DNA from: Nitrosopumilus sp. Nsub
GTDB lineage: Archaea > Thermoproteota > Nitrososphaeria > Nitrososphaerales > Nitrosopumilaceae
Direction of reading: 5' to 3'
DNA: 64,000 nucleotides
Assembly (NCBI RefSeq): GCF_001541925.1
Contig: NZ_LQMW01000008.1
Coordinates: 1 to 64,000 of the forward strand
The translations under genes were made by a program, and so were the position numbers. How positions within the stretch are numbered: the first letter of the stretch is position 1; each line of letters starts with the position of its first letter. This document shows positions 1 to 64,000 of this stretch, piece by piece. The notes below the pieces were generated by a model. It saw only the letters and a list, made by a program, of their open reading frames with translations, was not told the DNA's origin and did no database searches.

Positions 1-877
1 TATGTATTTTACATAGAGCGCTTGTACTAGCTGCTGGATTTTCGGTTTATGAATATCATTATCTATGGTTTTAATTACATTCCATTGTAGTAGTGTGGTT
101 GTCATGACCGAGCACCCTTAATTCCTTATTTTGCCCTTGTTGTAATCGCTACATGTATGTGGGTGTCTGTATTGCAAGTTGTATCAACCCCTTACTTAAT
201 GGTGGTTGACTAGGACTGATTGTAGCACTGTTTTCATACTCTGTAACCTTCAAGTAATGCAGGTGTTAAGTCTCTATTCCTTTAATATTTATCGACTATG
301 TAGGTTCATAATATTATTGGCAATACTTGTGTATTATGTGAAGTTGTTTTTAATTCCGTGATACAATGCTTGCTTACATAAAGTTTATAATGACACAAAC
401 AGGGTTAGAAAATTCAAAACAGAACATCGATCTTTAAATAATATATGTGGTTTTTGTGGTGATCCATTGGTATACTCCCTGATCGTATTAGTGGTGTCTA
501 GTGCCTTGATACCACAATGTCATACTCATCAAAAAGCCAGGTGTGCATATCCAGATTGCCTTGTTTAGTGTATTCATAGTTCATAGAATGCTTAGTTATT
601 GTTCAGGACAGTTTGATCATTCTGTTTTATTGTGTAACCATTACAGAGTTTGTACATATTATAATATTATGTGAAGTTACAATACAGCTAGTGTACAGAA
701 CTACAATACTTACATAACAACACAAGTACTTTACCACACACATTCGTTGTTAGCCAGAAAATGACAGTCACCTGGTAGGTGTCAAAGCAGTAATGATATC
801 AGAGGCATACCTGTTAATTAATATGGAGTTAATAAAATATTCTCTCTGTTATGTAACTGTTTGTTGTTCACTCATGT
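1..877. other. Non-coding animal DNA, no gene recognised
   Basis: No open frame longer than a few dozen codons and no recognisable exon is visible on either strand. The stretch is AT-rich with scattered stop codons, like the introns and spacers further along. It lies 3' of the minus-strand TRAF-like gene and could hold its 3' UTR. Missing upstream exons of the plus-strand URB1 gene are not seen here and presumably lie outside the window. Confidence 0.6.
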
Positions 878-2127
878 CTAGACTGTACTCTCCAACCACG
901 GTTTGTAGTCTGGTATTTCAACAGAAACTCTGAAGACTAGAGTGTTGTCTTTGAGATGCTGACGGTTAATGCTAGGCTGGTGACCAAGTTGTGTGTGATG
1001 TATAAAGTTTGAAAACCCCCATCCTGTGTTTCTAATTCCTGCCGCCGCTTCTCTGCGTGTTGAATAATCTAGGATCACTTTTCTATGGTTTCTGTCTTCC
1101 AGTTGGTTAAGTAACTCCACAGTAACTGACCCTCTGAATGGCCAGGTGAGGGAGTCATCGTTTCTCCCCTTCTGTAGATACACAAAGACAGAGATGTTGG
1201 TGTCATTGTCATCATCATGAGCATCATCTTCACCGGCAGCGTCAACTCTGATATTGAACCTGTAACCAGTTTGGCTCGAGTAAAATGGTGGGCTAAAAAA
1301 AGTTTTTTTCTGCTCTTTGTGTTCGTTAAACCGTTTGAATTTGAAGACAGTAGGTGAGTTGGGTTTCCTAGCTATTTTTGTCAGCTCAAGTACTTTCTCT
1401 TTCGTGATCTGAAGATGTAGCTGGTCATCTTCCTCGCGAGCCTTCATATCTTTCCTGATCACTCTCATTTCACACCCAAACTCAGTGAACTTGCATTGGA
1501 CTTGTTGATATCCACAGACAGAGCGATGAGCAGCAACATCACAACGAAGAATTTTGTCTTTGCACTCAGCGTTTGGACATTGGACCTCGACCTTTAGGCA
1601 GTTGTCAAGGTGATTGGTTGTTCGTTCTTGGTATCGACCAATCTCGTCGCAGTGTGGACATTTGTACTGGCGTCTTGGACACTCCGTTATGTGACTGTCA
1701 AAATTTTTGCGCAAGAGTTTCTTTATCTCACACTCGTTAGGGCAGGGAACAATAATTGATATAACTCAGTTCGCCCACCCACTCACAGCCATTGATGAGG
1801 CTCTCACACCTAACCTTCAGGGCATTTACCTCTTGTGCACCTGTATATAATGTATTGTTTAATATAATTATACACTGTTCAAGATGAATAGTAACGAAAC
1901 TTACTTTTGCGATCACTGAAGGTTTTCAGGTCCTGTCTACAGTGAGGACATTCACGGCTTGTCTTTCTGTGTTCAGTGATACAACTCAAACAGAACAGCT
2001 TCCCACATTCAGTATGCTGTTGAGGTTGCTTGACAACGGAGAGGCAGATTAGACAATTGAGACTATCTGGGGGCTCCTCCACAAATTTGTATTCATACCC
2101 CCCTCTAGTCTCTGTATTAGTAGCCAT
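878..2127 (-). pseudogene. TRAF-like RING / TRAF zinc finger / MATH protein, frame interrupted
   Basis: Exon 1 (2127-1905) begins with ATG and encodes a RING finger (CLICL, then CGKLFCLSC, then CPHC). It ends at a GTAAGT donor. Exon 2 starts at 1840 after TATATACAG and continues in phase into a TRAF-type start (VRCESLINGCEWVGEL). The frame then hits TAA near 1735. Two bases out of register, the protein resumes as CPNECEIKK, followed by TRAF zinc fingers and a C-terminal MATH domain (KFKRFNEH to VSVEIP) ending at a stop at 878. About ten residues expected between GEL and CPNEC are missing. TRAF proteins are receptor-proximal ubiquitin ligases or adaptors, and large TRAF-like families are known in sponges. 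The break could be a pseudogene lesion, a sequencing or assembly deletion, or a missed splice. The family call is firm; functionality is uncertain. Confidence 0.75.
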
Positions 2128-2407
2128 AATAATATTATGGTAGCTAGCTCTTAGTGATCTACTCTTGTTTTTGTTGTAGTCACCTCTTTATAAATATTAT
2201 GCTGTTTACTGAGAATGATCAGGTTAGGAGGTGTGTCTTGTTTATAATAATAATATTCATAGCCTGGAATATTGGTTACTCAGAATTCAGTGTAGGGTTA
2301 TGTGAGGTGATTATTCATGAAGTACATGTCCCACACATGTTGATTATGAATATTATTAGTATATCTTTGTAACTTAATCCATGATTACTCTCTGCTGTAA
2401 ATTGCAG

Positions 2408-12700
<10,293 letters not shown>

Positions 12701-12777
12701 TTGCTTTGTACTATAACTACATATACATGATTACATTATTATACTTTTCAAGATTTTGATGGTTCAGTTGTTTCATG

Positions 12778-13293
12778 TTAAAACTCGGAACCTTTTCTTG
12801 TTTTATCTCGGCTACATGTATATATGAAAAGTCTAGTCATACATATCAATACGAAGTGCATTATTATTATACACAAGTGTAGAGATCTATGGACCAAATG
12901 AAATGGTGTTGTATGGAGCATGACAGATCCCCCCATCCACTGAACGCTTACAGCACCTCCATTAGGTAGACTGTCCCACATCGGATATTGAGCTGAAGAC
13001 GTATAAGTACCCAGACCACACCAGTACAAAACAACACACCCTCTCATGGAGGGCAGTCATAATGACCAGTGCAACCTGGGTGCCCCAAGAGGACCTGTCA
13101 CCTGCCACTGAGCACCAGATACTGGTGATAGCGTGGCCGCTGTGGTAACAAGCCTCTAGGAGCGGGTTTCTGTCAGTGAACAGTAGGCATACGCCAGGCT
13201 GCACGCTGGACGAAGGAAGCGAAGTAAGCGTCAGTGTGTGGGGGGACCTTGCACAACTGCACACGACACCATCTCTCTTGGCTCCATGGAGTT
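12778..13293 (-). other. Possible exon(s) of an unidentified minus-strand gene
   Basis: Between URB1 and CYBC1 the minus strand has overlapping open frames (13264-12962 and 13047-12778) with less biased composition than the surrounding intronic DNA. An ATG at about 13294 (MEPREMVSCAVVQ) could be followed by a very short 42-base GT..AG intron. No domain is recognised. The two frames would need another splice or a frameshift to form one protein. It could equally be a 5' UTR or non-coding RNA. Confidence 0.25.
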
Positions 13294-13591
13294 GTGAGAG
13301 AAAGCGCCGGAGACTCGAATGTTGGAACAGATGAGACTGAACTTTCTTACCAAGTCCGCGGTTTTTATAGAGTTCTCAATAATTGTTCTATTTTTAGTCA
13401 CAATGACCTAATGTTTACGTCAGGATGACCACAGCATTATTGTGCGTATGTGCAGGTCAGCAGAAATGCACTAAATGTACATGTATATTGTGTTAGAGTA
13501 GATCTAGTTTATTGAAAATGATGGTACTAACCGTTTTTGATAAACAATCAGCAGTGACTATAATAATTTATACATGTGAAAATAATACAGA

Positions 13592-15087
<1,496 letters not shown>

Positions 15088-15252
15088 CGCTCCAGTGTCA
15101 AGGTTTGCTGTTTGGTAAAGGTCGTCAGAGCCTAAGCTCGTGGAATACAATAATTCTTTTATTTTTTTACTGTATCGATTAATACCATATGTGAAGCGCA
15201 TGTTATATTAGGTGCAGCAATAAATATAATACAATTCATGTACATGTTGATA

Positions 15253-17617
15253 CTAGCTCATTGAAATAGGTAGTTCCTTTTCTTCCCTAATTTCAGTTTG
15301 TTCAGTCTTGTTAGTTCGGACTAGTAAATGTGATCCATTATCCGTACAGCTGTCTTTGTGCTTGTCCATGTGACGACTAGTGAACCTATGTCCTGTATAA
15401 TAGCAACAACAAATGATGTAATAGTTTAGAAGTCACATACGGGGTACCCAGGGCTGCACTTCGGGGAAAGGTGGGTAGGGCCGGGACAAAAGTTACCCTC
15501 TTGATGACCTCTCATCCCCTGACAATATAGAATGTTTTTGATCCACTTGGAAGTTTGTGTGTACAGCAATGGTTCCCTTCATTAACGAAACCAATTTCGT
15601 AGATGATATCAAGTGATAAACATTTTCTGTGGTGATTGTAATTAAGCCTATAAGTACACATGTACAATGAATCACAATCATACCTGCGCAGTCCAATCTT
15701 TCTGTTCTACACTTCACTCTGCAGCATACTTTACACATAGCATGAACGCACTTCATACCCTGCAAGAATACAAATAACAACGACAATAATAACAACAATA
15801 ATAACAACAACAACAACAATCACTAGTAATGCTTGCTCTTATGAACAAGGAGAGAAAGGGTTTACCTTTGGGTTGGCTTTGCATGCAGCACATGTGATCC
15901 ATTGCCTCTCTGTGTTAATGCATACAAGAGGAACAACAGGCTAGGTGCAATAACTCTATAATATAATTCATGTTACGGTGACTAGGACACCCAGTGCTTC
16001 TGACATAGGCGCACAAATGATAATAATTGGCCAGAGCAACAAGCTTGATTTCCAAGGAAAGAGGTACATAGAAAAGAACTAAGGCAGATGGTCAGCCTTC
16101 AAAGAATTTTGGCCATGCTCATATTGTATCACATCAAACTGTATGTACAGCAAAAGGCAGGCGGATAGTACTTGGATCTTTGTAAGATATGGTGATTAAA
16201 TGCTTTGGCGTACTTTTTGGCAGGCTTACAACAGTCTCTTCTTTTATTGCCTTTTTTAAATCTTCTCCTTTTTGTTTCTGTCTCTTAGCAACCAGATCAG
16301 CCAGCTCAGCAGAATCCACACTATCCTCTGTATCAGATGCGACCCTTGACCTCTTGTGACTACCTGGTGGTGTCTCCTTGACCTGAGTAGAGCTGATAAG
16401 AACAACAAAGGTTAGTTGGACACAAATCACTTAAATTGGTACTAATGCCGGTACTGGACAGGCAATGCTTATACATGTACCAGTGCATGGATATAGTGTC
16501 ACATGCAATAACGGGGATTGGTCTCATAACACTAGTCTTCACTTGATAGTGTAGAGAACCAGAGCACAGGGGAGCATTAATTAACTCCACCCCTTGCCTC
16601 CCTCCCTCCTGCGTGAAACCTTCTTGCCTCAATACATTCTAAAATGATAGTGTACCTTGGTCTCACGTAAGGCTGGCATCTCCAGAATGGTATACTGTCT
16701 AATGAGAACTCTGCTGTTAGTTCATCGGGAGACAATCTAGTCTATATAACGTGACAGTCACAAACAGAGGTGAACAATGAAGAACAAACATAACAAAGGA
16801 TGGACAAAGATGAACCAAGATAGACAATAATGGACATACATTGACACAGATGGACAATACAATTGACAAAATGTAAAATGTTATCAATCATTCACTTCTC
16901 CATCCACCCACCCACCCACACACCCACACACACACACTCCACAATCATTCACCTCTCCACCCCCCACTCCACTAACTCTATGACTAACTTACCAACAGCA
17001 ATGATTTGAGTTCTGCTGTGAGTCGAACCATCGTATCCATAGACCTAGCTACACCAAATTGCTCTCTGTAGCACTGATACTCTGGTTGTTTGAGACTGGA
17101 TGAACATATAATTGTCAGTTCTAATAGACAAAATATTTGTACACACACACACATTAGGAATGGAATATACGTATAGCAAAGTTTTTCACGGGATCCAAAT
17201 TTCGCAATCTCTTTCACGGAATCTAATTTCACAATTGGCTGGCAACTATACAATATCTTCCTATCGTTCCTTTTTCGTGAAATTTGTGAAATATTAACTC
17301 CGTATTGTACAGTAGTAGAAATGTTACATGTTGGATTGAACTCTGTACCTTCACTATGAGTATGTCCCTGTTAACTAGCTGTACCTTCATTATGAGCATG
17401 ACCCTATTAATTAGCTGTACCTTCATTATGAGTATGACCCTGTTAATTAGCTGTACCTTCATTATGAGTATGACCCTGTTAATTAGCTGTAGGTCATTCA
17501 CAACACATGTCTAGACTTACACATGGAACCAAATCTTAAAGAGATGACCTCTGATGTAAGAGAGAGGGCAAGGGTAAGATTTGACTAGCTCCAGATACTC
17601 TTCACTCACTCTCCAAC
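15253..17617 (-). CDS. DUS1L: DUS1L tRNA-dihydrouridine synthase, C-terminal part, cut at the chimeric seam
   Basis: Seven exons join in phase: about 17617-17521, 17095-16993, 16741-16656, 16392 to about 16180, 15909-15866, 15759-15684 and 15392-15253 (TAG). The protein begins at the seam with [15 protein letters not shown], then [11 protein letters not shown] and [12 protein letters not shown], which match the region after the TIM barrel of DUS1L. A Lys/Glu-rich linker is followed by the DUS1L-type cysteine cluster ([25 protein letters not shown]). DUS1 enzymes use FMN and NADPH to reduce U16/U17 in the tRNA D loop. The whole N-terminal FMN-binding barrel is absent because the sequence switches to archaeal DNA at about 17,615. 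This is truncation by joining, not a natural short gene. Tail-to-tail distance to the CYBC1 start is about 165 bases. Confidence 0.85.
17345..17488. repeat. Four 36 bp tandem units in a DUS1L intron
   Basis: Four consecutive units begin GTACCTTCAYTATGAGTATG and end in a variant of TTAATTAGCT. The first copy is the most diverged (ACTAGCT). The array lies in the intron between the two 5'-most DUS1L exons seen here. Confidence 0.9.
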
Positions 17618-17618
17618 A
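17611..17618. other. Animal/archaeal chimeric junction
   Basis: On the minus strand the archaeal glutamine synthetase reads RYYVG and should continue GGI. Instead, after GTTGGA, the next bases are GAGTGAGTGAAGAG, which in another frame encode [11 protein letters not shown] of the sponge-like DUS1L. The shared TTGGA could be a short microhomology. Left of the seam genes have introns and satellites; right of it they are compact and AT-rich. No transposon, integrase or attachment-site repeat is visible at the seam. Confidence 0.9.
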
Positions 17619-18541
17619 TAATATCTGCCAGTTTGACTCATTTGAGCAACGTCGTCGTCATGATCATACATGACATTAGTATTATCTTTCCATAAACTTT
17701 GGTGAGTGTGCATAGCTGATGCATTATCACCAAAAATCGGTTTTGGCATAAAAGTTGCTACTTTATTTTTTCTTTTAGCTTTGACTTTAACTAAATTTTT
17801 TACTGCAATAACATTATCTGCCATTCCAATCATTTCATCATAAACTAAATTAATTTCACATTGACCTGAAGTAGCAACTTCATGATGCTCAGCTTCAATT
17901 TTTATTCCAAAATAATTATACAAATCATCACATACATCTTTTCTAAATCCTTCAAGTGTATCTTTTGGTTGTGATGGGTAATATCCTTCTTTGATATCAA
18001 TTGCTGTACTAACATTACCTTTTGCCCATGGTGATTCTTTAGATTCAATTGAATAACCTGAACCACCACCTGAATGAGTTGCAGCATATGGTGAAGGGTA
18101 AACACTAATTGAATCAAAAACAAAGAATTCTATTTCAGGACCCCAATTTGTATGAGTAAATCCAAATTCTTCAAGTTTCTGAGATGCTTTATGTGCGATT
18201 CCTCTAGAATCTCTATTGTAGCGTGATTCCTTATTTGTACTACCATCATATAGATCACAAAATATTCTTGCATTTTTTCTATGTCCAGGATCATAATCAC
18301 TTGGTAAAATTTTGAATGAATTTGGATCAGGCATTAAAATCATGTCAGAACTATTTACAGATTTAAATCCAACAATTGAACTAGCATCAAGTTTTTCAAG
18401 GCCATTTACAAAACTATTTTCGTCAATTGCATAACTTGGCATCCCAACATTATGGAGTTCACCAAAAATATCAACAAACCAAAAATCAATAAAAGATATT
18501 TTTTCATCCTCAATAATTTGTAGAACTTGTTTAGAATCCAA
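17613..18541 (-). pseudogene. glnA: Glutamine synthetase, archaeal, C-terminus missing at the seam
   Basis: The frame covers the N-terminal 310 or so residues of a type I glutamine synthetase: the beta-grasp domain (SIVGFKSVN), WGPEIEFFVFD, the metal-binding HHEVATSGQCEIN and the HTHQSLW segment. It stops after RYYVG at the junction, so about 160 residues are lost, including the ATP-binding and Arg-containing loops. The enzyme makes glutamine from glutamate, ammonia and ATP. A complete paralogue lies at 32266-33696, and two paralogues fit nitrifying archaea. The gene is probably intact in the true symbiont chromosome. Start ATG at 18541. Confidence 0.9.
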
Positions 18542-18637
18542 TTACTAAATCTTATAAATTATTTTACTAATCTTATCTAGTAAGATAGAATTGTCAATAA
18601 AGTCAGGTAAAGTTTAGGATAAAATTCTCAATTCATT

Positions 18638-19978
18638 TTATTTTTTTTTTTGGAATTCTAGCATTTCTTCCTCAAAGAAGAATTTTTCATCAGATATGGG
18701 TTTTAAATCATCTAACCAAATTGCTTTTTCGTCATATTTTGCAAAAAATGGTATATCTACCCAATTAGGATTTCGACCTTGAATGAATCTCAAAACCATT
18801 GCTTTTTGATTATTTACGTTTGTAGTTCCCATAACATGGACTTTTCCAGGTGTGGCAGACATACTTGGTCCTCTAACAGTTCTTGCAATTCCACTAACTG
18901 AAGAATAAGCTTTCCTAAAAATTTCATGTGCTTTAACTAAAGAAATTCCAAAGTAGTGTTGAGCACCTGTATCTCTAACTACAAACATGTAATATGGAAT
19001 ACAACCTAATTCAACCTGTTTTGTCCACATTTTTGCCCACATTTCAGCATCATCATTAATGTGTGTTAAAAGAGGTGATTGGGTTCTGATTTGTGCACCT
19101 GTTTTTCTAACTTCCTTAATTGCATCTTTTACTGCAGATGTAGATAATTCATTTAGATGATTAAAATGAGCCATGAATGCAAGATGTAAACCGCTATCAG
19201 TGATTTTTTTAAAAACTTCTAACATTTCTTGAGAATCTGAATCTGTCAAAAATTTGTAAGGCCAGTATGCAAGTGCTTTTGTTCCAATTCTGATAGTTTT
19301 AAGATTTGGAAGATTTGCATCAATTATTGCATCAATGTATTTTGAAAATATTTTTGCTTTCATGATCATTGGATCGCCACCAGTAAACAAAACATCTGTA
19401 ATTTCTGGATGTTCTCTAACATATTGAACTAGTTGTTCACCTTCTTGCATTGCAAATTTCATTTCATCCATTCCAACAAATTGAGGCCATCTAAAACAAA
19501 AGCTGCAATATGCATGACAAGTTTGACTTTGACTAGGGAAAAACAAACAAGTTTCTTTGTATTTGTGTTGCATTCCATATAATTTAGTTCCATCTTGTAA
19601 TGTTGGAACATTGAGTTCCATTTGACCTGCTGGATGTGGATTTAGTTGTAAACGAATTTCATTTGCAATATTTGCAATTTCTTTTTTATCAGCATTATTT
19701 TTCAATGCTGTAGCCATTTGATCATAATGCTGAGGTTTTAACATTCCTTTTTGAGGAAATGTCAAAACAAAAATTGGATCATTTGGAATATTGTTCCAAT
19801 CAATTAATTGTTCAACGACATAATTATTTGCTTTAAATGGTAATACATTTCCTACGACCTCCATCTCAAATTGTTTTTCTTCAGAAAGTTGTTGAATTTG
19901 TGGAAGCTGTCTAAAATTTGATAATGTGTATGATTTCATAGAAGGGACATCATCCCATACTGATTTTTGATAGGTCAT
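18638..19978 (-). CDS. KamA-family radical SAM aminomutase-like protein
   Basis: At 446 residues it has the radical-SAM cluster motif CHAYCSFCF (CxxxCxxC), followed by the SAM-binding FTGGDPM and the family-typical HFNHLNE. The C-terminal TPGKVHV may carry the lysine that binds pyridoxal phosphate, although the usual Gly-rich PGGGGK loop is reduced. Lysine 2,3-aminomutases move an amino group from alpha to beta carbon, giving beta-lysine, a precursor of the compatible solute N-acetyl-beta-lysine in some archaea. Substrate here is not proven. No acetyltransferase partner is adjacent. It lies upstream of the cut glutamine synthetase on the same strand with a 97-base gap. Confidence 0.75.
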   Translation of the reverse strand: MTYQKSVWDDVPSMKSYTLSNFRQLPQIQQLSEEKQFEMEVVGNVLPFKANNYVVEQLIDWNNIPNDPIFVLTFPQKGMLKPQHYDQMATALKNNADKKEIANIANEIRLQLNPHPAGQMELNVPTLQDGTKLYGMQHKYKETCLFFPSQSQTCHAYCSFCFRWPQFVGMDEMKFAMQEGEQLVQYVREHPEITDVLFTGGDPMIMKAKIFSKYIDAIIDANLPNLKTIRIGTKALAYWPYKFLTDSDSQEMLEVFKKITDSGLHLAFMAHFNHLNELSTSAVKDAIKEVRKTGAQIRTQSPLLTHINDDAEMWAKMWTKQVELGCIPYYMFVVRDTGAQHYFGISLVKAHEIFRKAYSSVSGIARTVRGPSMSATPGKVHVMGTTNVNNQKAMVLRFIQGRNPNWVDIPFFAKYDEKAIWLDDLKPISDEKFFFEEEMLEFQKKK

Positions 19979-20117
19979 TTAGTAATTCGTACGGTTACCC
20001 TTGTTAAATGTTGCAGGGATTTCAGGCACAAAATATTGAATAAATATTAATTTTCTATAAAATTTAGACAGCTTAACATTTAATTCCAGAAAATTATACA
20101 TAGTAAGAAGATAAATT

Positions 20118-21851
20118 ATGAGCGAAGGAGATATTTCACAAATTTCAGTTGGAGAATTTGAAACTGTTTCTCAATTATTATCTTCATCAGAATCACTTCA
20201 ACTAGCTTTCACCATTATGATAGTTGGGATTATTGCAATATCTGCAGCATATAGAAAATTTTCATCACTAATTAAATCAAAAAAAATATTTTACACTAGA
20301 CCACATTTATCAAGATTTGTACAAAATGCGGTATTGCCATTTTTTGCAATTGCCTTAATTTCATCAACTAATGCATATATTCAAACTTCGGAATTATTTG
20401 AAAATGATTCAAATTCAATTACAATGGAACTTAGTCCTGAAGAAACCTTTGCAAAAATTCTTAATACTTTTAATATTTTAGTTGTAGGGTATACAATTTC
20501 TCATTTGATTCCAATAATGCTTACAAAACGAGATAAATCAATTCTTGAAAAACAAGATTTTGATTCTTGGTATGACATGCAAGGGTTTTCTGATGATGAT
20601 AATCTATTTCATAAATTATACAAATGGATTCCACCAACAATTATACCTGAGGAATTTACTGAAGAAGAATTCAAGAACTTATGTAAAACTAAAGAGGGGA
20701 CAATTCAATTAGAACAATATCGTAATTCAAAAGGTAATCCAATTGGAAGTTATGAAAAACTAGTTAGCAATCCTTTTGAACAATGGAAAGAATCTGAAAG
20801 GGCAAAATATTTGAAATATTTCAATAATTGTATTACGGGTAATAATCAATCAGGAAGAAAATTAAAACCAGGATCAAAACCGGATGAAATTTTTCCAATA
20901 GATATTTGGAGAGAAGAAAAAAGAATTAACGGTTTTGAACCATTAATTCCTAGTTCTAGGCCACCAGGTTATGCACGCAAAAAAAGAGAAGGTATTCCTA
21001 AATCATTCAAACAAATTTTACCTGTAGGAATTTTTGTTGCAACAATTTTAGGAGTTGTATCATGGTGGGGAGTTGATTTATTTGTATTAGCAACAGCAAC
21101 AGGTGGTCTTGCAATTGGTATTGGTTTAGCTTTACAAGAAACTATGCAAAATTACTTTGCTTATTTGATGATTAGAAAAGACAATATTTTCAAAGAAGGG
21201 GAAAGAGTTCAATTAGAGTCTGGCTATAACGGAATTGTTCATAAAATAACACCTAGAGTAACATACGTCAGAGATGCATTACACGAATCAGTTGCAATAA
21301 TTCCTACAAGACAATTGGTTACAGCACAAATCATTAACTATACAAAAGAAAACAAGCTTGTTCCAGCAGTAGTTATGGTAGGTGTTTCATATCTTAATGA
21401 CCCAAAACAGGTTGCAGCAATCTTAGTAAAAATTGGAAAACGTGGTATGGTAGAAATTCGAGATACTAAAGGAAAACACCTTGTTAGACAAAATAGATGT
21501 CCATATTTGGATGAAAATAAATCAAGTTGTGGTTGTGATAAGGACTTACATGTAGATATATCTCAACCAGTTGTACGATTTAATCAATTCAATGATTCTG
21601 CATTGGATTTTTCAATGTGGTTATACGTAAAGGACTATGGATCACAATTTAAGACAAAAACGGATCTACGAATGATTATGTATGAAGAGTTTAAGAAATA
21701 CGATATTAGAATTCCATGGCCAATTAGAACTGTATATCAAGGAGATGAGAAAAAAGAGCAAATAGAAATTGATGAAAAAGATGAATTTAGAAATAAAGTA
21801 ATTGATGAATATGGATTAGGCGATTTAGGTCGTGGTGAAGGAGACGAATAA
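20118..21851 (+). CDS. MscS-family mechanosensitive channel
   Basis: The 577-residue protein has hydrophobic segments at about 29-47, 69-88, 112-133 and 301-340. A large polar insert (about 150-290) separates the first helices from the MscS core. The core shows the Gly/Ala-rich pore helix (ATATGGLAIGIGLALQETMQNYFAYLMI), here described by its ends ATATGG and YLMI. The MscS beta domain follows (GERVQLESGYNGIVHKI, IIPTRQL). A cysteine group (CPYLDENKSSCGCDK) near residue 460 is unusual. Such channels release solutes on hypo-osmotic shock. The gene is transcribed away from the aminomutase with 139 bases between them, leaving room for two promoters. Confidence 0.85.
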   Translation: MSEGDISQISVGEFETVSQLLSSSESLQLAFTIMIVGIIAISAAYRKFSSLIKSKKIFYTRPHLSRFVQNAVLPFFAIALISSTNAYIQTSELFENDSNSITMELSPEETFAKILNTFNILVVGYTISHLIPIMLTKRDKSILEKQDFDSWYDMQGFSDDDNLFHKLYKWIPPTIIPEEFTEEEFKNLCKTKEGTIQLEQYRNSKGNPIGSYEKLVSNPFEQWKESERAKYLKYFNNCITGNNQSGRKLKPGSKPDEIFPIDIWREEKRINGFEPLIPSSRPPGYARKKREGIPKSFKQILPVGIFVATILGVVSWWGVDLFVLATATGGLAIGIGLALQETMQNYFAYLMIRKDNIFKEGERVQLESGYNGIVHKITPRVTYVRDALHESVAIIPTRQLVTAQIINYTKENKLVPAVVMVGVSYLNDPKQVAAILVKIGKRGMVEIRDTKGKHLVRQNRCPYLDENKSSCGCDKDLHVDISQPVVRFNQFNDSALDFSMWLYVKDYGSQFKTKTDLRMIMYEEFKKYDIRIPWPIRTVYQGDEKKEQIEIDEKDEFRNKVIDEYGLGDLGRGEGDE

Positions 21852-21898
21852 GAAAAATTTCTCAAAACTTAAGAATCCCTTCAAATCATATTTTCTTA

Positions 21899-22777
21899 TT
21901 GAGTCAAATATCAGTAATTTCAGGAACAACTTCCGAAGATTTAGCAAAAAAAATTGCAAATAAAATAAAGGCAAATTTGGTTAAATCTGAAATTAGAATA
22001 TTTCCTGACGGAGAAAGTAAAATTACATTAATTGGAAAAATTTCAAAAAAGAGATCAATTGTCATACAATCAATTTTTCCACCAGTAGATACCAATTTAG
22101 TTCAAACATTATCATTAATTACAAAAGCAAAAGAAAATTCATCTCAAGTTGATGTAGTAATACCATATATGGGATATGCAAGACAAGATAGAGAATTTTT
22201 ACCAGGTGAGATTGTAACAATGAAAGTACTTGGAAAATTATTCAAAGGAGCAGGAGCGTCTAAAATAACAGTAGTAGATATTCACAGTTTAATCGGATTG
22301 AAATATTTTAGTACTAAAACAGAAAATGTAACTGCAATTCCAGATCTTGTTAAATATTTTAAAAAATTGAGGCTAAAAAATCCATTAATTATATCACCAG
22401 ATCAAGGTGGAAAAGAAAGAGCAAAAGAATTTGCAGTAGAATTAGATTCTGATTACATAGCATTAGAAAAAGCAAGGGATAGAAAAACAGGTAAAGTAAA
22501 AATTAAGACCAAAGATTTGTCAGAAGTTAAAAATAGAGATTTAATTTTAGTAGATGATATGATTAGTACTGGAGGTAGTCTAATCAAAGCTACACAATTT
22601 CTTAAGAAACAAAAGTGTAAAAGAATCTATGTTGCATGTACACATGCATTATTAATGAATGATGCAGAAAAGAAAATAAAAAAAGCAGGAGTAACAAGTA
22701 TCATTAGTACAAATACAATTCCAGGTAAAACATCAAAAGTAGATATTTCAAATACTATTGCAAAGGCAATAATGTAA
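21899..22777 (+). CDS. prs: Ribose-phosphate pyrophosphokinase (PRPP synthase)
   Basis: The 292-residue protein makes PRPP from ribose 5-phosphate and ATP for purine, pyrimidine, histidine and NAD synthesis. It shows RIFPDGE, GYARQDREFLPGE, the VDIHS motif, the flexible loop EKARDRKTGKV and the PRPP-binding loop ILVDDMISTGGS. It has the short archaeal class length. Translation probably begins at TTG 21899. Its stop overlaps the next ATG by one base, making it the first gene of a three-gene operon with a tRNA methyltransferase and RNase Z. Confidence 0.93.
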   Translation: MSQISVISGTTSEDLAKKIANKIKANLVKSEIRIFPDGESKITLIGKISKKRSIVIQSIFPPVDTNLVQTLSLITKAKENSSQVDVVIPYMGYARQDREFLPGEIVTMKVLGKLFKGAGASKITVVDIHSLIGLKYFSTKTENVTAIPDLVKYFKKLRLKNPLIISPDQGGKERAKEFAVELDSDYIALEKARDRKTGKVKIKTKDLSEVKNRDLILVDDMISTGGSLIKATQFLKKQKCKRIYVACTHALLMNDAEKKIKKAGVTSIISTNTIPGKTSKVDISNTIAKAIM

Positions 22778-23724
22778 TGCCAGAAAGTTTTTTTATTTTA
22801 TCAAAAGATAATTTAGAAATTGCAATTGATGAAATAGTTACAATAGCAAAATTGTTTGATAGGTTTACTAAAATAAAAATTATTTCGAATTTAGTAATTA
22901 TTCAATCAAAAACTAATTGGAAAAAAATTTCTGAACGTGCAACATTTGTAAAAACATCTGGACAGATATTAAGAAAGATGTCAGGGCTTTTTTTAGATGA
23001 AGAAAATTTTCAGGTATTAAAAAATACACAAAGTTTTGTATGTAGAGTAATTAATCTATCAACAAATCAATTAGATATTTTAGAATTAGAAAAATCTATG
23101 GGAGATATGATTTCAAAATTCACACAAGCAAAAGTTGATTTAAAAAATCCAGAAATAACTGTATATTTAATTTTCACAAATACCAAAAGTTTTTTTGGTT
23201 TTTCAGAAAAAAATGATAATAAAATACGACCTAAAAAATTAAAAAAATATCCCCATGAATTAGATTGGAAATTAACAAGAGCTATGGTAAATTTAACAGG
23301 GCTAAAAAAAGGCCAAACTCTATGTGATCCATTTTGTGGTACAGGAACAACATTGCTAGAATCTGAATCTATGGGCATCAATGCTATAGGAATTGATTTT
23401 GATGAAAAAATGTGTAATATGACAAAAGAAAATCTGAAATTAAATAATTTTAAATCAAAAGTTCTGAAATCTGATTTTCAGGAATTAGTAAAAATTTCAA
23501 ATAATTTTGATGCAATTGTTACTGATTTACCATATGGAAAATCATCAAAAACATCAGAAAAACCTGAAGAAATTCTTAAAAGATTTATCTCAATTGTGCC
23601 TAAAAATAAAAAAATTGCAATAATGTTCAAAAAAGAATTAGATCCTAAAATGAAATTAAAAGGATTAAAAAAATATCAAATCTATAGGCATAAAAGTCTG
23701 ACAAGAACTATTTTGATTAAATGA
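22777..23724 (+). CDS. tRNA (guanine-N2) methyltransferase, Trm11/Trm-G10 type
   Basis: The 315-residue protein has an N-terminal THUMP-like region (to about 150) and a Rossmann methyltransferase domain. SAM motif I is [13 protein letters not shown] at about 182-194, followed by IGIDFDEKM. The catalytic motif IV is TDLPYGKSS, the DPPY-type signature of N2-guanine methyltransferases such as archaeal Trm-G10, which modifies G10 of tRNA. It overlaps both neighbours (TAATG with prs, ATGA with rnz), so translational coupling is likely. The exact tRNA position is inferred from the family. Confidence 0.85.
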
Positions 23725-24620
23725 AACTTGTTTTTTTAGGAACATCAGCTGCACAACCTACTGAAAAAAGAGGGTTATCTTGTATATGTCTAGAAAAAGA
23801 AGGTGAAATTCTAATGTTTGATGCAGGTGAAGCTGCACAAATTGCATATATGAAATCAGGTTTAGGATGGAATAAAAAAATGAAATTATTTGTTACGCAT
23901 TTACATGGAGATCATTGTGTCGGAATTTTAGGATTATTACAAACAATGTCAATGCAAAATAGAACGGAATCTTTAGAAATTTTTGGTCCTAAAGGAATTG
24001 ATGAATTTCTTGGAGCAAATATTAAAGTATTAAATTTTGGATTACCGTTTTCTATTTTAATTAATATTATTAATGAAGGAAAAATATACGAAAATAAAAA
24101 ATATTTAATTCATGCGACAAAAGCCAATCATTCCATAACAGCATTTTCATATTTGTTTGAAGAAAAAGATAAACCAGGTAGATTTAATGTTGAAAAAGCA
24201 AAAGAATTAGGCATACCTGAAGGTGAATTATGGAATAAATTACAAAATGGAGAAGAAATAACAAATAATAATGAAATAATGAAACCTGAACAAGTTTTAG
24301 GTGAAAAACGTCCAGGTAAAAAAATAGGAATATCAGGAGACACAATGCCTACAAAAAAATTAGAAGAATTTTTTCAAGGATGTGATTATTTAGTTTTTGA
24401 TTCTACATTTATTGATGAAGAGAAACAAAGGGCTTTAGATACATGTCATTCAACTGCAAAACAAGCTGCTGAGTTAGGTAAAAACGCAAAAGTAAAAAAT
24501 CTAATTTTAACACATTTTTCTGCAAGATATAGAGATGAAATTCAACACAAAAATGAGGCTGAAAAAATTCATGGTTCAGTAATTACAGCAAAAGATCTTT
24601 TAGAAGTAGAAATTAATTAG
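23721..24620 (+). CDS. rnz: Ribonuclease Z
   Basis: The 299-residue metallo-beta-lactamase protein begins [18 protein letters not shown] and has the zinc motif [10 protein letters not shown]. Downstream are the KANHS segment, GISGDT and LTHFSARY, all typical of RNase Z. The enzyme cuts the 3' trailer of tRNA precursors so that CCA can be added. The CCA-adding enzyme is encoded nearby at 26661. The start overlaps the methyltransferase stop by four bases (ATGA). Confidence 0.94.
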
Positions 24621-25026
24621 TTTTAAATAAATTCTTAATGAAATTAAAAGGATCAAATTCAGATACTTCATTTACTAAATCTGTTGTAGATGAAGTAGAT
24701 GATTCTAAAATTTCATTTTTAATATTATCTCCAGTGTCTGTAATTCCTTCAGAGATTTTTTCATTAACATTTTCAACTAATTTATCTCCAGTGTCTGTAA
24801 TTCCTTCATACACACTATCACTAACACTTTGAATTGTTTTATCCAATGAAGAATCTAATCTATTTTCAGCAGAATCAGTTACTTTTGCATTTAATGAATT
24901 AATATCATCTTTTAAAGAATCAGCTAATAATGCAGAAGTATTAGGAAATAGTGAAGTAATTTCTGCAGAAAACATCATTCCTCCTAAAACCAAAACAGAT
25001 GCAATTATGCCTAATTTTATTAACAT
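24613..25026 (-). CDS. Small membrane-anchored protein with repeated EGITDTGD segments
   Basis: The 137-residue protein has one N-terminal hydrophobic helix ([15 protein letters not shown], about 5-22), then a polar Ser/Asp/Asn-rich domain predicted to be extended or coiled. The phrase (Y/S)EGITDTGD(K/N) occurs twice about 17 residues apart. No known family is recognised. Its 3' end overlaps the end of rnz by eight bases in convergent orientation. Topology suggests the polar part is outside the cell or facing the membrane. Confidence 0.6.
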
Positions 25027-25110
25027 TTCATTATAATCTTAAAAAAATGATTTTAAATTCAAACTAAAAAAAATAATCAAAAATAGGTTGATTTTCTTAA
25101 CAAATTTTAT

Positions 25111-25506
25111 TTAATCAAATACTATCCAATCAATAATTCTATCAATATTTGAAGATGTCAGCGTAACTTTGATTGGTCCTAAAGGTGATTCATCAAATTC
25201 TTCACAAATTGCAATTTGTTCAACAAATGCAGCTTGTTTATTTAGATAAAACCACGTAGAATCATTTTTTAAATTATCATCTAAAGAACGTAAAAAATTT
25301 TTTTGTAATTTATTATTATGTATTAATTGATAAATTTTTTCAAAAGATCTTAATTCTTTAGAAGTTGCACTTATTGAAAAATTATTATTAGTTATTACTG
25401 AGTATGGAAAAATATTTGAAATTGTTTGTTCGAGTTTTTCTATAGATTCAGATGGATTTATTGTGCAAAACATTTCTATTTTGCAACTAAGATTAGGAAA
25501 ATTCAT
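25111..25506 (-). CDS. UPF0201 RNA-binding-like protein
   Basis: The 131-residue protein matches the archaeal UPF0201 (COG1325) pattern. It has an N-terminal strand set (CTINPSESIEKLEQTISNIFP), a central helical part, the family block FYLNKQAAFVEQIAI and a C-terminal SPLGPIKVTL...IDWI. Family members have been suggested to bind RNA or to work with the exosome, but the role is unproven. It overlaps the end of the UPF0200 gene by four bases (ATGA), and the two genes are commonly neighbours in archaea. Confidence 0.82.
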   Translation of the reverse strand: MNFPNLSCKIEMFCTINPSESIEKLEQTISNIFPYSVITNNNFSISATSKELRSFEKIYQLIHNNKLQKNFLRSLDDNLKNDSTWFYLNKQAAFVEQIAICEEFDESPLGPIKVTLTSSNIDRIIDWIVFD

Positions 25507-26054
25507 TCAACCCATCTTTGAATAATATCATATGATTTTTTTATTAATTCTTCTTTTGTTAAACCAATATTCGATATTGCAAAATCAGATAGTGCAATAG
25601 AATTACTAACACCGACACCTAATTCACGATTATCTCTTTCATTGAAATGTTCTTTAGTTTGTGGATCATCAGAACGTCCTCTTTTTTGTAAGAAACTAAA
25701 TCGGGTATCAGTTGAAGCATGAATAGCTAATAATTTTACAGTCCCTAATTTTGTTAGTACTTCTATTTCATCATTGGATCTTACTCCATCTATTAACAAA
25801 ACATTTGCAATTGAAGATTCTATTTTTGGTTTAACAAGTTCAGCTATTGCGCCAGCTCCATTCTTTTTTCTTAGTTCTAACATTAGTTTTCCAAGATTTT
25901 CTCTAGTCGGATCTAAATTTCTTTTTTTTGCTTCTTCTCTTACAGCATTTCCTAAATTAATTATCTCATAACCTTTAGGTTTCAAACCTTCAGCAATTGT
26001 GGATTTTCCTGCACCAGGCATGCCTGTTAAACATACAAGTAATTTTGTCAACAC
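25503..26054 (-). CDS. UPF0200 nucleotide kinase-like P-loop protein
   Basis: The 183-residue P-loop protein has Walker A GMPGAGKST near residue 11 and a Walker B-like LLIDGVRS near 90. An Arg-rich lid follows (FLQKRGRSDDPQT), as in adenylate or dephospho-CoA kinases. This is the archaeal UPF0200 family. A nucleoside or CoA-precursor kinase role is plausible but not shown. The best start is GTG at 26054, since no in-frame ATG precedes the Walker motif. It is the upstream gene of a two-gene operon with UPF0201. Confidence 0.82.
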   Translation of the reverse strand: MLTKLLVCLTGMPGAGKSTIAEGLKPKGYEIINLGNAVREEAKKRNLDPTRENLGKLMLELRKKNGAGAIAELVKPKIESSIANVLLIDGVRSNDEIEVLTKLGTVKLLAIHASTDTRFSFLQKRGRSDDPQTKEHFNERDNRELGVGVSNSIALSDFAISNIGLTKEELIKKSYDIIQRWVE

Positions 26055-26123
26055 ATATCAAAAAAAATACTCGTCTATGAAGTTAACGGAAATTATTATA
26101 AACATTATTGAAAAAATCCTATA

Positions 26124-26657
26124 ATGCGTGTTTTTGTATCTGTAGATATATCAAATAACGAAATAATTAATTCAGTTAAGAATTTTCAAAGTTTAATTGA
26201 AGTTGATGCAAAAGCAATAGAATCAAAAAATCTTCATTTTACGCTACAATTTTTAGGTGAAATTTCAGAAAAAAAAATAGAATTAATCATTCAAGAATTA
26301 AAAAAAATAGAATTTTTAAAATTTGAAATCTATTTAAAGGGAATTGGGGTTTTTCCAAATATTAAATCTCCAAAAATTATTTGGATAGGAACTGATCAAA
26401 ATAGTTCAAAAAAAATGATTAATTTATTCAAAAAAATACAAAATTCTTTAAAACCATTAGGATTCACATCAGATAAATCATTTAAACCTCATATCACAGT
26501 ATTTAGAATTAAAAAGAAGATTGGAGATATTACAGAAGAGATGAAAACTCATGAAAATATTAATTTTGGAAAACAAGAAGTTTCTAGTTTTAAATTAAAA
26601 AAAAGTGAATTAACTGCAAATGGTCCAATTTATTCTGATTTAATGGAGTTTAACTAA
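26124..26657 (+). CDS. thpR: RNA 2',3'-cyclic phosphodiesterase
   Basis: The 177-residue protein carries the two HxTx motifs of the 2H phosphoesterase family, HFTLQFLGE near residue 39 and HITVFRIK near 124, at the usual spacing. The start MRVFVSVDIS is also typical. Such enzymes (LigT/ThpR) open 2',3'-cyclic phosphates to 2'-phosphates at RNA ends. It is three bases upstream of the CCA-adding enzyme gene, suggesting one tRNA-end processing operon. Confidence 0.9.
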   Translation: MRVFVSVDISNNEIINSVKNFQSLIEVDAKAIESKNLHFTLQFLGEISEKKIELIIQELKKIEFLKFEIYLKGIGVFPNIKSPKIIWIGTDQNSSKKMINLFKKIQNSLKPLGFTSDKSFKPHITVFRIKKKIGDITEEMKTHENINFGKQEVSSFKLKKSELTANGPIYSDLMEFN

Positions 26658-26660
26658 AGT

Positions 26661-27992
26661 ATGAAACAAATTATTTCTAAAATTTCTAAGGAGTCAAGTC
26701 CATCAAATATTATTCAAAAATCAAAACAAGAAATTGCAAATATAATTTATGAATTAGTTGAAAAAGAAATTCAAAAATATTCAGAAGTAACAAAAATAGA
26801 ATTTGGTGGTTCTTATGCTAAAGGAACCTGGTTATCAAAAAATGCAGATATTGACATTTTTATCAAATTTAAAAAAAATATTTCTGAAGAAAAATTAGAA
26901 AGTATTTCAAAGAAAATAGGATTTGCATCATTGAAAAAATATTCTCCATATGTAAGATATTCTCAACACCCTTATGTTGAGGCTAGAATTAAAGATACAA
27001 AAATCAACATAGTACCATGTTATGATGTAAAAATGGGTGAATGGAAAAGTGCAGCAGATAGATCACCTTACCATACTGAATATATGAAAAAATCATTAAC
27101 GCCAAAAATGAGAAATGAAGTTAGAATTCTGAAAACATTTTTACAATCAAATGGAATTTATGGTGCAGAAATAGCAAAACAAGGTTTCAGCGGATATATT
27201 TCAGAAGTTTTAATTTTGGAATATGGAAGTTTTGAAAAATTAATTAAATCAATATCAAAAATTAAAGAAAATTATGTAATAGGTAAAACATCAAATCAAT
27301 TTGATACTGCAATTGTTATTATTGATCCAATTGATTATAACAGGAATTTAGCAGCCGCAATTTCAAATAAAAATATTGTAAAATTCATTCTAATTTGTAG
27401 ATCATTTAAAGAAAAACCAAGTAATGAATTTTTTAAAATTAAAAAATTAAAAAAATCAAATAAATTTTGGAAAAATTTGTTAATTATAAAATTTGAATTT
27501 AAGGCAAGAAGTCCAGATATAATTTGGGGACAAATTAAAAGAGCTACAACATCACTAGCAAAGCAATTAGAATTAGAAGGATTTACTGTATTAAGAAGTA
27601 AATCCTATACTGATGAACAAAAAGAAGCATATCTTATGTTCTTTTTAGAATCTACTCAAATTAATCAAATATATCAAAAAAAAGGACCAAAAATTTTTAG
27701 AGAAGATAGCACAAAAAGTTTTGTCTCAAAAAATCTGAAAAATGCGGAATTAATCTGGATTGGTAATGAACTAAAAATAATTGCGTTAGAAAAGAGAAAA
27801 CATACTGAAGCTATTTCATTTATGAATGAATTTTTGAAAAAGAATCTCAATTCAGGCATACCAAAAGGTCTTCAAAGGGATTTCAAACAAGGATTCAAAA
27901 TTTTTGTTGGAAACAAGAATCTAAGGAAATCAATTAAAGAGGAAGCTAGTGAATTAATTTCAGTAGATGACACACTCATTCATTTCAATTAA
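26661..27992 (+). CDS. cca: CCA-adding enzyme (archaeal class I tRNA nucleotidyltransferase)
   Basis: The 443-residue protein begins with the class I nucleotidyltransferase head: FGGSYAKGTWLSKNADIDIF gives the GS and DxD motifs, and the third carboxylate follows in KINIVPCYDV. A central Tyr/Lys-rich domain and an archaeal tail domain complete the normal length. It restores the 3' CCA on tRNAs, which the tRNA-Pro gene at 28730 does not encode. Its 3' end overlaps the following kinase frame by 26 bases. Confidence 0.93.
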   Translation: MKQIISKISKESSPSNIIQKSKQEIANIIYELVEKEIQKYSEVTKIEFGGSYAKGTWLSKNADIDIFIKFKKNISEEKLESISKKIGFASLKKYSPYVRYSQHPYVEARIKDTKINIVPCYDVKMGEWKSAADRSPYHTEYMKKSLTPKMRNEVRILKTFLQSNGIYGAEIAKQGFSGYISEVLILEYGSFEKLIKSISKIKENYVIGKTSNQFDTAIVIIDPIDYNRNLAAAISNKNIVKFILICRSFKEKPSNEFFKIKKLKKSNKFWKNLLIIKFEFKARSPDIIWGQIKRATTSLAKQLELEGFTVLRSKSYTDEQKEAYLMFFLESTQINQIYQKKGPKIFREDSTKSFVSKNLKNAELIWIGNELKIIALEKRKHTEAISFMNEFLKKNLNSGIPKGLQRDFKQGFKIFVGNKNLRKSIKEEASELISVDDTLIHFN

Positions 27993-28728
27993 AAAATTTT
28001 CAGAAGAACCTTATTCAAAAATTCTAGGATACCCTAATGCTACTAATCATCAAATAAAGGCAAGAATAAAAGAATTGGAAAAATTAAAAGTTAAATCAAT
28101 TTGTTTAACAGGTCCGACTTTAATTGGAAATTTAGAAATTTTAGGAAAAGGTTACGTTGGTGTTGTTGTACTTGTAAAAAGAGGAAACAAAGAAGTTGCA
28201 TTAAAAATTAGGAGAACAGATTCTCAAAGAGAAAATATGAAAAAAGAATCAGTTCTTTTAAAATTAGTCAATTCAGTAAATGTAGGACCTAAAATAATTG
28301 ATGTTAGTAAAAATTTTTTAGTTATGGAATACATTGAAGGAGAAAAATTTAGTGATTGGATTGAAATGTTAAATGGAAAAGGAAGTGCAAAAAAATTGAA
28401 AACTACAATAAAGAATATTTTAGAAGATTGTTATAGATTAGATCAAATTGGATTTGATCATGGTGAATTAAGTAATATTTCAAAACATGTCATTGTTGGG
28501 AATAATAAAACAACTTTAATTGATTTTGAAAGTGGAAGTAAAGAAAGAAGACCTTCTAATGTAACATCAATTACTCAAGCATTTTTTATTGGTTCAGGTA
28601 TTGCAAAGCAAGCTCAAAAAATTTACAAAAATTCTTCGAAAGAAAAAATTATTCTAGCATTAAAAAACTACAAACAAGATAAAACACGAGAAAATTTTGA
28701 AAAATTACTCAAAGTTTTGAAATTATAA
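27967..28728 (+). CDS. Archaeal COG2112-type protein kinase-like protein
   Basis: The 253-residue protein has a glycine loop (LGKGYVGVVVLV), the VAIK-like lysine (EVALKIRR) and hinge VMEYIEGE. The catalytic loop reads DHGELS in place of HRD, and the metal motif reads DFES in place of DFG. This is the pattern of archaeal COG2112 and lipopolysaccharide-kinase-like proteins, so phosphotransfer is plausible but substrate is unknown. The start overlaps cca by 26 bases, and placement beside RNA-end enzymes hints at control of tRNA maturation. A downstream start is possible, but the N-terminal region looks conserved-like. Confidence 0.75.
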   Translation: MTHSFISIKKFSEEPYSKILGYPNATNHQIKARIKELEKLKVKSICLTGPTLIGNLEILGKGYVGVVVLVKRGNKEVALKIRRTDSQRENMKKESVLLKLVNSVNVGPKIIDVSKNFLVMEYIEGEKFSDWIEMLNGKGSAKKLKTTIKNILEDCYRLDQIGFDHGELSNISKHVIVGNNKTTLIDFESGSKERRPSNVTSITQAFFIGSGIAKQAQKIYKNSSKEKIILALKNYKQDKTRENFEKLLKVLKL

Positions 28729-28729
28729 T

Positions 28730-28802
28730 GGGATCGGCAGGATTTGAACCTGCAACCACTAGCCCCCCAGGCTAGTATCATACCAAGTTAGACTACGATC
28801 CC
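28730..28802 (-). tRNA. tRNA-Pro, anticodon GGG
   Basis: The minus strand folds into a cloverleaf. The seven-pair acceptor is GGGATCG/CGATCCC and the D arm contains TTGGTA. The anticodon stem CTAGC/GCTAG encloses the loop CTGGGGG, giving anticodon GGG. The T arm is GCAGG/CCTGC with loop TTCAAAT. Length is 73 bases, with no intron and no encoded CCA. It lies two bases after the kinase stop in convergent orientation. Confidence 0.95.
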
Positions 28803-28858
28803 TTAGTTCACAGGCACAAAATGAAATTATTAAATCGTCCTATCTAGAATTTACAATA

Positions 28859-29074
28859 GTGAAAATTTGTAATATTTGTCATAAAATTTCTGCTACAGGA
28901 AAGGATCATACAGATTGTATTCAAAAAAGAAGTATAGAGGTTGAGGATGAAAATTTCAAAAATAGTATAGCTGAAAAATTAAACTTGTCCAAAGATAATC
29001 AAGATTTAGGTATTGAGGTTAAAGCAATTCTTGAGCATTTATCTAGAGAAAAAGAACATAATGAAAACTCATAA
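28859..29074 (+). CDS. Small zinc-binding-like protein
   Basis: The 71-residue protein starts at GTG 28859 and begins MKICNICHKISATGKDHTDC. The C-x2-C and H-x3-C spacing may hold a zinc ion. The rest is acidic and helical. No family is recognised. It reads away from the tRNA-Pro gene and overlaps the end of the flavoprotein gene by six bases. Confidence 0.55.
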   Translation: MKICNICHKISATGKDHTDCIQKRSIEVEDENFKNSIAEKLNLSKDNQDLGIEVKAILEHLSREKEHNENS

Positions 29075-30217
29075 CCATTTTGACAATCTCTCTTTTTCAA
29101 AGTTTATTTTTTTAGAAAGATTTTCTGATGTTGATTCTGTTAATTTAGTTGACGGTTTTTGATTTGTAAACATATCAACTTCAATTATTGATGCAGTATC
29201 TCTGCCAGATTCTAAAAAGCATCCGCCCTTTCCATCAAACAAAAGTGATTTTTCATTTAATTCAATTTTGGATATAATGTTTTTTGCAACTGTAATTCCT
29301 TCCCCCTCTGCAAAAATTCCAGCTTTAGGAACTGCTATTGAATCACTAACAGCTAAACTTGTAACATCACCTATAGCAAAAATATTTTCAAATGGTGTTT
29401 TACAATCTCTGTCAATTGGAATGAATCCAGGTTCTTTTGCTAAATTAGCATAATAGATTACTTTTGGTGCAATATGTGGTGGAATTGCTAATAAAATATC
29501 AAAATCGTATTCATTATTTTCAAAAATTAATTTTTTTGGTTTTACTTGTTTTATTTTTTCTGAATTATGAAAAGTTATTTTTTCTGAATTAATTAAATCA
29601 AGAATTTGTTTACTAACTTCTGGTCCTGCTGCAGGTAGTGTAATTGGTGCAGGACTAAAAAAATCAATTTGGACAGAATCCCGTATTCCTCGTTTTCTAA
29701 GCATAGAATCAACTAGTAAACTAGCCTCAAAAGGTGCAGGTGGACATTTGTAAGGCATTCCCATTATAACAATAGCAATTTTTCCTGATTGTATTTGATT
29801 TAATTTTTGATTAATTTGATTTAATTGGTCATGATCATACAAATTAAATCCATTATCTGTTAAACCAGGAATTTTTTCTGGTGCTAATACAGCCCCCATT
29901 GATATTATTAGAAAATCAAACGAAATGTTTTCAGATTTTGTTTTTACAAAATTATTTTTTGTATTAATTTCAATAATTTCATCTTTAATAAAATTAATTT
30001 GTTTTTTTGGTAATTCATTTAATGAACCAATTGAATTTTCAAAAGTTCTGCTTCCATTCATGATCCATAATTTTGCAAATCCGACCATGAACCAATCTTT
30101 TTTATCTATAATTGTAATATTGACTTTAGAGGAATCTAATGAATTTCTTATTTCATTAGCTGCAGAAAGACCTCCAAATCCTCCACCTAAAATTACTACA
30201 TGGGGAATTTTAGACAA
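29069..30217 (-). CDS. FAD-dependent NAD(P)/quinone oxidoreductase, sulfide:quinone reductase-like
   Basis: The 382-residue protein starts with a dinucleotide fold (VVILGGGFGGLSAA) and has the second FAD motif FAIGDVTSL. The segment GMPYKCPPAPFEA has the conserved cysteine position seen in sulfide:quinone reductase-like flavoproteins. The second catalytic cysteine could be that of GKGGCFLESG near the C-terminus. The enzyme may feed electrons into the quinone pool at the membrane. The donor is not known; sulfide is only one option. Start appears to be TTG 30217, two bases after the upstream dehydrogenase stop, so the two genes likely form an operon. Confidence 0.78.
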   Translation of the reverse strand: MSKIPHVVILGGGFGGLSAANEIRNSLDSSKVNITIIDKKDWFMVGFAKLWIMNGSRTFENSIGSLNELPKKQINFIKDEIIEINTKNNFVKTKSENISFDFLIISMGAVLAPEKIPGLTDNGFNLYDHDQLNQINQKLNQIQSGKIAIVIMGMPYKCPPAPFEASLLVDSMLRKRGIRDSVQIDFFSPAPITLPAAGPEVSKQILDLINSEKITFHNSEKIKQVKPKKLIFENNEYDFDILLAIPPHIAPKVIYYANLAKEPGFIPIDRDCKTPFENIFAIGDVTSLAVSDSIAVPKAGIFAEGEGITVAKNIISKIELNEKSLLFDGKGGCFLESGRDTASIIEVDMFTNQKPSTKLTESTSENLSKKINFEKERLSKWL

Positions 30218-30219
30218 AA

Positions 30220-30960
30220 TTATTTTTCTTGTGTTGTAGGTCTAATCAAAACTTCATTGACATTTACATGTGATGGAGAATCTACAGCGTACAAAATTGC
30301 ATTTGCAATATCTTGTGCTTGGAGAGTTTCCATTTTTTTTCCATTTTCTACAAATTGTTGAAGAGATTCGTCTGTAATTGTGTCAGTTAATTCAGTTGCA
30401 ACTATTCCAGGTTCAATACTAGTTACTCGAATATTAGATCTAACACTGAATTCTTGTCTTAATCCTTCAGTAAATGCAGCAACAGCAAATTTTGTTGCAC
30501 AATAAACACTACCAGCTGGAAATACAACTCTTCCAGCTACAGATGAAAGGTTAACTATATGTCCGGATTTTTTTTCTTTCATATGTGAAATTACTGAGCC
30601 TGTGCAATATAACACGCCCTTGATATTGACATCAACCATTCTATCCCATTCATCAACTTTGAGATTTTTGAAAAAACTTAATGGCATTAAACCAGCATTA
30701 TTTACTAAAATATCAATTGAACCCCATTTGTCTAAAACTGCTTTAGCAAAATTATCACATTCTTCATGTTTTGTTACATCTAATTTTTGAAAGTGAACTT
30801 CTCCACCTGCTGCAATAATTTTTTTAGATAATTCTTCCAATCTATCAACTCTTCTAGCACCAATTGCAACTTTAACACCAGCCTTTGCAAGTGTAATAGC
30901 AGTAGCTTCACCAATTCCACTACTTGCTCCAGTAATTATTGCAACCTTACCATCAATCAT
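30220..30960 (-). CDS. Short-chain dehydrogenase/reductase
   Basis: The 246-residue protein has the classical SDR motifs in order: TGASSGIGEA for cofactor binding, NNAG, the catalytic Ser in LSSVAG and the YxxxK site in YCATK. ARRVDRL after the second strand suggests NADP preference. The closest general group is the YdfG / serine 3-dehydrogenase type, but the substrate cannot be read from sequence. It is followed immediately by the flavoprotein gene. Confidence 0.85.
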   Translation of the reverse strand: MIDGKVAIITGASSGIGEATAITLAKAGVKVAIGARRVDRLEELSKKIIAAGGEVHFQKLDVTKHEECDNFAKAVLDKWGSIDILVNNAGLMPLSFFKNLKVDEWDRMVDVNIKGVLYCTGSVISHMKEKKSGHIVNLSSVAGRVVFPAGSVYCATKFAVAAFTEGLRQEFSVRSNIRVTSIEPGIVATELTDTITDESLQQFVENGKKMETLQAQDIANAILYAVDSPSHVNVNEVLIRPTTQEK

Positions 30961-31084
30961 TTGTAATCAATAGATTTTTTTTTATCAATACTAAAAATGT
31001 TTAGTAAATTTTATTGTTAATCTTTTAAAACAAATTTAAGAAATTTTTAATAAGTTTTTTAAAAGAAAAAATTCATAGTAAATT

Positions 31085-31303
31085 GTGATATCTGAGAATT
31101 GTGCATATTGTGGGGATATGACAGATATGCCATTTCATTGTAGTTATTGTAAAGATCCATTTTGTTCTGAACATAGACTACCAGAAGAACATCGTTGTGT
31201 CAAATTACGACAAATAAGAGCAGAGAGATTTGGACAAAGAAAAGTAATTCGAGATGGAAATAAAGGAAAAGGAAATATTTTCAAAAGGTTTTTTGGAAAA
31301 TAA
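31085..31303 (+). CDS. AN1-type zinc finger protein
   Basis: The 72-residue protein carries one AN1 finger: CAYCGDMTDMPFHC, then CKDPFCSEHRLPEEHRC. All cysteines and histidines of the family are present. A basic C-terminal tail follows. AN1 fingers in eukaryotes occur in ubiquitin-linked stress proteins; the archaeal role is unknown. The start is GTG at 31085. It stands alone between divergent and convergent neighbours. Confidence 0.85.
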   Translation: MISENCAYCGDMTDMPFHCSYCKDPFCSEHRLPEEHRCVKLRQIRAERFGQRKVIRDGNKGKGNIFKRFFGK

Positions 31304-31308
31304 TTAAA

Positions 31309-31593
31309 TCAATAAGGGCTTTTTTCAGGAGAAATTTTTGCTCGTCTGCCTTGATAAACTAAAGCTATAGCTAGAGCAAACATAACCATTGCAGTTAACG
31401 GAAAATTTTGTGGTGCAGGTAAAATAAACCAGTAATAAATACCAAAACTAACAGATACAATTGCTTGAGTCCAAAGTTTAATCCATTTGGGAAGTTTGAT
31501 TAACCTACTGATTATTTCAACAATAAAAATTCCAATTACAGGATAAATTGTATAAAATAGAAAATCAATTACGTCTACACCAGTATGTGACAT
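31309..31593 (-). CDS. Small membrane protein, three helices
   Basis: The 94-residue protein has hydrophobic segments at about 8-28 (FLFYTIYPVIGIFIVEII), 43-60 and 65-82 and a short basic tail. No family is recognised. It is convergent with the AN1 gene, five bases away, and lies 31 bases after the GINS gene on the same strand, so it may be co-transcribed with GINS. Confidence 0.6.
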   Translation of the reverse strand: MSHTGVDVIDFLFYTIYPVIGIFIVEIISRLIKLPKWIKLWTQAIVSVSFGIYYWFILPAPQNFPLTAMVMFALAIALVYQGRRAKISPEKSPY

Positions 31594-31624
31594 ATCTAAT
31601 GTAAATAATAGGTATAATTTTTAC

Positions 31625-32182
31625 CTAATCTTCCCATCTGACTTTAGTTGCAATATTTTTAGCAATTAAAGCCTGAGCATTTTCATATGGTATTGTGGCA
31701 ATATCTTCAACTTTGAATGGTCCATATTTTTCAAGATCTGCACCTACAATTTCATCTACATTTTCAAGAAATCTAACAACAATTTTTTTTATTTTATGAT
31801 TTTCAGCTAGAGATTCAAGAAATTTTGATTTCCCATTAATTGTTGCAGAAAGAATCATTTCTGTTCTTTCATTTTGTTCATCTTGGGAATCTATAATGAA
31901 TTTTTCTTCATCTAAAAGATAACCAATATCATAATCATTAGAATTAGAAATTTTTTCTAATCTAATATGTAATAGTAATGACGTTAATTCTGTGGCCATT
32001 TCTATCATTGTTTCTTTAATTTTGTTTTCTACACCTTCAAATTCTTGTTTTCTTAAGTTTCCAATAAAATCAGATAAGTTTTGATAGAAATTGGGTTTTA
32101 TTTCTAATAAAGAATCATTTTCAGTTTCTCGTAAAACGGTATTATGTAATGAATTGATATCTATAGGATTTGATTCAGACAT
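31625..32182 (-). CDS. Archaeal GINS subunit (Gins51/15 type)
   Basis: The 185-residue protein has a helical A domain and, at its end, the small beta-rich B domain with the GINS signature YGPFKVEDIATIPYENAQAL. The A-then-B order marks it as Sld5/Psf1-like. In archaea GINS binds MCM and the Cdc45/RecJ-like nuclease in the replicative helicase. It is on the same chromosome arm as the PolD genes and the proposed origin, about 11 kb away. Confidence 0.85.
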   Translation of the reverse strand: MSESNPIDINSLHNTVLRETENDSLLEIKPNFYQNLSDFIGNLRKQEFEGVENKIKETMIEMATELTSLLLHIRLEKISNSNDYDIGYLLDEEKFIIDSQDEQNERTEMILSATINGKSKFLESLAENHKIKKIVVRFLENVDEIVGADLEKYGPFKVEDIATIPYENAQALIAKNIATKVRWED

Positions 32183-32240
32183 TTCTACCTAATCCTTAAA
32201 TGCTGGTTGTATTTGTGTTTGATTGAAGTATCAAATTGCC

Positions 32241-32248
32241 ATATAAAG
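32241..32248 (+). promoter_or_regulatory. TATA box placing the glnA start at ATG 32266
   Basis: ATATAAAG lies about 22-25 bases before ATG 32266, the spacing of archaeal TATA box to transcription start. Transcription would then begin at or next to that ATG, giving a leaderless mRNA. This excludes the longer TTG start at 32236, which is upstream of the box. Confidence 0.6.
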
Positions 32249-32265
32249 TCAGTCACGGAAAAGCT

Positions 32266-33696
32266 ATGCAAATCACGTATTCACCTGACGAAGTATTCTC
32301 AAGAATTCAACATGAAGGAATTCAGTTTATTGATTTACAATTTACTGGTTTAACTGGTCATTTTCACCACACTACAATTTCAGCAAATACATTCACTCCT
32401 GAACAGATGAAGAATGGTTTACCAAAATTAGATGGTTCATCAATTGTAGGTTTTACAACTATAGATGATTCTGATTTATTGTTAAAACCAGATCCAAGTA
32501 CATTTGCAATAATTCCTTGGATGACTGAAAATAAAACAGCTAGACTTCTTTGTGATGTGTATTGGGGAGAAGATAGAGGAAGATTATCTAGAGATCCTAG
32601 AGGTATTGCTCAAAAAGCTGAAGAATATATCAAAACCCAAGGATTTGATTATAGTACATGGGGTCCAGAAGTAGAATTTTTTGTTTTTGATAAAGTTCAT
32701 TGGGATGTTTTAACACCTTACAAAGGACAATCGTATTCAATTGAATCAAAAGAAGCTCCATGGAGCAATGATGGTGACGGATATCCAATGGGATTACAAG
32801 AAGGATATTATCCAACAACACCATCAGATACTCTCACACCATATAGAAATGAATGTGTAAATATTCTTAGTAAAAATTTTGGAATTTTATGTGATAATCA
32901 TCACCATGAAGTTGCAACTGCTGGACAATGTGAAATTGATATTATGTATGATCATATGACGAATGCTGCAGATGCTGCACAATCATACAAATATGTAATT
33001 AAAAATGTAGCACAAAAATATGGAAAAGTTGCAACATGTATGCCAAAACCAATTGCAATGGATGCAGGTTCTGGAATGCATGTTAATGTTAGTTTATGGA
33101 AAGGAAAGGATAATGCATTCTTTGATCCTGATGACGAAATTGAATTAAGTCAACTTGGTAGATATTTCTGTGGTGGGATAATCAATCACGCAAAAGCATT
33201 ATCTGCAATTTGTAATCCAACTACAAATTCATACCACAGATTAGTTCCAGGATATGAAGCTCCTGCATATATTGCATGGAGTTCAGGAAATCGTTCAGCT
33301 ATAGTTAGAGTTCCAAAACATTTGAAAGGAAAACAACATTCAAAATTAAAAAGATTAGAATTTAGAGCTCCTGATCCATCATCTAATCCATATCTTGTAT
33401 TTGCTGCAGTAACAGCAGCAGGAATGGATGGAATCAAAAAGAAAATGGATCCAGGTGACCAAGTACGTGATGATATTTTTAAAATGACAAAATCTGATAG
33501 AGCTAAACGTGGAATTGGAGTTCTTCCAAAAAGTCTTGGTGAAGCATTAGATGAATTAGAAAGTGACAGAAAATTCTTGAATCCGATTTACACCAATGAT
33601 GTAATTGATAAAATTATTGAATTAGAAAGAAGAGATCAAAGAGAAATTGCAATTAGACCACATCCCCACGAATTTTATCTTTATTTTGATGTCTAA
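32266..33696 (+). CDS. glnA: Glutamine synthetase, complete copy
   Basis: The protein has 476 residues from ATG 32266. It carries SIVGFTTID, WGPEVEFFVFD, the metal site HHHEVATAGQCEID, the ATP-site GSGMHVNVSLW and RLVPGYEAPAYIAWSSGNRSA. The late Glu loop is KRLEFRAPDPSSNPY. It fixes ammonia into glutamine and is the main assimilation step in an ammonia oxidiser. The putative adenylylation-type tyrosine is not evident near the C-terminus. It is divergent from GINS and convergent with a small membrane gene that overlaps its stop by four bases. It differs from the truncated copy at 17613 by many substitutions and is a paralogue. Confidence 0.95.
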   Translation: MQITYSPDEVFSRIQHEGIQFIDLQFTGLTGHFHHTTISANTFTPEQMKNGLPKLDGSSIVGFTTIDDSDLLLKPDPSTFAIIPWMTENKTARLLCDVYWGEDRGRLSRDPRGIAQKAEEYIKTQGFDYSTWGPEVEFFVFDKVHWDVLTPYKGQSYSIESKEAPWSNDGDGYPMGLQEGYYPTTPSDTLTPYRNECVNILSKNFGILCDNHHHEVATAGQCEIDIMYDHMTNAADAAQSYKYVIKNVAQKYGKVATCMPKPIAMDAGSGMHVNVSLWKGKDNAFFDPDDEIELSQLGRYFCGGIINHAKALSAICNPTTNSYHRLVPGYEAPAYIAWSSGNRSAIVRVPKHLKGKQHSKLKRLEFRAPDPSSNPYLVFAAVTAAGMDGIKKKMDPGDQVRDDIFKMTKSDRAKRGIGVLPKSLGEALDELESDRKFLNPIYTNDVIDKIIELERRDQREIAIRPHPHEFYLYFDV

Positions 33697-33995
33697 ACTC
33701 TTCCAGTTAATTGAAAAATAAAATATAACGAAATTCCAATTAATACAAATCCACTTCCAAAAAATATTTCCCTTTTTGTTTCTGTTGTTGTAGCTTTATA
33801 CAACAAAACACCACCGGCCAGACCTAAAAATAAAACTAAAATTCCACTAATTACTGGTTCAAAACTTGTATCTGTAATGATTGGATAAAAAATTCCAGAC
33901 AGTAATGCAAAAAATACAATTAGATAACCATACTTAAAACTCGATAATATTTTTGATGAAGTATTGGTCATAATATTTTGTAAATTATTTATCAA
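33693..33995 (-). CDS. Small membrane protein, three helices
   Basis: The 100-residue protein has hydrophobic segments at about 24-43, 48-67 and 77-97 and no recognised motif. It overlaps the stop of glnA by four bases in convergent orientation. It lies downstream of the thermosome gene? No: it precedes the thermosome stop on the map and so is transcribed after it on the same strand, 36 bases away; co-transcription is possible. Confidence 0.6.
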   Translation of the reverse strand: MINNLQNIMTNTSSKILSSFKYGYLIVFFALLSGIFYPIITDTSFEPVISGILVLFLGLAGGVLLYKATTTETKREIFFGSGFVLIGISLYFIFQLTGRV

Positions 33996-34031
33996 ATAAA
34001 CTTTTGAAGTAAGAAAATTTTTCTAACGAAA

Positions 34032-35744
34032 TTACATCATTCCGCCCATATCAGGCATTCCACCCATTCCAGGTGGCATTCCAGGTGGCATTCCACCCAT
34101 TCCAGGTGGCATTCCAGGTGGCATTCCTCCTTCTCCACCACCTCCACCACCAGAACTTTGGGTAGCGATGACATCATCAATTCTAAGAAGCATACATGCT
34201 GCTTCAGCTGCTGCTGAAACGATTTGAAGTTTAACTGCTAATGGTTCAATAATATCACTTGATTTCATATTTCCAATTTTACCTTTCATTACATCAATTC
34301 CAGTCCATTTTTCTCCCTTTTGTTGTTTTGAACGTAAAACTGTAAGAGTGTCAATTGGATCCATTCCTGCATTTTCAGAAAGTGTTAATGGAATTGATTC
34401 TAAAGCATCTGCAAATTTTTCTGCAGCTAATTGTTCTCGTCCTTCTAATGATTTTGCCCAACCTCTTAATTTTGTTGAAGCATATGTTTCAGGAGCACCG
34501 CCTCCAGCAACAATTTGTGGTTTTAAAATTACATCTTTAACTACCATTAAAGCATCATGAACAGAACGTTCAACTTCATCAACTACTCTTTGTGAACCAC
34601 CACGTAAAAGTAAAGTTACAGATTTTGGATGTTTACATCCTTCAACAAATACCCATTTATCTTCTTCAATTTTTCTTTCTTCAACAACTTCAGCACCACC
34701 TAAATCTTTTTCAAACAAGTCATCCAAGTTTGTGACAATTCTAGCACCTGTTGCTTTTGCAAGTTTGGTAAGATCACTTTCTTTAATTCTTCTAACTGCA
34801 ATAATTCCTGCTTTTGCTAAATAATGTTGTGCCATATCATCAAGTCCTTTTTGACACAATACAACATTTGCACCAGAACCAATAACTTTGTCAACCATAG
34901 TTTTGAGCATTCTATTTTCTTCATCTAAAAATGATTTTAATTGTTGAGGATTTGATATGTTAATTTTTGCGTCAGTTTCAGTTTTACTAATTTCTAGTGC
35001 AGTGTTAAGTAATGCAATTTTTGCGTCAGTAATTTTTCTAGGCATACCACCATGAACGATTTCTTTATCTAATACAATTCCCTGGACAATCATTGAATTT
35101 TTAATAGAACCGCCTGCTTTCTTTTCTACTTTAATGTCATCAATATCAACATCATATGTTTCGCCTTCTTTTTCAGAAACAGCAACTACAGATTTTACAA
35201 TAATATCTGCAAGTAAATCAGAATCTTTTCTAACTAGTTTAGTTTGCATTGAAGTTTTTGCAATTTTGTTTAACATGTTTTTGTCAACTGGAGAAATTGA
35301 GTCAGCTATTTCTTCAAGATATTCTTTTGATTTTCTAGCTGCTTTTTTGTATCCATCTACAATAATTGTTGGATGGACATCTTGATCAATTAATGATTCA
35401 GCTTGTTCTAGTAATGCACCAGCTAAAACAACAGCTGAGGTTGTTCCATCACCTACTTCATTATCAGTAGTTTTGGAAATTTCTACCAACATTTTGGCTG
35501 CTGGGTGTTGAACATCGATTTCTTTTAGAATGGTTGCACCATCATTTGTAATTGTAACGTCACCTAAGGAATCAACTAACATTTTGTCCATTCCTCGTGG
35601 ACCTAAACTGGTATGAACGATTTCAGCAACAATTTTGGCTGCTCCAATGTTGTTTTTTTGAGCATCCTTGCCTTTAGTTTCTGAACCGCCTTCTTTTAGC
35701 AGTACAACAGGCATATTTCCTTTTGAAGTTGCTTGCATACCCAT
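34032..35744 (-). CDS. thsA: Thermosome subunit (group II chaperonin)
   Basis: The 570-residue protein has the chaperonin ATP motifs [20 protein letters not shown] and [16 protein letters not shown], and the late [14 protein letters not shown]. The C-terminal tail is a run of GMPPGM and GGMPPGM repeats ending MGGMM, as in the flexible tails that point into the chamber. It folds proteins in a double-ring ATP-driven cage. A TATA box 25 bases upstream supports ATG 35744 as the start (MGMQATSK) rather than TTG 35753. It is divergent from glyA. Confidence 0.95.
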
Positions 35745-35768
35745 AATTGGCAAAACTCCAGATTCCCC

Positions 35769-35775
35769 TTTTATA
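35769..35775 (-). promoter_or_regulatory. TATA box of the thermosome gene
   Basis: On the minus strand TATAAAA, preceded by a purine-rich BRE-like GAAGG, lies about 25-31 bases before ATG 35744. This is the normal archaeal TATA to start distance and predicts a leaderless or nearly leaderless message. Confidence 0.6.
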
Positions 35776-35837
35776 CCTTCCAGATCAGGATTGAAAAGAT
35801 GATTAGATATCGGTGTTTTTAAATTGGGAAAACCAAA

Positions 35838-37169
35838 ATGGAAAATATGGTAAAGTCACAAAATAAAGAATCTTATAATAAAATATTTGCAAAATTAAAA
35901 GAACATCATAAATGGTTTGAGAATTCTATTCCATTAATCGCTAGTGAAAATATTCCTAGTCCTGCAGTTAGAGAAGCAATAATTTCTGATTTTGGTAATA
36001 GATATGCAGAAGGTTGGCCTGGAGATAGAGTTTATGCTGGATGTATCTACATTGATGATGTAGAAGTAGAATGTATGAAATTAGCTAAAAAACTTTACAA
36101 AGCAAAATTTGCTGATGTTAGACCTATTTCAGGAGTTGTTGCAAACTTAGCAGTATATTCAGCTTATTCAAATCCTGGTGATGTAATGATTGCACCATCC
36201 ATTCCTGCTGGTGGACATATTTCACATGGTAAAAGAGAACATTCAGGTACTGCAGGATTAGTACATGGTTTAGAAATTGAGTTTTATCCATTTAATGCTG
36301 AAGACATGACAATTGATGTTGACAAAACTAAACAGAAAGTTAAGGAACTCAAGAAAAATAATCGTCTTCCAAAAATGGCAATGTTTGGTGGTTCATTATT
36401 TTTGTTCCCACATCCAGTAAAGGAGTTATCAGATTTTCTTAAAACATATGATATTCACATCAATTATGATGCAGCACATGTTGCAGGATTAATTGCTGGT
36501 GGTAAATTCCAGGATCCATTACGTGAAGGAGCAGATACAATGACTATGAGTACTCACAAAACATTGTTTGGTCCTCAAGGGGGATTAGTTTTAGGTTCAG
36601 AAGAACATGAAGAGCCAATCAAGAAAGCAACATTCCCAGGATTAACTAGCAGTCATCATATCAATAACATGGCAGGAAAAGCTGTTGCATTTGCTGAAGC
36701 ATTAGAATTTGGAAAAGATTATGCATCTCAAGTTATTAAAAATGCAAAAATATTTGCTGAAGCACTAAATGATGTTGGATTCAAAGTATTAGGTGAAAGT
36801 AGAGGATACACACAATCACATCAAATTGCAGTTAATGTTTTAGATTATTCTGATGGTGGTAAAGTTGAAGCTGAATTAGAAAAAGCAAACATAATTGTTA
36901 ACAGACAACTAATTCCTGGAGATATCAAAGCTGGAAGAAATTATTTCCATCCAGGAGGTATTAGATTAGGTGTATCTGAAATAACAAGATTAGGAATGAA
37001 AGAAAATGAAATGAAAGAGATTGCTGTATTCATTAAAGATATAATTATTGACAAAAAGGATCCAAAGAAAGTTCTTCCAAAAGTAAAATCTTGGAGAAAA
37101 GATTATCAAAAAGTCAAATATTGTTTTGATAAGAAACTTGGCGCTTATGAATACGTCAAATTAAGATAA
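35838..37169 (+). CDS. glyA: Serine hydroxymethyltransferase
   Basis: The 443-residue PLP enzyme shows SENIPSPAVREA, YAEGWPGDRVYAG, the His-containing YDAAHVAGLI and the PLP lysine segment STHKTLFGPQGG. It interconverts serine and glycine using a one-carbon carrier and supplies one-carbon units. The archaeal type uses tetrahydrofolate or a methanopterin; which is used here cannot be read. It shares its upstream region with the divergent thermosome gene and converges on the PolD large subunit gene two bases away. Confidence 0.95.
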   Translation: MENMVKSQNKESYNKIFAKLKEHHKWFENSIPLIASENIPSPAVREAIISDFGNRYAEGWPGDRVYAGCIYIDDVEVECMKLAKKLYKAKFADVRPISGVVANLAVYSAYSNPGDVMIAPSIPAGGHISHGKREHSGTAGLVHGLEIEFYPFNAEDMTIDVDKTKQKVKELKKNNRLPKMAMFGGSLFLFPHPVKELSDFLKTYDIHINYDAAHVAGLIAGGKFQDPLREGADTMTMSTHKTLFGPQGGLVLGSEEHEEPIKKATFPGLTSSHHINNMAGKAVAFAEALEFGKDYASQVIKNAKIFAEALNDVGFKVLGESRGYTQSHQIAVNVLDYSDGGKVEAELEKANIIVNRQLIPGDIKAGRNYFHPGGIRLGVSEITRLGMKENEMKEIAVFIKDIIIDKKDPKKVLPKVKSWRKDYQKVKYCFDKKLGAYEYVKLR

Positions 37170-37171
37170 TT

Positions 37172-40100
37172 TTACGCATAATCAGTAAGAAGTGATTGGT
37201 CACCTTGACCTTTTCCAAAAACCAATTCAATCTCATCAGATAGAGCATGAATTCTTCCCCGTTGATATTCTCCAACATCATATTTGTCAACTAATCTTTT
37301 TGCAAGTTTTAGGTATTTTTCAACAGAGCCCCTAGTGATTGTTGCAATTAATTTATGCCCACAAACACATGTTTGAATTAGAGGCATTCGACGATATGAC
37401 TTTCCACATGCAGTACATCTAAAACTTTGTCTAGCATACGCTCTAAGATTTCCCATGATATCTGGTACAAGATGTGTTGAAATTACATTTGAAACAATTT
37501 CAGATGGATTTACCACATTAATCAATTCAGCATTTTTCACTTGCATATCAAATTTATCAAGCATTGAACCTAATGTCGAATATGCACTTCTTGATTTAGA
37601 AGTAGTTAATGATGATGTTAAATGGGTAAAATGATAATCAAAGAATTGTCTTTTAGTTTCTAATCTAGATTTGATTATTTCAACTGAAGTCACATCCGAT
37701 GCTTTACTTTGTTGATTTGTAGATTCAAAAAATTCTAGTGGAAGAATTTTTGTTACTTCAAGATTATGTGCCTGAGGTTGTGATTCATGTGGTAATACTA
37801 GAGGTTGTACAAGTAATGGAGCATCCATTAAACCTCCTATTCTATCAGATAGAAATTGTCGAGAGAAATTTAGTAAGCTATCCATTAACAACATTATTGA
37901 ATCTGCATCACCATCAGCATCACGTCTCTTTGCTGAATGCCAATTTGGTGTACCAAAACAAACATGAGTATCAGTATATCCAATAATTCTACCTACAATT
38001 CCAACTGAAGTATGAGGTGCTAAACCAATTATTAGATGACCAATTAATTCTTCAGAGTTGTTTACATCATAAAATGAAGATTTACTATAGAATTTTGTTA
38101 AAAGAGTATCAATATATTTACAAGTCGAAATTAAATATTTTCCACTCTCTTCAGGAATTATAACATCTTGCATTCTAAGTTCTATGGTTTGGTCAATATT
38201 TTCAAGCGGTTTTCCATCAATATCATGAGAATAACCTAATTCCTTTAGTTTTTCAATTGATGTTCCAATCCATGATGGTTTGAATTGAGTTAACGGAGAA
38301 TTTGTTGCATCAAATCTAATAGTTCCATCTTTGAATGTTGTTAAGCCAAAAGTTTGACGTACTAATCCCTTTTCTAACGGTTCAGCAATTTTATCTTGAC
38401 TGATTAATTCCTTAAGACCTTTGAATGGTTCTTTTGCTCGTAGGCCCATTTTCTCTTGGGCTAAAAGTAATCGTGATTTTAATGGAAATTCTTTATGTGA
38501 ATGTGCAGGAGCTTGTCTTTTACATTTTTCACAAAATGGCTCTGTCAATGTATCTCTACAATTATTACATCTGAAAGTAACTGATGTTTTTTTACCACAA
38601 TTAGAACAGTTGATTCCAATAGAAGGCTCATTACATTGTTCACAATTTCTGTTGTAAATATTAGCAAAAAAGTGCTCATTTCGTGATGCTTTTAGAAGAT
38701 CTCTGGTTGGTCCACCTTTATCAGAAATTGGGAATAATGTGTGTGTAGGTGGTTTCATTTGTCGTGGAGCTGCTTTTTCAGGTCTTCCGATTCTAACTCC
38801 GATTGATGTTGAAAATTTATTATTAATTTTAATTTTTGATGAATTTGATAAAATCTCAGGAATGGATAAATCATTAATTTCTGGTTTAGTTACAAATAAC
38901 AAATTAAAGAAAATTTTTGCTTCGTCATTTTCTAAAACAATTGATTGATTTACAACTTTATGTGGGGTTCCTAATTTTTCTAAAATTTTCTTTTTTTCTA
39001 TAGAATATTCAATTTTGTTTTCATCAATGTTTTTTGTTTGTAAAAGTCGATGTAATTCTTCAGATGAAATTTTGTCCCAATAATAGAGGTAATGTGGATG
39101 TAATGAAAGATGATAATCAATTGAGATTTTTAATGCTTCATCTATTGAAGGTACTTTGGATAAAAATTGTTCAAGAAATGGATTTTTAGTCTCTGATTTT
39201 GAAATAATTTCTTTTAATTGTTCTATCCAAATTTCTTCTACATATCCAGAAGGAATTAGTTGAGCATTATTTTCAAGAAAATCTCCAAATGTAATTAAAA
39301 TATCTCCAAGATGAAGAATTTTTTCAATTTTATTTTTTATTTCTAATCCATGTTTAACATTTTTAATTTTAACAACGTCTCCATTTTGAAGACGTACGGT
39401 TGGAGTTTCAATTGAATCAACAAATGCTACAGTAGCACCTTTCCCAGGAATATCGATTTTAACTTGTGTTCCAACTGCGATGGTATGGTCTAAGATTTCA
39501 GCTACTACTGGATGAAATCCTACTGCTGCAAACCCAGTATTACATGCTCTTCCATATCTGAGCCTAAATCCACCTAATTTGTTAGGCATAGATAAGACAG
39601 ACCTTCCAGTAATTACCTCTCTCATTCTTTTTGCTGCAGCATCTTCTTGATTATCTCCAGTTTGCACCGCACCCTTAAGATCATTAAGCCATTCCCAACC
39701 ATCTAAATTGTACATCTCTATTCTTTTCAGTAATTTTTTAGATCTTCCAATCAAACCGTCATTAAGTACACGTAAAGCTCCACCTCTAACTCGGTCTGTT
39801 TGAATTCGAGTCATTCCTTTATGATTTACAACTTCATATGGATCAGTATCCACTCCAGCTAATTCAACAGGAAGATTTGAGATAACATGTTCAATATCTT
39901 CGTCTAAAATATGAAATTGAAAGCTGCTAGCTTCTCTTTCATAAATTCTCAATTCTTCAACAAATCTACCTGTTTCATCATCAAAGGAATTTGCTTGAAA
40001 TTTTGATAATCCAGCTATTTTTCTAACATGATCTGCAATTAACAATGTCACTGCAGATTCGGTTCCACCTGCTGAACGCATTGGTCCTGCAATTGAAACT

Positions 40101-40549
40101 GAAAGATAATCTGTTCCATCTTTATTTTTCTTAATTTTTACTTCACTGATTCCCTGTAAAGGAGCAATTGTTACACCTTCAGTAATTATTGCCAATCCTA
40201 CACGAACTGCAAGATCAAGTTTATCTTCTAGAGATGCTTCTGGGAGAGAATATTTTCCTAAAGCAATGTCTTTTGCTAAAATTAAAGCAGATAGTTCTTT
40301 TCCATTAATTTTTAAAATTTCTCTTAAAGGATCTGCGATATCAATTTCGTGCATTTTTGCAACCCTATCTGCTAGATCAAATGCGATTTTAGGCTCAATT
40401 ATGCCTGATGAATCTACTAAAGTTGATTTTGCGGCTGCTGCATGCTCAAAAATTGAATATGTTGTTTTTGAGAGATTTGAATAATAATTAAGATAATAAT
40501 CAGGCATTTCAATCCCACGAATACGAGAAATTGCGTCATTTTCAGACAT
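37172..40549 (-). CDS. polC: DNA polymerase D large subunit (DP2)
   Basis: The 1,125-residue protein has the normal DP2 length with no intein. The N-terminal region has SIAGPMRSAGGTESAV. The catalytic acidic motif is KRRDADGDADSI at about 870-880. A central zinc region contains CEQCNEPSIGINCSNC and CNNCRDTLTEPFCEKC, and a C-terminal one has CTACGKSYRR and CVCGHK. DP2 is the catalytic subunit of the replicative PolD. Its partner DP1 is encoded at 44850-46298, close to the origin. GGGP synthase is upstream on the same strand with a 15-base gap, so the two may be co-transcribed. Confidence 0.96.
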   Translation of the reverse strand: MSENDAISRIRGIEMPDYYLNYYSNLSKTTYSIFEHAAAAKSTLVDSSGIIEPKIAFDLADRVAKMHEIDIADPLREILKINGKELSALILAKDIALGKYSLPEASLEDKLDLAVRVGLAIITEGVTIAPLQGISEVKIKKNKDGTDYLSVSIAGPMRSAGGTESAVTLLIADHVRKIAGLSKFQANSFDDETGRFVEELRIYEREASSFQFHILDEDIEHVISNLPVELAGVDTDPYEVVNHKGMTRIQTDRVRGGALRVLNDGLIGRSKKLLKRIEMYNLDGWEWLNDLKGAVQTGDNQEDAAAKRMREVITGRSVLSMPNKLGGFRLRYGRACNTGFAAVGFHPVVAEILDHTIAVGTQVKIDIPGKGATVAFVDSIETPTVRLQNGDVVKIKNVKHGLEIKNKIEKILHLGDILITFGDFLENNAQLIPSGYVEEIWIEQLKEIISKSETKNPFLEQFLSKVPSIDEALKISIDYHLSLHPHYLYYWDKISSEELHRLLQTKNIDENKIEYSIEKKKILEKLGTPHKVVNQSIVLENDEAKIFFNLLFVTKPEINDLSIPEILSNSSKIKINNKFSTSIGVRIGRPEKAAPRQMKPPTHTLFPISDKGGPTRDLLKASRNEHFFANIYNRNCEQCNEPSIGINCSNCGKKTSVTFRCNNCRDTLTEPFCEKCKRQAPAHSHKEFPLKSRLLLAQEKMGLRAKEPFKGLKELISQDKIAEPLEKGLVRQTFGLTTFKDGTIRFDATNSPLTQFKPSWIGTSIEKLKELGYSHDIDGKPLENIDQTIELRMQDVIIPEESGKYLISTCKYIDTLLTKFYSKSSFYDVNNSEELIGHLIIGLAPHTSVGIVGRIIGYTDTHVCFGTPNWHSAKRRDADGDADSIMLLMDSLLNFSRQFLSDRIGGLMDAPLLVQPLVLPHESQPQAHNLEVTKILPLEFFESTNQQSKASDVTSVEIIKSRLETKRQFFDYHFTHLTSSLTTSKSRSAYSTLGSMLDKFDMQVKNAELINVVNPSEIVSNVISTHLVPDIMGNLRAYARQSFRCTACGKSYRRMPLIQTCVCGHKLIATITRGSVEKYLKLAKRLVDKYDVGEYQRGRIHALSDEIELVFGKGQGDQSLLTDYA

Positions 40550-40564
40550 AATAGAATATTATTA

Positions 40565-41311
40565 CTAACTTCTTTGAATTGCTTTTGCTATTTCCTCTAA
40601 TTTTGACAGACTACCGCCCTTTTCAAGAAAAGTTCCAATAACTAATGCATCTGCACCAGCCTTTACAAGATTTTCAGCAGTTTCAACATCTTTAATTCCA
40701 CCACCAACTATCAGAAATCCATTGAATGTGTGTCTAACAGTTTTTACCATTTCTGGAGTTACACTAGATTTTGCACCTGAACCTGCTTCTAGGTATACAA
40801 ATCTCATTCCAAGAAATTGTGCTGCTAATGAGTATGCTGCTGCAATTTTTGGTTTCTCAAACGGAATACCTCTAGCAGACCCAACAAACCAAGCAGACGT
40901 ACCATCTCCTATAACTAAATAAGAAGTTGGAAGTGGTTCTAAGCCAAATTTAGCTACACTTGGAGCAGCTAATGCTTGAGCTTGAGTAATGAAATAAGGA
41001 TTTTCAGAGTTCATTAAAGAACTGAATAAGATTGCATCAGCATCAGGTACAACACCTGTTACATTTCCAGGAAATAGAATAATTGGAATTTGAATATTTT
41101 TTTTAATTCCTTTAACAACTTGAGACATTTCAATTTGATCAGTTGCAGATGAGCCCCCTACTAGTATAGCAGAAGCGCCTATTTTTTCTACATCTTGAGC
41201 TAGTTTACTTGAAGCCTCTAAATTAGAAACTTCTGAATCAATTAAGACAAACAGTAATGCGTTTTTTTTCTCTAATTCAGATTTTAAGAACGATTCTACT
41301 TTTCCAGCCAT
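40565..41311 (-). CDS. Geranylgeranylglyceryl phosphate synthase
   Basis: The 248-residue TIM-barrel protein has the family start (LLFVLIDSE), ILVGGSSATDQIE, LFPGNVTGVV, YLEAGSGAKSSV and IVGGGIKDVETA with phosphate-binding GADALVIGTFLEKGG. It joins geranylgeranyl diphosphate to sn-glycerol-1-phosphate, the first committed step of archaeal ether lipids. It is a firm archaeal marker for this part of the window. Confidence 0.93.
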   Translation of the reverse strand: MAGKVESFLKSELEKKNALLFVLIDSEVSNLEASSKLAQDVEKIGASAILVGGSSATDQIEMSQVVKGIKKNIQIPIILFPGNVTGVVPDADAILFSSLMNSENPYFITQAQALAAPSVAKFGLEPLPTSYLVIGDGTSAWFVGSARGIPFEKPKIAAAYSLAAQFLGMRFVYLEAGSGAKSSVTPEMVKTVRHTFNGFLIVGGGIKDVETAENLVKAGADALVIGTFLEKGGSLSKLEEIAKAIQRS

Positions 41312-41376
41312 AGTTTTGATTTGTATATGACACTTTAAAGTTTAATTGGAATGTCGGTATACAGTTTTGTATAGCT

Positions 41377-41739
41377 ATGGTAGAGTCTGAAGAATCTAAT
41401 TTTAACAACATTATTAGGAAAATTATCAAAAAATCACTGTTTACAGAGCGACAAATTGAAATTATTTTAAATCAAAAGAATCTTTTAGAATCAAGTTTTT
41501 CTATATCTAAAGGCGCGTATTATAGACAAGTGAGTCAATCTAGAGAGAAATTAGTCGCATTATTCTACTCAATCATACTTTTACGTGGTTTAGGCATACT
41601 TTTACCTGATGATATTGATGTGATATCTAAACTTTCAGAGCAAATAAGCGTGATAAATGAGAGTGACATATTTCCAGAACGAGAAGATGAAGTGATTAAT
41701 GTGATAGAGAAGTTAATCAGACAGGCGTCAAACATGTGA
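41377..41739 (+). CDS. Conserved-looking helical protein of unknown function
   Basis: The 120-residue protein is rich in predicted helices: NNIIRKIIKKSLFTERQIEIILNQ, then a basic SKGAYYRQVSQSREKL with helix-turn-helix-like spacing. No family is recognised, and the sequence is compatible with a small DNA-binding regulator. It is divergent from the GGGP synthase gene; the 65-base gap holds both promoters. Confidence 0.55.
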   Translation: MVESEESNFNNIIRKIIKKSLFTERQIEIILNQKNLLESSFSISKGAYYRQVSQSREKLVALFYSIILLRGLGILLPDDIDVISKLSEQISVINESDIFPEREDEVINVIEKLIRQASNM

Positions 41740-41886
41740 TTAATGTGATTTGTATGAAATATTCAAAGAATGAATGAATGAGATTGTTAATTTTATAATG
41801 TGATAGTTTGTGTGAGATTGTTAATCTAAAGTGTAAAATATTATTGGTCAATCACAATAAATCACCTCTTAGGCATAGAAGTTGTG

Positions 41887-42492
41887 ATGTTAGTTGAAAT
41901 TCCTGATCCTGAAGTGATTTTAGGTGTGATTGTAGCATTTTTGATAGGATTAGGTGGTTTGTATTTATTTTTCAAAATACGTCCATTCATTAAATCTAGT
42001 AGTGATATTGCAGATCCTACTCAAACAGAGCGTTTAGAGTACTATGAAAAGCAGTTAATTGATATGAAAATACGCCTGGATGCATTAGAAATACAAGGAA
42101 TTGATGAAAAGCCTGAAGATCCTAATTTAGAATTAAAACAATTTATGCAAAAATTAATTGAAGAGAATAAGGAGCCTGAAAAACAAATTGAAGTTGTTGA
42201 ACAGCCTGAAGTAATAGTTGAACAGCCTGTTTCTGTGCCTAATCTTCCAAATATTGAACATGTGAGCCCAACAGACTATGTGTTACGTCTAATCACAAAC
42301 AAAACTATGACATCACGTGATATACAAATCACAACAAAAAAGAGTAGAGAACACACTTCAAGGTTAATGAAGAAATTATTTGAAAGTGGTTTGGTTGAAA
42401 GAAACACGGAAACTAAACCATATACTTATTCAATAACTGAAAAAGGAAAATCTAAAGTTGGGGACATTTCATCTAATCCAACTGTTGTATAG
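41887..42492 (+). CDS. Membrane-anchored winged-helix protein
   Basis: From ATG 41887 the protein has 201 residues. A single N-terminal helix (VILGVIVAFLIGLGGLYLFF) is followed by a short coiled coil (ERLEYYEKQLIDMKIRLDAL), then a Pro/Glu/Val-rich linker with EQPEVIVEQP repeats. The C-terminal winged helix runs from DYVLRLITNKTMTSRDIQ to YSITEKGKSKV. This is the layout of a one-component regulator tethered to the inner face of the membrane. What it senses is unknown. The gene is solitary, with 144 bases upstream holding several GTGATTAATGTGAT-like repeats. Confidence 0.65.
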   Translation: MLVEIPDPEVILGVIVAFLIGLGGLYLFFKIRPFIKSSSDIADPTQTERLEYYEKQLIDMKIRLDALEIQGIDEKPEDPNLELKQFMQKLIEENKEPEKQIEVVEQPEVIVEQPVSVPNLPNIEHVSPTDYVLRLITNKTMTSRDIQITTKKSREHTSRLMKKLFESGLVERNTETKPYTYSITEKGKSKVGDISSNPTVV

Positions 42493-42626
42493 ATAGTTCT
42501 GTAAACTCTTTTAGAGAAATTTATTGAGAAATTTTGTAATTTGGTCTTAATTTCTTCTTAAATTTTATTTATTTATTAAAATTGTAAATTATTAAATTAT
42601 ATATATTATTAAATTATAATCAAAAT

Positions 42627-42788
42627 ATGTCTGTACAAGAAAACGAGGTCTTGGTAAAAATCACATCTGCAGGTACAATATCCATTCCAAAACAATTTAG
42701 AAAATTTATGGATGTTCAAAAAGGCGAATATGTTAAGATGATTTTGGGAAAAGATAGGTTAATTGTTCGAAAAGTAACTATTAGTTGA
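42627..42788 (+). CDS. AbrB/SpoVT-type small DNA-binding protein
   Basis: The 53-residue protein runs from ATG 42627 to TGA 42788. It has the swapped-hairpin pattern of AbrB domains: VLVKITSAGTISIPKQFRK, then KGEYVKMILGKDRLIVRK. Such proteins are dimeric regulators or antitoxins. No toxin gene is adjacent. The AT-rich leader (TTATATATTATTAAATTAT) supplies a strong TATA-like element. It converges on the next gene with a four-base gap. Confidence 0.75.
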   Translation: MSVQENEVLVKITSAGTISIPKQFRKFMDVQKGEYVKMILGKDRLIVRKVTIS

Positions 42789-42792
42789 TTGT

Positions 42793-43182
42793 TTATTGTT
42801 GTTTTTGAGTTATTTTGATGGATTGGTAAGTCCATTCTCTACCTGTTCTTGTTCTTTCTACCCTACCTTTTGAGGCAAATCGTGACAAATATGTCGAAAT
42901 TACACTAAGTTTTACAGGTTCATTGAATTCATCTTCATATTTTTCAAGTATGTTAGTAGATGTGAATTTGCCCATAGGAAAGTATTTTTCTACAATATGT
43001 GAGATTTTAGAGCCTGTTGAATCCATTTTAACAGATTGTTCTTCCTGGTCCTCAATATTCATCAAGTCCATCATTTCAAAGATTTTGAGAACTTTATCTC
43101 TGGTTACATTACCTTCTAATTTAATATCATATCGAGCCCCGTCTGCATCCTCCATGTCTATACGTATTCGTTTTTTTGCCAT
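42793..43182 (-). CDS. Winged-helix-like protein beside the origin
   Basis: The 129-residue protein has a strand-rich N-terminus (RIRIDMEDADGARYDIKLEG) and an acidic linker. Its C-terminal helical part (FTSTNILEKYEDEF, VISTYLSRFASKGRVERTRTGREW) looks like a winged helix. No named family is recognised. The gene starts 150 bases from the first origin-box-like element and reads away from the origin, so an origin-linked role is possible but unproven. Confidence 0.55.
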   Translation of the reverse strand: MAKKRIRIDMEDADGARYDIKLEGNVTRDKVLKIFEMMDLMNIEDQEEQSVKMDSTGSKISHIVEKYFPMGKFTSTNILEKYEDEFNEPVKLSVISTYLSRFASKGRVERTRTGREWTYQSIKITQKQQ

Positions 43183-43342
43183 TGTTGAGATCTAACAGAT
43201 CTAATGTTAACGGTTGAAGTGATCTGATCAGTTTTGTTAACATTGTTGTTTGTTAAGATTGACTGCCTAGCTCATGCCTAGCATATTTTTTGTTATTAAC
43301 ATGTGGTTGTAAATTAGCCCCCTTAGGAATGAGAAAATCATG

Positions 43343-43365
43343 CCTGGAGTGGAAATATAGGGGTG
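43343..43365 (+). promoter_or_regulatory. ORB-like box 1
   Basis: CCTGGAGTGGAAATATAGGG followed by GTG resembles the archaeal origin recognition box core (TGGAAAC...GGGG). It is repeated as box 2 with two changes, in the same orientation, 61 bases further on. Confidence 0.7.
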
Positions 43366-43403
43366 TTTTTTGGATATTCACAATGTTAATAGGATTCTTA
43401 ACG

Positions 43404-43426
43404 CCTGGAATGGAAATATAGGGGTT
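43404..43426 (+). promoter_or_regulatory. ORB-like box 2
   Basis: CCTGGAATGGAAATATAGGG followed by GTT. It matches box 1 at 21 of 23 positions while the surrounding DNA does not match, which points to a conserved protein-binding site. Confidence 0.7.
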
Positions 43427-43497
43427 AAATTGAGGTTTTTTTTGATTTTCTTCACATAAAATTAACAAGTTGTTAACAAAATTTCCTACCAACCATA

Positions 43498-43524
43498 ACC
43501 CCACACACCAATATTTCCACTCTA
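43498..43524 (-). promoter_or_regulatory. ORB-like box 3, inverted
   Basis: On the minus strand the site reads TAGAGTGGAAATATTGGTGT then GTGGGGT. It shares AGTGGAAATAT and the downstream G run with boxes 1 and 2. It faces them across the AT-rich tract side, as inverted ORBs often flank the unwinding element. Confidence 0.6.
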
Positions 43525-43670
43525 TTTTTTTTATTTTTTTTTTTTTTGAAAATCTAAAACTAACTAAAAATAATTAATGATAAACTAAACTAGAATTACT
43601 ATAGTATTCTATACTCTCATAAATAAAAGACAAGTATGTTGAAATTGAAAGGAAATGAAGGTGTCTGAGT

Positions 43671-44873
43671 ATGTCTGACCCAATAGATAGAATGCTTGAT
43701 GCAGCTGAATCTGGAAAATCAATTATTAAAAATCGTGAGATTTTACACTTTACATATATTCCAAACACAATACTTCATAGAAACTCTGAACAAGAACAAG
43801 TCACACAATCCCTATTACCAATTCTAAAACAATCCAGACCGTCCAACCTTCTTGTTTATGGAAAACCTGGAACTGGAAAAACATTAGTTGTAAAAAAAGT
43901 ACTGTCAAAAATTCAAGAAAGGGTCGAAAAATCAAATTTCCCAATTAAATTAGTATATTCAAATTCTAAAAATGAGACAACATTATATGGATTATTAGTC
44001 AGTTTAGGCAGGCAATTAGGCCTAAATGAGAAGGAATTACCCACAACCGGACTTGCAATAAGTGAAGTTTTCAAGAGATTGTTAAATAAAATCAGTAATG
44101 AAAAACTAAATGCGGTTTTCGTCATAGATGAAATTGATTATCTTGCTCAATTGGTAGTAAAGACAGGAAAAGACATACTCTATCAACTAACTAGAGCAAA
44201 TGAACAATTAGATGTAGGTTCGCTTACTTTGGTAGGAATTTCAAATGACTTAACATTCAAAGAAAAACTAGATCCTAGAGTAATTAGCAGTCTTGGTGAA
44301 GAAGAAATTGTCTTCACAAATTATAATGTTGAACAAATCAAAAAAATTCTAGAAGAACGTATCAATGAGTCATTTGTTGAAGATGCAGTTGAGGAACCGG
44401 CATTGAATCTCTGTGCTGCACTAGCGGGAGGAGAACACGGTGATGCTAGAAGAGCAATAGATTTGCTAAGAGTTGCAGGAGAATTAGCTGAAAGACAACA
44501 ATCTGATAAAGTCACCATTGACCATGTTAGAGAAGCTTCACAAAAAATTGAAGAAAATAAAGAAGAAGCATCACTAAAATCATATCCATTACATGAAAAA
44601 TTAGTCATATTATCAATAATGAAGGCTAATGGTTCATCAACAGGTGAAATCTACACTTCATACAAAGCCCTCTGTAAAACAGTTGGAAAAGACGAATTAA
44701 CACAAAGACGAATTACCCAAATGTTAAGTGAAATTGAATTATCTGGAATAATTTCTGGACGTCTAATTCACCAAGGAATTCACGGTAGAACAAAGAAATA
44801 CAAACTAACTATTTCATCTGAAATGATAAAAAAATCCTTCAAAGACGAATTAACTTTGCAAGACATTATTTGA
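43671..44873 (+). CDS. cdc6: Orc1/Cdc6 origin-binding initiator
   Basis: The 400-residue AAA+ protein has Walker A VYGKPGTGKTLVVKK near 63, Walker B VFVIDEIDYL near 148, sensor 1 VGISNDL and sensor 2 GDARRAIDLLR. A C-terminal winged helix (RRITQMLSEIELSGIISGR) follows. It binds origin boxes and loads the MCM helicase. The adjacent upstream region contains matching boxes. It converges on the PolD small-subunit gene with a 24-base overlap. Confidence 0.95.
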   Translation: MSDPIDRMLDAAESGKSIIKNREILHFTYIPNTILHRNSEQEQVTQSLLPILKQSRPSNLLVYGKPGTGKTLVVKKVLSKIQERVEKSNFPIKLVYSNSKNETTLYGLLVSLGRQLGLNEKELPTTGLAISEVFKRLLNKISNEKLNAVFVIDEIDYLAQLVVKTGKDILYQLTRANEQLDVGSLTLVGISNDLTFKEKLDPRVISSLGEEEIVFTNYNVEQIKKILEERINESFVEDAVEEPALNLCAALAGGEHGDARRAIDLLRVAGELAERQQSDKVTIDHVREASQKIEENKEEASLKSYPLHEKLVILSIMKANGSSTGEIYTSYKALCKTVGKDELTQRRITQMLSEIELSGIISGRLIHQGIHGRTKKYKLTISSEMIKKSFKDELTLQDII

Positions 44874-46298
44874 GTTAGAACTATAATTTTCATGAAATAC
44901 TTGGAAAGTTTTAAGATTAACAATAATGGCAATTCCTGGATTTGGTGTCATTCCAACACTAGCTTGGAAAGGTGTCTGTTTTTGCCAAGATCCTGAATTA
45001 ACAAGCAAAATCCCCTTGTACATGTCTAATTGGGCTTGATGAACATGTCCTACATGAAAAATATCTGGTATATCCTCGATTACTAAAAGATCCTCTACTT
45101 CTGGTGCTATTGGTGTCTGACTACCGTAAATTGGACTCAAATGCCTTGCTCTGAGTAAATGTTTCATTACATTCGTAGGTTGGTCATAACTCAATCCAGG
45201 AGTAGTTTTTACAATATCATCAATACTTTGACCATGAAACATCAAAACCTTTACACCATTTAATGAAACTACGGCTGGATTTCCAACCATTTCTACATTT
45301 TCTTTATCCCATAAACTAGAATTGTATTTTTGTGGAATTGCAGGTTGTGGGAGGGCCCTTCTTCCAGGATCATGATTTCCAGGCATTATGACAATTTTGA
45401 CGTTTTTTGGAATCTTATCTAACAAATCTTCTGCTTTTTGTAATTGCTCTTCAATTGTTTGACAAACCAATTCTTTGTTTTGGTTAGGGTAAATTCCAAC
45501 ACCATCAACCATATCTCCTCCAATTAAGACAAAACGAATTTTTCTTGCAACAGGGTCAGGACTTGAAATCCATTTTACAAATTCAGTTAATTCTTCTTCC
45601 ATGAAGTATTTACTACCAATATGTAAATCTGATAAAAATACAGCATAAACTTCACTTTCAGATTTATTGATCTTTTGATCAGGCAAATCAGGCATAATTA
45701 GATCTTTAATCATTAATCCTGAATTTTTGGCTGTAGCCACTCTTACCATTACAAATTGGTCAATTAACAAAGTCCCTGCAGTTTTTTGTAATTCCTCATC
45801 AAAAACAATACCCTCAAATGAGCCTGAAGGGTCTTCTAATACTAATTTTGTAATATTTCGCTCAACACTTCTAATAGTAACCAATCCACACACATAAACA
45901 TCATTTTCTAATTTAGTGGATTTTACAACAGCAATAGATTTCAATATTTTTGATTCAGGCCTCTCAGAAATAATTCGTTTTAGTTTGTTAAAACGACTTG
46001 AAAACAGAGCATTGTATCCTTTAACACCTTCCCCTGAAGTGATTTTTGGAGAAGGATCTGATAGAACCTTTAATTCACTTTGAAGATTTGGATCATCTTT
46101 TATTCCTAGATAAGTCTCTAAATCATTTTGATTAATTTGATATTGTTTTTGCCTAGTTTTTTCTTTAACAATTTCTTTAATTATTTTCTCTAATTTTTTA
46201 ACATCAGTAATATCGTCTAAGATTTTAAATGCATCAGGATGAATCTGAAATCCTTTGTTTAATGCATAATTAAGTACAAAAGATAATTCCTTTTTCAT
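44850..46298 (-). CDS. polB: DNA polymerase D small subunit (DP1)
   Basis: The 482-residue protein has an N-terminal helical region, an OB-fold (KLENDVYVCGLVTIRS) and a calcineurin-like nuclease domain. Its metal motifs are intact: LSDLHIGSKYF, GGDMVDGVG, PGNHDPGRRA, MFHGQSIDD and HVGHVHQAQ. The 3'-5' proofreading nuclease is therefore probably active. It pairs with DP2 at 37172-40549. Linkage of DP1 to orc1/cdc6 is common in archaea. Confidence 0.95.
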   Translation of the reverse strand: MKKELSFVLNYALNKGFQIHPDAFKILDDITDVKKLEKIIKEIVKEKTRQKQYQINQNDLETYLGIKDDPNLQSELKVLSDPSPKITSGEGVKGYNALFSSRFNKLKRIISERPESKILKSIAVVKSTKLENDVYVCGLVTIRSVERNITKLVLEDPSGSFEGIVFDEELQKTAGTLLIDQFVMVRVATAKNSGLMIKDLIMPDLPDQKINKSESEVYAVFLSDLHIGSKYFMEEELTEFVKWISSPDPVARKIRFVLIGGDMVDGVGIYPNQNKELVCQTIEEQLQKAEDLLDKIPKNVKIVIMPGNHDPGRRALPQPAIPQKYNSSLWDKENVEMVGNPAVVSLNGVKVLMFHGQSIDDIVKTTPGLSYDQPTNVMKHLLRARHLSPIYGSQTPIAPEVEDLLVIEDIPDIFHVGHVHQAQLDMYKGILLVNSGSWQKQTPFQASVGMTPNPGIAIIVNLKTFQVFHENYSSNSNNVLQS

Positions 46299-46362
46299 AT
46301 CAAAAAATATTATTTGGTTTAATTAAATCTGCTCTAAACTAACCCTCAAATATTGTTCATCA

Positions 46363-46911
46363 ATGCAAATCTATGTGAATAGAAATAGAATTATTTTATT
46401 TTTCATATTTTTAGGAATTTTTACAATTGTCTTTCAATTAGGTTCAATGTCTACTGTTAGTCAAGAAGAAGCAGATTTGTTTATGGAGGAATTTAAAAAA
46501 CTAGTTTTAGATATAGATGCTTTTGGAATTTTTATTCATAATACAACCATAGCATTACCTATGTTTATTCCAGGATTTGGTATTTTTTGGGGACTATTTT
46601 CATCATATTCTACAGGATACGCATTTGCAGCAATTGCAACATCTGTGCCTGAAGTAGCTAATATTTCACCACTAACAATATTGTTTTTATCACCATTTGG
46701 ATTGATGGAGATTTCTGCTTACTCTTTAGGAATTTCAAGAAGTTTTATTTTGATAAAAGCGATAATTACAAAAACAAATCTAATTCAATTTATCAAACCA
46801 ACAATTATTGAGATTGGTATTGTTTTTGCTCTTCTTTTAGCAGGAGGATATGTTGAATTTTACATGATAGAATTAGTTGAAAATGAAAGTATTGAAATAC
46901 CTGGTTTTTAA
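46363..46911 (+). CDS. SpoIIM/DUF95-like membrane protein
   Basis: The 182-residue protein has about four membrane helices, at about 8-26, 60-90, 100-120 and 145-168. The signature FGIFIHNTTIALPMFIPGFGIF matches the HNxxx...FIPGxG pattern of the stage II sporulation M superfamily. Archaeal members have no known function in spore formation. It is divergent from DP1, 64 bases away, and converges on cbiE. Confidence 0.7.
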   Translation: MQIYVNRNRIILFFIFLGIFTIVFQLGSMSTVSQEEADLFMEEFKKLVLDIDAFGIFIHNTTIALPMFIPGFGIFWGLFSSYSTGYAFAAIATSVPEVANISPLTILFLSPFGLMEISAYSLGISRSFILIKAIITKTNLIQFIKPTIIEIGIVFALLLAGGYVEFYMIELVENESIEIPGF

Positions 46912-46918
46912 TTGAGAT

Positions 46919-47635
46919 TTAATTTTCCCATTGCCATTTATAATTCATATAAGAATCTAAACTTGCTTGATTAAACACCATTACTGATAAATCAGAAAAT
47001 TCTTTTCCCTCTAATTCCTTAACAGTTCCTTCAAAATTGGTTTCATTTTCAGTTGTAATTGCCTCAAAAACATGAACTTTCATTTTGGTAGTATCAAAAC
47101 CGTTTTCTTGCAGATAAATTGCAATCTCTGAAGGCATGAAATGTTTGTCTGGTTGTTTTGGCCATGGTCTTGGAACCAAAACTACACTAAAACCATCTAT
47201 CAATGCTTTTTGTAATTCCAATTTTTTATCTTCAATTGGAGTTGTTACATGCATTGTAATTACTTTAGATTTATCTAAAGGAACTTTAGCTCTAGATGCA
47301 GCAACTTGAATTGAACTGATTCCTGGAACAATCTCTACTTCTCCAAAAATCTCAATTAATCTATCAACAACTTCAGATTCTGAAAAATTTACATCTCCTG
47401 TAAATGGAATTACTAAAGTTCTATCACCTAAGTCAGGTAAAATCTTTTGATAGGATTTTTCTTGATCATTCATAGTAATTTCATAAATTTCCTTACCTCC
47501 AATTAGATGCTCTATTGTTTTTAGAGTGTATTTGTAACCAATCAAAATATCACAATTTTGAACAATTTCTTTTACAATTTCTGTCACATATTTAGGAGAA
47601 CCAGGTCCAACACCGACAGCGTAAACTTTACCCAA
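46919..47635 (-). CDS. cbiE: Cobalt-precorrin-7 C5-methyltransferase
   Basis: The 238-residue protein has the precorrin methyltransferase start (VYAVGVGPGSPKYVTE), then GDVNFSES and the PGISSIQVAASR segment that distinguishes CbiE. It acts in the anaerobic cobalamin route. Nitrososphaerota are known to make cobalamin. No other cob gene is adjacent here, so the pathway is dispersed. The likely start is TTG at 47635; a 14-base gap separates it from the upstream gene. Confidence 0.88.
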   Translation of the reverse strand: MGKVYAVGVGPGSPKYVTEIVKEIVQNCDILIGYKYTLKTIEHLIGGKEIYEITMNDQEKSYQKILPDLGDRTLVIPFTGDVNFSESEVVDRLIEIFGEVEIVPGISSIQVAASRAKVPLDKSKVITMHVTTPIEDKKLELQKALIDGFSVVLVPRPWPKQPDKHFMPSEIAIYLQENGFDTTKMKVHVFEAITTENETNFEGTVKELEGKEFSDLSVMVFNQASLDSYMNYKWQWEN

Positions 47636-47649
47636 CTTTATTTCATAAA

Positions 47650-48129
47650 TTATTGCCTTTCTTTAATATATTGAACAAAAGGCTCCCAATCTACCTTCAA
47701 AAACTTTGTTGGTTCTTTTAGGGGATATTTTACCCAATCTTGGGCCACAGAATACTGAAAATTCTCTTTTTTTCCATCTTTTTCATATTCTAAATACAAC
47801 ACACTACCCCATGTTTCTTCTTTAAATTCAATTTTATCAATTTCTTTAAATTCCAATTCTACATTTTTACTATTTTCAACATCGCCAATTAGATCTTCTT
47901 CATTATATCCATCATGACGAATCATTGTATTTTTTGATTTGAGAAAAGTAATTACCTGTCTTTGTGTAATTGCTTTCCACCAACTCATTTTTGATTCAGT
48001 TTTATGAACAAATGATAAATGCTTATCAGTTAAAACCAACATTCCTTCTCTACCACCCACAGAAAAAATTTTTTTAGATTCTCTCCACACGGAAACTATG
48101 TGTGCCTGAATCTTTTCATCAGGATGCAT
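47650..48129 (-). CDS. PH/GRAM-like small protein of unknown role
   Basis: The 159-residue protein has no signal peptide. Its pattern of short strands (GMLVLTDKHLSFVHK, SVLYLEYEKDGK) and a final amphipathic helix (WEPFVQYIKE) resembles a PH- or GRAM-like fold, but this is a weak inference. It lies directly upstream of cbiE in the same orientation and may be co-transcribed. Confidence 0.55.
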   Translation of the reverse strand: MHPDEKIQAHIVSVWRESKKIFSVGGREGMLVLTDKHLSFVHKTESKMSWWKAITQRQVITFLKSKNTMIRHDGYNEEDLIGDVENSKNVELEFKEIDKIEFKEETWGSVLYLEYEKDGKKENFQYSVAQDWVKYPLKEPTKFLKVDWEPFVQYIKERQ

Positions 48130-48201
48130 ATCAAAGATTTGTCTGGCTTTGTTAAAAACTAATACAATTGCCTTTTAAGTGAGATATTTTTTTTAGAACT
48201 A

Positions 48202-49737
48202 TTGAAAAAAATTCTTTTTACTTTAATTTTTTCTTTAGTTTTAATTACTTCAACTAGTTATGTATTTGCACAACATTATGAAGACCCTATAGTAGTTTTA
48301 GAAACAACTCAGGGAGAAATTGTAATAGAATTTTTTAATCTAGATGCACCAAAACATATGGAAAATTTTCTTTTATTAACAAAATCAGGAAATTATGATG
48401 GTGTATTATTTCATAGAATAATTCCTGGATTTATGATCCAAAGTGGTGATCCAAATTCTATTACTGGTGATCCAAATTCTTGGGGAACAGGTGGTAAAGG
48501 TGCTTTATCTGATAGTGTAAATGCTGAATTTAATAACATTAAACATGATAGAGGAATTGTTTCAATGGCAAGAGCACAAGATCCAAACAGTGCAGGTTCT
48601 CAATTCTTTATAGTCCATAAAGATTCTCATTTTCTTGATGAACAATATACTGTATTTGGTAGGATAATAACTGAATCAAGTTTTGAAACACTCGATAAAA
48701 TTGCAGCAGTACAAACAGGAACTAACGATAGACCAGTTAATCCAGAACAAGTTAAAATCATTAAAGCTACAGTAGTTGACCGTTCAAGTATTTCTAATAT
48801 CATGAATCTCTCAGAACCTGAACGAACAGGTTCTACAGTTACTGCTACACCAGAATTTACAATCTTTGAAAATCAGCAACTTGATGTAAAATTTTCAGCT
48901 CCTGTAGGATGGATGTTGCAACAACCTCCAAAATCTAGTCTAGATTCTCCTGATGTTGTAGCAGTAGGACCAGAAATGGATGGTTTTAACCCTAACATTA
49001 CATTAACAATTAAAGATGCAACAGGAAAAACTCTAGATGATTTAATATCTGAAAAAAATCAAATTCTTGATCAAGCAGCATATCTGAATAAATTAGAAGT
49101 CATTAATCAAGAAAAAATAAAATCTAATGTTTATCAAACTGAAGTAATTGCTAGTTTTGTAACTAATAATGTTGAATTAAAAATTAAGTTTATAGAAGTA
49201 ATGATATTAATTAATGAAAAATCATATACTTTTGCATATAGTAATACTGTAGAAAATTTTGATAATGATTTTTCAAAATTCAATGAATCATTAAATTCAT
49301 TTGAAATATTATCACAACAATCATCTGAATCAAAATCTACTGAAGAAAATACAAATCAACAATCTGAAGAAGGTGGTGGTTGTCTTATCGCTACAGCTAC
49401 TTATGGTAGTGAAATGGCTTTAGAAGTACAACAACTTCGTGAATTAAGAGATAATCAATTACTAAACACCGAATCTGGTTCTGTATTCATGACTGGATTT
49501 AACCAAATTTATTATTCATTTAGTCCAATAATTGCCGATTATGAGCGTGAAAATCCATACTTCAAAGAAATAGTTAAACTTGCAATCACTCCGATGATCT
49601 CCACACTATCTTTGATGGAAAATGCTGAATCAGAATCAGAAGTATTGAGTATCGGAATTTCAGTAATTGCATTGAACCTTGGAATGTACATCGGACTTCC
49701 AGCAATTGTATTAGTTGGAATAAAAAAGAAATTTTAA
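48202..49737 (+). CDS. Exported cyclophilin peptidyl-prolyl isomerase with C-terminal CFI-box
   Basis: The 511-residue protein begins with a signal peptide (ILFTLIFSLVLITSTSYVFA). The cyclophilin domain (about 27-200) contains FHRIIPGFMIQSGDP and GSQFFIVH, including the catalytic Arg and Phe-containing motifs. A central beta-rich domain (about 215-390) of unknown type follows, then a Ser/Gln-rich linker. The C-terminal block (CLIATATYGSEMALEVQQLR) belongs to the CFI-box class, with a last hydrophobic helix that may anchor it. Start is TTG 48202. It probably helps fold exported proteins at the cell surface. The three-part fusion is uncommon among cyclophilins I know. Confidence 0.82.
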   Translation: MKKILFTLIFSLVLITSTSYVFAQHYEDPIVVLETTQGEIVIEFFNLDAPKHMENFLLLTKSGNYDGVLFHRIIPGFMIQSGDPNSITGDPNSWGTGGKGALSDSVNAEFNNIKHDRGIVSMARAQDPNSAGSQFFIVHKDSHFLDEQYTVFGRIITESSFETLDKIAAVQTGTNDRPVNPEQVKIIKATVVDRSSISNIMNLSEPERTGSTVTATPEFTIFENQQLDVKFSAPVGWMLQQPPKSSLDSPDVVAVGPEMDGFNPNITLTIKDATGKTLDDLISEKNQILDQAAYLNKLEVINQEKIKSNVYQTEVIASFVTNNVELKIKFIEVMILINEKSYTFAYSNTVENFDNDFSKFNESLNSFEILSQQSSESKSTEENTNQQSEEGGGCLIATATYGSEMALEVQQLRELRDNQLLNTESGSVFMTGFNQIYYSFSPIIADYERENPYFKEIVKLAITPMISTLSLMENAESESEVLSIGISVIALNLGMYIGLPAIVLVGIKKKF

Positions 49738-49793
49738 TTGCTTGCAAGACATTTTGCAGAAATTCTTAAGTTAATTGAAATAGATAATTAAAC

Positions 49794-49925
49794 ATGGAAA
49801 TGGATTCACTTAAAATAAAATGTGATGAATTGTTACAATCAAAAGAATATGAAAAAATTATTTTTTTTACCAAAGATCATCAACTTCATCAAGTAATTTG
49901 TATTCTTTTTCTGTTTCACGTTTAA
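49794..49925 (+). pseudogene. Possible gene remnant, first 23 codons only
   Basis: An ATG at 49794 opens a short frame (MEMDSLKIKCDELLQSKEYE) with normal amino acid usage. It then runs into the reverse complement of the ndh 3' end and stops at 49925. It looks like the start of a helical protein whose rest has been lost. It may be a chance frame. Confidence 0.25.
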
Positions 49926-51225
49926 TGTAATTTAGTCTTGAAACATCTCTATCAAAAAATAAATCTATCATCCAATCTAAAAACACACGCGTTTTTTTAT
50001 CAAATGTTGGTACTTTTGATAAATACACATTTCTCCAAATTAACCAAGCCAAAAATCCTGAGATATTCATGCCTAGAATTGTTGCAATTCCTGTTCTTTT
50101 CCCAATTATAGCCAATTGTCCTTTTGATTGATAAACAAATTCTTCTTTTTTAGAATTTTTTATCATTGAAATTAGATTTCTAGCAGCTAATTTTGCTTGT
50201 GCTTCTGCTATTTGTGCAGTTGGAGGTAATGGTTTCTTTGTAATTGGATCTAAAAACAATGCACAATCTCCAATTGCAAATACTCCTGGAAATTCTTCTA
50301 TTTCAAGAAATTTATTGACAATAATTTTTCCTTTATCTGTTTTAAACAATGATCTTTTGATTGTGCTAACTGATGTAATTCCCGCAGTCCAAATTAGAGT
50401 TTTTGTTATTATGGAAGTTATTTCAGATTGATCTATGGAATCTTTTGGTGTTTCATCAAATGATTTTATCATAACTTCATTTCCATCAAAACTAGTAACT
50501 GCTTTTTTTAATTGAATATTAATTCCTCTTTTAATCAGTTGTTCTTTTGCAAAATCTGCTAATTTTTTATTAGCTCCGGATAAAATTTCATCCATTGCTT
50601 CTAGTACAATCACTTTAACATCCTCTTTCTCTATTGTTGGATAGTGTTTTCGTGCATCTAAAAGTAAATCCAATAATTCTCCAGCAGTTTCAATTCCTGC
50701 ATAACCTCCACCAACCACTACAAAATTTAACATAGCTTTTCTTAAGATTGGATCAGTTTCATTTTCTGCTTGTTCAAGCATATCAATTACTCTATTTCGT
50801 AATAATATTGCATCATTGAGAGTTTTCATGGTATATGCATTTTTTTCAACATCTGACATACCAAAAAAATTTGTTTCACTACCAAGTGCAACAGCTAAAA
50901 AATCATAATTAATTGAAATACTTCTTTTGTCTCTAGTTCCCCATAATGTAACTATTTTTCCATGCGGATCAATATTTTTTATTCTTCCCTCATAAAATTT
51001 TGTTTTTTTACAAATTGTTCTAATTGGAAATACTATATGCCTAGTTTCAATCATTCCTGAGGCTACTTGAGGTAACATTGGTGTAAATAAGAGAAAATTA
51101 TCCTCTCCTATCATCACTAATTCAATTTCTGGGTCATTACCAAATTCTTTTTCTAATTTTTTTGCACATTCTACTGCTGCAAATCCACTACCCAAAATAA
51201 CAATTTTTTTCTTATTTTTTACCAA
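49867..51225 (-). CDS. ndh: NDH-2 type NADH:quinone oxidoreductase
   Basis: The 452-residue flavoprotein has the FAD motif IVILGSGFAAVECAKKL, the NAD motif VVVGGGYAGIETAGEL and the second FAD motif FAIGDCALF. The C-terminal part has a hydrophobic segment (ISGFLAWLIWRNVYL) for membrane attachment. It passes electrons from NADH to the quinone pool without pumping protons. It resembles the NDH-2-like proteins of other ammonia-oxidising archaea. Start is probably TTG 51225. It overlaps the short frame at 49794. Confidence 0.85.
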   Translation of the reverse strand: MVKNKKKIVILGSGFAAVECAKKLEKEFGNDPEIELVMIGEDNFLLFTPMLPQVASGMIETRHIVFPIRTICKKTKFYEGRIKNIDPHGKIVTLWGTRDKRSISINYDFLAVALGSETNFFGMSDVEKNAYTMKTLNDAILLRNRVIDMLEQAENETDPILRKAMLNFVVVGGGYAGIETAGELLDLLLDARKHYPTIEKEDVKVIVLEAMDEILSGANKKLADFAKEQLIKRGINIQLKKAVTSFDGNEVMIKSFDETPKDSIDQSEITSIITKTLIWTAGITSVSTIKRSLFKTDKGKIIVNKFLEIEEFPGVFAIGDCALFLDPITKKPLPPTAQIAEAQAKLAARNLISMIKNSKKEEFVYQSKGQLAIIGKRTGIATILGMNISGFLAWLIWRNVYLSKVPTFDKKTRVFLDWMIDLFFDRDVSRLNYIKRETEKEYKLLDEVDDLW

Positions 51226-51292
51226 TTACTCACTTTCGTATACTGAATAATTAAAGGATGTTAATTGAATTTTGAAAAATGGTACTAGTTTA

Positions 51293-51955
51293 TTATCTTC
51301 TCATAATATCTGAATGTAAAATATCATATGCCCTTGATGAATCTCTTTCATTTAGAATTATTGTAATGTTGTCTTGACTGAAAAACGCATTGACTAATTC
51401 TACTCCATTAGCGTGTAATACTTCTGCAACATATGATACAACATCTGATTGATTTTGAGAACTAGGAATTGAAATTCTGATTTTTGCAAGACCTGTACTG
51501 AACATATCTTCTCTTTCAGAAACACTGTTGAAAATTTGTCTGATGTCTTCCATATCTTCGGTAAGAAATCTAAACGAGTCAGATAATCTAAAAAATTCAT
51601 AATTATTAGTTACTTTAGAAAATTTGTCTAAAATTGACATAGGATCCATTTCATTTGAATCCTTTACGGAAAATCTAACATCCATTATCCCATCAGTTAA
51701 AGCTAATCTTGCATTTTTCAAAACTGATTCTTCTTTCATTTCTTCTTTAGTTTCAAATGAATCTGCATACCTTTTGATTGCAACAACAATTGTGTTGAGA
51801 TTAACAGAATTTCCTAAAATTTTTTCTATTTCTGGTTGAATCTTTACTGCTAATGCAGTATAATTTATCAAATCCATTTTCATGCAATCATAAATTGATC
51901 TATTTCTGGTAATGACTTCTCTAACAACTTCTGGAACAGACATCATCGATCTCAT
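51293..51955 (-). CDS. ACT-domain-like regulatory protein
   Basis: The 220-residue protein begins with a helical region (VPEVVREVITRNRSIYDCMK) that resembles a winged helix. Two ACT-like units follow (LALTDGIMDVRFSV, then KIRISIPSSQNQSDVVSYV) and GVELVNAFFSQDNITIILNE, which is typical of the ligand-binding ACT fold found after aspartate kinase. No kinase domain is present. It probably senses an amino acid and controls transcription or an enzyme. Start is ATG 51955; it is divergent from hsp20 with 104 bases between them. Confidence 0.65.
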   Translation of the reverse strand: MRSMMSVPEVVREVITRNRSIYDCMKMDLINYTALAVKIQPEIEKILGNSVNLNTIVVAIKRYADSFETKEEMKEESVLKNARLALTDGIMDVRFSVKDSNEMDPMSILDKFSKVTNNYEFFRLSDSFRFLTEDMEDIRQIFNSVSEREDMFSTGLAKIRISIPSSQNQSDVVSYVAEVLHANGVELVNAFFSQDNITIILNERDSSRAYDILHSDIMRR

Positions 51956-52020
51956 TAAATTTATTATATAATGTCAGTTATAATAGGATTATGTAATATT
52001 ATTACTAATCATTCAATATA

Positions 52021-52028
52021 TTTATATA
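52021..52028 (+). promoter_or_regulatory. TATA box of the hsp20 gene
   Basis: TTTATATA lies 32-39 bases before ATG 52060 and directly touches the palindrome, so a protein bound there would compete with TBP/TFB or RNA polymerase. Confidence 0.55.
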
Positions 52029-52046
52029 ATGTAATGTACATTACAT
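52029..52046. promoter_or_regulatory. 18 bp perfect palindrome, likely operator of hsp20
   Basis: ATGTAATGTACATTACAT is a perfect inverted repeat centred between 52037 and 52038. It lies between the TATA box and ATG 52060, where a repressor would block initiation. It is a candidate binding site for a heat-stress regulator. The regulator is not identified; the ACT protein upstream and the small HTH proteins are candidates by position only. Confidence 0.75.
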
Positions 52047-52059
52047 AATGTAGATAAAT

Positions 52060-52554
52060 ATGACAAGTTTCTTTGATACCGAAATTGATAGAATCTTCAA
52101 AAAAATGTCAAAATCATTTTTTGATGGAAATGACATGTTTGAAGGATTCAACGGTAATTCCAATTCTGGCCCAATTTTTTATGGTTATACAATGACCATT
52201 GGTCCAGATGGAAAACCTTCTGTGCAAGAATATGGTAACGTACAACCAGACCGTTCCATTGTTTCTGATACCAGAGAAGCAATTGTTGACACAATTGTAG
52301 ATGAAAAAGATAGAGTAGTAAAACTCATAGCTGAAATGCCAGGAGTTGAGAAAACTGATGTCAAAATTTTAGTTGACAAAAATGTTGTAAATGTAACTGC
52401 AAAACATGGTGAAAAAAAATACCATTGTAAAGTTCCACTTCAACAAAAAGTTGACGAAAACTCAGCAAAAGCTACCTACAAAAATGGAATCTTACAACTA
52501 GTTTTCAAACTAATTGAGGAAAAACAAACTGGTAAAAAAGTGGAGGTTGAATAA
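52060..52554 (+). CDS. Hsp20-family small heat-shock protein
   Basis: The 164-residue protein has a Gly-rich N-terminal arm and an alpha-crystallin domain (VVKLIAEMPGVEKTDVKILV to KNGILQLVFK). The conserved A-x-x-x-N-G-I-L motif is AKATYKNGILQL. The usual C-terminal IXI motif is not obvious. It holds unfolding proteins. It sits under its own palindromic operator and 26 bases upstream of the Cdc48 gene, so stress-induced co-expression is plausible. Confidence 0.88.
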   Translation: MTSFFDTEIDRIFKKMSKSFFDGNDMFEGFNGNSNSGPIFYGYTMTIGPDGKPSVQEYGNVQPDRSIVSDTREAIVDTIVDEKDRVVKLIAEMPGVEKTDVKILVDKNVVNVTAKHGEKKYHCKVPLQQKVDENSAKATYKNGILQLVFKLIEEKQTGKKVEVE

Positions 52555-52580
52555 CCCCCTCATTTTTTTGAGGTTACATT

Positions 52581-54722
52581 ATGAATAAAATAATATTAAA
52601 AATTAATGAAATTCAACAACAACATGTTGGTAAAGGTAGAGCAATTATTGATCCTAAAATAATTGAAGAACAAAACTGGAATGTTGGTCAAATATTAGAA
52701 TTGACTTTCAACAAAAAAACATATGTCAAACTATGGCCAGCATCACCAGAAGAGTATGGTGCAGGTTTAATCAAAATTGATGGTATTACTAGACAAAATA
52801 TAGGTGCAGGATTAGATGATAAAATATCTATTAAATCAGTTGAAGCTGCAAACGCAGAACAAATTACCTTATCTCCAACGGAAAAAATTACAACTGATGG
52901 ATTACAAGAATACATGATATACAATTATCTAAATCACGTATTTTCTAATGGAGATTCGATATCACTTAATACGCAAATGGGAAGTAAAGTTCAATTTGTT
53001 GTAACAAATACCAAACCATCAAAACCAGTAATTGTTACTGAAAATACAATTTTCAAACTCGGATCACTAACTAAAGCTGTAGATTCCTCTGTTCCAAGGA
53101 TTACATACGACGAATTAGGTGGTCTAAAAAACGAAGTTCAGAAAATTCGTGAAATGGTAGAATTACCAATGCGCCACCCTGAATTATTTGACAAAATAGG
53201 CGTAGAAGCTCCAAAAGGTGTCTTGCTTTATGGTCCTCCAGGAACTGGTAAGACTCTACTTGCAAAAGCAGTTGCGGGTGAAACAAATTCTAATTTTACC
53301 ACCCTTAGTGGTCCGGAGATAATGGCAAAACATTATGGAGAAAGTGAAGAAAGACTAAGAGAAATTTTTTCACAAGCTGAAGAAAATTCTCCTAGTATAA
53401 TTTTCATTGATGAAATTGATTCAATTGCTCCAAAAAGAGAAGAAGTTTCAGGTGAACTAGAAAGAAGAATAGTTTCTCAATTATTGACGTTAATGGATGG
53501 TATGAAATCCAGAGGAAAAGTTGTAGTAATTGCAGCTACTAACAGACCTGATTCAATTGATCCTGCACTAAGAAGACCTGGAAGATTTGATAGAGAAATT
53601 GAAATTGGAATTCCTGATGAAGATGGACGATTTGATATTCTTTCAATTCATACACGTGGAATGCCTTTAGATGAGAATGTAGACATTAAACAAATTGCAA
53701 AAACAACTCATGGATTTGTTGGAGCTGATTTAGAAGTTTTATCAAAAGAAGCTGCAATGAGATCCTTAAGAAAAATAATACCTGAAATTAATTTAGATGA
53801 AGAAGAAATTTCAAAAGAAGTACTACAAAAAATAAAAATCAGTAAAGATGATTTTACATATGCACTAAAAGAAGTCAAACCAAGTGCACTACGAGAAGTT
53901 CTAGTTCAAATTCCTGATGTAAGTTGGGATGATGTTGGAGGTCTTGATGAATTAAAAGAAGAATTACAAGAATCCATTGAATGGCCAATTAAACACAAAG
54001 AAGCATATGATTATGCCCAGGTAAAACCACCAAAAGGCGTACTACTACATGGTCCTCCAGGAACTGGTAAGACTTTGATAGCAAAGGCATTGGCAAAAAC
54101 AACAGAATCGAATTTTATCAGCATCAAAGGACCTGAATTATTATCAAAATGGGTTGGTGAATCTGAAAAAGGTGTTAGAGAAATTTTTAGAAAAGCAAGA
54201 CAAGCTGCACCATGTATCATTTTCTTTGATGAAATAGACGCACTTGTTCCAAAAAGAGGTAGTGGAAGTTCTGATTCTCATGTAACTGAAAACCTTGTTT
54301 CACAAATTCTCACTGAAATTGATGGATTAGAAGAATTACATAATGTGTTAATTGTTGGAGCGACTAATCGACTAGACATTGTTGATGAAGCATTACTTAG
54401 ACCAGGAAGGTTTGATAGAATTATCCAAGTTGCAAATCCTGACTCTAATGGAAGAAAGCACATCTTTGAGATTCATACAAAAAAGAAACCACTTGACAGC
54501 AATATCGATATGAAAAAATTAGTTGAAATTACAGATGGATTTAGTGGTGCAGAAATAACTGCAATTACTAATCGAGCTGCTCTTGTTGCTTTGAAAAGAT
54601 ATGTTGCTGGAAAATCTCAAAATATCAAAGAAATTAAGATTACACAACAAGATTTGATTGATGCTGTCGATAAGGTCAAACCACAAAAAAAGGAAGCACC
54701 TATACCTCAAACCATAAAATAG
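52581..54722 (+). CDS. cdc48: Cdc48/p97 (VAT-type) AAA ATPase
   Basis: The 713-residue protein has an N domain (to about 170) with the double-psi barrel start, and two AAA modules. D1 has [26 protein letters not shown] and the second-region [11 protein letters not shown]2 has [25 protein letters not shown] and [10 protein letters not shown]. It unfolds substrates, possibly for the archaeal proteasome. It follows hsp20 in the same direction, and the CCCCTC...GAGG stretch between (52554-52571) could fold as a short hairpin. Confidence 0.95.
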
Positions 54723-54751
54723 TCTAAATACTGAGGATAATTACATTAGTT

Positions 54752-54970
54752 ATGAAACTTTATCTTGATTTTGAGCCTTGTAAGGAATGCAAAGAAATGA
54801 TGGCTGAATTAAGCAGTCCTGAAATGATTTTTGCTGATGAAAAAACAAGGATTGATCAATCTGCTAAATTTCTCAGACATTTGACATATAATCACAATGA
54901 AGTTGTGCAAGCTGTAATGGAAGAACTTCCAAAACAGAAAAAAGATCAAGAACCTGATTTTTATCAATAA
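54752..54970 (+). CDS. Small CxxC-containing protein
   Basis: The 72-residue protein has an N-terminal EPCKECKEMM motif that may bind metal or be redox-active, then an amphipathic helix (DQSAKFLRHLTYNHNEVVQAV). No family is recognised. It follows cdc48 by 29 bases in the same direction. Confidence 0.55.
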   Translation: MKLYLDFEPCKECKEMMAELSSPEMIFADEKTRIDQSAKFLRHLTYNHNEVVQAVMEELPKQKKDQEPDFYQ

Positions 54971-54972
54971 TA

Positions 54973-55164
54973 TTATTTTTTAATTGATTCTAAAGAATGT
55001 CCACGATTTGTAATCATTTGTGTAACTGCTTCTATAGTATAATCAAGTCCATGTTCTTCTTCAAAATGATCTCTTAATTTTTCTATTAGACCTACAGTTA
55101 ATTCTTCATCTAGAGTAAGATTACATTCATAACCATAATCACTACATCGTAATTTTATCGACAT
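54973..55164 (-). CDS. DUF1059-like small protein
   Basis: The 63-residue protein has two cysteines (LRCSDYGYECNLTL) and an acidic helix ending HFEEEHGLDY, matching the pattern of small DUF1059 proteins. Function is unknown. It converges on the previous gene and faces the fluoride-channel gene. Confidence 0.6.
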   Translation of the reverse strand: MSIKLRCSDYGYECNLTLDEELTVGLIEKLRDHFEEEHGLDYTIEAVTQMITNRGHSLESIKK

Positions 55165-55251
55165 ATTGGTTTTGAATCTTCAAAGCTATAAAAATGTGGG
55201 CACGTTTCTTTGATAATATAACTAATAAGCTCTAATGACAATTTCATATCA

Positions 55252-55632
55252 ATGAAAGGTTTGGAATTTATTTTTCTTGGAATAGGTTCTGTTTTAGGTG
55301 CATTTCTAAGATACAAACTTACTGAATCACCACTAATTTTCAATACTTTACCTGTTAACGTTTTGATAGTCAATATTGTTGGAGCATTTATTCTTGGAAT
55401 ATTTGTAGTCATTTCACAACAATGGCATCTTGATTCAAAATATTCCTTGTTTGCTGCTGTTGGTTTTTGTGGTTCATTGACTACAATGTCAGCTTTTGCA
55501 CTTGATTCTAGTAATCTGCTTGAAAGTAATCAATACGTTTCATTTCTTGTTAATATTTTCACAAACGTTGGATTATCTATTGCAGCCTTGATAGGAGGAA
55601 AATCCTTAATGACTTCAATAATTAATAATTAA
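55252..55632 (+). CDS. crcB: Fluoride exporter, CrcB/Fluc family
   Basis: The 126-residue protein has four membrane helices. It has the family start GSVLGAFLRYKL, the segment NIVGAFILG, the hallmark GFCGSLTTMSAFALDS (with Ser where many have Gly-Thr-Phe) and a last helix VNIFTNVGLSIAALIGG. Dual-topology dimers expel fluoride. Only one copy is seen here. Start ATG 55252 is in the overlap zone with the end of a shadow frame on the other strand. Confidence 0.85.
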   Translation: MKGLEFIFLGIGSVLGAFLRYKLTESPLIFNTLPVNVLIVNIVGAFILGIFVVISQQWHLDSKYSLFAAVGFCGSLTTMSAFALDSSNLLESNQYVSFLVNIFTNVGLSIAALIGGKSLMTSIINN

Positions 55633-55638
55633 TTGAAG

Positions 55639-55869
55639 ATGGTTTATTCATATCAGGTAGTAAAATTTCAAACAATTTCATTCGTAAATGGAGTTCATTG
55701 GTCTCAATCTGTTGGAGATAAAGGAATCTTATACAAATCACTAAAAGATCCATTTTCAAAACTTATTGTACAGTCACTAAATGGTTCAAAAAAATTATAC
55801 CATATCCCAAAGGACAGAACAGTTGTTGTCAATAATGACACCGTACATTTTCTAGGTGAACCTGCTTAA
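55639..55869 (+). CDS. Small protein of unknown function
   Basis: From ATG 55639 the protein has 76 residues (MVYSYQVVKFQTISFVNGVH...) and looks strand-rich, perhaps a small barrel. No family is recognised. It starts only six bases after the crcB stop and is probably translated from the same transcript. Confidence 0.5.
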   Translation: MVYSYQVVKFQTISFVNGVHWSQSVGDKGILYKSLKDPFSKLIVQSLNGSKKLYHIPKDRTVVVNNDTVHFLGEPA

Positions 55870-55932
55870 ACAGTATTTTTAAGACTGATAAATATCAAAT
55901 TCAATTTATATCACTAATTTTGTGGTAGTGTA

Positions 55933-56229
55933 TTGTTAGAATTAACCAAAAAAGTATTTGGAAATATAATGACCCAAGAAATTATTGGTGCTGAACCACC
56001 TATTTCTGAAATAAAAATTAGATTTGAAAAAGAGCTTGAAATCTTAGTAAAAAATTTAGAAATAATTTCAAAACAAGATTTAGAAAACCTCTTAGAGCAA
56101 CAAAAAATCTCTCAAAAACATGTCAATACTAGACCTGGAGCTATGGCTTTAGATCAACCAAAAATTCAGTTGTTTAATCATTTTAACGACAAATATCTTA
56201 AAAAAATTAATGAAAAATTTACTATTTAG
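55933..56229 (+). CDS. Helical protein of unknown function
   Basis: The frame has 98 residues from TTG 55933; an ATG at 55969 would give 86. It is mostly helical and acidic/basic mixed (IKIRFEKELEILVKNLEIISKQ). No family is recognised. It converges on the antiporter gene with an eight-base overlap. Confidence 0.45.
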   Translation: MLELTKKVFGNIMTQEIIGAEPPISEIKIRFEKELEILVKNLEIISKQDLENLLEQQKISQKHVNTRPGAMALDQPKIQLFNHFNDKYLKKINEKFTI

Positions 56230-57676
56230 AATCATCTGATGATTTAACAAATCCGCCATCAAATTTTCCGTGATATTCATCTACTTCAGTAGCAATTTCA
56301 TTATCTGGTGAATCATCTGATGGTTTAACAAATCCTCCTCGAATTGAATCAGGTGGTGGAATTTTCTTTGATTTTCCTAATCCTATAGTTGTAATTATAA
56401 CAGAAGATAGAATTATGAAAAATATCATCTGTGGATATGCTTCAGCATTTGGTAATCCCATGGTAATTGGATAAGTTGCAAGTACTGCTGCAGCTAACCC
56501 TCTCGGAATCATTGAATTTGTTACAGATTTATCTAATCTGGAAAATCTTTTTGTTAAAACAGCTTTTACAACACCAGCTCTACCAACAAATACTGCAATT
56601 GTAATGACAATTCCAAAAATCATGTATTCAATTTGTCCAAATGTTGCCATTAATCCAACAAATACAAAGAAAAATGATCTTACCAAAAATGTTAGTTGAT
56701 TGTGAGTTGGATCATCCATCTCAATTCTAGGAACTTTAAATCTAAGAATTCTAGAAAGATGTCTTTTGTTACCAATCATTAAACCAAACACTAATGCTGT
56801 TAATGCACCTGATTCTCCAAATGAATTTGCCAAGAAAAATAGTACGAATAAGATTGATAATGTTAACATGTACGCATGTTGAGCATTTCCAAGTTTTGTT
56901 GAAATATACATCCAGGGTATTCCAACACCAAATCCTAGAACTAATCCGACAATTACTGCTCTACCAATTGTTTCTTGTAATGTTTGTAAATCAAAATGAC
57001 CTGCTAGAACAGCCTCAAACAAAATAAATGCGATAATTGTCGCAAGAATATCAGTTACTGCTGACTCAAAACTTAAAATTGATTTTGTTTCTTCTGAAAT
57101 TCTGATATTTCTGACTAAACCAAAAACAATTGCTGAACTACTACCTCCAACAATTGAAGCTAACAAAATACTTTCTAACCATGTCCATTCTAATACATAA
57201 TGAGTTGCAACTGAAATTATTATCACTGATAAAATAAAACCAATTATTGCTAATGTTACTGAATAATGTGCAGTTTTTACAACATGTTTAATATCTAAAT
57301 TTAATCCTCCATCAAACATAATAATTATCAATGCAAGTGCGGCAAAATATGGTACAACTTGAATTACAGCTTCAGCTTGAATTATTCCAAATACTGGTCC
57401 TATTATCACTCCTAGAATCATTAAAAATGCTACGTCTGGAATTCCTGTTTTTTTAAAAAATGCTTCACCTGCAACTCCAAGAAAAATTACAACTCCTGCT
57501 GCAAGTAATATGATGGGTGCAGTAGCAATTGGTTCATCTTGTATCGATAGTGATGAAATTGAAGTTTGAATTTCTGTTATCTTATTCAAAATAACTGATG
57601 AATTTATTTCTGAAAATGAAAAACCTTCAATTTGTGAAGTGAACAAATTCAATATTGCTAAAGTAACTGTATTCAT
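56222..57676 (-). CDS. CPA-family cation/proton antiporter
   Basis: The 484-residue protein has about 12 membrane helices. It shows the family helices with MFDGGLNLDIKHV, VGGSSSAIVFGLVRN, SFESAVTDILATI (the acidic ion-binding helix) and GESGALTALVFGLMIG. The last 60 residues are hydrophilic and hold two similar blocks ending GGFVKPSDDS and GGFVKSSDDS. It exchanges Na+ or K+ for protons. An N-terminal hydrophobic segment could be a signal or extra helix. It faces a hemerythrin-like gene across a 105-base gap. Confidence 0.85.
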   Translation of the reverse strand: MNTVTLAILNLFTSQIEGFSFSEINSSVILNKITEIQTSISSLSIQDEPIATAPIILLAAGVVIFLGVAGEAFFKKTGIPDVAFLMILGVIIGPVFGIIQAEAVIQVVPYFAALALIIIMFDGGLNLDIKHVVKTAHYSVTLAIIGFILSVIIISVATHYVLEWTWLESILLASIVGGSSSAIVFGLVRNIRISEETKSILSFESAVTDILATIIAFILFEAVLAGHFDLQTLQETIGRAVIVGLVLGFGVGIPWMYISTKLGNAQHAYMLTLSILFVLFFLANSFGESGALTALVFGLMIGNKRHLSRILRFKVPRIEMDDPTHNQLTFLVRSFFFVFVGLMATFGQIEYMIFGIVITIAVFVGRAGVVKAVLTKRFSRLDKSVTNSMIPRGLAAAVLATYPITMGLPNAEAYPQMIFFIILSSVIITTIGLGKSKKIPPPDSIRGGFVKPSDDSPDNEIATEVDEYHGKFDGGFVKSSDDSK

Positions 57677-57781
57677 TATTAATTGATTGAAATTCTATAT
57701 GGTTAAAAAGTAAACTGAATTTTTCATGAGTGTTTTGATTATTTGTAAAACATTAAATCCAATACACGAATATTTTTCTTA

Positions 57782-58324
57782 TTGAGTGCAACTGATTCAT
57801 TACGTGAAGATCATAAACAAATTAGACGATTAGATAAAATTATCATAAAATGTTATACTGATCTTTATGCAGGTAAAAATATTCCAATATCAGATTTAGA
57901 AAAAATTACAATTGTTATTGAAGAATTCTTTGATTCAATTCATTATTCACGAGAAGAGGACTCATATTTTCCATGTGTTGCAAGCTATGATCATTTAAAG
58001 CAAGAAATACGAGCGTTATTGATAGAACATGAATTTTCAAGAAGAATTGCAGTTCAAATAAAAAAACATGTTAAAAGATGGAAAAATGGTGAAGATGCAA
58101 GAGAACCTGTCGCAAGATTTTTGAAAACATATTCAACTTATCTTATGGATCATATGAAAAAGGAAGAAAATTTCTTTGATAAGGCTGAAGCTGAAATAAT
58201 TTCTAAAGAGGAAGAATTAGAAATGTATGAGCAATTCAAATCTGTAATGACTGTTTCAAAAAAAATGGAAGATATGATTAAAGAAATTGATTATTTAGAA
58301 AATCAAAATTGGGCCAAAAGTTAA
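57782..58324 (+). CDS. Hemerythrin-like (HHE) iron protein
   Basis: The 180-residue four-helix protein has ligands in typical places: REDHKQIRRLD, FFDSIHYSREEDSYF, IEHEFSRRI and LMDHMKKEENFF. These supply His/Glu for a di-iron site. It may sense or store oxygen or protect iron enzymes. Start is TTG 57782. It stops just before the cysC gene (36 bases) and may be co-transcribed with it. Confidence 0.8.
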   Translation: MSATDSLREDHKQIRRLDKIIIKCYTDLYAGKNIPISDLEKITIVIEEFFDSIHYSREEDSYFPCVASYDHLKQEIRALLIEHEFSRRIAVQIKKHVKRWKNGEDAREPVARFLKTYSTYLMDHMKKEENFFDKAEAEIISKEEELEMYEQFKSVMTVSKKMEDMIKEIDYLENQNWAKS

Positions 58325-58360
58325 CGTAAACTCTTTATTAGTAATTTCAATATTTTTAGC

Positions 58361-58876
58361 ATGAAACCTTTCATTCTTTGGATGACTGGTCTTCCTTGTT
58401 CAGGTAAGACCACAATTGTAAAAGATTTGCAGAAAGATATTCCAAATTTGGCAATGCTTGATGGTGATGAATTAAGAGAATGGTTCTCACCAAAAGATTT
58501 CTCAAAAGCAGGACGTGATGAGCATAACAAAAAAGTTGCTCATTTAGCTAAGCTTTTGCTAAATCACGGTGTTCCAAGTGTAGTATCTCTAGTTTCACCA
58601 TATGCTGAAAATAGAGAAAATGCTAGAGAAATAATTTCTGCAGGTGACCAATTTGCAGAAGTGTACGTCAAGTGTTCATTAGCAAAATGTGAAGAAAGAG
58701 ATGTCAAAGGCATGTACGCCAAGGCTCGAAAAGGAGAAATCAAAGGATTTACAGGAATTGATGATCCGTACGAAGCTCCAGAAAAAGCAGATTTAGTTAT
58801 AGATACTGAACATGAACCTCTTGCAGATAGTGCAAATAAAGTAAAGGACTTTCTTAATGAAAGAAACCTACTCTAA
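58361..58876 (+). CDS. cysC: Adenylylsulfate (APS) kinase
   Basis: The 171-residue protein has the P-loop GLPCSGKTT, DGDELREW, the RDEHNKKVAHLAKLL helix and the SPYAENRENARE motif of APS kinases. A late Lys-Gly-Phe-Thr-Gly (KGFTGIDDPYEAPE) is also typical. It makes PAPS from APS for sulfate assimilation or sulfation. It is convergent with the cysQ-like gene, with nine bases overlapping; no ATP sulfurylase is seen in the window. Confidence 0.92.
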   Translation: MKPFILWMTGLPCSGKTTIVKDLQKDIPNLAMLDGDELREWFSPKDFSKAGRDEHNKKVAHLAKLLLNHGVPSVVSLVSPYAENRENAREIISAGDQFAEVYVKCSLAKCEERDVKGMYAKARKGEIKGFTGIDDPYEAPEKADLVIDTEHEPLADSANKVKDFLNERNLL

Positions 58877-59683
58877 TTTTTTAAATTCCTCTAAAATTTT
58901 ATCATGAATTAATCCATTAGTCACTAAAATGCCATTTTGATGGTGTACATTTTTGTTGTTATATGTTAATTCATTTCCTAACATATCTGTCATTTTTCCA
59001 CCAGCTTCTGTAATGAGACAATAAGATGCAGCTGTGTCCCATTCTTTCATTTTGTTTGTTGTAGTAATGTATGCCTCTGCTTCACCTGAACTAATTTTAC
59101 CAACTTTTAACGAACTTCCAATACTTGTAAAATCTTTAATTCCTATTTTTTTAATGAATTTTTTTTCTTTATCTGATAGATGATGTCTGGAACCTATTGT
59201 TCTACATTTAGAGAGTTCAGAAGTTTTAGTAACAAAAATTTTCTCCCATTTATTATCTGAATATCTAAATGCACCATAATTTTTTTGTCCAACAAATAAT
59301 ATTTTTTCTGTAGGCCATGCAATTACTCCTAAAATTGGTTTTTGGTTTTGTATCAATGCAATCATTACTGTAAATTCACCAGTTTTGTCAATAAAATCTG
59401 AAGTTCCATCAAGTGGATCTACTATCCAAATCGTTTCTTTTGATAATCTATTTTTGTTATCAACATCTTCTTCTGAAAGAATTGAGTGATTTGTTACTGA
59501 GAGAATTTCATTAATTATTTTATTACTTTGTAAATCTGCATCTGTTACAGGCGAATCATCAGATTTAGTGAATGTTTTGTAATCTTTCTCATAAATTTCT
59601 AAAATTGCATTTCCGGCTTCTTGTGCAGCTTTTATTGCAATATCTAATTCAGGGATTTTATTTGAAATTGGAATATTGTTCAA
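58868..59683 (-). CDS. cysQ: CysQ-like 3'(2'),5'-bisphosphate nucleotidase / inositol monophosphatase family
   Basis: The 271-residue protein has the metal motifs VDPLDGTSDFIDKTGEF and EWDTAASYCLITEAGG, plus an N-terminal DSPVTDADLQSN and the second-shell ILSEED. These fit the CysQ/IMP superfamily. The DGTSDF motif and the neighbour cysC favour CysQ, which removes 3'-phosphate from PAP left after PAPS use. Inositol monophosphatase remains possible. Confidence 0.8.
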   Translation of the reverse strand: MNNIPISNKIPELDIAIKAAQEAGNAILEIYEKDYKTFTKSDDSPVTDADLQSNKIINEILSVTNHSILSEEDVDNKNRLSKETIWIVDPLDGTSDFIDKTGEFTVMIALIQNQKPILGVIAWPTEKILFVGQKNYGAFRYSDNKWEKIFVTKTSELSKCRTIGSRHHLSDKEKKFIKKIGIKDFTSIGSSLKVGKISSGEAEAYITTTNKMKEWDTAASYCLITEAGGKMTDMLGNELTYNNKNVHHQNGILVTNGLIHDKILEEFKKLE

Positions 59684-59696
59684 TTGTGATATTCTC

Positions 59697-59906
59697 TTAT
59701 GTTGTTAATTCTGGTTTTAATGACCATGCAACTCCTAAAATTATGAATGGAATTGACATTACTCCTATAATTCCTAAAATGGTGTTAAATTGATCTGCTG
59801 AAACTGCCGGATTGTTAATTATCCATGGTAATGGTAATGTAATTACTATCCAAATTACCCCCAGTAGAATAATTAGTTTAGCTCTAAATTTTTTCTTATC
59901 TTCCAC
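59697..59906 (-). CDS. Small two-helix membrane protein
   Basis: The 69-residue protein has hydrophobic segments at about 11-30 and 43-63 and a basic N-terminus, with no recognised family. It is 13 bases upstream of cysQ on the same strand and may be co-transcribed with it. Confidence 0.6.
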   Translation of the reverse strand: MEDKKKFRAKLIILLGVIWIVITLPLPWIINNPAVSADQFNTILGIIGVMSIPFIILGVAWSLKPELTT

Positions 59907-59947
59907 GATATTTCGTAATGTCTGGGGTGTATTAAATTCATGTGAAT

Positions 59948-60691
59948 TTATTTAATTGATTCTCCACCATCAACTGTCAGTACTGCTCCAGTTACCCAAG
60001 ATGCATCATTTGATGTAAAATATAATGCAGCTTTTCCAATTTCTTCAGGTTGACCAATTCTTCCTAATGGATGTTCATTATTCATAAATTCTACATCTTT
60101 TTGATTTTTTAAAAATGGTTTTGTCATATCTGTATCTACTACTCCTGGACAAATACAATTAACTCTAATTTTGTCTTTAGCATATTCTAATGCCCAACAT
60201 TTTGTAAGTACAATTAAAGCGGCTTTTGTCGCAGAATATGCATCTGCATTAAATCCTTGATATGCCTTTAATCCTGCATCAGATGAAATATTGATTATAC
60301 AACCTGATGTTTTTTGTAAATATGGAATTGCTTCTTTAGTAAATCTAAACTGTCCAGTTAAGTTAACATCTAATACATCATTCCATTCTTCTTCATCAAT
60401 TTTATGTAATTGTTTTATTTTTGGAAATATTCCTGCATTGTTTACTAAAATATCTAATTTGCCAAATTTTTTAATTGTTTGATTTACTACATTTTGAACT
60501 TGGCTCATTTTTTTAATGTCGCATGTTATTCCAAATGAGTTTGAAATTTTTGCTTCAGCTTCTTTTATTCTATCAGAATTTTTTGCTGTAATTACTACTG
60601 ATGCTCCATTTTCTGATAAAACTTTGGCAATCGCAAATCCAATTCCTCGACTTCCGCCCGTAACTAAAGCAACTTTACCATCTAATTTCAT
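59948..60691 (-). CDS. Short-chain dehydrogenase/reductase
   Basis: The 247-residue classical SDR shows TGGSRGIGFAIA, NNAGIFP, the Ser in ISSDAGLKA and the YxxxK in YSATKAA. LTVDGG near the end is typical of the FabG-like group. The substrate is unknown. It is the second SDR in the window and shares only family-level features with that at 30220. Start ATG 60691. Confidence 0.85.
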   Translation of the reverse strand: MKLDGKVALVTGGSRGIGFAIAKVLSENGASVVITAKNSDRIKEAEAKISNSFGITCDIKKMSQVQNVVNQTIKKFGKLDILVNNAGIFPKIKQLHKIDEEEWNDVLDVNLTGQFRFTKEAIPYLQKTSGCIINISSDAGLKAYQGFNADAYSATKAALIVLTKCWALEYAKDKIRVNCICPGVVDTDMTKPFLKNQKDVEFMNNEHPLGRIGQPEEIGKAALYFTSNDASWVTGAVLTVDGGESIK

Positions 60692-60856
60692 CAGTTTTAA
60701 AATCCAAATTCGTAATTTATAGATCGATTTATTGAAAAATTATTAAAATAATTTGAATAAATTCATTATAATTAGAAATTATTTTTAAAAAATGTTAAAT
60801 ATTAAAATTTTCTATAGTAATTAATGTCGAAAGTTGTTATTTCTATCGACTAACTT

Positions 60857-60950
60857 GCGTAACCCCGCAGAACGAAAAAGGCACTCAGGCGTTTAGACGC
60901 TTGACCACAAGAGGAAATCTCTAAGTGTTCTGCAGTTATGGGGTTTACGC
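60857..60950. ncRNA. Candidate structured RNA with long closing stem and internal hairpins
   Basis: GCGTAACCCCGCAGAAC at 60857-60873 pairs with GTTCTGC at 60927-60933 and GGGGTTTACGC at 60940-60950. The closing stem has about 17 pairs and one bulge. Inside lie an 8-pair hairpin, TCAGGCGT/ACGCTTGA with loop TTAG, and a smaller AGAG/CTCT hairpin. It is the most GC-rich short stretch in an AT-rich spacer of about 250 bases. It ends at the stop codon of a minus-strand gene, so a terminator role is an alternative. Direction cannot be fixed; no known archaeal RNA family is recognised. Confidence 0.5.
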
Positions 60951-61403
60951 CTCTATCTTGATCAAATCTACTGATACTGAACCATTTACGTTCCCATTTG
61001 GATCAATATGGATTGAAATTTCCTCTGATGAATCAATCACAATTTTTTCATTTCCATTATATTCCCATGTGAAATATTTTGTAGTTTCAGATTCATGTGG
61101 AATACCTATGAGCTTAAAATTTTCCCTCATCTCAAAATTTTGACCAATTAATTTTATTGATAAAATTTCAGGACTACTGCCATTAGGCACAAATCTAAAA
61201 AAATATGTTCCTGATTCAATCAAAAATTTATCAGTATAAACACCATTAGTGTATAGTCCAGGCTCTGCTAAAGTAATATGAAATACAATTTCATCAGAAT
61301 TTACTTTTTCATCTGATAAACCTGTTATCCAACCAAATCCAATAAATGCAATAATCGGTATTATCAACAAAATCACAATTTTTTTATCCATAAACAAAAT
61401 CAC
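60945..61403 (-). CDS. Membrane-anchored beta-rich protein of unknown function
   Basis: The 152-residue protein has an N-terminal helix (IVILLIIPIIAFIGFGWI) followed by a strand-rich domain that ends in IHIDPNGNVNGSVSVDLIKI. It is likely held at the outer face of the membrane. No family is recognised; similar short anchored proteins are typical of these archaea. Its stop codon lies within the closing stem of the structured element. Confidence 0.6.
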   Translation of the reverse strand: MILFMDKKIVILLIIPIIAFIGFGWITGLSDEKVNSDEIVFHITLAEPGLYTNGVYTDKFLIESGTYFFRFVPNGSSPEILSIKLIGQNFEMRENFKLIGIPHESETTKYFTWEYNGNEKIVIDSSEEISIHIDPNGNVNGSVSVDLIKIEA

Positions 61404-61506
61404 AAATTCTCTTATAAAAAATATTTTTACTTCAGCTAACTAAATTTCACGTCCTGTTAAGCAATTTTTACACTTGAAATTAAGTAATAATTTCAGAATC
61501 TAATTT

Positions 61507-62148
61507 ATGACTGGTCTTAATGATAAATGGTCTAAACAACCTAAAACAGGTATAGCTGATAAAATTAATGATACAATTAAGCCTAAAGGTCCATTAAAAC
61601 CACGAGTTCAAGATGGTATTAAAAAATTACAATTACAAATCAAAAAATTAGATTCTATGTTAACTAGTTTGCAAGACCGTGATGCAAAATTATTTCAACG
61701 AATTGTTACTGCAACACAAAATCATGATGTTCAAACTAGCAAAGTATTAGGAAATGAGTTAGCTGAAGTCAGAAAAGTTACAAAAATTTTAAGCAGTGCT
61801 AGAATTGCTTTAGAACAAATTGAATTAAGATTATCAACATGTAATGATCTAGGTGATACTGTAGTAGCTATGGTTCCAACAATGGGTTTAATGAAGAATC
61901 TAAAATCATCACTAGGAAAAGTGATGCCTGGTGCTGAACAAGAAATTGGTCAAATGGCTGAAATGCTTGGAGGATTTATGACTGAAAGTTTCGCAGGAGA
62001 TGCAGCATTTGGTATTGATGAAACTACTAATGCAGAATCTGAGAAAATTTTACAAGAAGCATCTGCTGTTGCTGAAAGTTCAACTGGTGAAATGTTCCCA
62101 TCTGTTCCATCTACTAGTAAAGAACAAACAAGTTCAAAATTTTTCTAA
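61507..62148 (+). CDS. ESCRT-III/CdvB-like cell division protein
   Basis: The 213-residue protein has the Snf7-like helical core (KKLQLQIKKLDSMLTSLQDRD, ILSSARIALEQIELRLSTCND) and a Met-rich middle region. The C-terminal tail is Ser/Thr-rich and acidic and ends FPSVPSTSKEQTSSKFF. It lacks an obvious MIT-interacting motif for CdvC, so it is a CdvB paralogue more than the canonical CdvB. Its role is membrane remodelling at division. It converges on a coiled-coil gene with a four-base overlap. Confidence 0.82.
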   Translation: MTGLNDKWSKQPKTGIADKINDTIKPKGPLKPRVQDGIKKLQLQIKKLDSMLTSLQDRDAKLFQRIVTATQNHDVQTSKVLGNELAEVRKVTKILSSARIALEQIELRLSTCNDLGDTVVAMVPTMGLMKNLKSSLGKVMPGAEQEIGQMAEMLGGFMTESFAGDAAFGIDETTNAESEKILQEASAVAESSTGEMFPSVPSTSKEQTSSKFF

Positions 62149-62618
62149 TTTTCTACAGAATCTCTACTTTCTTTAATTTGTCTAACTTTGTTACCTTCTT
62201 CACCTACGATAGTATCAATACCTGAAAGTTTATCTCTTAAGTTATTGATAATTGTGGCAACCTCATCTGCTTCATTTTCTACTTTCATTCTTTTATCAGC
62301 CAGTTCTTGAATTCCTCTATTCTCTTCATCAATGTATTCACTAACTTTTTCTAATTTTTCTTTAAGATTTTTGATATCTACTGACTCTTCCTCAATATCT
62401 TTTTCAAGCATGGTTCTTTTATCCTTAAGATTTTTTATCATTAAACCAACATAGTCAATTGCCTCTTCTAATTTTGCACGTTTTCCCATTAATTCGCCAA
62501 TTCCTATTGTAGATTCATTATTTGTTGATGTTTCTACTGACTCTTCTTCATTTACATTCTCTTCAATTCTTTCTTCCGTCATTTCTCCTCCTTTTTCTTC
62601 TTTGAACTTATCAAACAT
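62145..62618 (-). CDS. Coiled-coil protein of unknown function
   Basis: The 157-residue protein begins with an acidic Glu/Asn-rich region. Three repeats of the form K-(R/L)-x-x-L-E...x(N/D)L-(K/R)-(D/E)-K follow: KRAKLEEAIDYVGLMIKNLKDK, KRTMLEKDIEE and DEVATIINNLRDK. These predict long coiled coils. It lacks membrane segments. Its position tail-to-tail with the CdvB-like gene suggests, without proving, a link to cell division. Confidence 0.6.
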   Translation of the reverse strand: MFDKFKEEKGGEMTEERIEENVNEEESVETSTNNESTIGIGELMGKRAKLEEAIDYVGLMIKNLKDKRTMLEKDIEEESVDIKNLKEKLEKVSEYIDEENRGIQELADKRMKVENEADEVATIINNLRDKLSGIDTIVGEEGNKVRQIKESRDSVEN

Positions 62619-62777
62619 TTTATGATTTCTTATTGAAATTGGGAATAAAAAGTTATTACGAATCTCAAAGCTGACCTTGTGAATGAATTTTGATCCAATT
62701 TTTTAGCCTCATTTATGATACAAATTTTGATAAAATTCTCATTTTTACCAAAAATGGGGGATTTTTTTCAGTGAAAC

Positions 62778-62802
62778 AGGTGTTCCGCTATGTGTTCCGC
62801 TA
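62778..62802. repeat. Short direct repeat in a spacer
   Basis: The spacer 62619-62850 has TGTTCCGCTA at 62783-62792 and again at 62793-62802 after one TG step, both within GTGTTCCGCTAT. The surrounding DNA shows no gene that I would support. It may be a leftover coding fragment or a binding site. Confidence 0.4.
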
Positions 62803-62850
62803 TAAAGTTTCAAAATGTTCCTCATTAACAACACCATTCTATACTAATGC

Positions 62851-63138
62851 ATGTCAAAACAACAGTATAGGTCCGAAATGGGCATAATGGGTGATATCCT
62901 AGATGTTACTGCTAATGGTGGTCGTGAAGGAATCATTGTATCTGCAATCTCTCGAAAAGCCAACCTATCTCACTATGCAGTATTAGACAAATGTGAGAAA
63001 TTGGTAGACGCTGGCTTAGTAGAATCAGTCAAAAATGATAGAAATAGAGTCTTTCAAATAACTGAAAAAGGTCTAGGCTTTTTCCAAGAATTCAAAAGAT
63101 TCCAAAGTCTAGTAGAGAGCATGAATCTAAGGTATTGA
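62851..63138 (+). CDS. Winged-helix DNA-binding protein (archaeal PF14947-type)
   Basis: The 95-residue protein is almost wholly one winged helix. The recognition region is VSAISRKANLSHYAVLDKCEKLVDAGLVESV, described here by its ends VSAISRK and LVESV, and the wing is RNRVFQITEKGLGF. Such small regulators are abundant in Nitrososphaerota. Target unknown. It is 97 bases upstream of the membrane gene at the window end and transcribed in the same direction. Confidence 0.75.
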   Translation: MSKQQYRSEMGIMGDILDVTANGGREGIIVSAISRKANLSHYAVLDKCEKLVDAGLVESVKNDRNRVFQITEKGLGFFQEFKRFQSLVESMNLRY

Positions 63139-63234
63139 TCCCTGTTGACCCTATTAATCGAACCAATCCAATCGAAAATATCTCTAGGAGAAGAGGGAAT
63201 ACTTTTTGTAAGGAATGATAGTATCTTTGACACG

Positions 63235-64000
63235 ATGGTCAAAGTACACCTTTTGGTAGCTAGTATGATAATTGTAGCATCCCTACTACCAATCCAGTCT
63301 TCCTTTAGTTCTCCTAGAGATCTTGATCTAATAATTTATCCAGATGGCTCAACTCACGTTTCAGCAGAAATTGATGTTGATCCATTTTTAACAGATTACG
63401 AAGTAAATCTTTTTGGAAGTACAATCGATAATTTAGTGGTTATAGGAGATAATGGATTTCTATTGGATGTTGATATCCTATATGATACGGCTTTAATCCA
63501 AACTTTTGGTTCATCTGAAATTACTATTGAATATGATATTCATGACTTAGTATCAAAACAAGGTAGATTGTGGACATTCTCTTTAGACTCTCCTTCTGAT
63601 TTTACATTACTATTGCCAAAAAATTCTGCTATTGTTGGAATGACTAACCTTCCATTGAATATGGAAATTATTAATGAACAAAACCAATTAACGTTATCTT
63701 CAGGTTCAACTGAAATAGATTATTTTTTTAGTGCTAATTCAATTTCAAATCCAATTGAAGAGATAAAAAACGAAGAAGATAATTCTTTGAATACAATTAT
63801 TGCTGGAATAGTTGGTGGAATTATTGCCATTGCTTTAGTTTCTATAATCATAATTGTTAGAAAAAGACAAAAAAACGTTGAAGTGATTGATAAAACAATA
63901 GATGAGATTGTAACAATTCAGAAAAATGATACTTTAGATCTTGAAACAATTTTTAAATTAAAACCTGATTTAAGAGAGGATGACAAAGAACTAGTCAAAT
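63235..64000 (+). CDS. Membrane protein with exported beta domain and cytoplasmic tail, cut by window end
   Basis: The frame from ATG 63235 stays open to the window end (255 codons). The signal peptide is VHLLVASMIIVASLLPIQSS. A beta-rich exported domain follows (about 25-170). A membrane helix (IIAGIVGGIIAIALVSIIII, about 190-210) then leads to a basic KRQKN and a cytoplasmic tail. The tail start (DLETIFKLKPDLREDDKELVK) is compatible with a winged helix beginning. It would be a one-component membrane sensor-regulator. No named family is recognised. Confidence 0.7.
   Translation, partial: MVKVHLLVASMIIVASLLPIQSSFSSPRDLDLIIYPDGSTHVSAEIDVDPFLTDYEVNLFGSTIDNLVVIGDNGFLLDVDILYDTALIQTFGSSEITIEYDIHDLVSKQGRLWTFSLDSPSDFTLLLPKNSAIVGMTNLPLNMEIINEQNQLTLSSGSTEIDYFFSANSISNPIEEIKNEEDNSLNTIIAGIVGGIIAIALVSIIIIVRKRQKNVEVIDKTIDEIVTIQKNDTLDLETIFKLKPDLREDDKELVK

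Follow-up and report, generated by a model that had tools for sequence, protein, structure and literature searches.

In bacterial leader-peptide attenuators of the trpL and ermC type, translation of a short ORF decides whether a stem forms at or after its stop codon, with a U-rich tract lying behind. Among archaeal RNAs, Methanosarcina mazei sRNA154 is a dual-function sRNA that carries a leaderless small ORF, sORF_154, of 20 aa (PMC11456600). The ribosome-associated sRNAs of Haloferax volcanii carry ribosomes, most of them without coding potential (PMC12482152). Thalassoarchaea ncRNA 1 (Tan1), a 229-nt RNA from the Euryarchaeota, is an abundant structured RNA of a planktonic marine archaeon, and the accessible part of its description gives it no ORF, unlike the unit described below (PMC5069720).

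The stretch of DNA analysed here, referred to as the window, comprises 64,000 nt from Nitrosopumilus sp. Nsub and contains a conserved unit at ~60795–60961 (+). By test, this unit is a member of none of the dual-function sRNAs, the leader-peptide attenuators or the H. volcanii ribosome-associated sRNAs. With the trpL and ermC attenuators it shares a short ORF, a stem near the stop of that ORF and a U-rich tract; in contrast to them, it is stand-alone at the loci examined, without a regulated gene in cis, it is predicted to be leaderless rather than Shine–Dalgarno led, and it lacks run-of-codon sensing. Like sRNA154, it is a small archaeal RNA that has its own putative promoter, carries a small ORF predicted to be leaderless and presumably functions as RNA (PMC11456600). 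Compared by description only, it differs from sRNA154 in lineage, in an ORF of nine codons whose length and position are kept without the peptide, and in a deeply conserved two-part stem that stands 3–4 nt after the stop. With the H. volcanii sRNAs it has in common that it is an archaeal small RNA for which an association with ribosomes is predicted, whereas its conserved fixed ORF frame sets it apart from them and no shared sequence or structure is known.

The initial annotation of this DNA had described a branched RNA-like structure at 60857–60950, between two minus-strand genes, in which a long stem closes two hairpins. Both the fold, with P1+P2 as the stem, and the location are as it described (Table 1). 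Its coordinates hold for the structure, but the extent was drawn too short, since 60857–60950 is only the 3′ part of a unit that begins with a promoter at 60795 and an ORF at 60824 and ends at ~60961. In order, the unit consists of a TATA box, a nine-codon ORF, 3 nt, the P1–P4 structure and a U-rich tail. The ORF, which fills the first 30 nt of the predicted transcript, was missed at first reading. The P1 pairing (60857–60866 with 60940–60950) includes one bulged U, and the 3′ strand of P1 shares nucleotides with the convergent gene's stop codon. The tail of the window copy is merely pyrimidine-rich; across 137 distinct tails, T makes up 62% of the first 12 nt, and TTTT occurs in 73%.

Table 1. 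Parts of the conserved unit and the genes flanking it, in window coordinates
Feature	Position	Strand	Evidence
SDR-family gene, other flank of locus I	59948–60691	−	Locus I synteny
Putative archaeal promoter: A-rich BRE-like stretch and TATA box TTAAATA (60795–60801)	60788–60801	+	TATA spacing to ATG
Nine-codon ORF, ATG TCG AAA GTT GTT ATT TCT ATC GAC TAA (MSKVVISID*)	60824–60853	+	Length kept in copies
Weak 5′ hairpin within the ORF, GTCGA / TCGAC; genus level only	60826–60850	+	Compensatory changes in genus
P1, 5′ strand GCGTAACCCC	60857–60866	+	97% of cells paired; both-side changes in 6/9 pairs (A5, 57 sequences)
P2, 5′ strand GCAGAAC	60867–60873	+	94% of cells paired; both-side changes in 7/7 pairs (A5, 57 sequences)
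P3, variable inner hairpin	60880–60906	+	Predicted fold; covarying pairs at genus level
P4, conserved inner hairpin, family consensus GAGAGGNAAUCUCUC	60910–60922	+	93% of cells paired; both-side changes in 3/5 pairs (A5, 57 sequences)
P2, 3′ strand GTTCTGC	60927–60933	+	Family alignment
P1, 3′ strand GGGGTTTACGC	60940–60950	+	Fold and family alignment
Convergent neighbour gene, no Pfam family; outside the RNA, marks locus I	60945–61403	−	Same neighbour in distant genera
Pyrimidine/U-rich tail, putative terminator, weak in the window copy	60951–60961	+	T content of tails

The segment 60857–60950 folds with a minimum free energy of −36.1 kcal/mol (z = −4.54), and 0/200 dinucleotide shuffles fold as well. 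At the level of the family, the structure was tested using a sequence-only alignment of 57 diverse copies, A5, from which the values for P1, P2 and P4 in Table 1 are taken. Changes on both sides of a pair occur in 22/28 pairs overall, 0/500 shuffles attain the observed values, and shifting the pairing partners abolishes the covariation signal. The pairing is indeed far beyond chance, as had been claimed from the letters of the window, because relatives maintain it by compensatory changes. Their absence from relatives had been set beforehand as a condition that would refute the small RNA idea; such changes were found, and the idea survived. In P1, P2 and P4 together, G–U combinations far outnumber A–C combinations (64 vs. 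8), and the + strand RNA is therefore the product. Two further foldings were considered and rejected. The 5′ hairpin within the ORF shows compensatory changes inside the genus but fails as a conserved element at the family level, where only 60% of its cells are paired (57 sequences) and A–C is as common as G–U. An alternative fold, in which an A-rich GAAAAAGGC segment pairs with the GCCUUUUU tail, is plausible in the genus, but distant genera do not retain its partners.

The structure had been called unassigned, and correctly so, as it is without an Rfam family. Neither the element nor ten loci from relatives match any family of Rfam 15, and the best hit at E up to 10 is a chance match with E = 5. 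The earlier judgement that it does not match tRNA, SRP RNA or RNase P RNA was borne out: a search for tRNA and tmRNA by ARAGORN finds only a tRNA-Pro at 28729–28802, and the genome's own SRP RNA and RNase P RNA lie elsewhere, at C1:133331–133642 and C4:17573–17852, respectively. Inspection of the aligned sequences by eye revealed no box C/D pair or ACA end of the kind that marks C/D or H/ACA guide RNAs, and the Rfam scans were negative. The PGAP annotation of N. zosterae NM25 lists only two noncoding RNA genes, which we take to be SRP RNA and RNase P RNA. A single "conserved noncoding RNA", 93% identical to N. maritimus and given no name, is noted in the genome paper of N. limnia (PMC3043068); it may likewise be SRP or RNase P RNA. 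Scans against Rfam and searches of open papers yielded neither a description of this RNA family nor any conserved regulatory RNA family of Nitrosopumilaceae. The RNA family thus appears to be undescribed as far as Rfam and searchable papers show; an earlier listing in a transcriptome table is possible.

The genome from which the window derives carries three copies of the unit, two of them 97% identical. BLAST finds the unit in 89/95 genomes of the genus, usually with two or three copies each, and reaches 9/22 genera of the family. A covariance model built from 46 genus-level and near copies (A1) detects it in 112/119 good family genomes and in 17/22 genera. A second covariance model, built from 74 diverse copies, was run on an order draw, where it detects the unit in 80/82 good genomes of the family and has no match in any other family; in the class draw, 160/171 family genomes (~94%) have a match, vs. 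0/129 others. The copy number ranges from one to five per genome (three in genome G094 by the second model). Named matches include Nitrosopumilus salaria BD31 and several Nitrosarchaeum, and the family is therefore Nitrosopumilaceae. The family members without a match (genera g5, g11, g13 and g8) include small genomes of ~0.8 Mb, for which loss in reduced symbionts is possible. Records filed under Chitinophagaceae and Hyphomicrobiales look like archaeal contigs that were binned wrongly. A separate observation concerns the composition of the window itself. Positions 1–17700 have a GC content of ~0.38–0.42, vs. ~0.25–0.34 in the rest, and the interval 8.9–17.6 kb holds no ORF of at least 120 aa, together with AC dinucleotide microsatellites and minisatellites; positions 1–17700 look like eukaryotic DNA, perhaps a host's, joined to the archaeal contig by misassembly or misbinning.

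The copies occupy fixed loci. At locus I, weak matches in distant genera that only a covariance model finds sit between homologues of the SDR gene and of the convergent gene, with inositol-phosphatase-like and Snf7-like genes nearby; this synteny independently supports the homology of the weak matches. At a second orthologous locus, the unit is convergent to a gene read as purP, and at a third it is flanked by aroC and aroA and occupies the strand opposite to theirs, all three names being ones we presume from reading the sequences. The third-locus copies L108 and L110, which L160 and L162 resemble, are a divergent paralogue, antisense to a gap of a likely shikimate-pathway operon. Within L001/L002 of the window's own genome and L009/L111 of G003, the structured parts of the paralogues are 95–99% identical, whereas the ORFs are locus-specific at 67–70% identity, a pattern which suggests gene conversion confined to the structured part. 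General gene conversion between loci I and II was rejected, being seen in the own clade only (two genomes) and not in seven other genomes. Decayed, AT-rich copies also exist, at L123 2436–2565 (G035), L155 407–547 (G040) and L161 454–584 (G005), in genomes that keep intact ones; the stems of L155 and L161 are degraded and their nine-codon ORFs intact, and in L123 both are broken. L184 402–537, from a genome that carries five copies (G204), has lost its stop at codon 10, and its frame extends 12 codons into P1.

The ATG at 60824 lies 29 nt after the first base of the TATA box and 26 nt from its centre, and in 123/149 copies the TATA box likewise starts 29 nt before the start codon. In the protein genes of these genomes (432 ORFs checked), the TATA box peaks 27–29 nt before the ATG, which is leaderless geometry, and the start codon of the unit ORF stands at this leaderless distance. 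The transcript is predicted to start at the start codon or within 1–2 nt of it. With a TATA box at a fixed distance in nearly all copies, and at several unrelated loci, the predicted transcript has the marks of an independent transcription unit.

The ORF has exactly nine sense codons in 138/149 distinct copies, eight in 7 and ten in 2; the remaining two copies (L123 and L184) are aberrant, one truncated and one without a stop. Among the same 149 copies, start codons are ATG (140), GTG (6) and TTG (3), and stop codons are TAA (88), TAG (35) and TGA (26). As the ORF search script favours nine codons, an unbiased test was anchored on the TATA box alone. Of 160 sequences, 87% have a start codon at +29 and 83% have a stop at +56, and these values are 75% and 70% for 53 representatives at 80% identity, with the other two frames closed or irregular. 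The distance to the stem is also constant: from stop to P1 there are 0–5 nt, usually 3–4, and from start codon to P1 30–35 nt, mostly 33–34, and in the two ten-codon ORFs the gap before P1 shrinks to 0.

The peptide behaves differently. The conservation counts take related sequences as independent, and the correction applied to the 94 distinct ORFs, a minimum spanning tree, follows phylogeny only roughly. Of the 97 changes on this tree, 15 are synonymous vs. 18.4 expected, so there is no sign of peptide constraint, and nonsense changes number 0 vs. 5.1 expected. TGG never stands in place of the stop, vs. ~6 occurrences expected from the column composition. The 94 ORFs specify 88 different peptides, and codon 5 changes freely. 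At the level of sequence, the ORF is thus shown to be kept for length, frame, start and stop, and not for its peptide, as would be expected of a small ORF selected to be translated; the synonymous excess of a conserved peptide is not seen. The 5′ hairpin is not kept in the family and so cannot explain the ORF. That length, frame, start and stop are kept and the sequence is not suggests that selection acts on translation itself or on where the ribosome stands.

The best reading of these data, to which we give roughly an even chance as a whole, is that the unit is a stand-alone small RNA gene with its own promoter and a predicted transcript of ~130–138 nt, i.e., an independent leaderless mini-mRNA or small RNA whose folding is gated by translation. 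Its own promoter would yield a transcript starting leaderless at the AUG of the nine-codon ORF, in which the two-part stem P1+P2 closes two hairpins ahead of a U-rich 3′ end. A 70S ribosome would load on the leaderless AUG, and P1 could stay closed during initiation. Once the ribosome stood at the stop codon, its leading edge would cover the 5′ strand of P1, and P1 would open, with P2 and the inner hairpins remaining. The RNA would thereby have two states, untranslated with P1 closed and translated with P1 open. The RNA would act through its state or through its complex with the ribosome, and its likeliest role would be to regulate in trans or to report translation capacity; any downstream target is a guess.

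Masked folding was used to model these steps, with a mask that assumes a bacterial-like ribosome footprint. Masking the 42 nt under a terminating ribosome is predicted to remove P1 in the sequences tried (10–14 kcal/mol in most) and mostly to spare P2 and the inner hairpins, and the mask for an initiating ribosome leaves the modelled P1 intact. The constant spacing and the masked folding are both consistent with an ORF placed so that the ribosome changes the downstream stem. No conserved alternative partner for the freed 3′ strand of P1 turned up, and the second state may therefore lack a separate fold. The ORF could also matter only for the stability of the leaderless 5′ end, without switching. 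As a bolder extension of translation-gated folding, which we offer tentatively and with more doubt than belief, the unit would represent a new class of stand-alone RNA switches read by the ribosome: the fixed-length leaderless ORF would act as a ruler that parks the terminating ribosome against the conserved stem, the fold would report translation activity in trans, and the peptide would be a waste product.

A plain structured small RNA, in which P1–P4 bind a protein or target RNAs and translation of the ORF is incidental or protects the 5′ end, is a real though unlikely alternative. It accords with the strong structural conservation across the family, with the unconserved peptide and with the many haloarchaeal sRNAs that carry ribosomes without coding potential (PMC12482152). 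However, a start, frame, nine-codon length and stop that are kept in 138/149 copies, by means of three kinds of stop, are unlike an incidental ORF. The ORF takes centre stage if the RNA is a dual-function small RNA or mini-mRNA with the nonapeptide as functional product, whether signal, membrane or regulatory peptide. The conserved ORF with its own promoter fits this proposal, as do the shared pattern M-x-x-D-x-x-[PS]-I-D of locus I peptides in many genera and the persistence of locus-specific ORFs where the structured parts of paralogues are nearly alike. Against it, synonymous changes show no excess over expectation, codon 5 varies freely and nearly every distinct ORF gives a different peptide, and we consider it rather improbable.

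Of the functions offered by the initial annotation, the small RNA has gained support, whereas a cis element or terminator no longer stands as the main reading. A short leader-like ORF with a stem and a U-rich tract behind it does resemble an attenuator, and at locus I the 3′ strand overlaps the convergent gene's stop codon; both would fit an element acting in cis, be it an attenuator or riboswitch for the gene downstream or the terminator of the minus-strand gene that converges on the unit. However, the unit has its own putative promoter and occurs at no fewer than three unrelated fixed loci, where the downstream neighbours vary and are mostly convergent rather than co-directional, and the bias of G–U over A–C marks pairing in the + strand; we thus regard a cis element as very unlikely. 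The presence of several copies per genome, and the near identity of two of them in the window's own genome, could recall a mobile, MITE-like repeat, an origin to which we assign next to no probability. The copies stand at fixed orthologous places across genera, complete with promoter and ORF, and are therefore fixed genes rather than a moving repeat. A viral origin was also rejected, as there is no genuine viral match: the single viral match, like one in Roseomonas, is a high-GC chance match of a short pattern.

Few cells in the ocean are as numerous as the ammonia-oxidising archaea of the Nitrosopumilaceae, and they drive nitrification. An RNA gene that ~94% of the tested family genomes carry, each with one to five copies at fixed loci, likely matters for their basic physiology. 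It is unusual for an ORF to stay fixed at nine codons while its peptide drifts, and this predicts that the act of translation counts, not its product. Should the unit indeed be such a ribosome-read switch, nearly all Nitrosopumilaceae would possess it as a multi-copy regulator.
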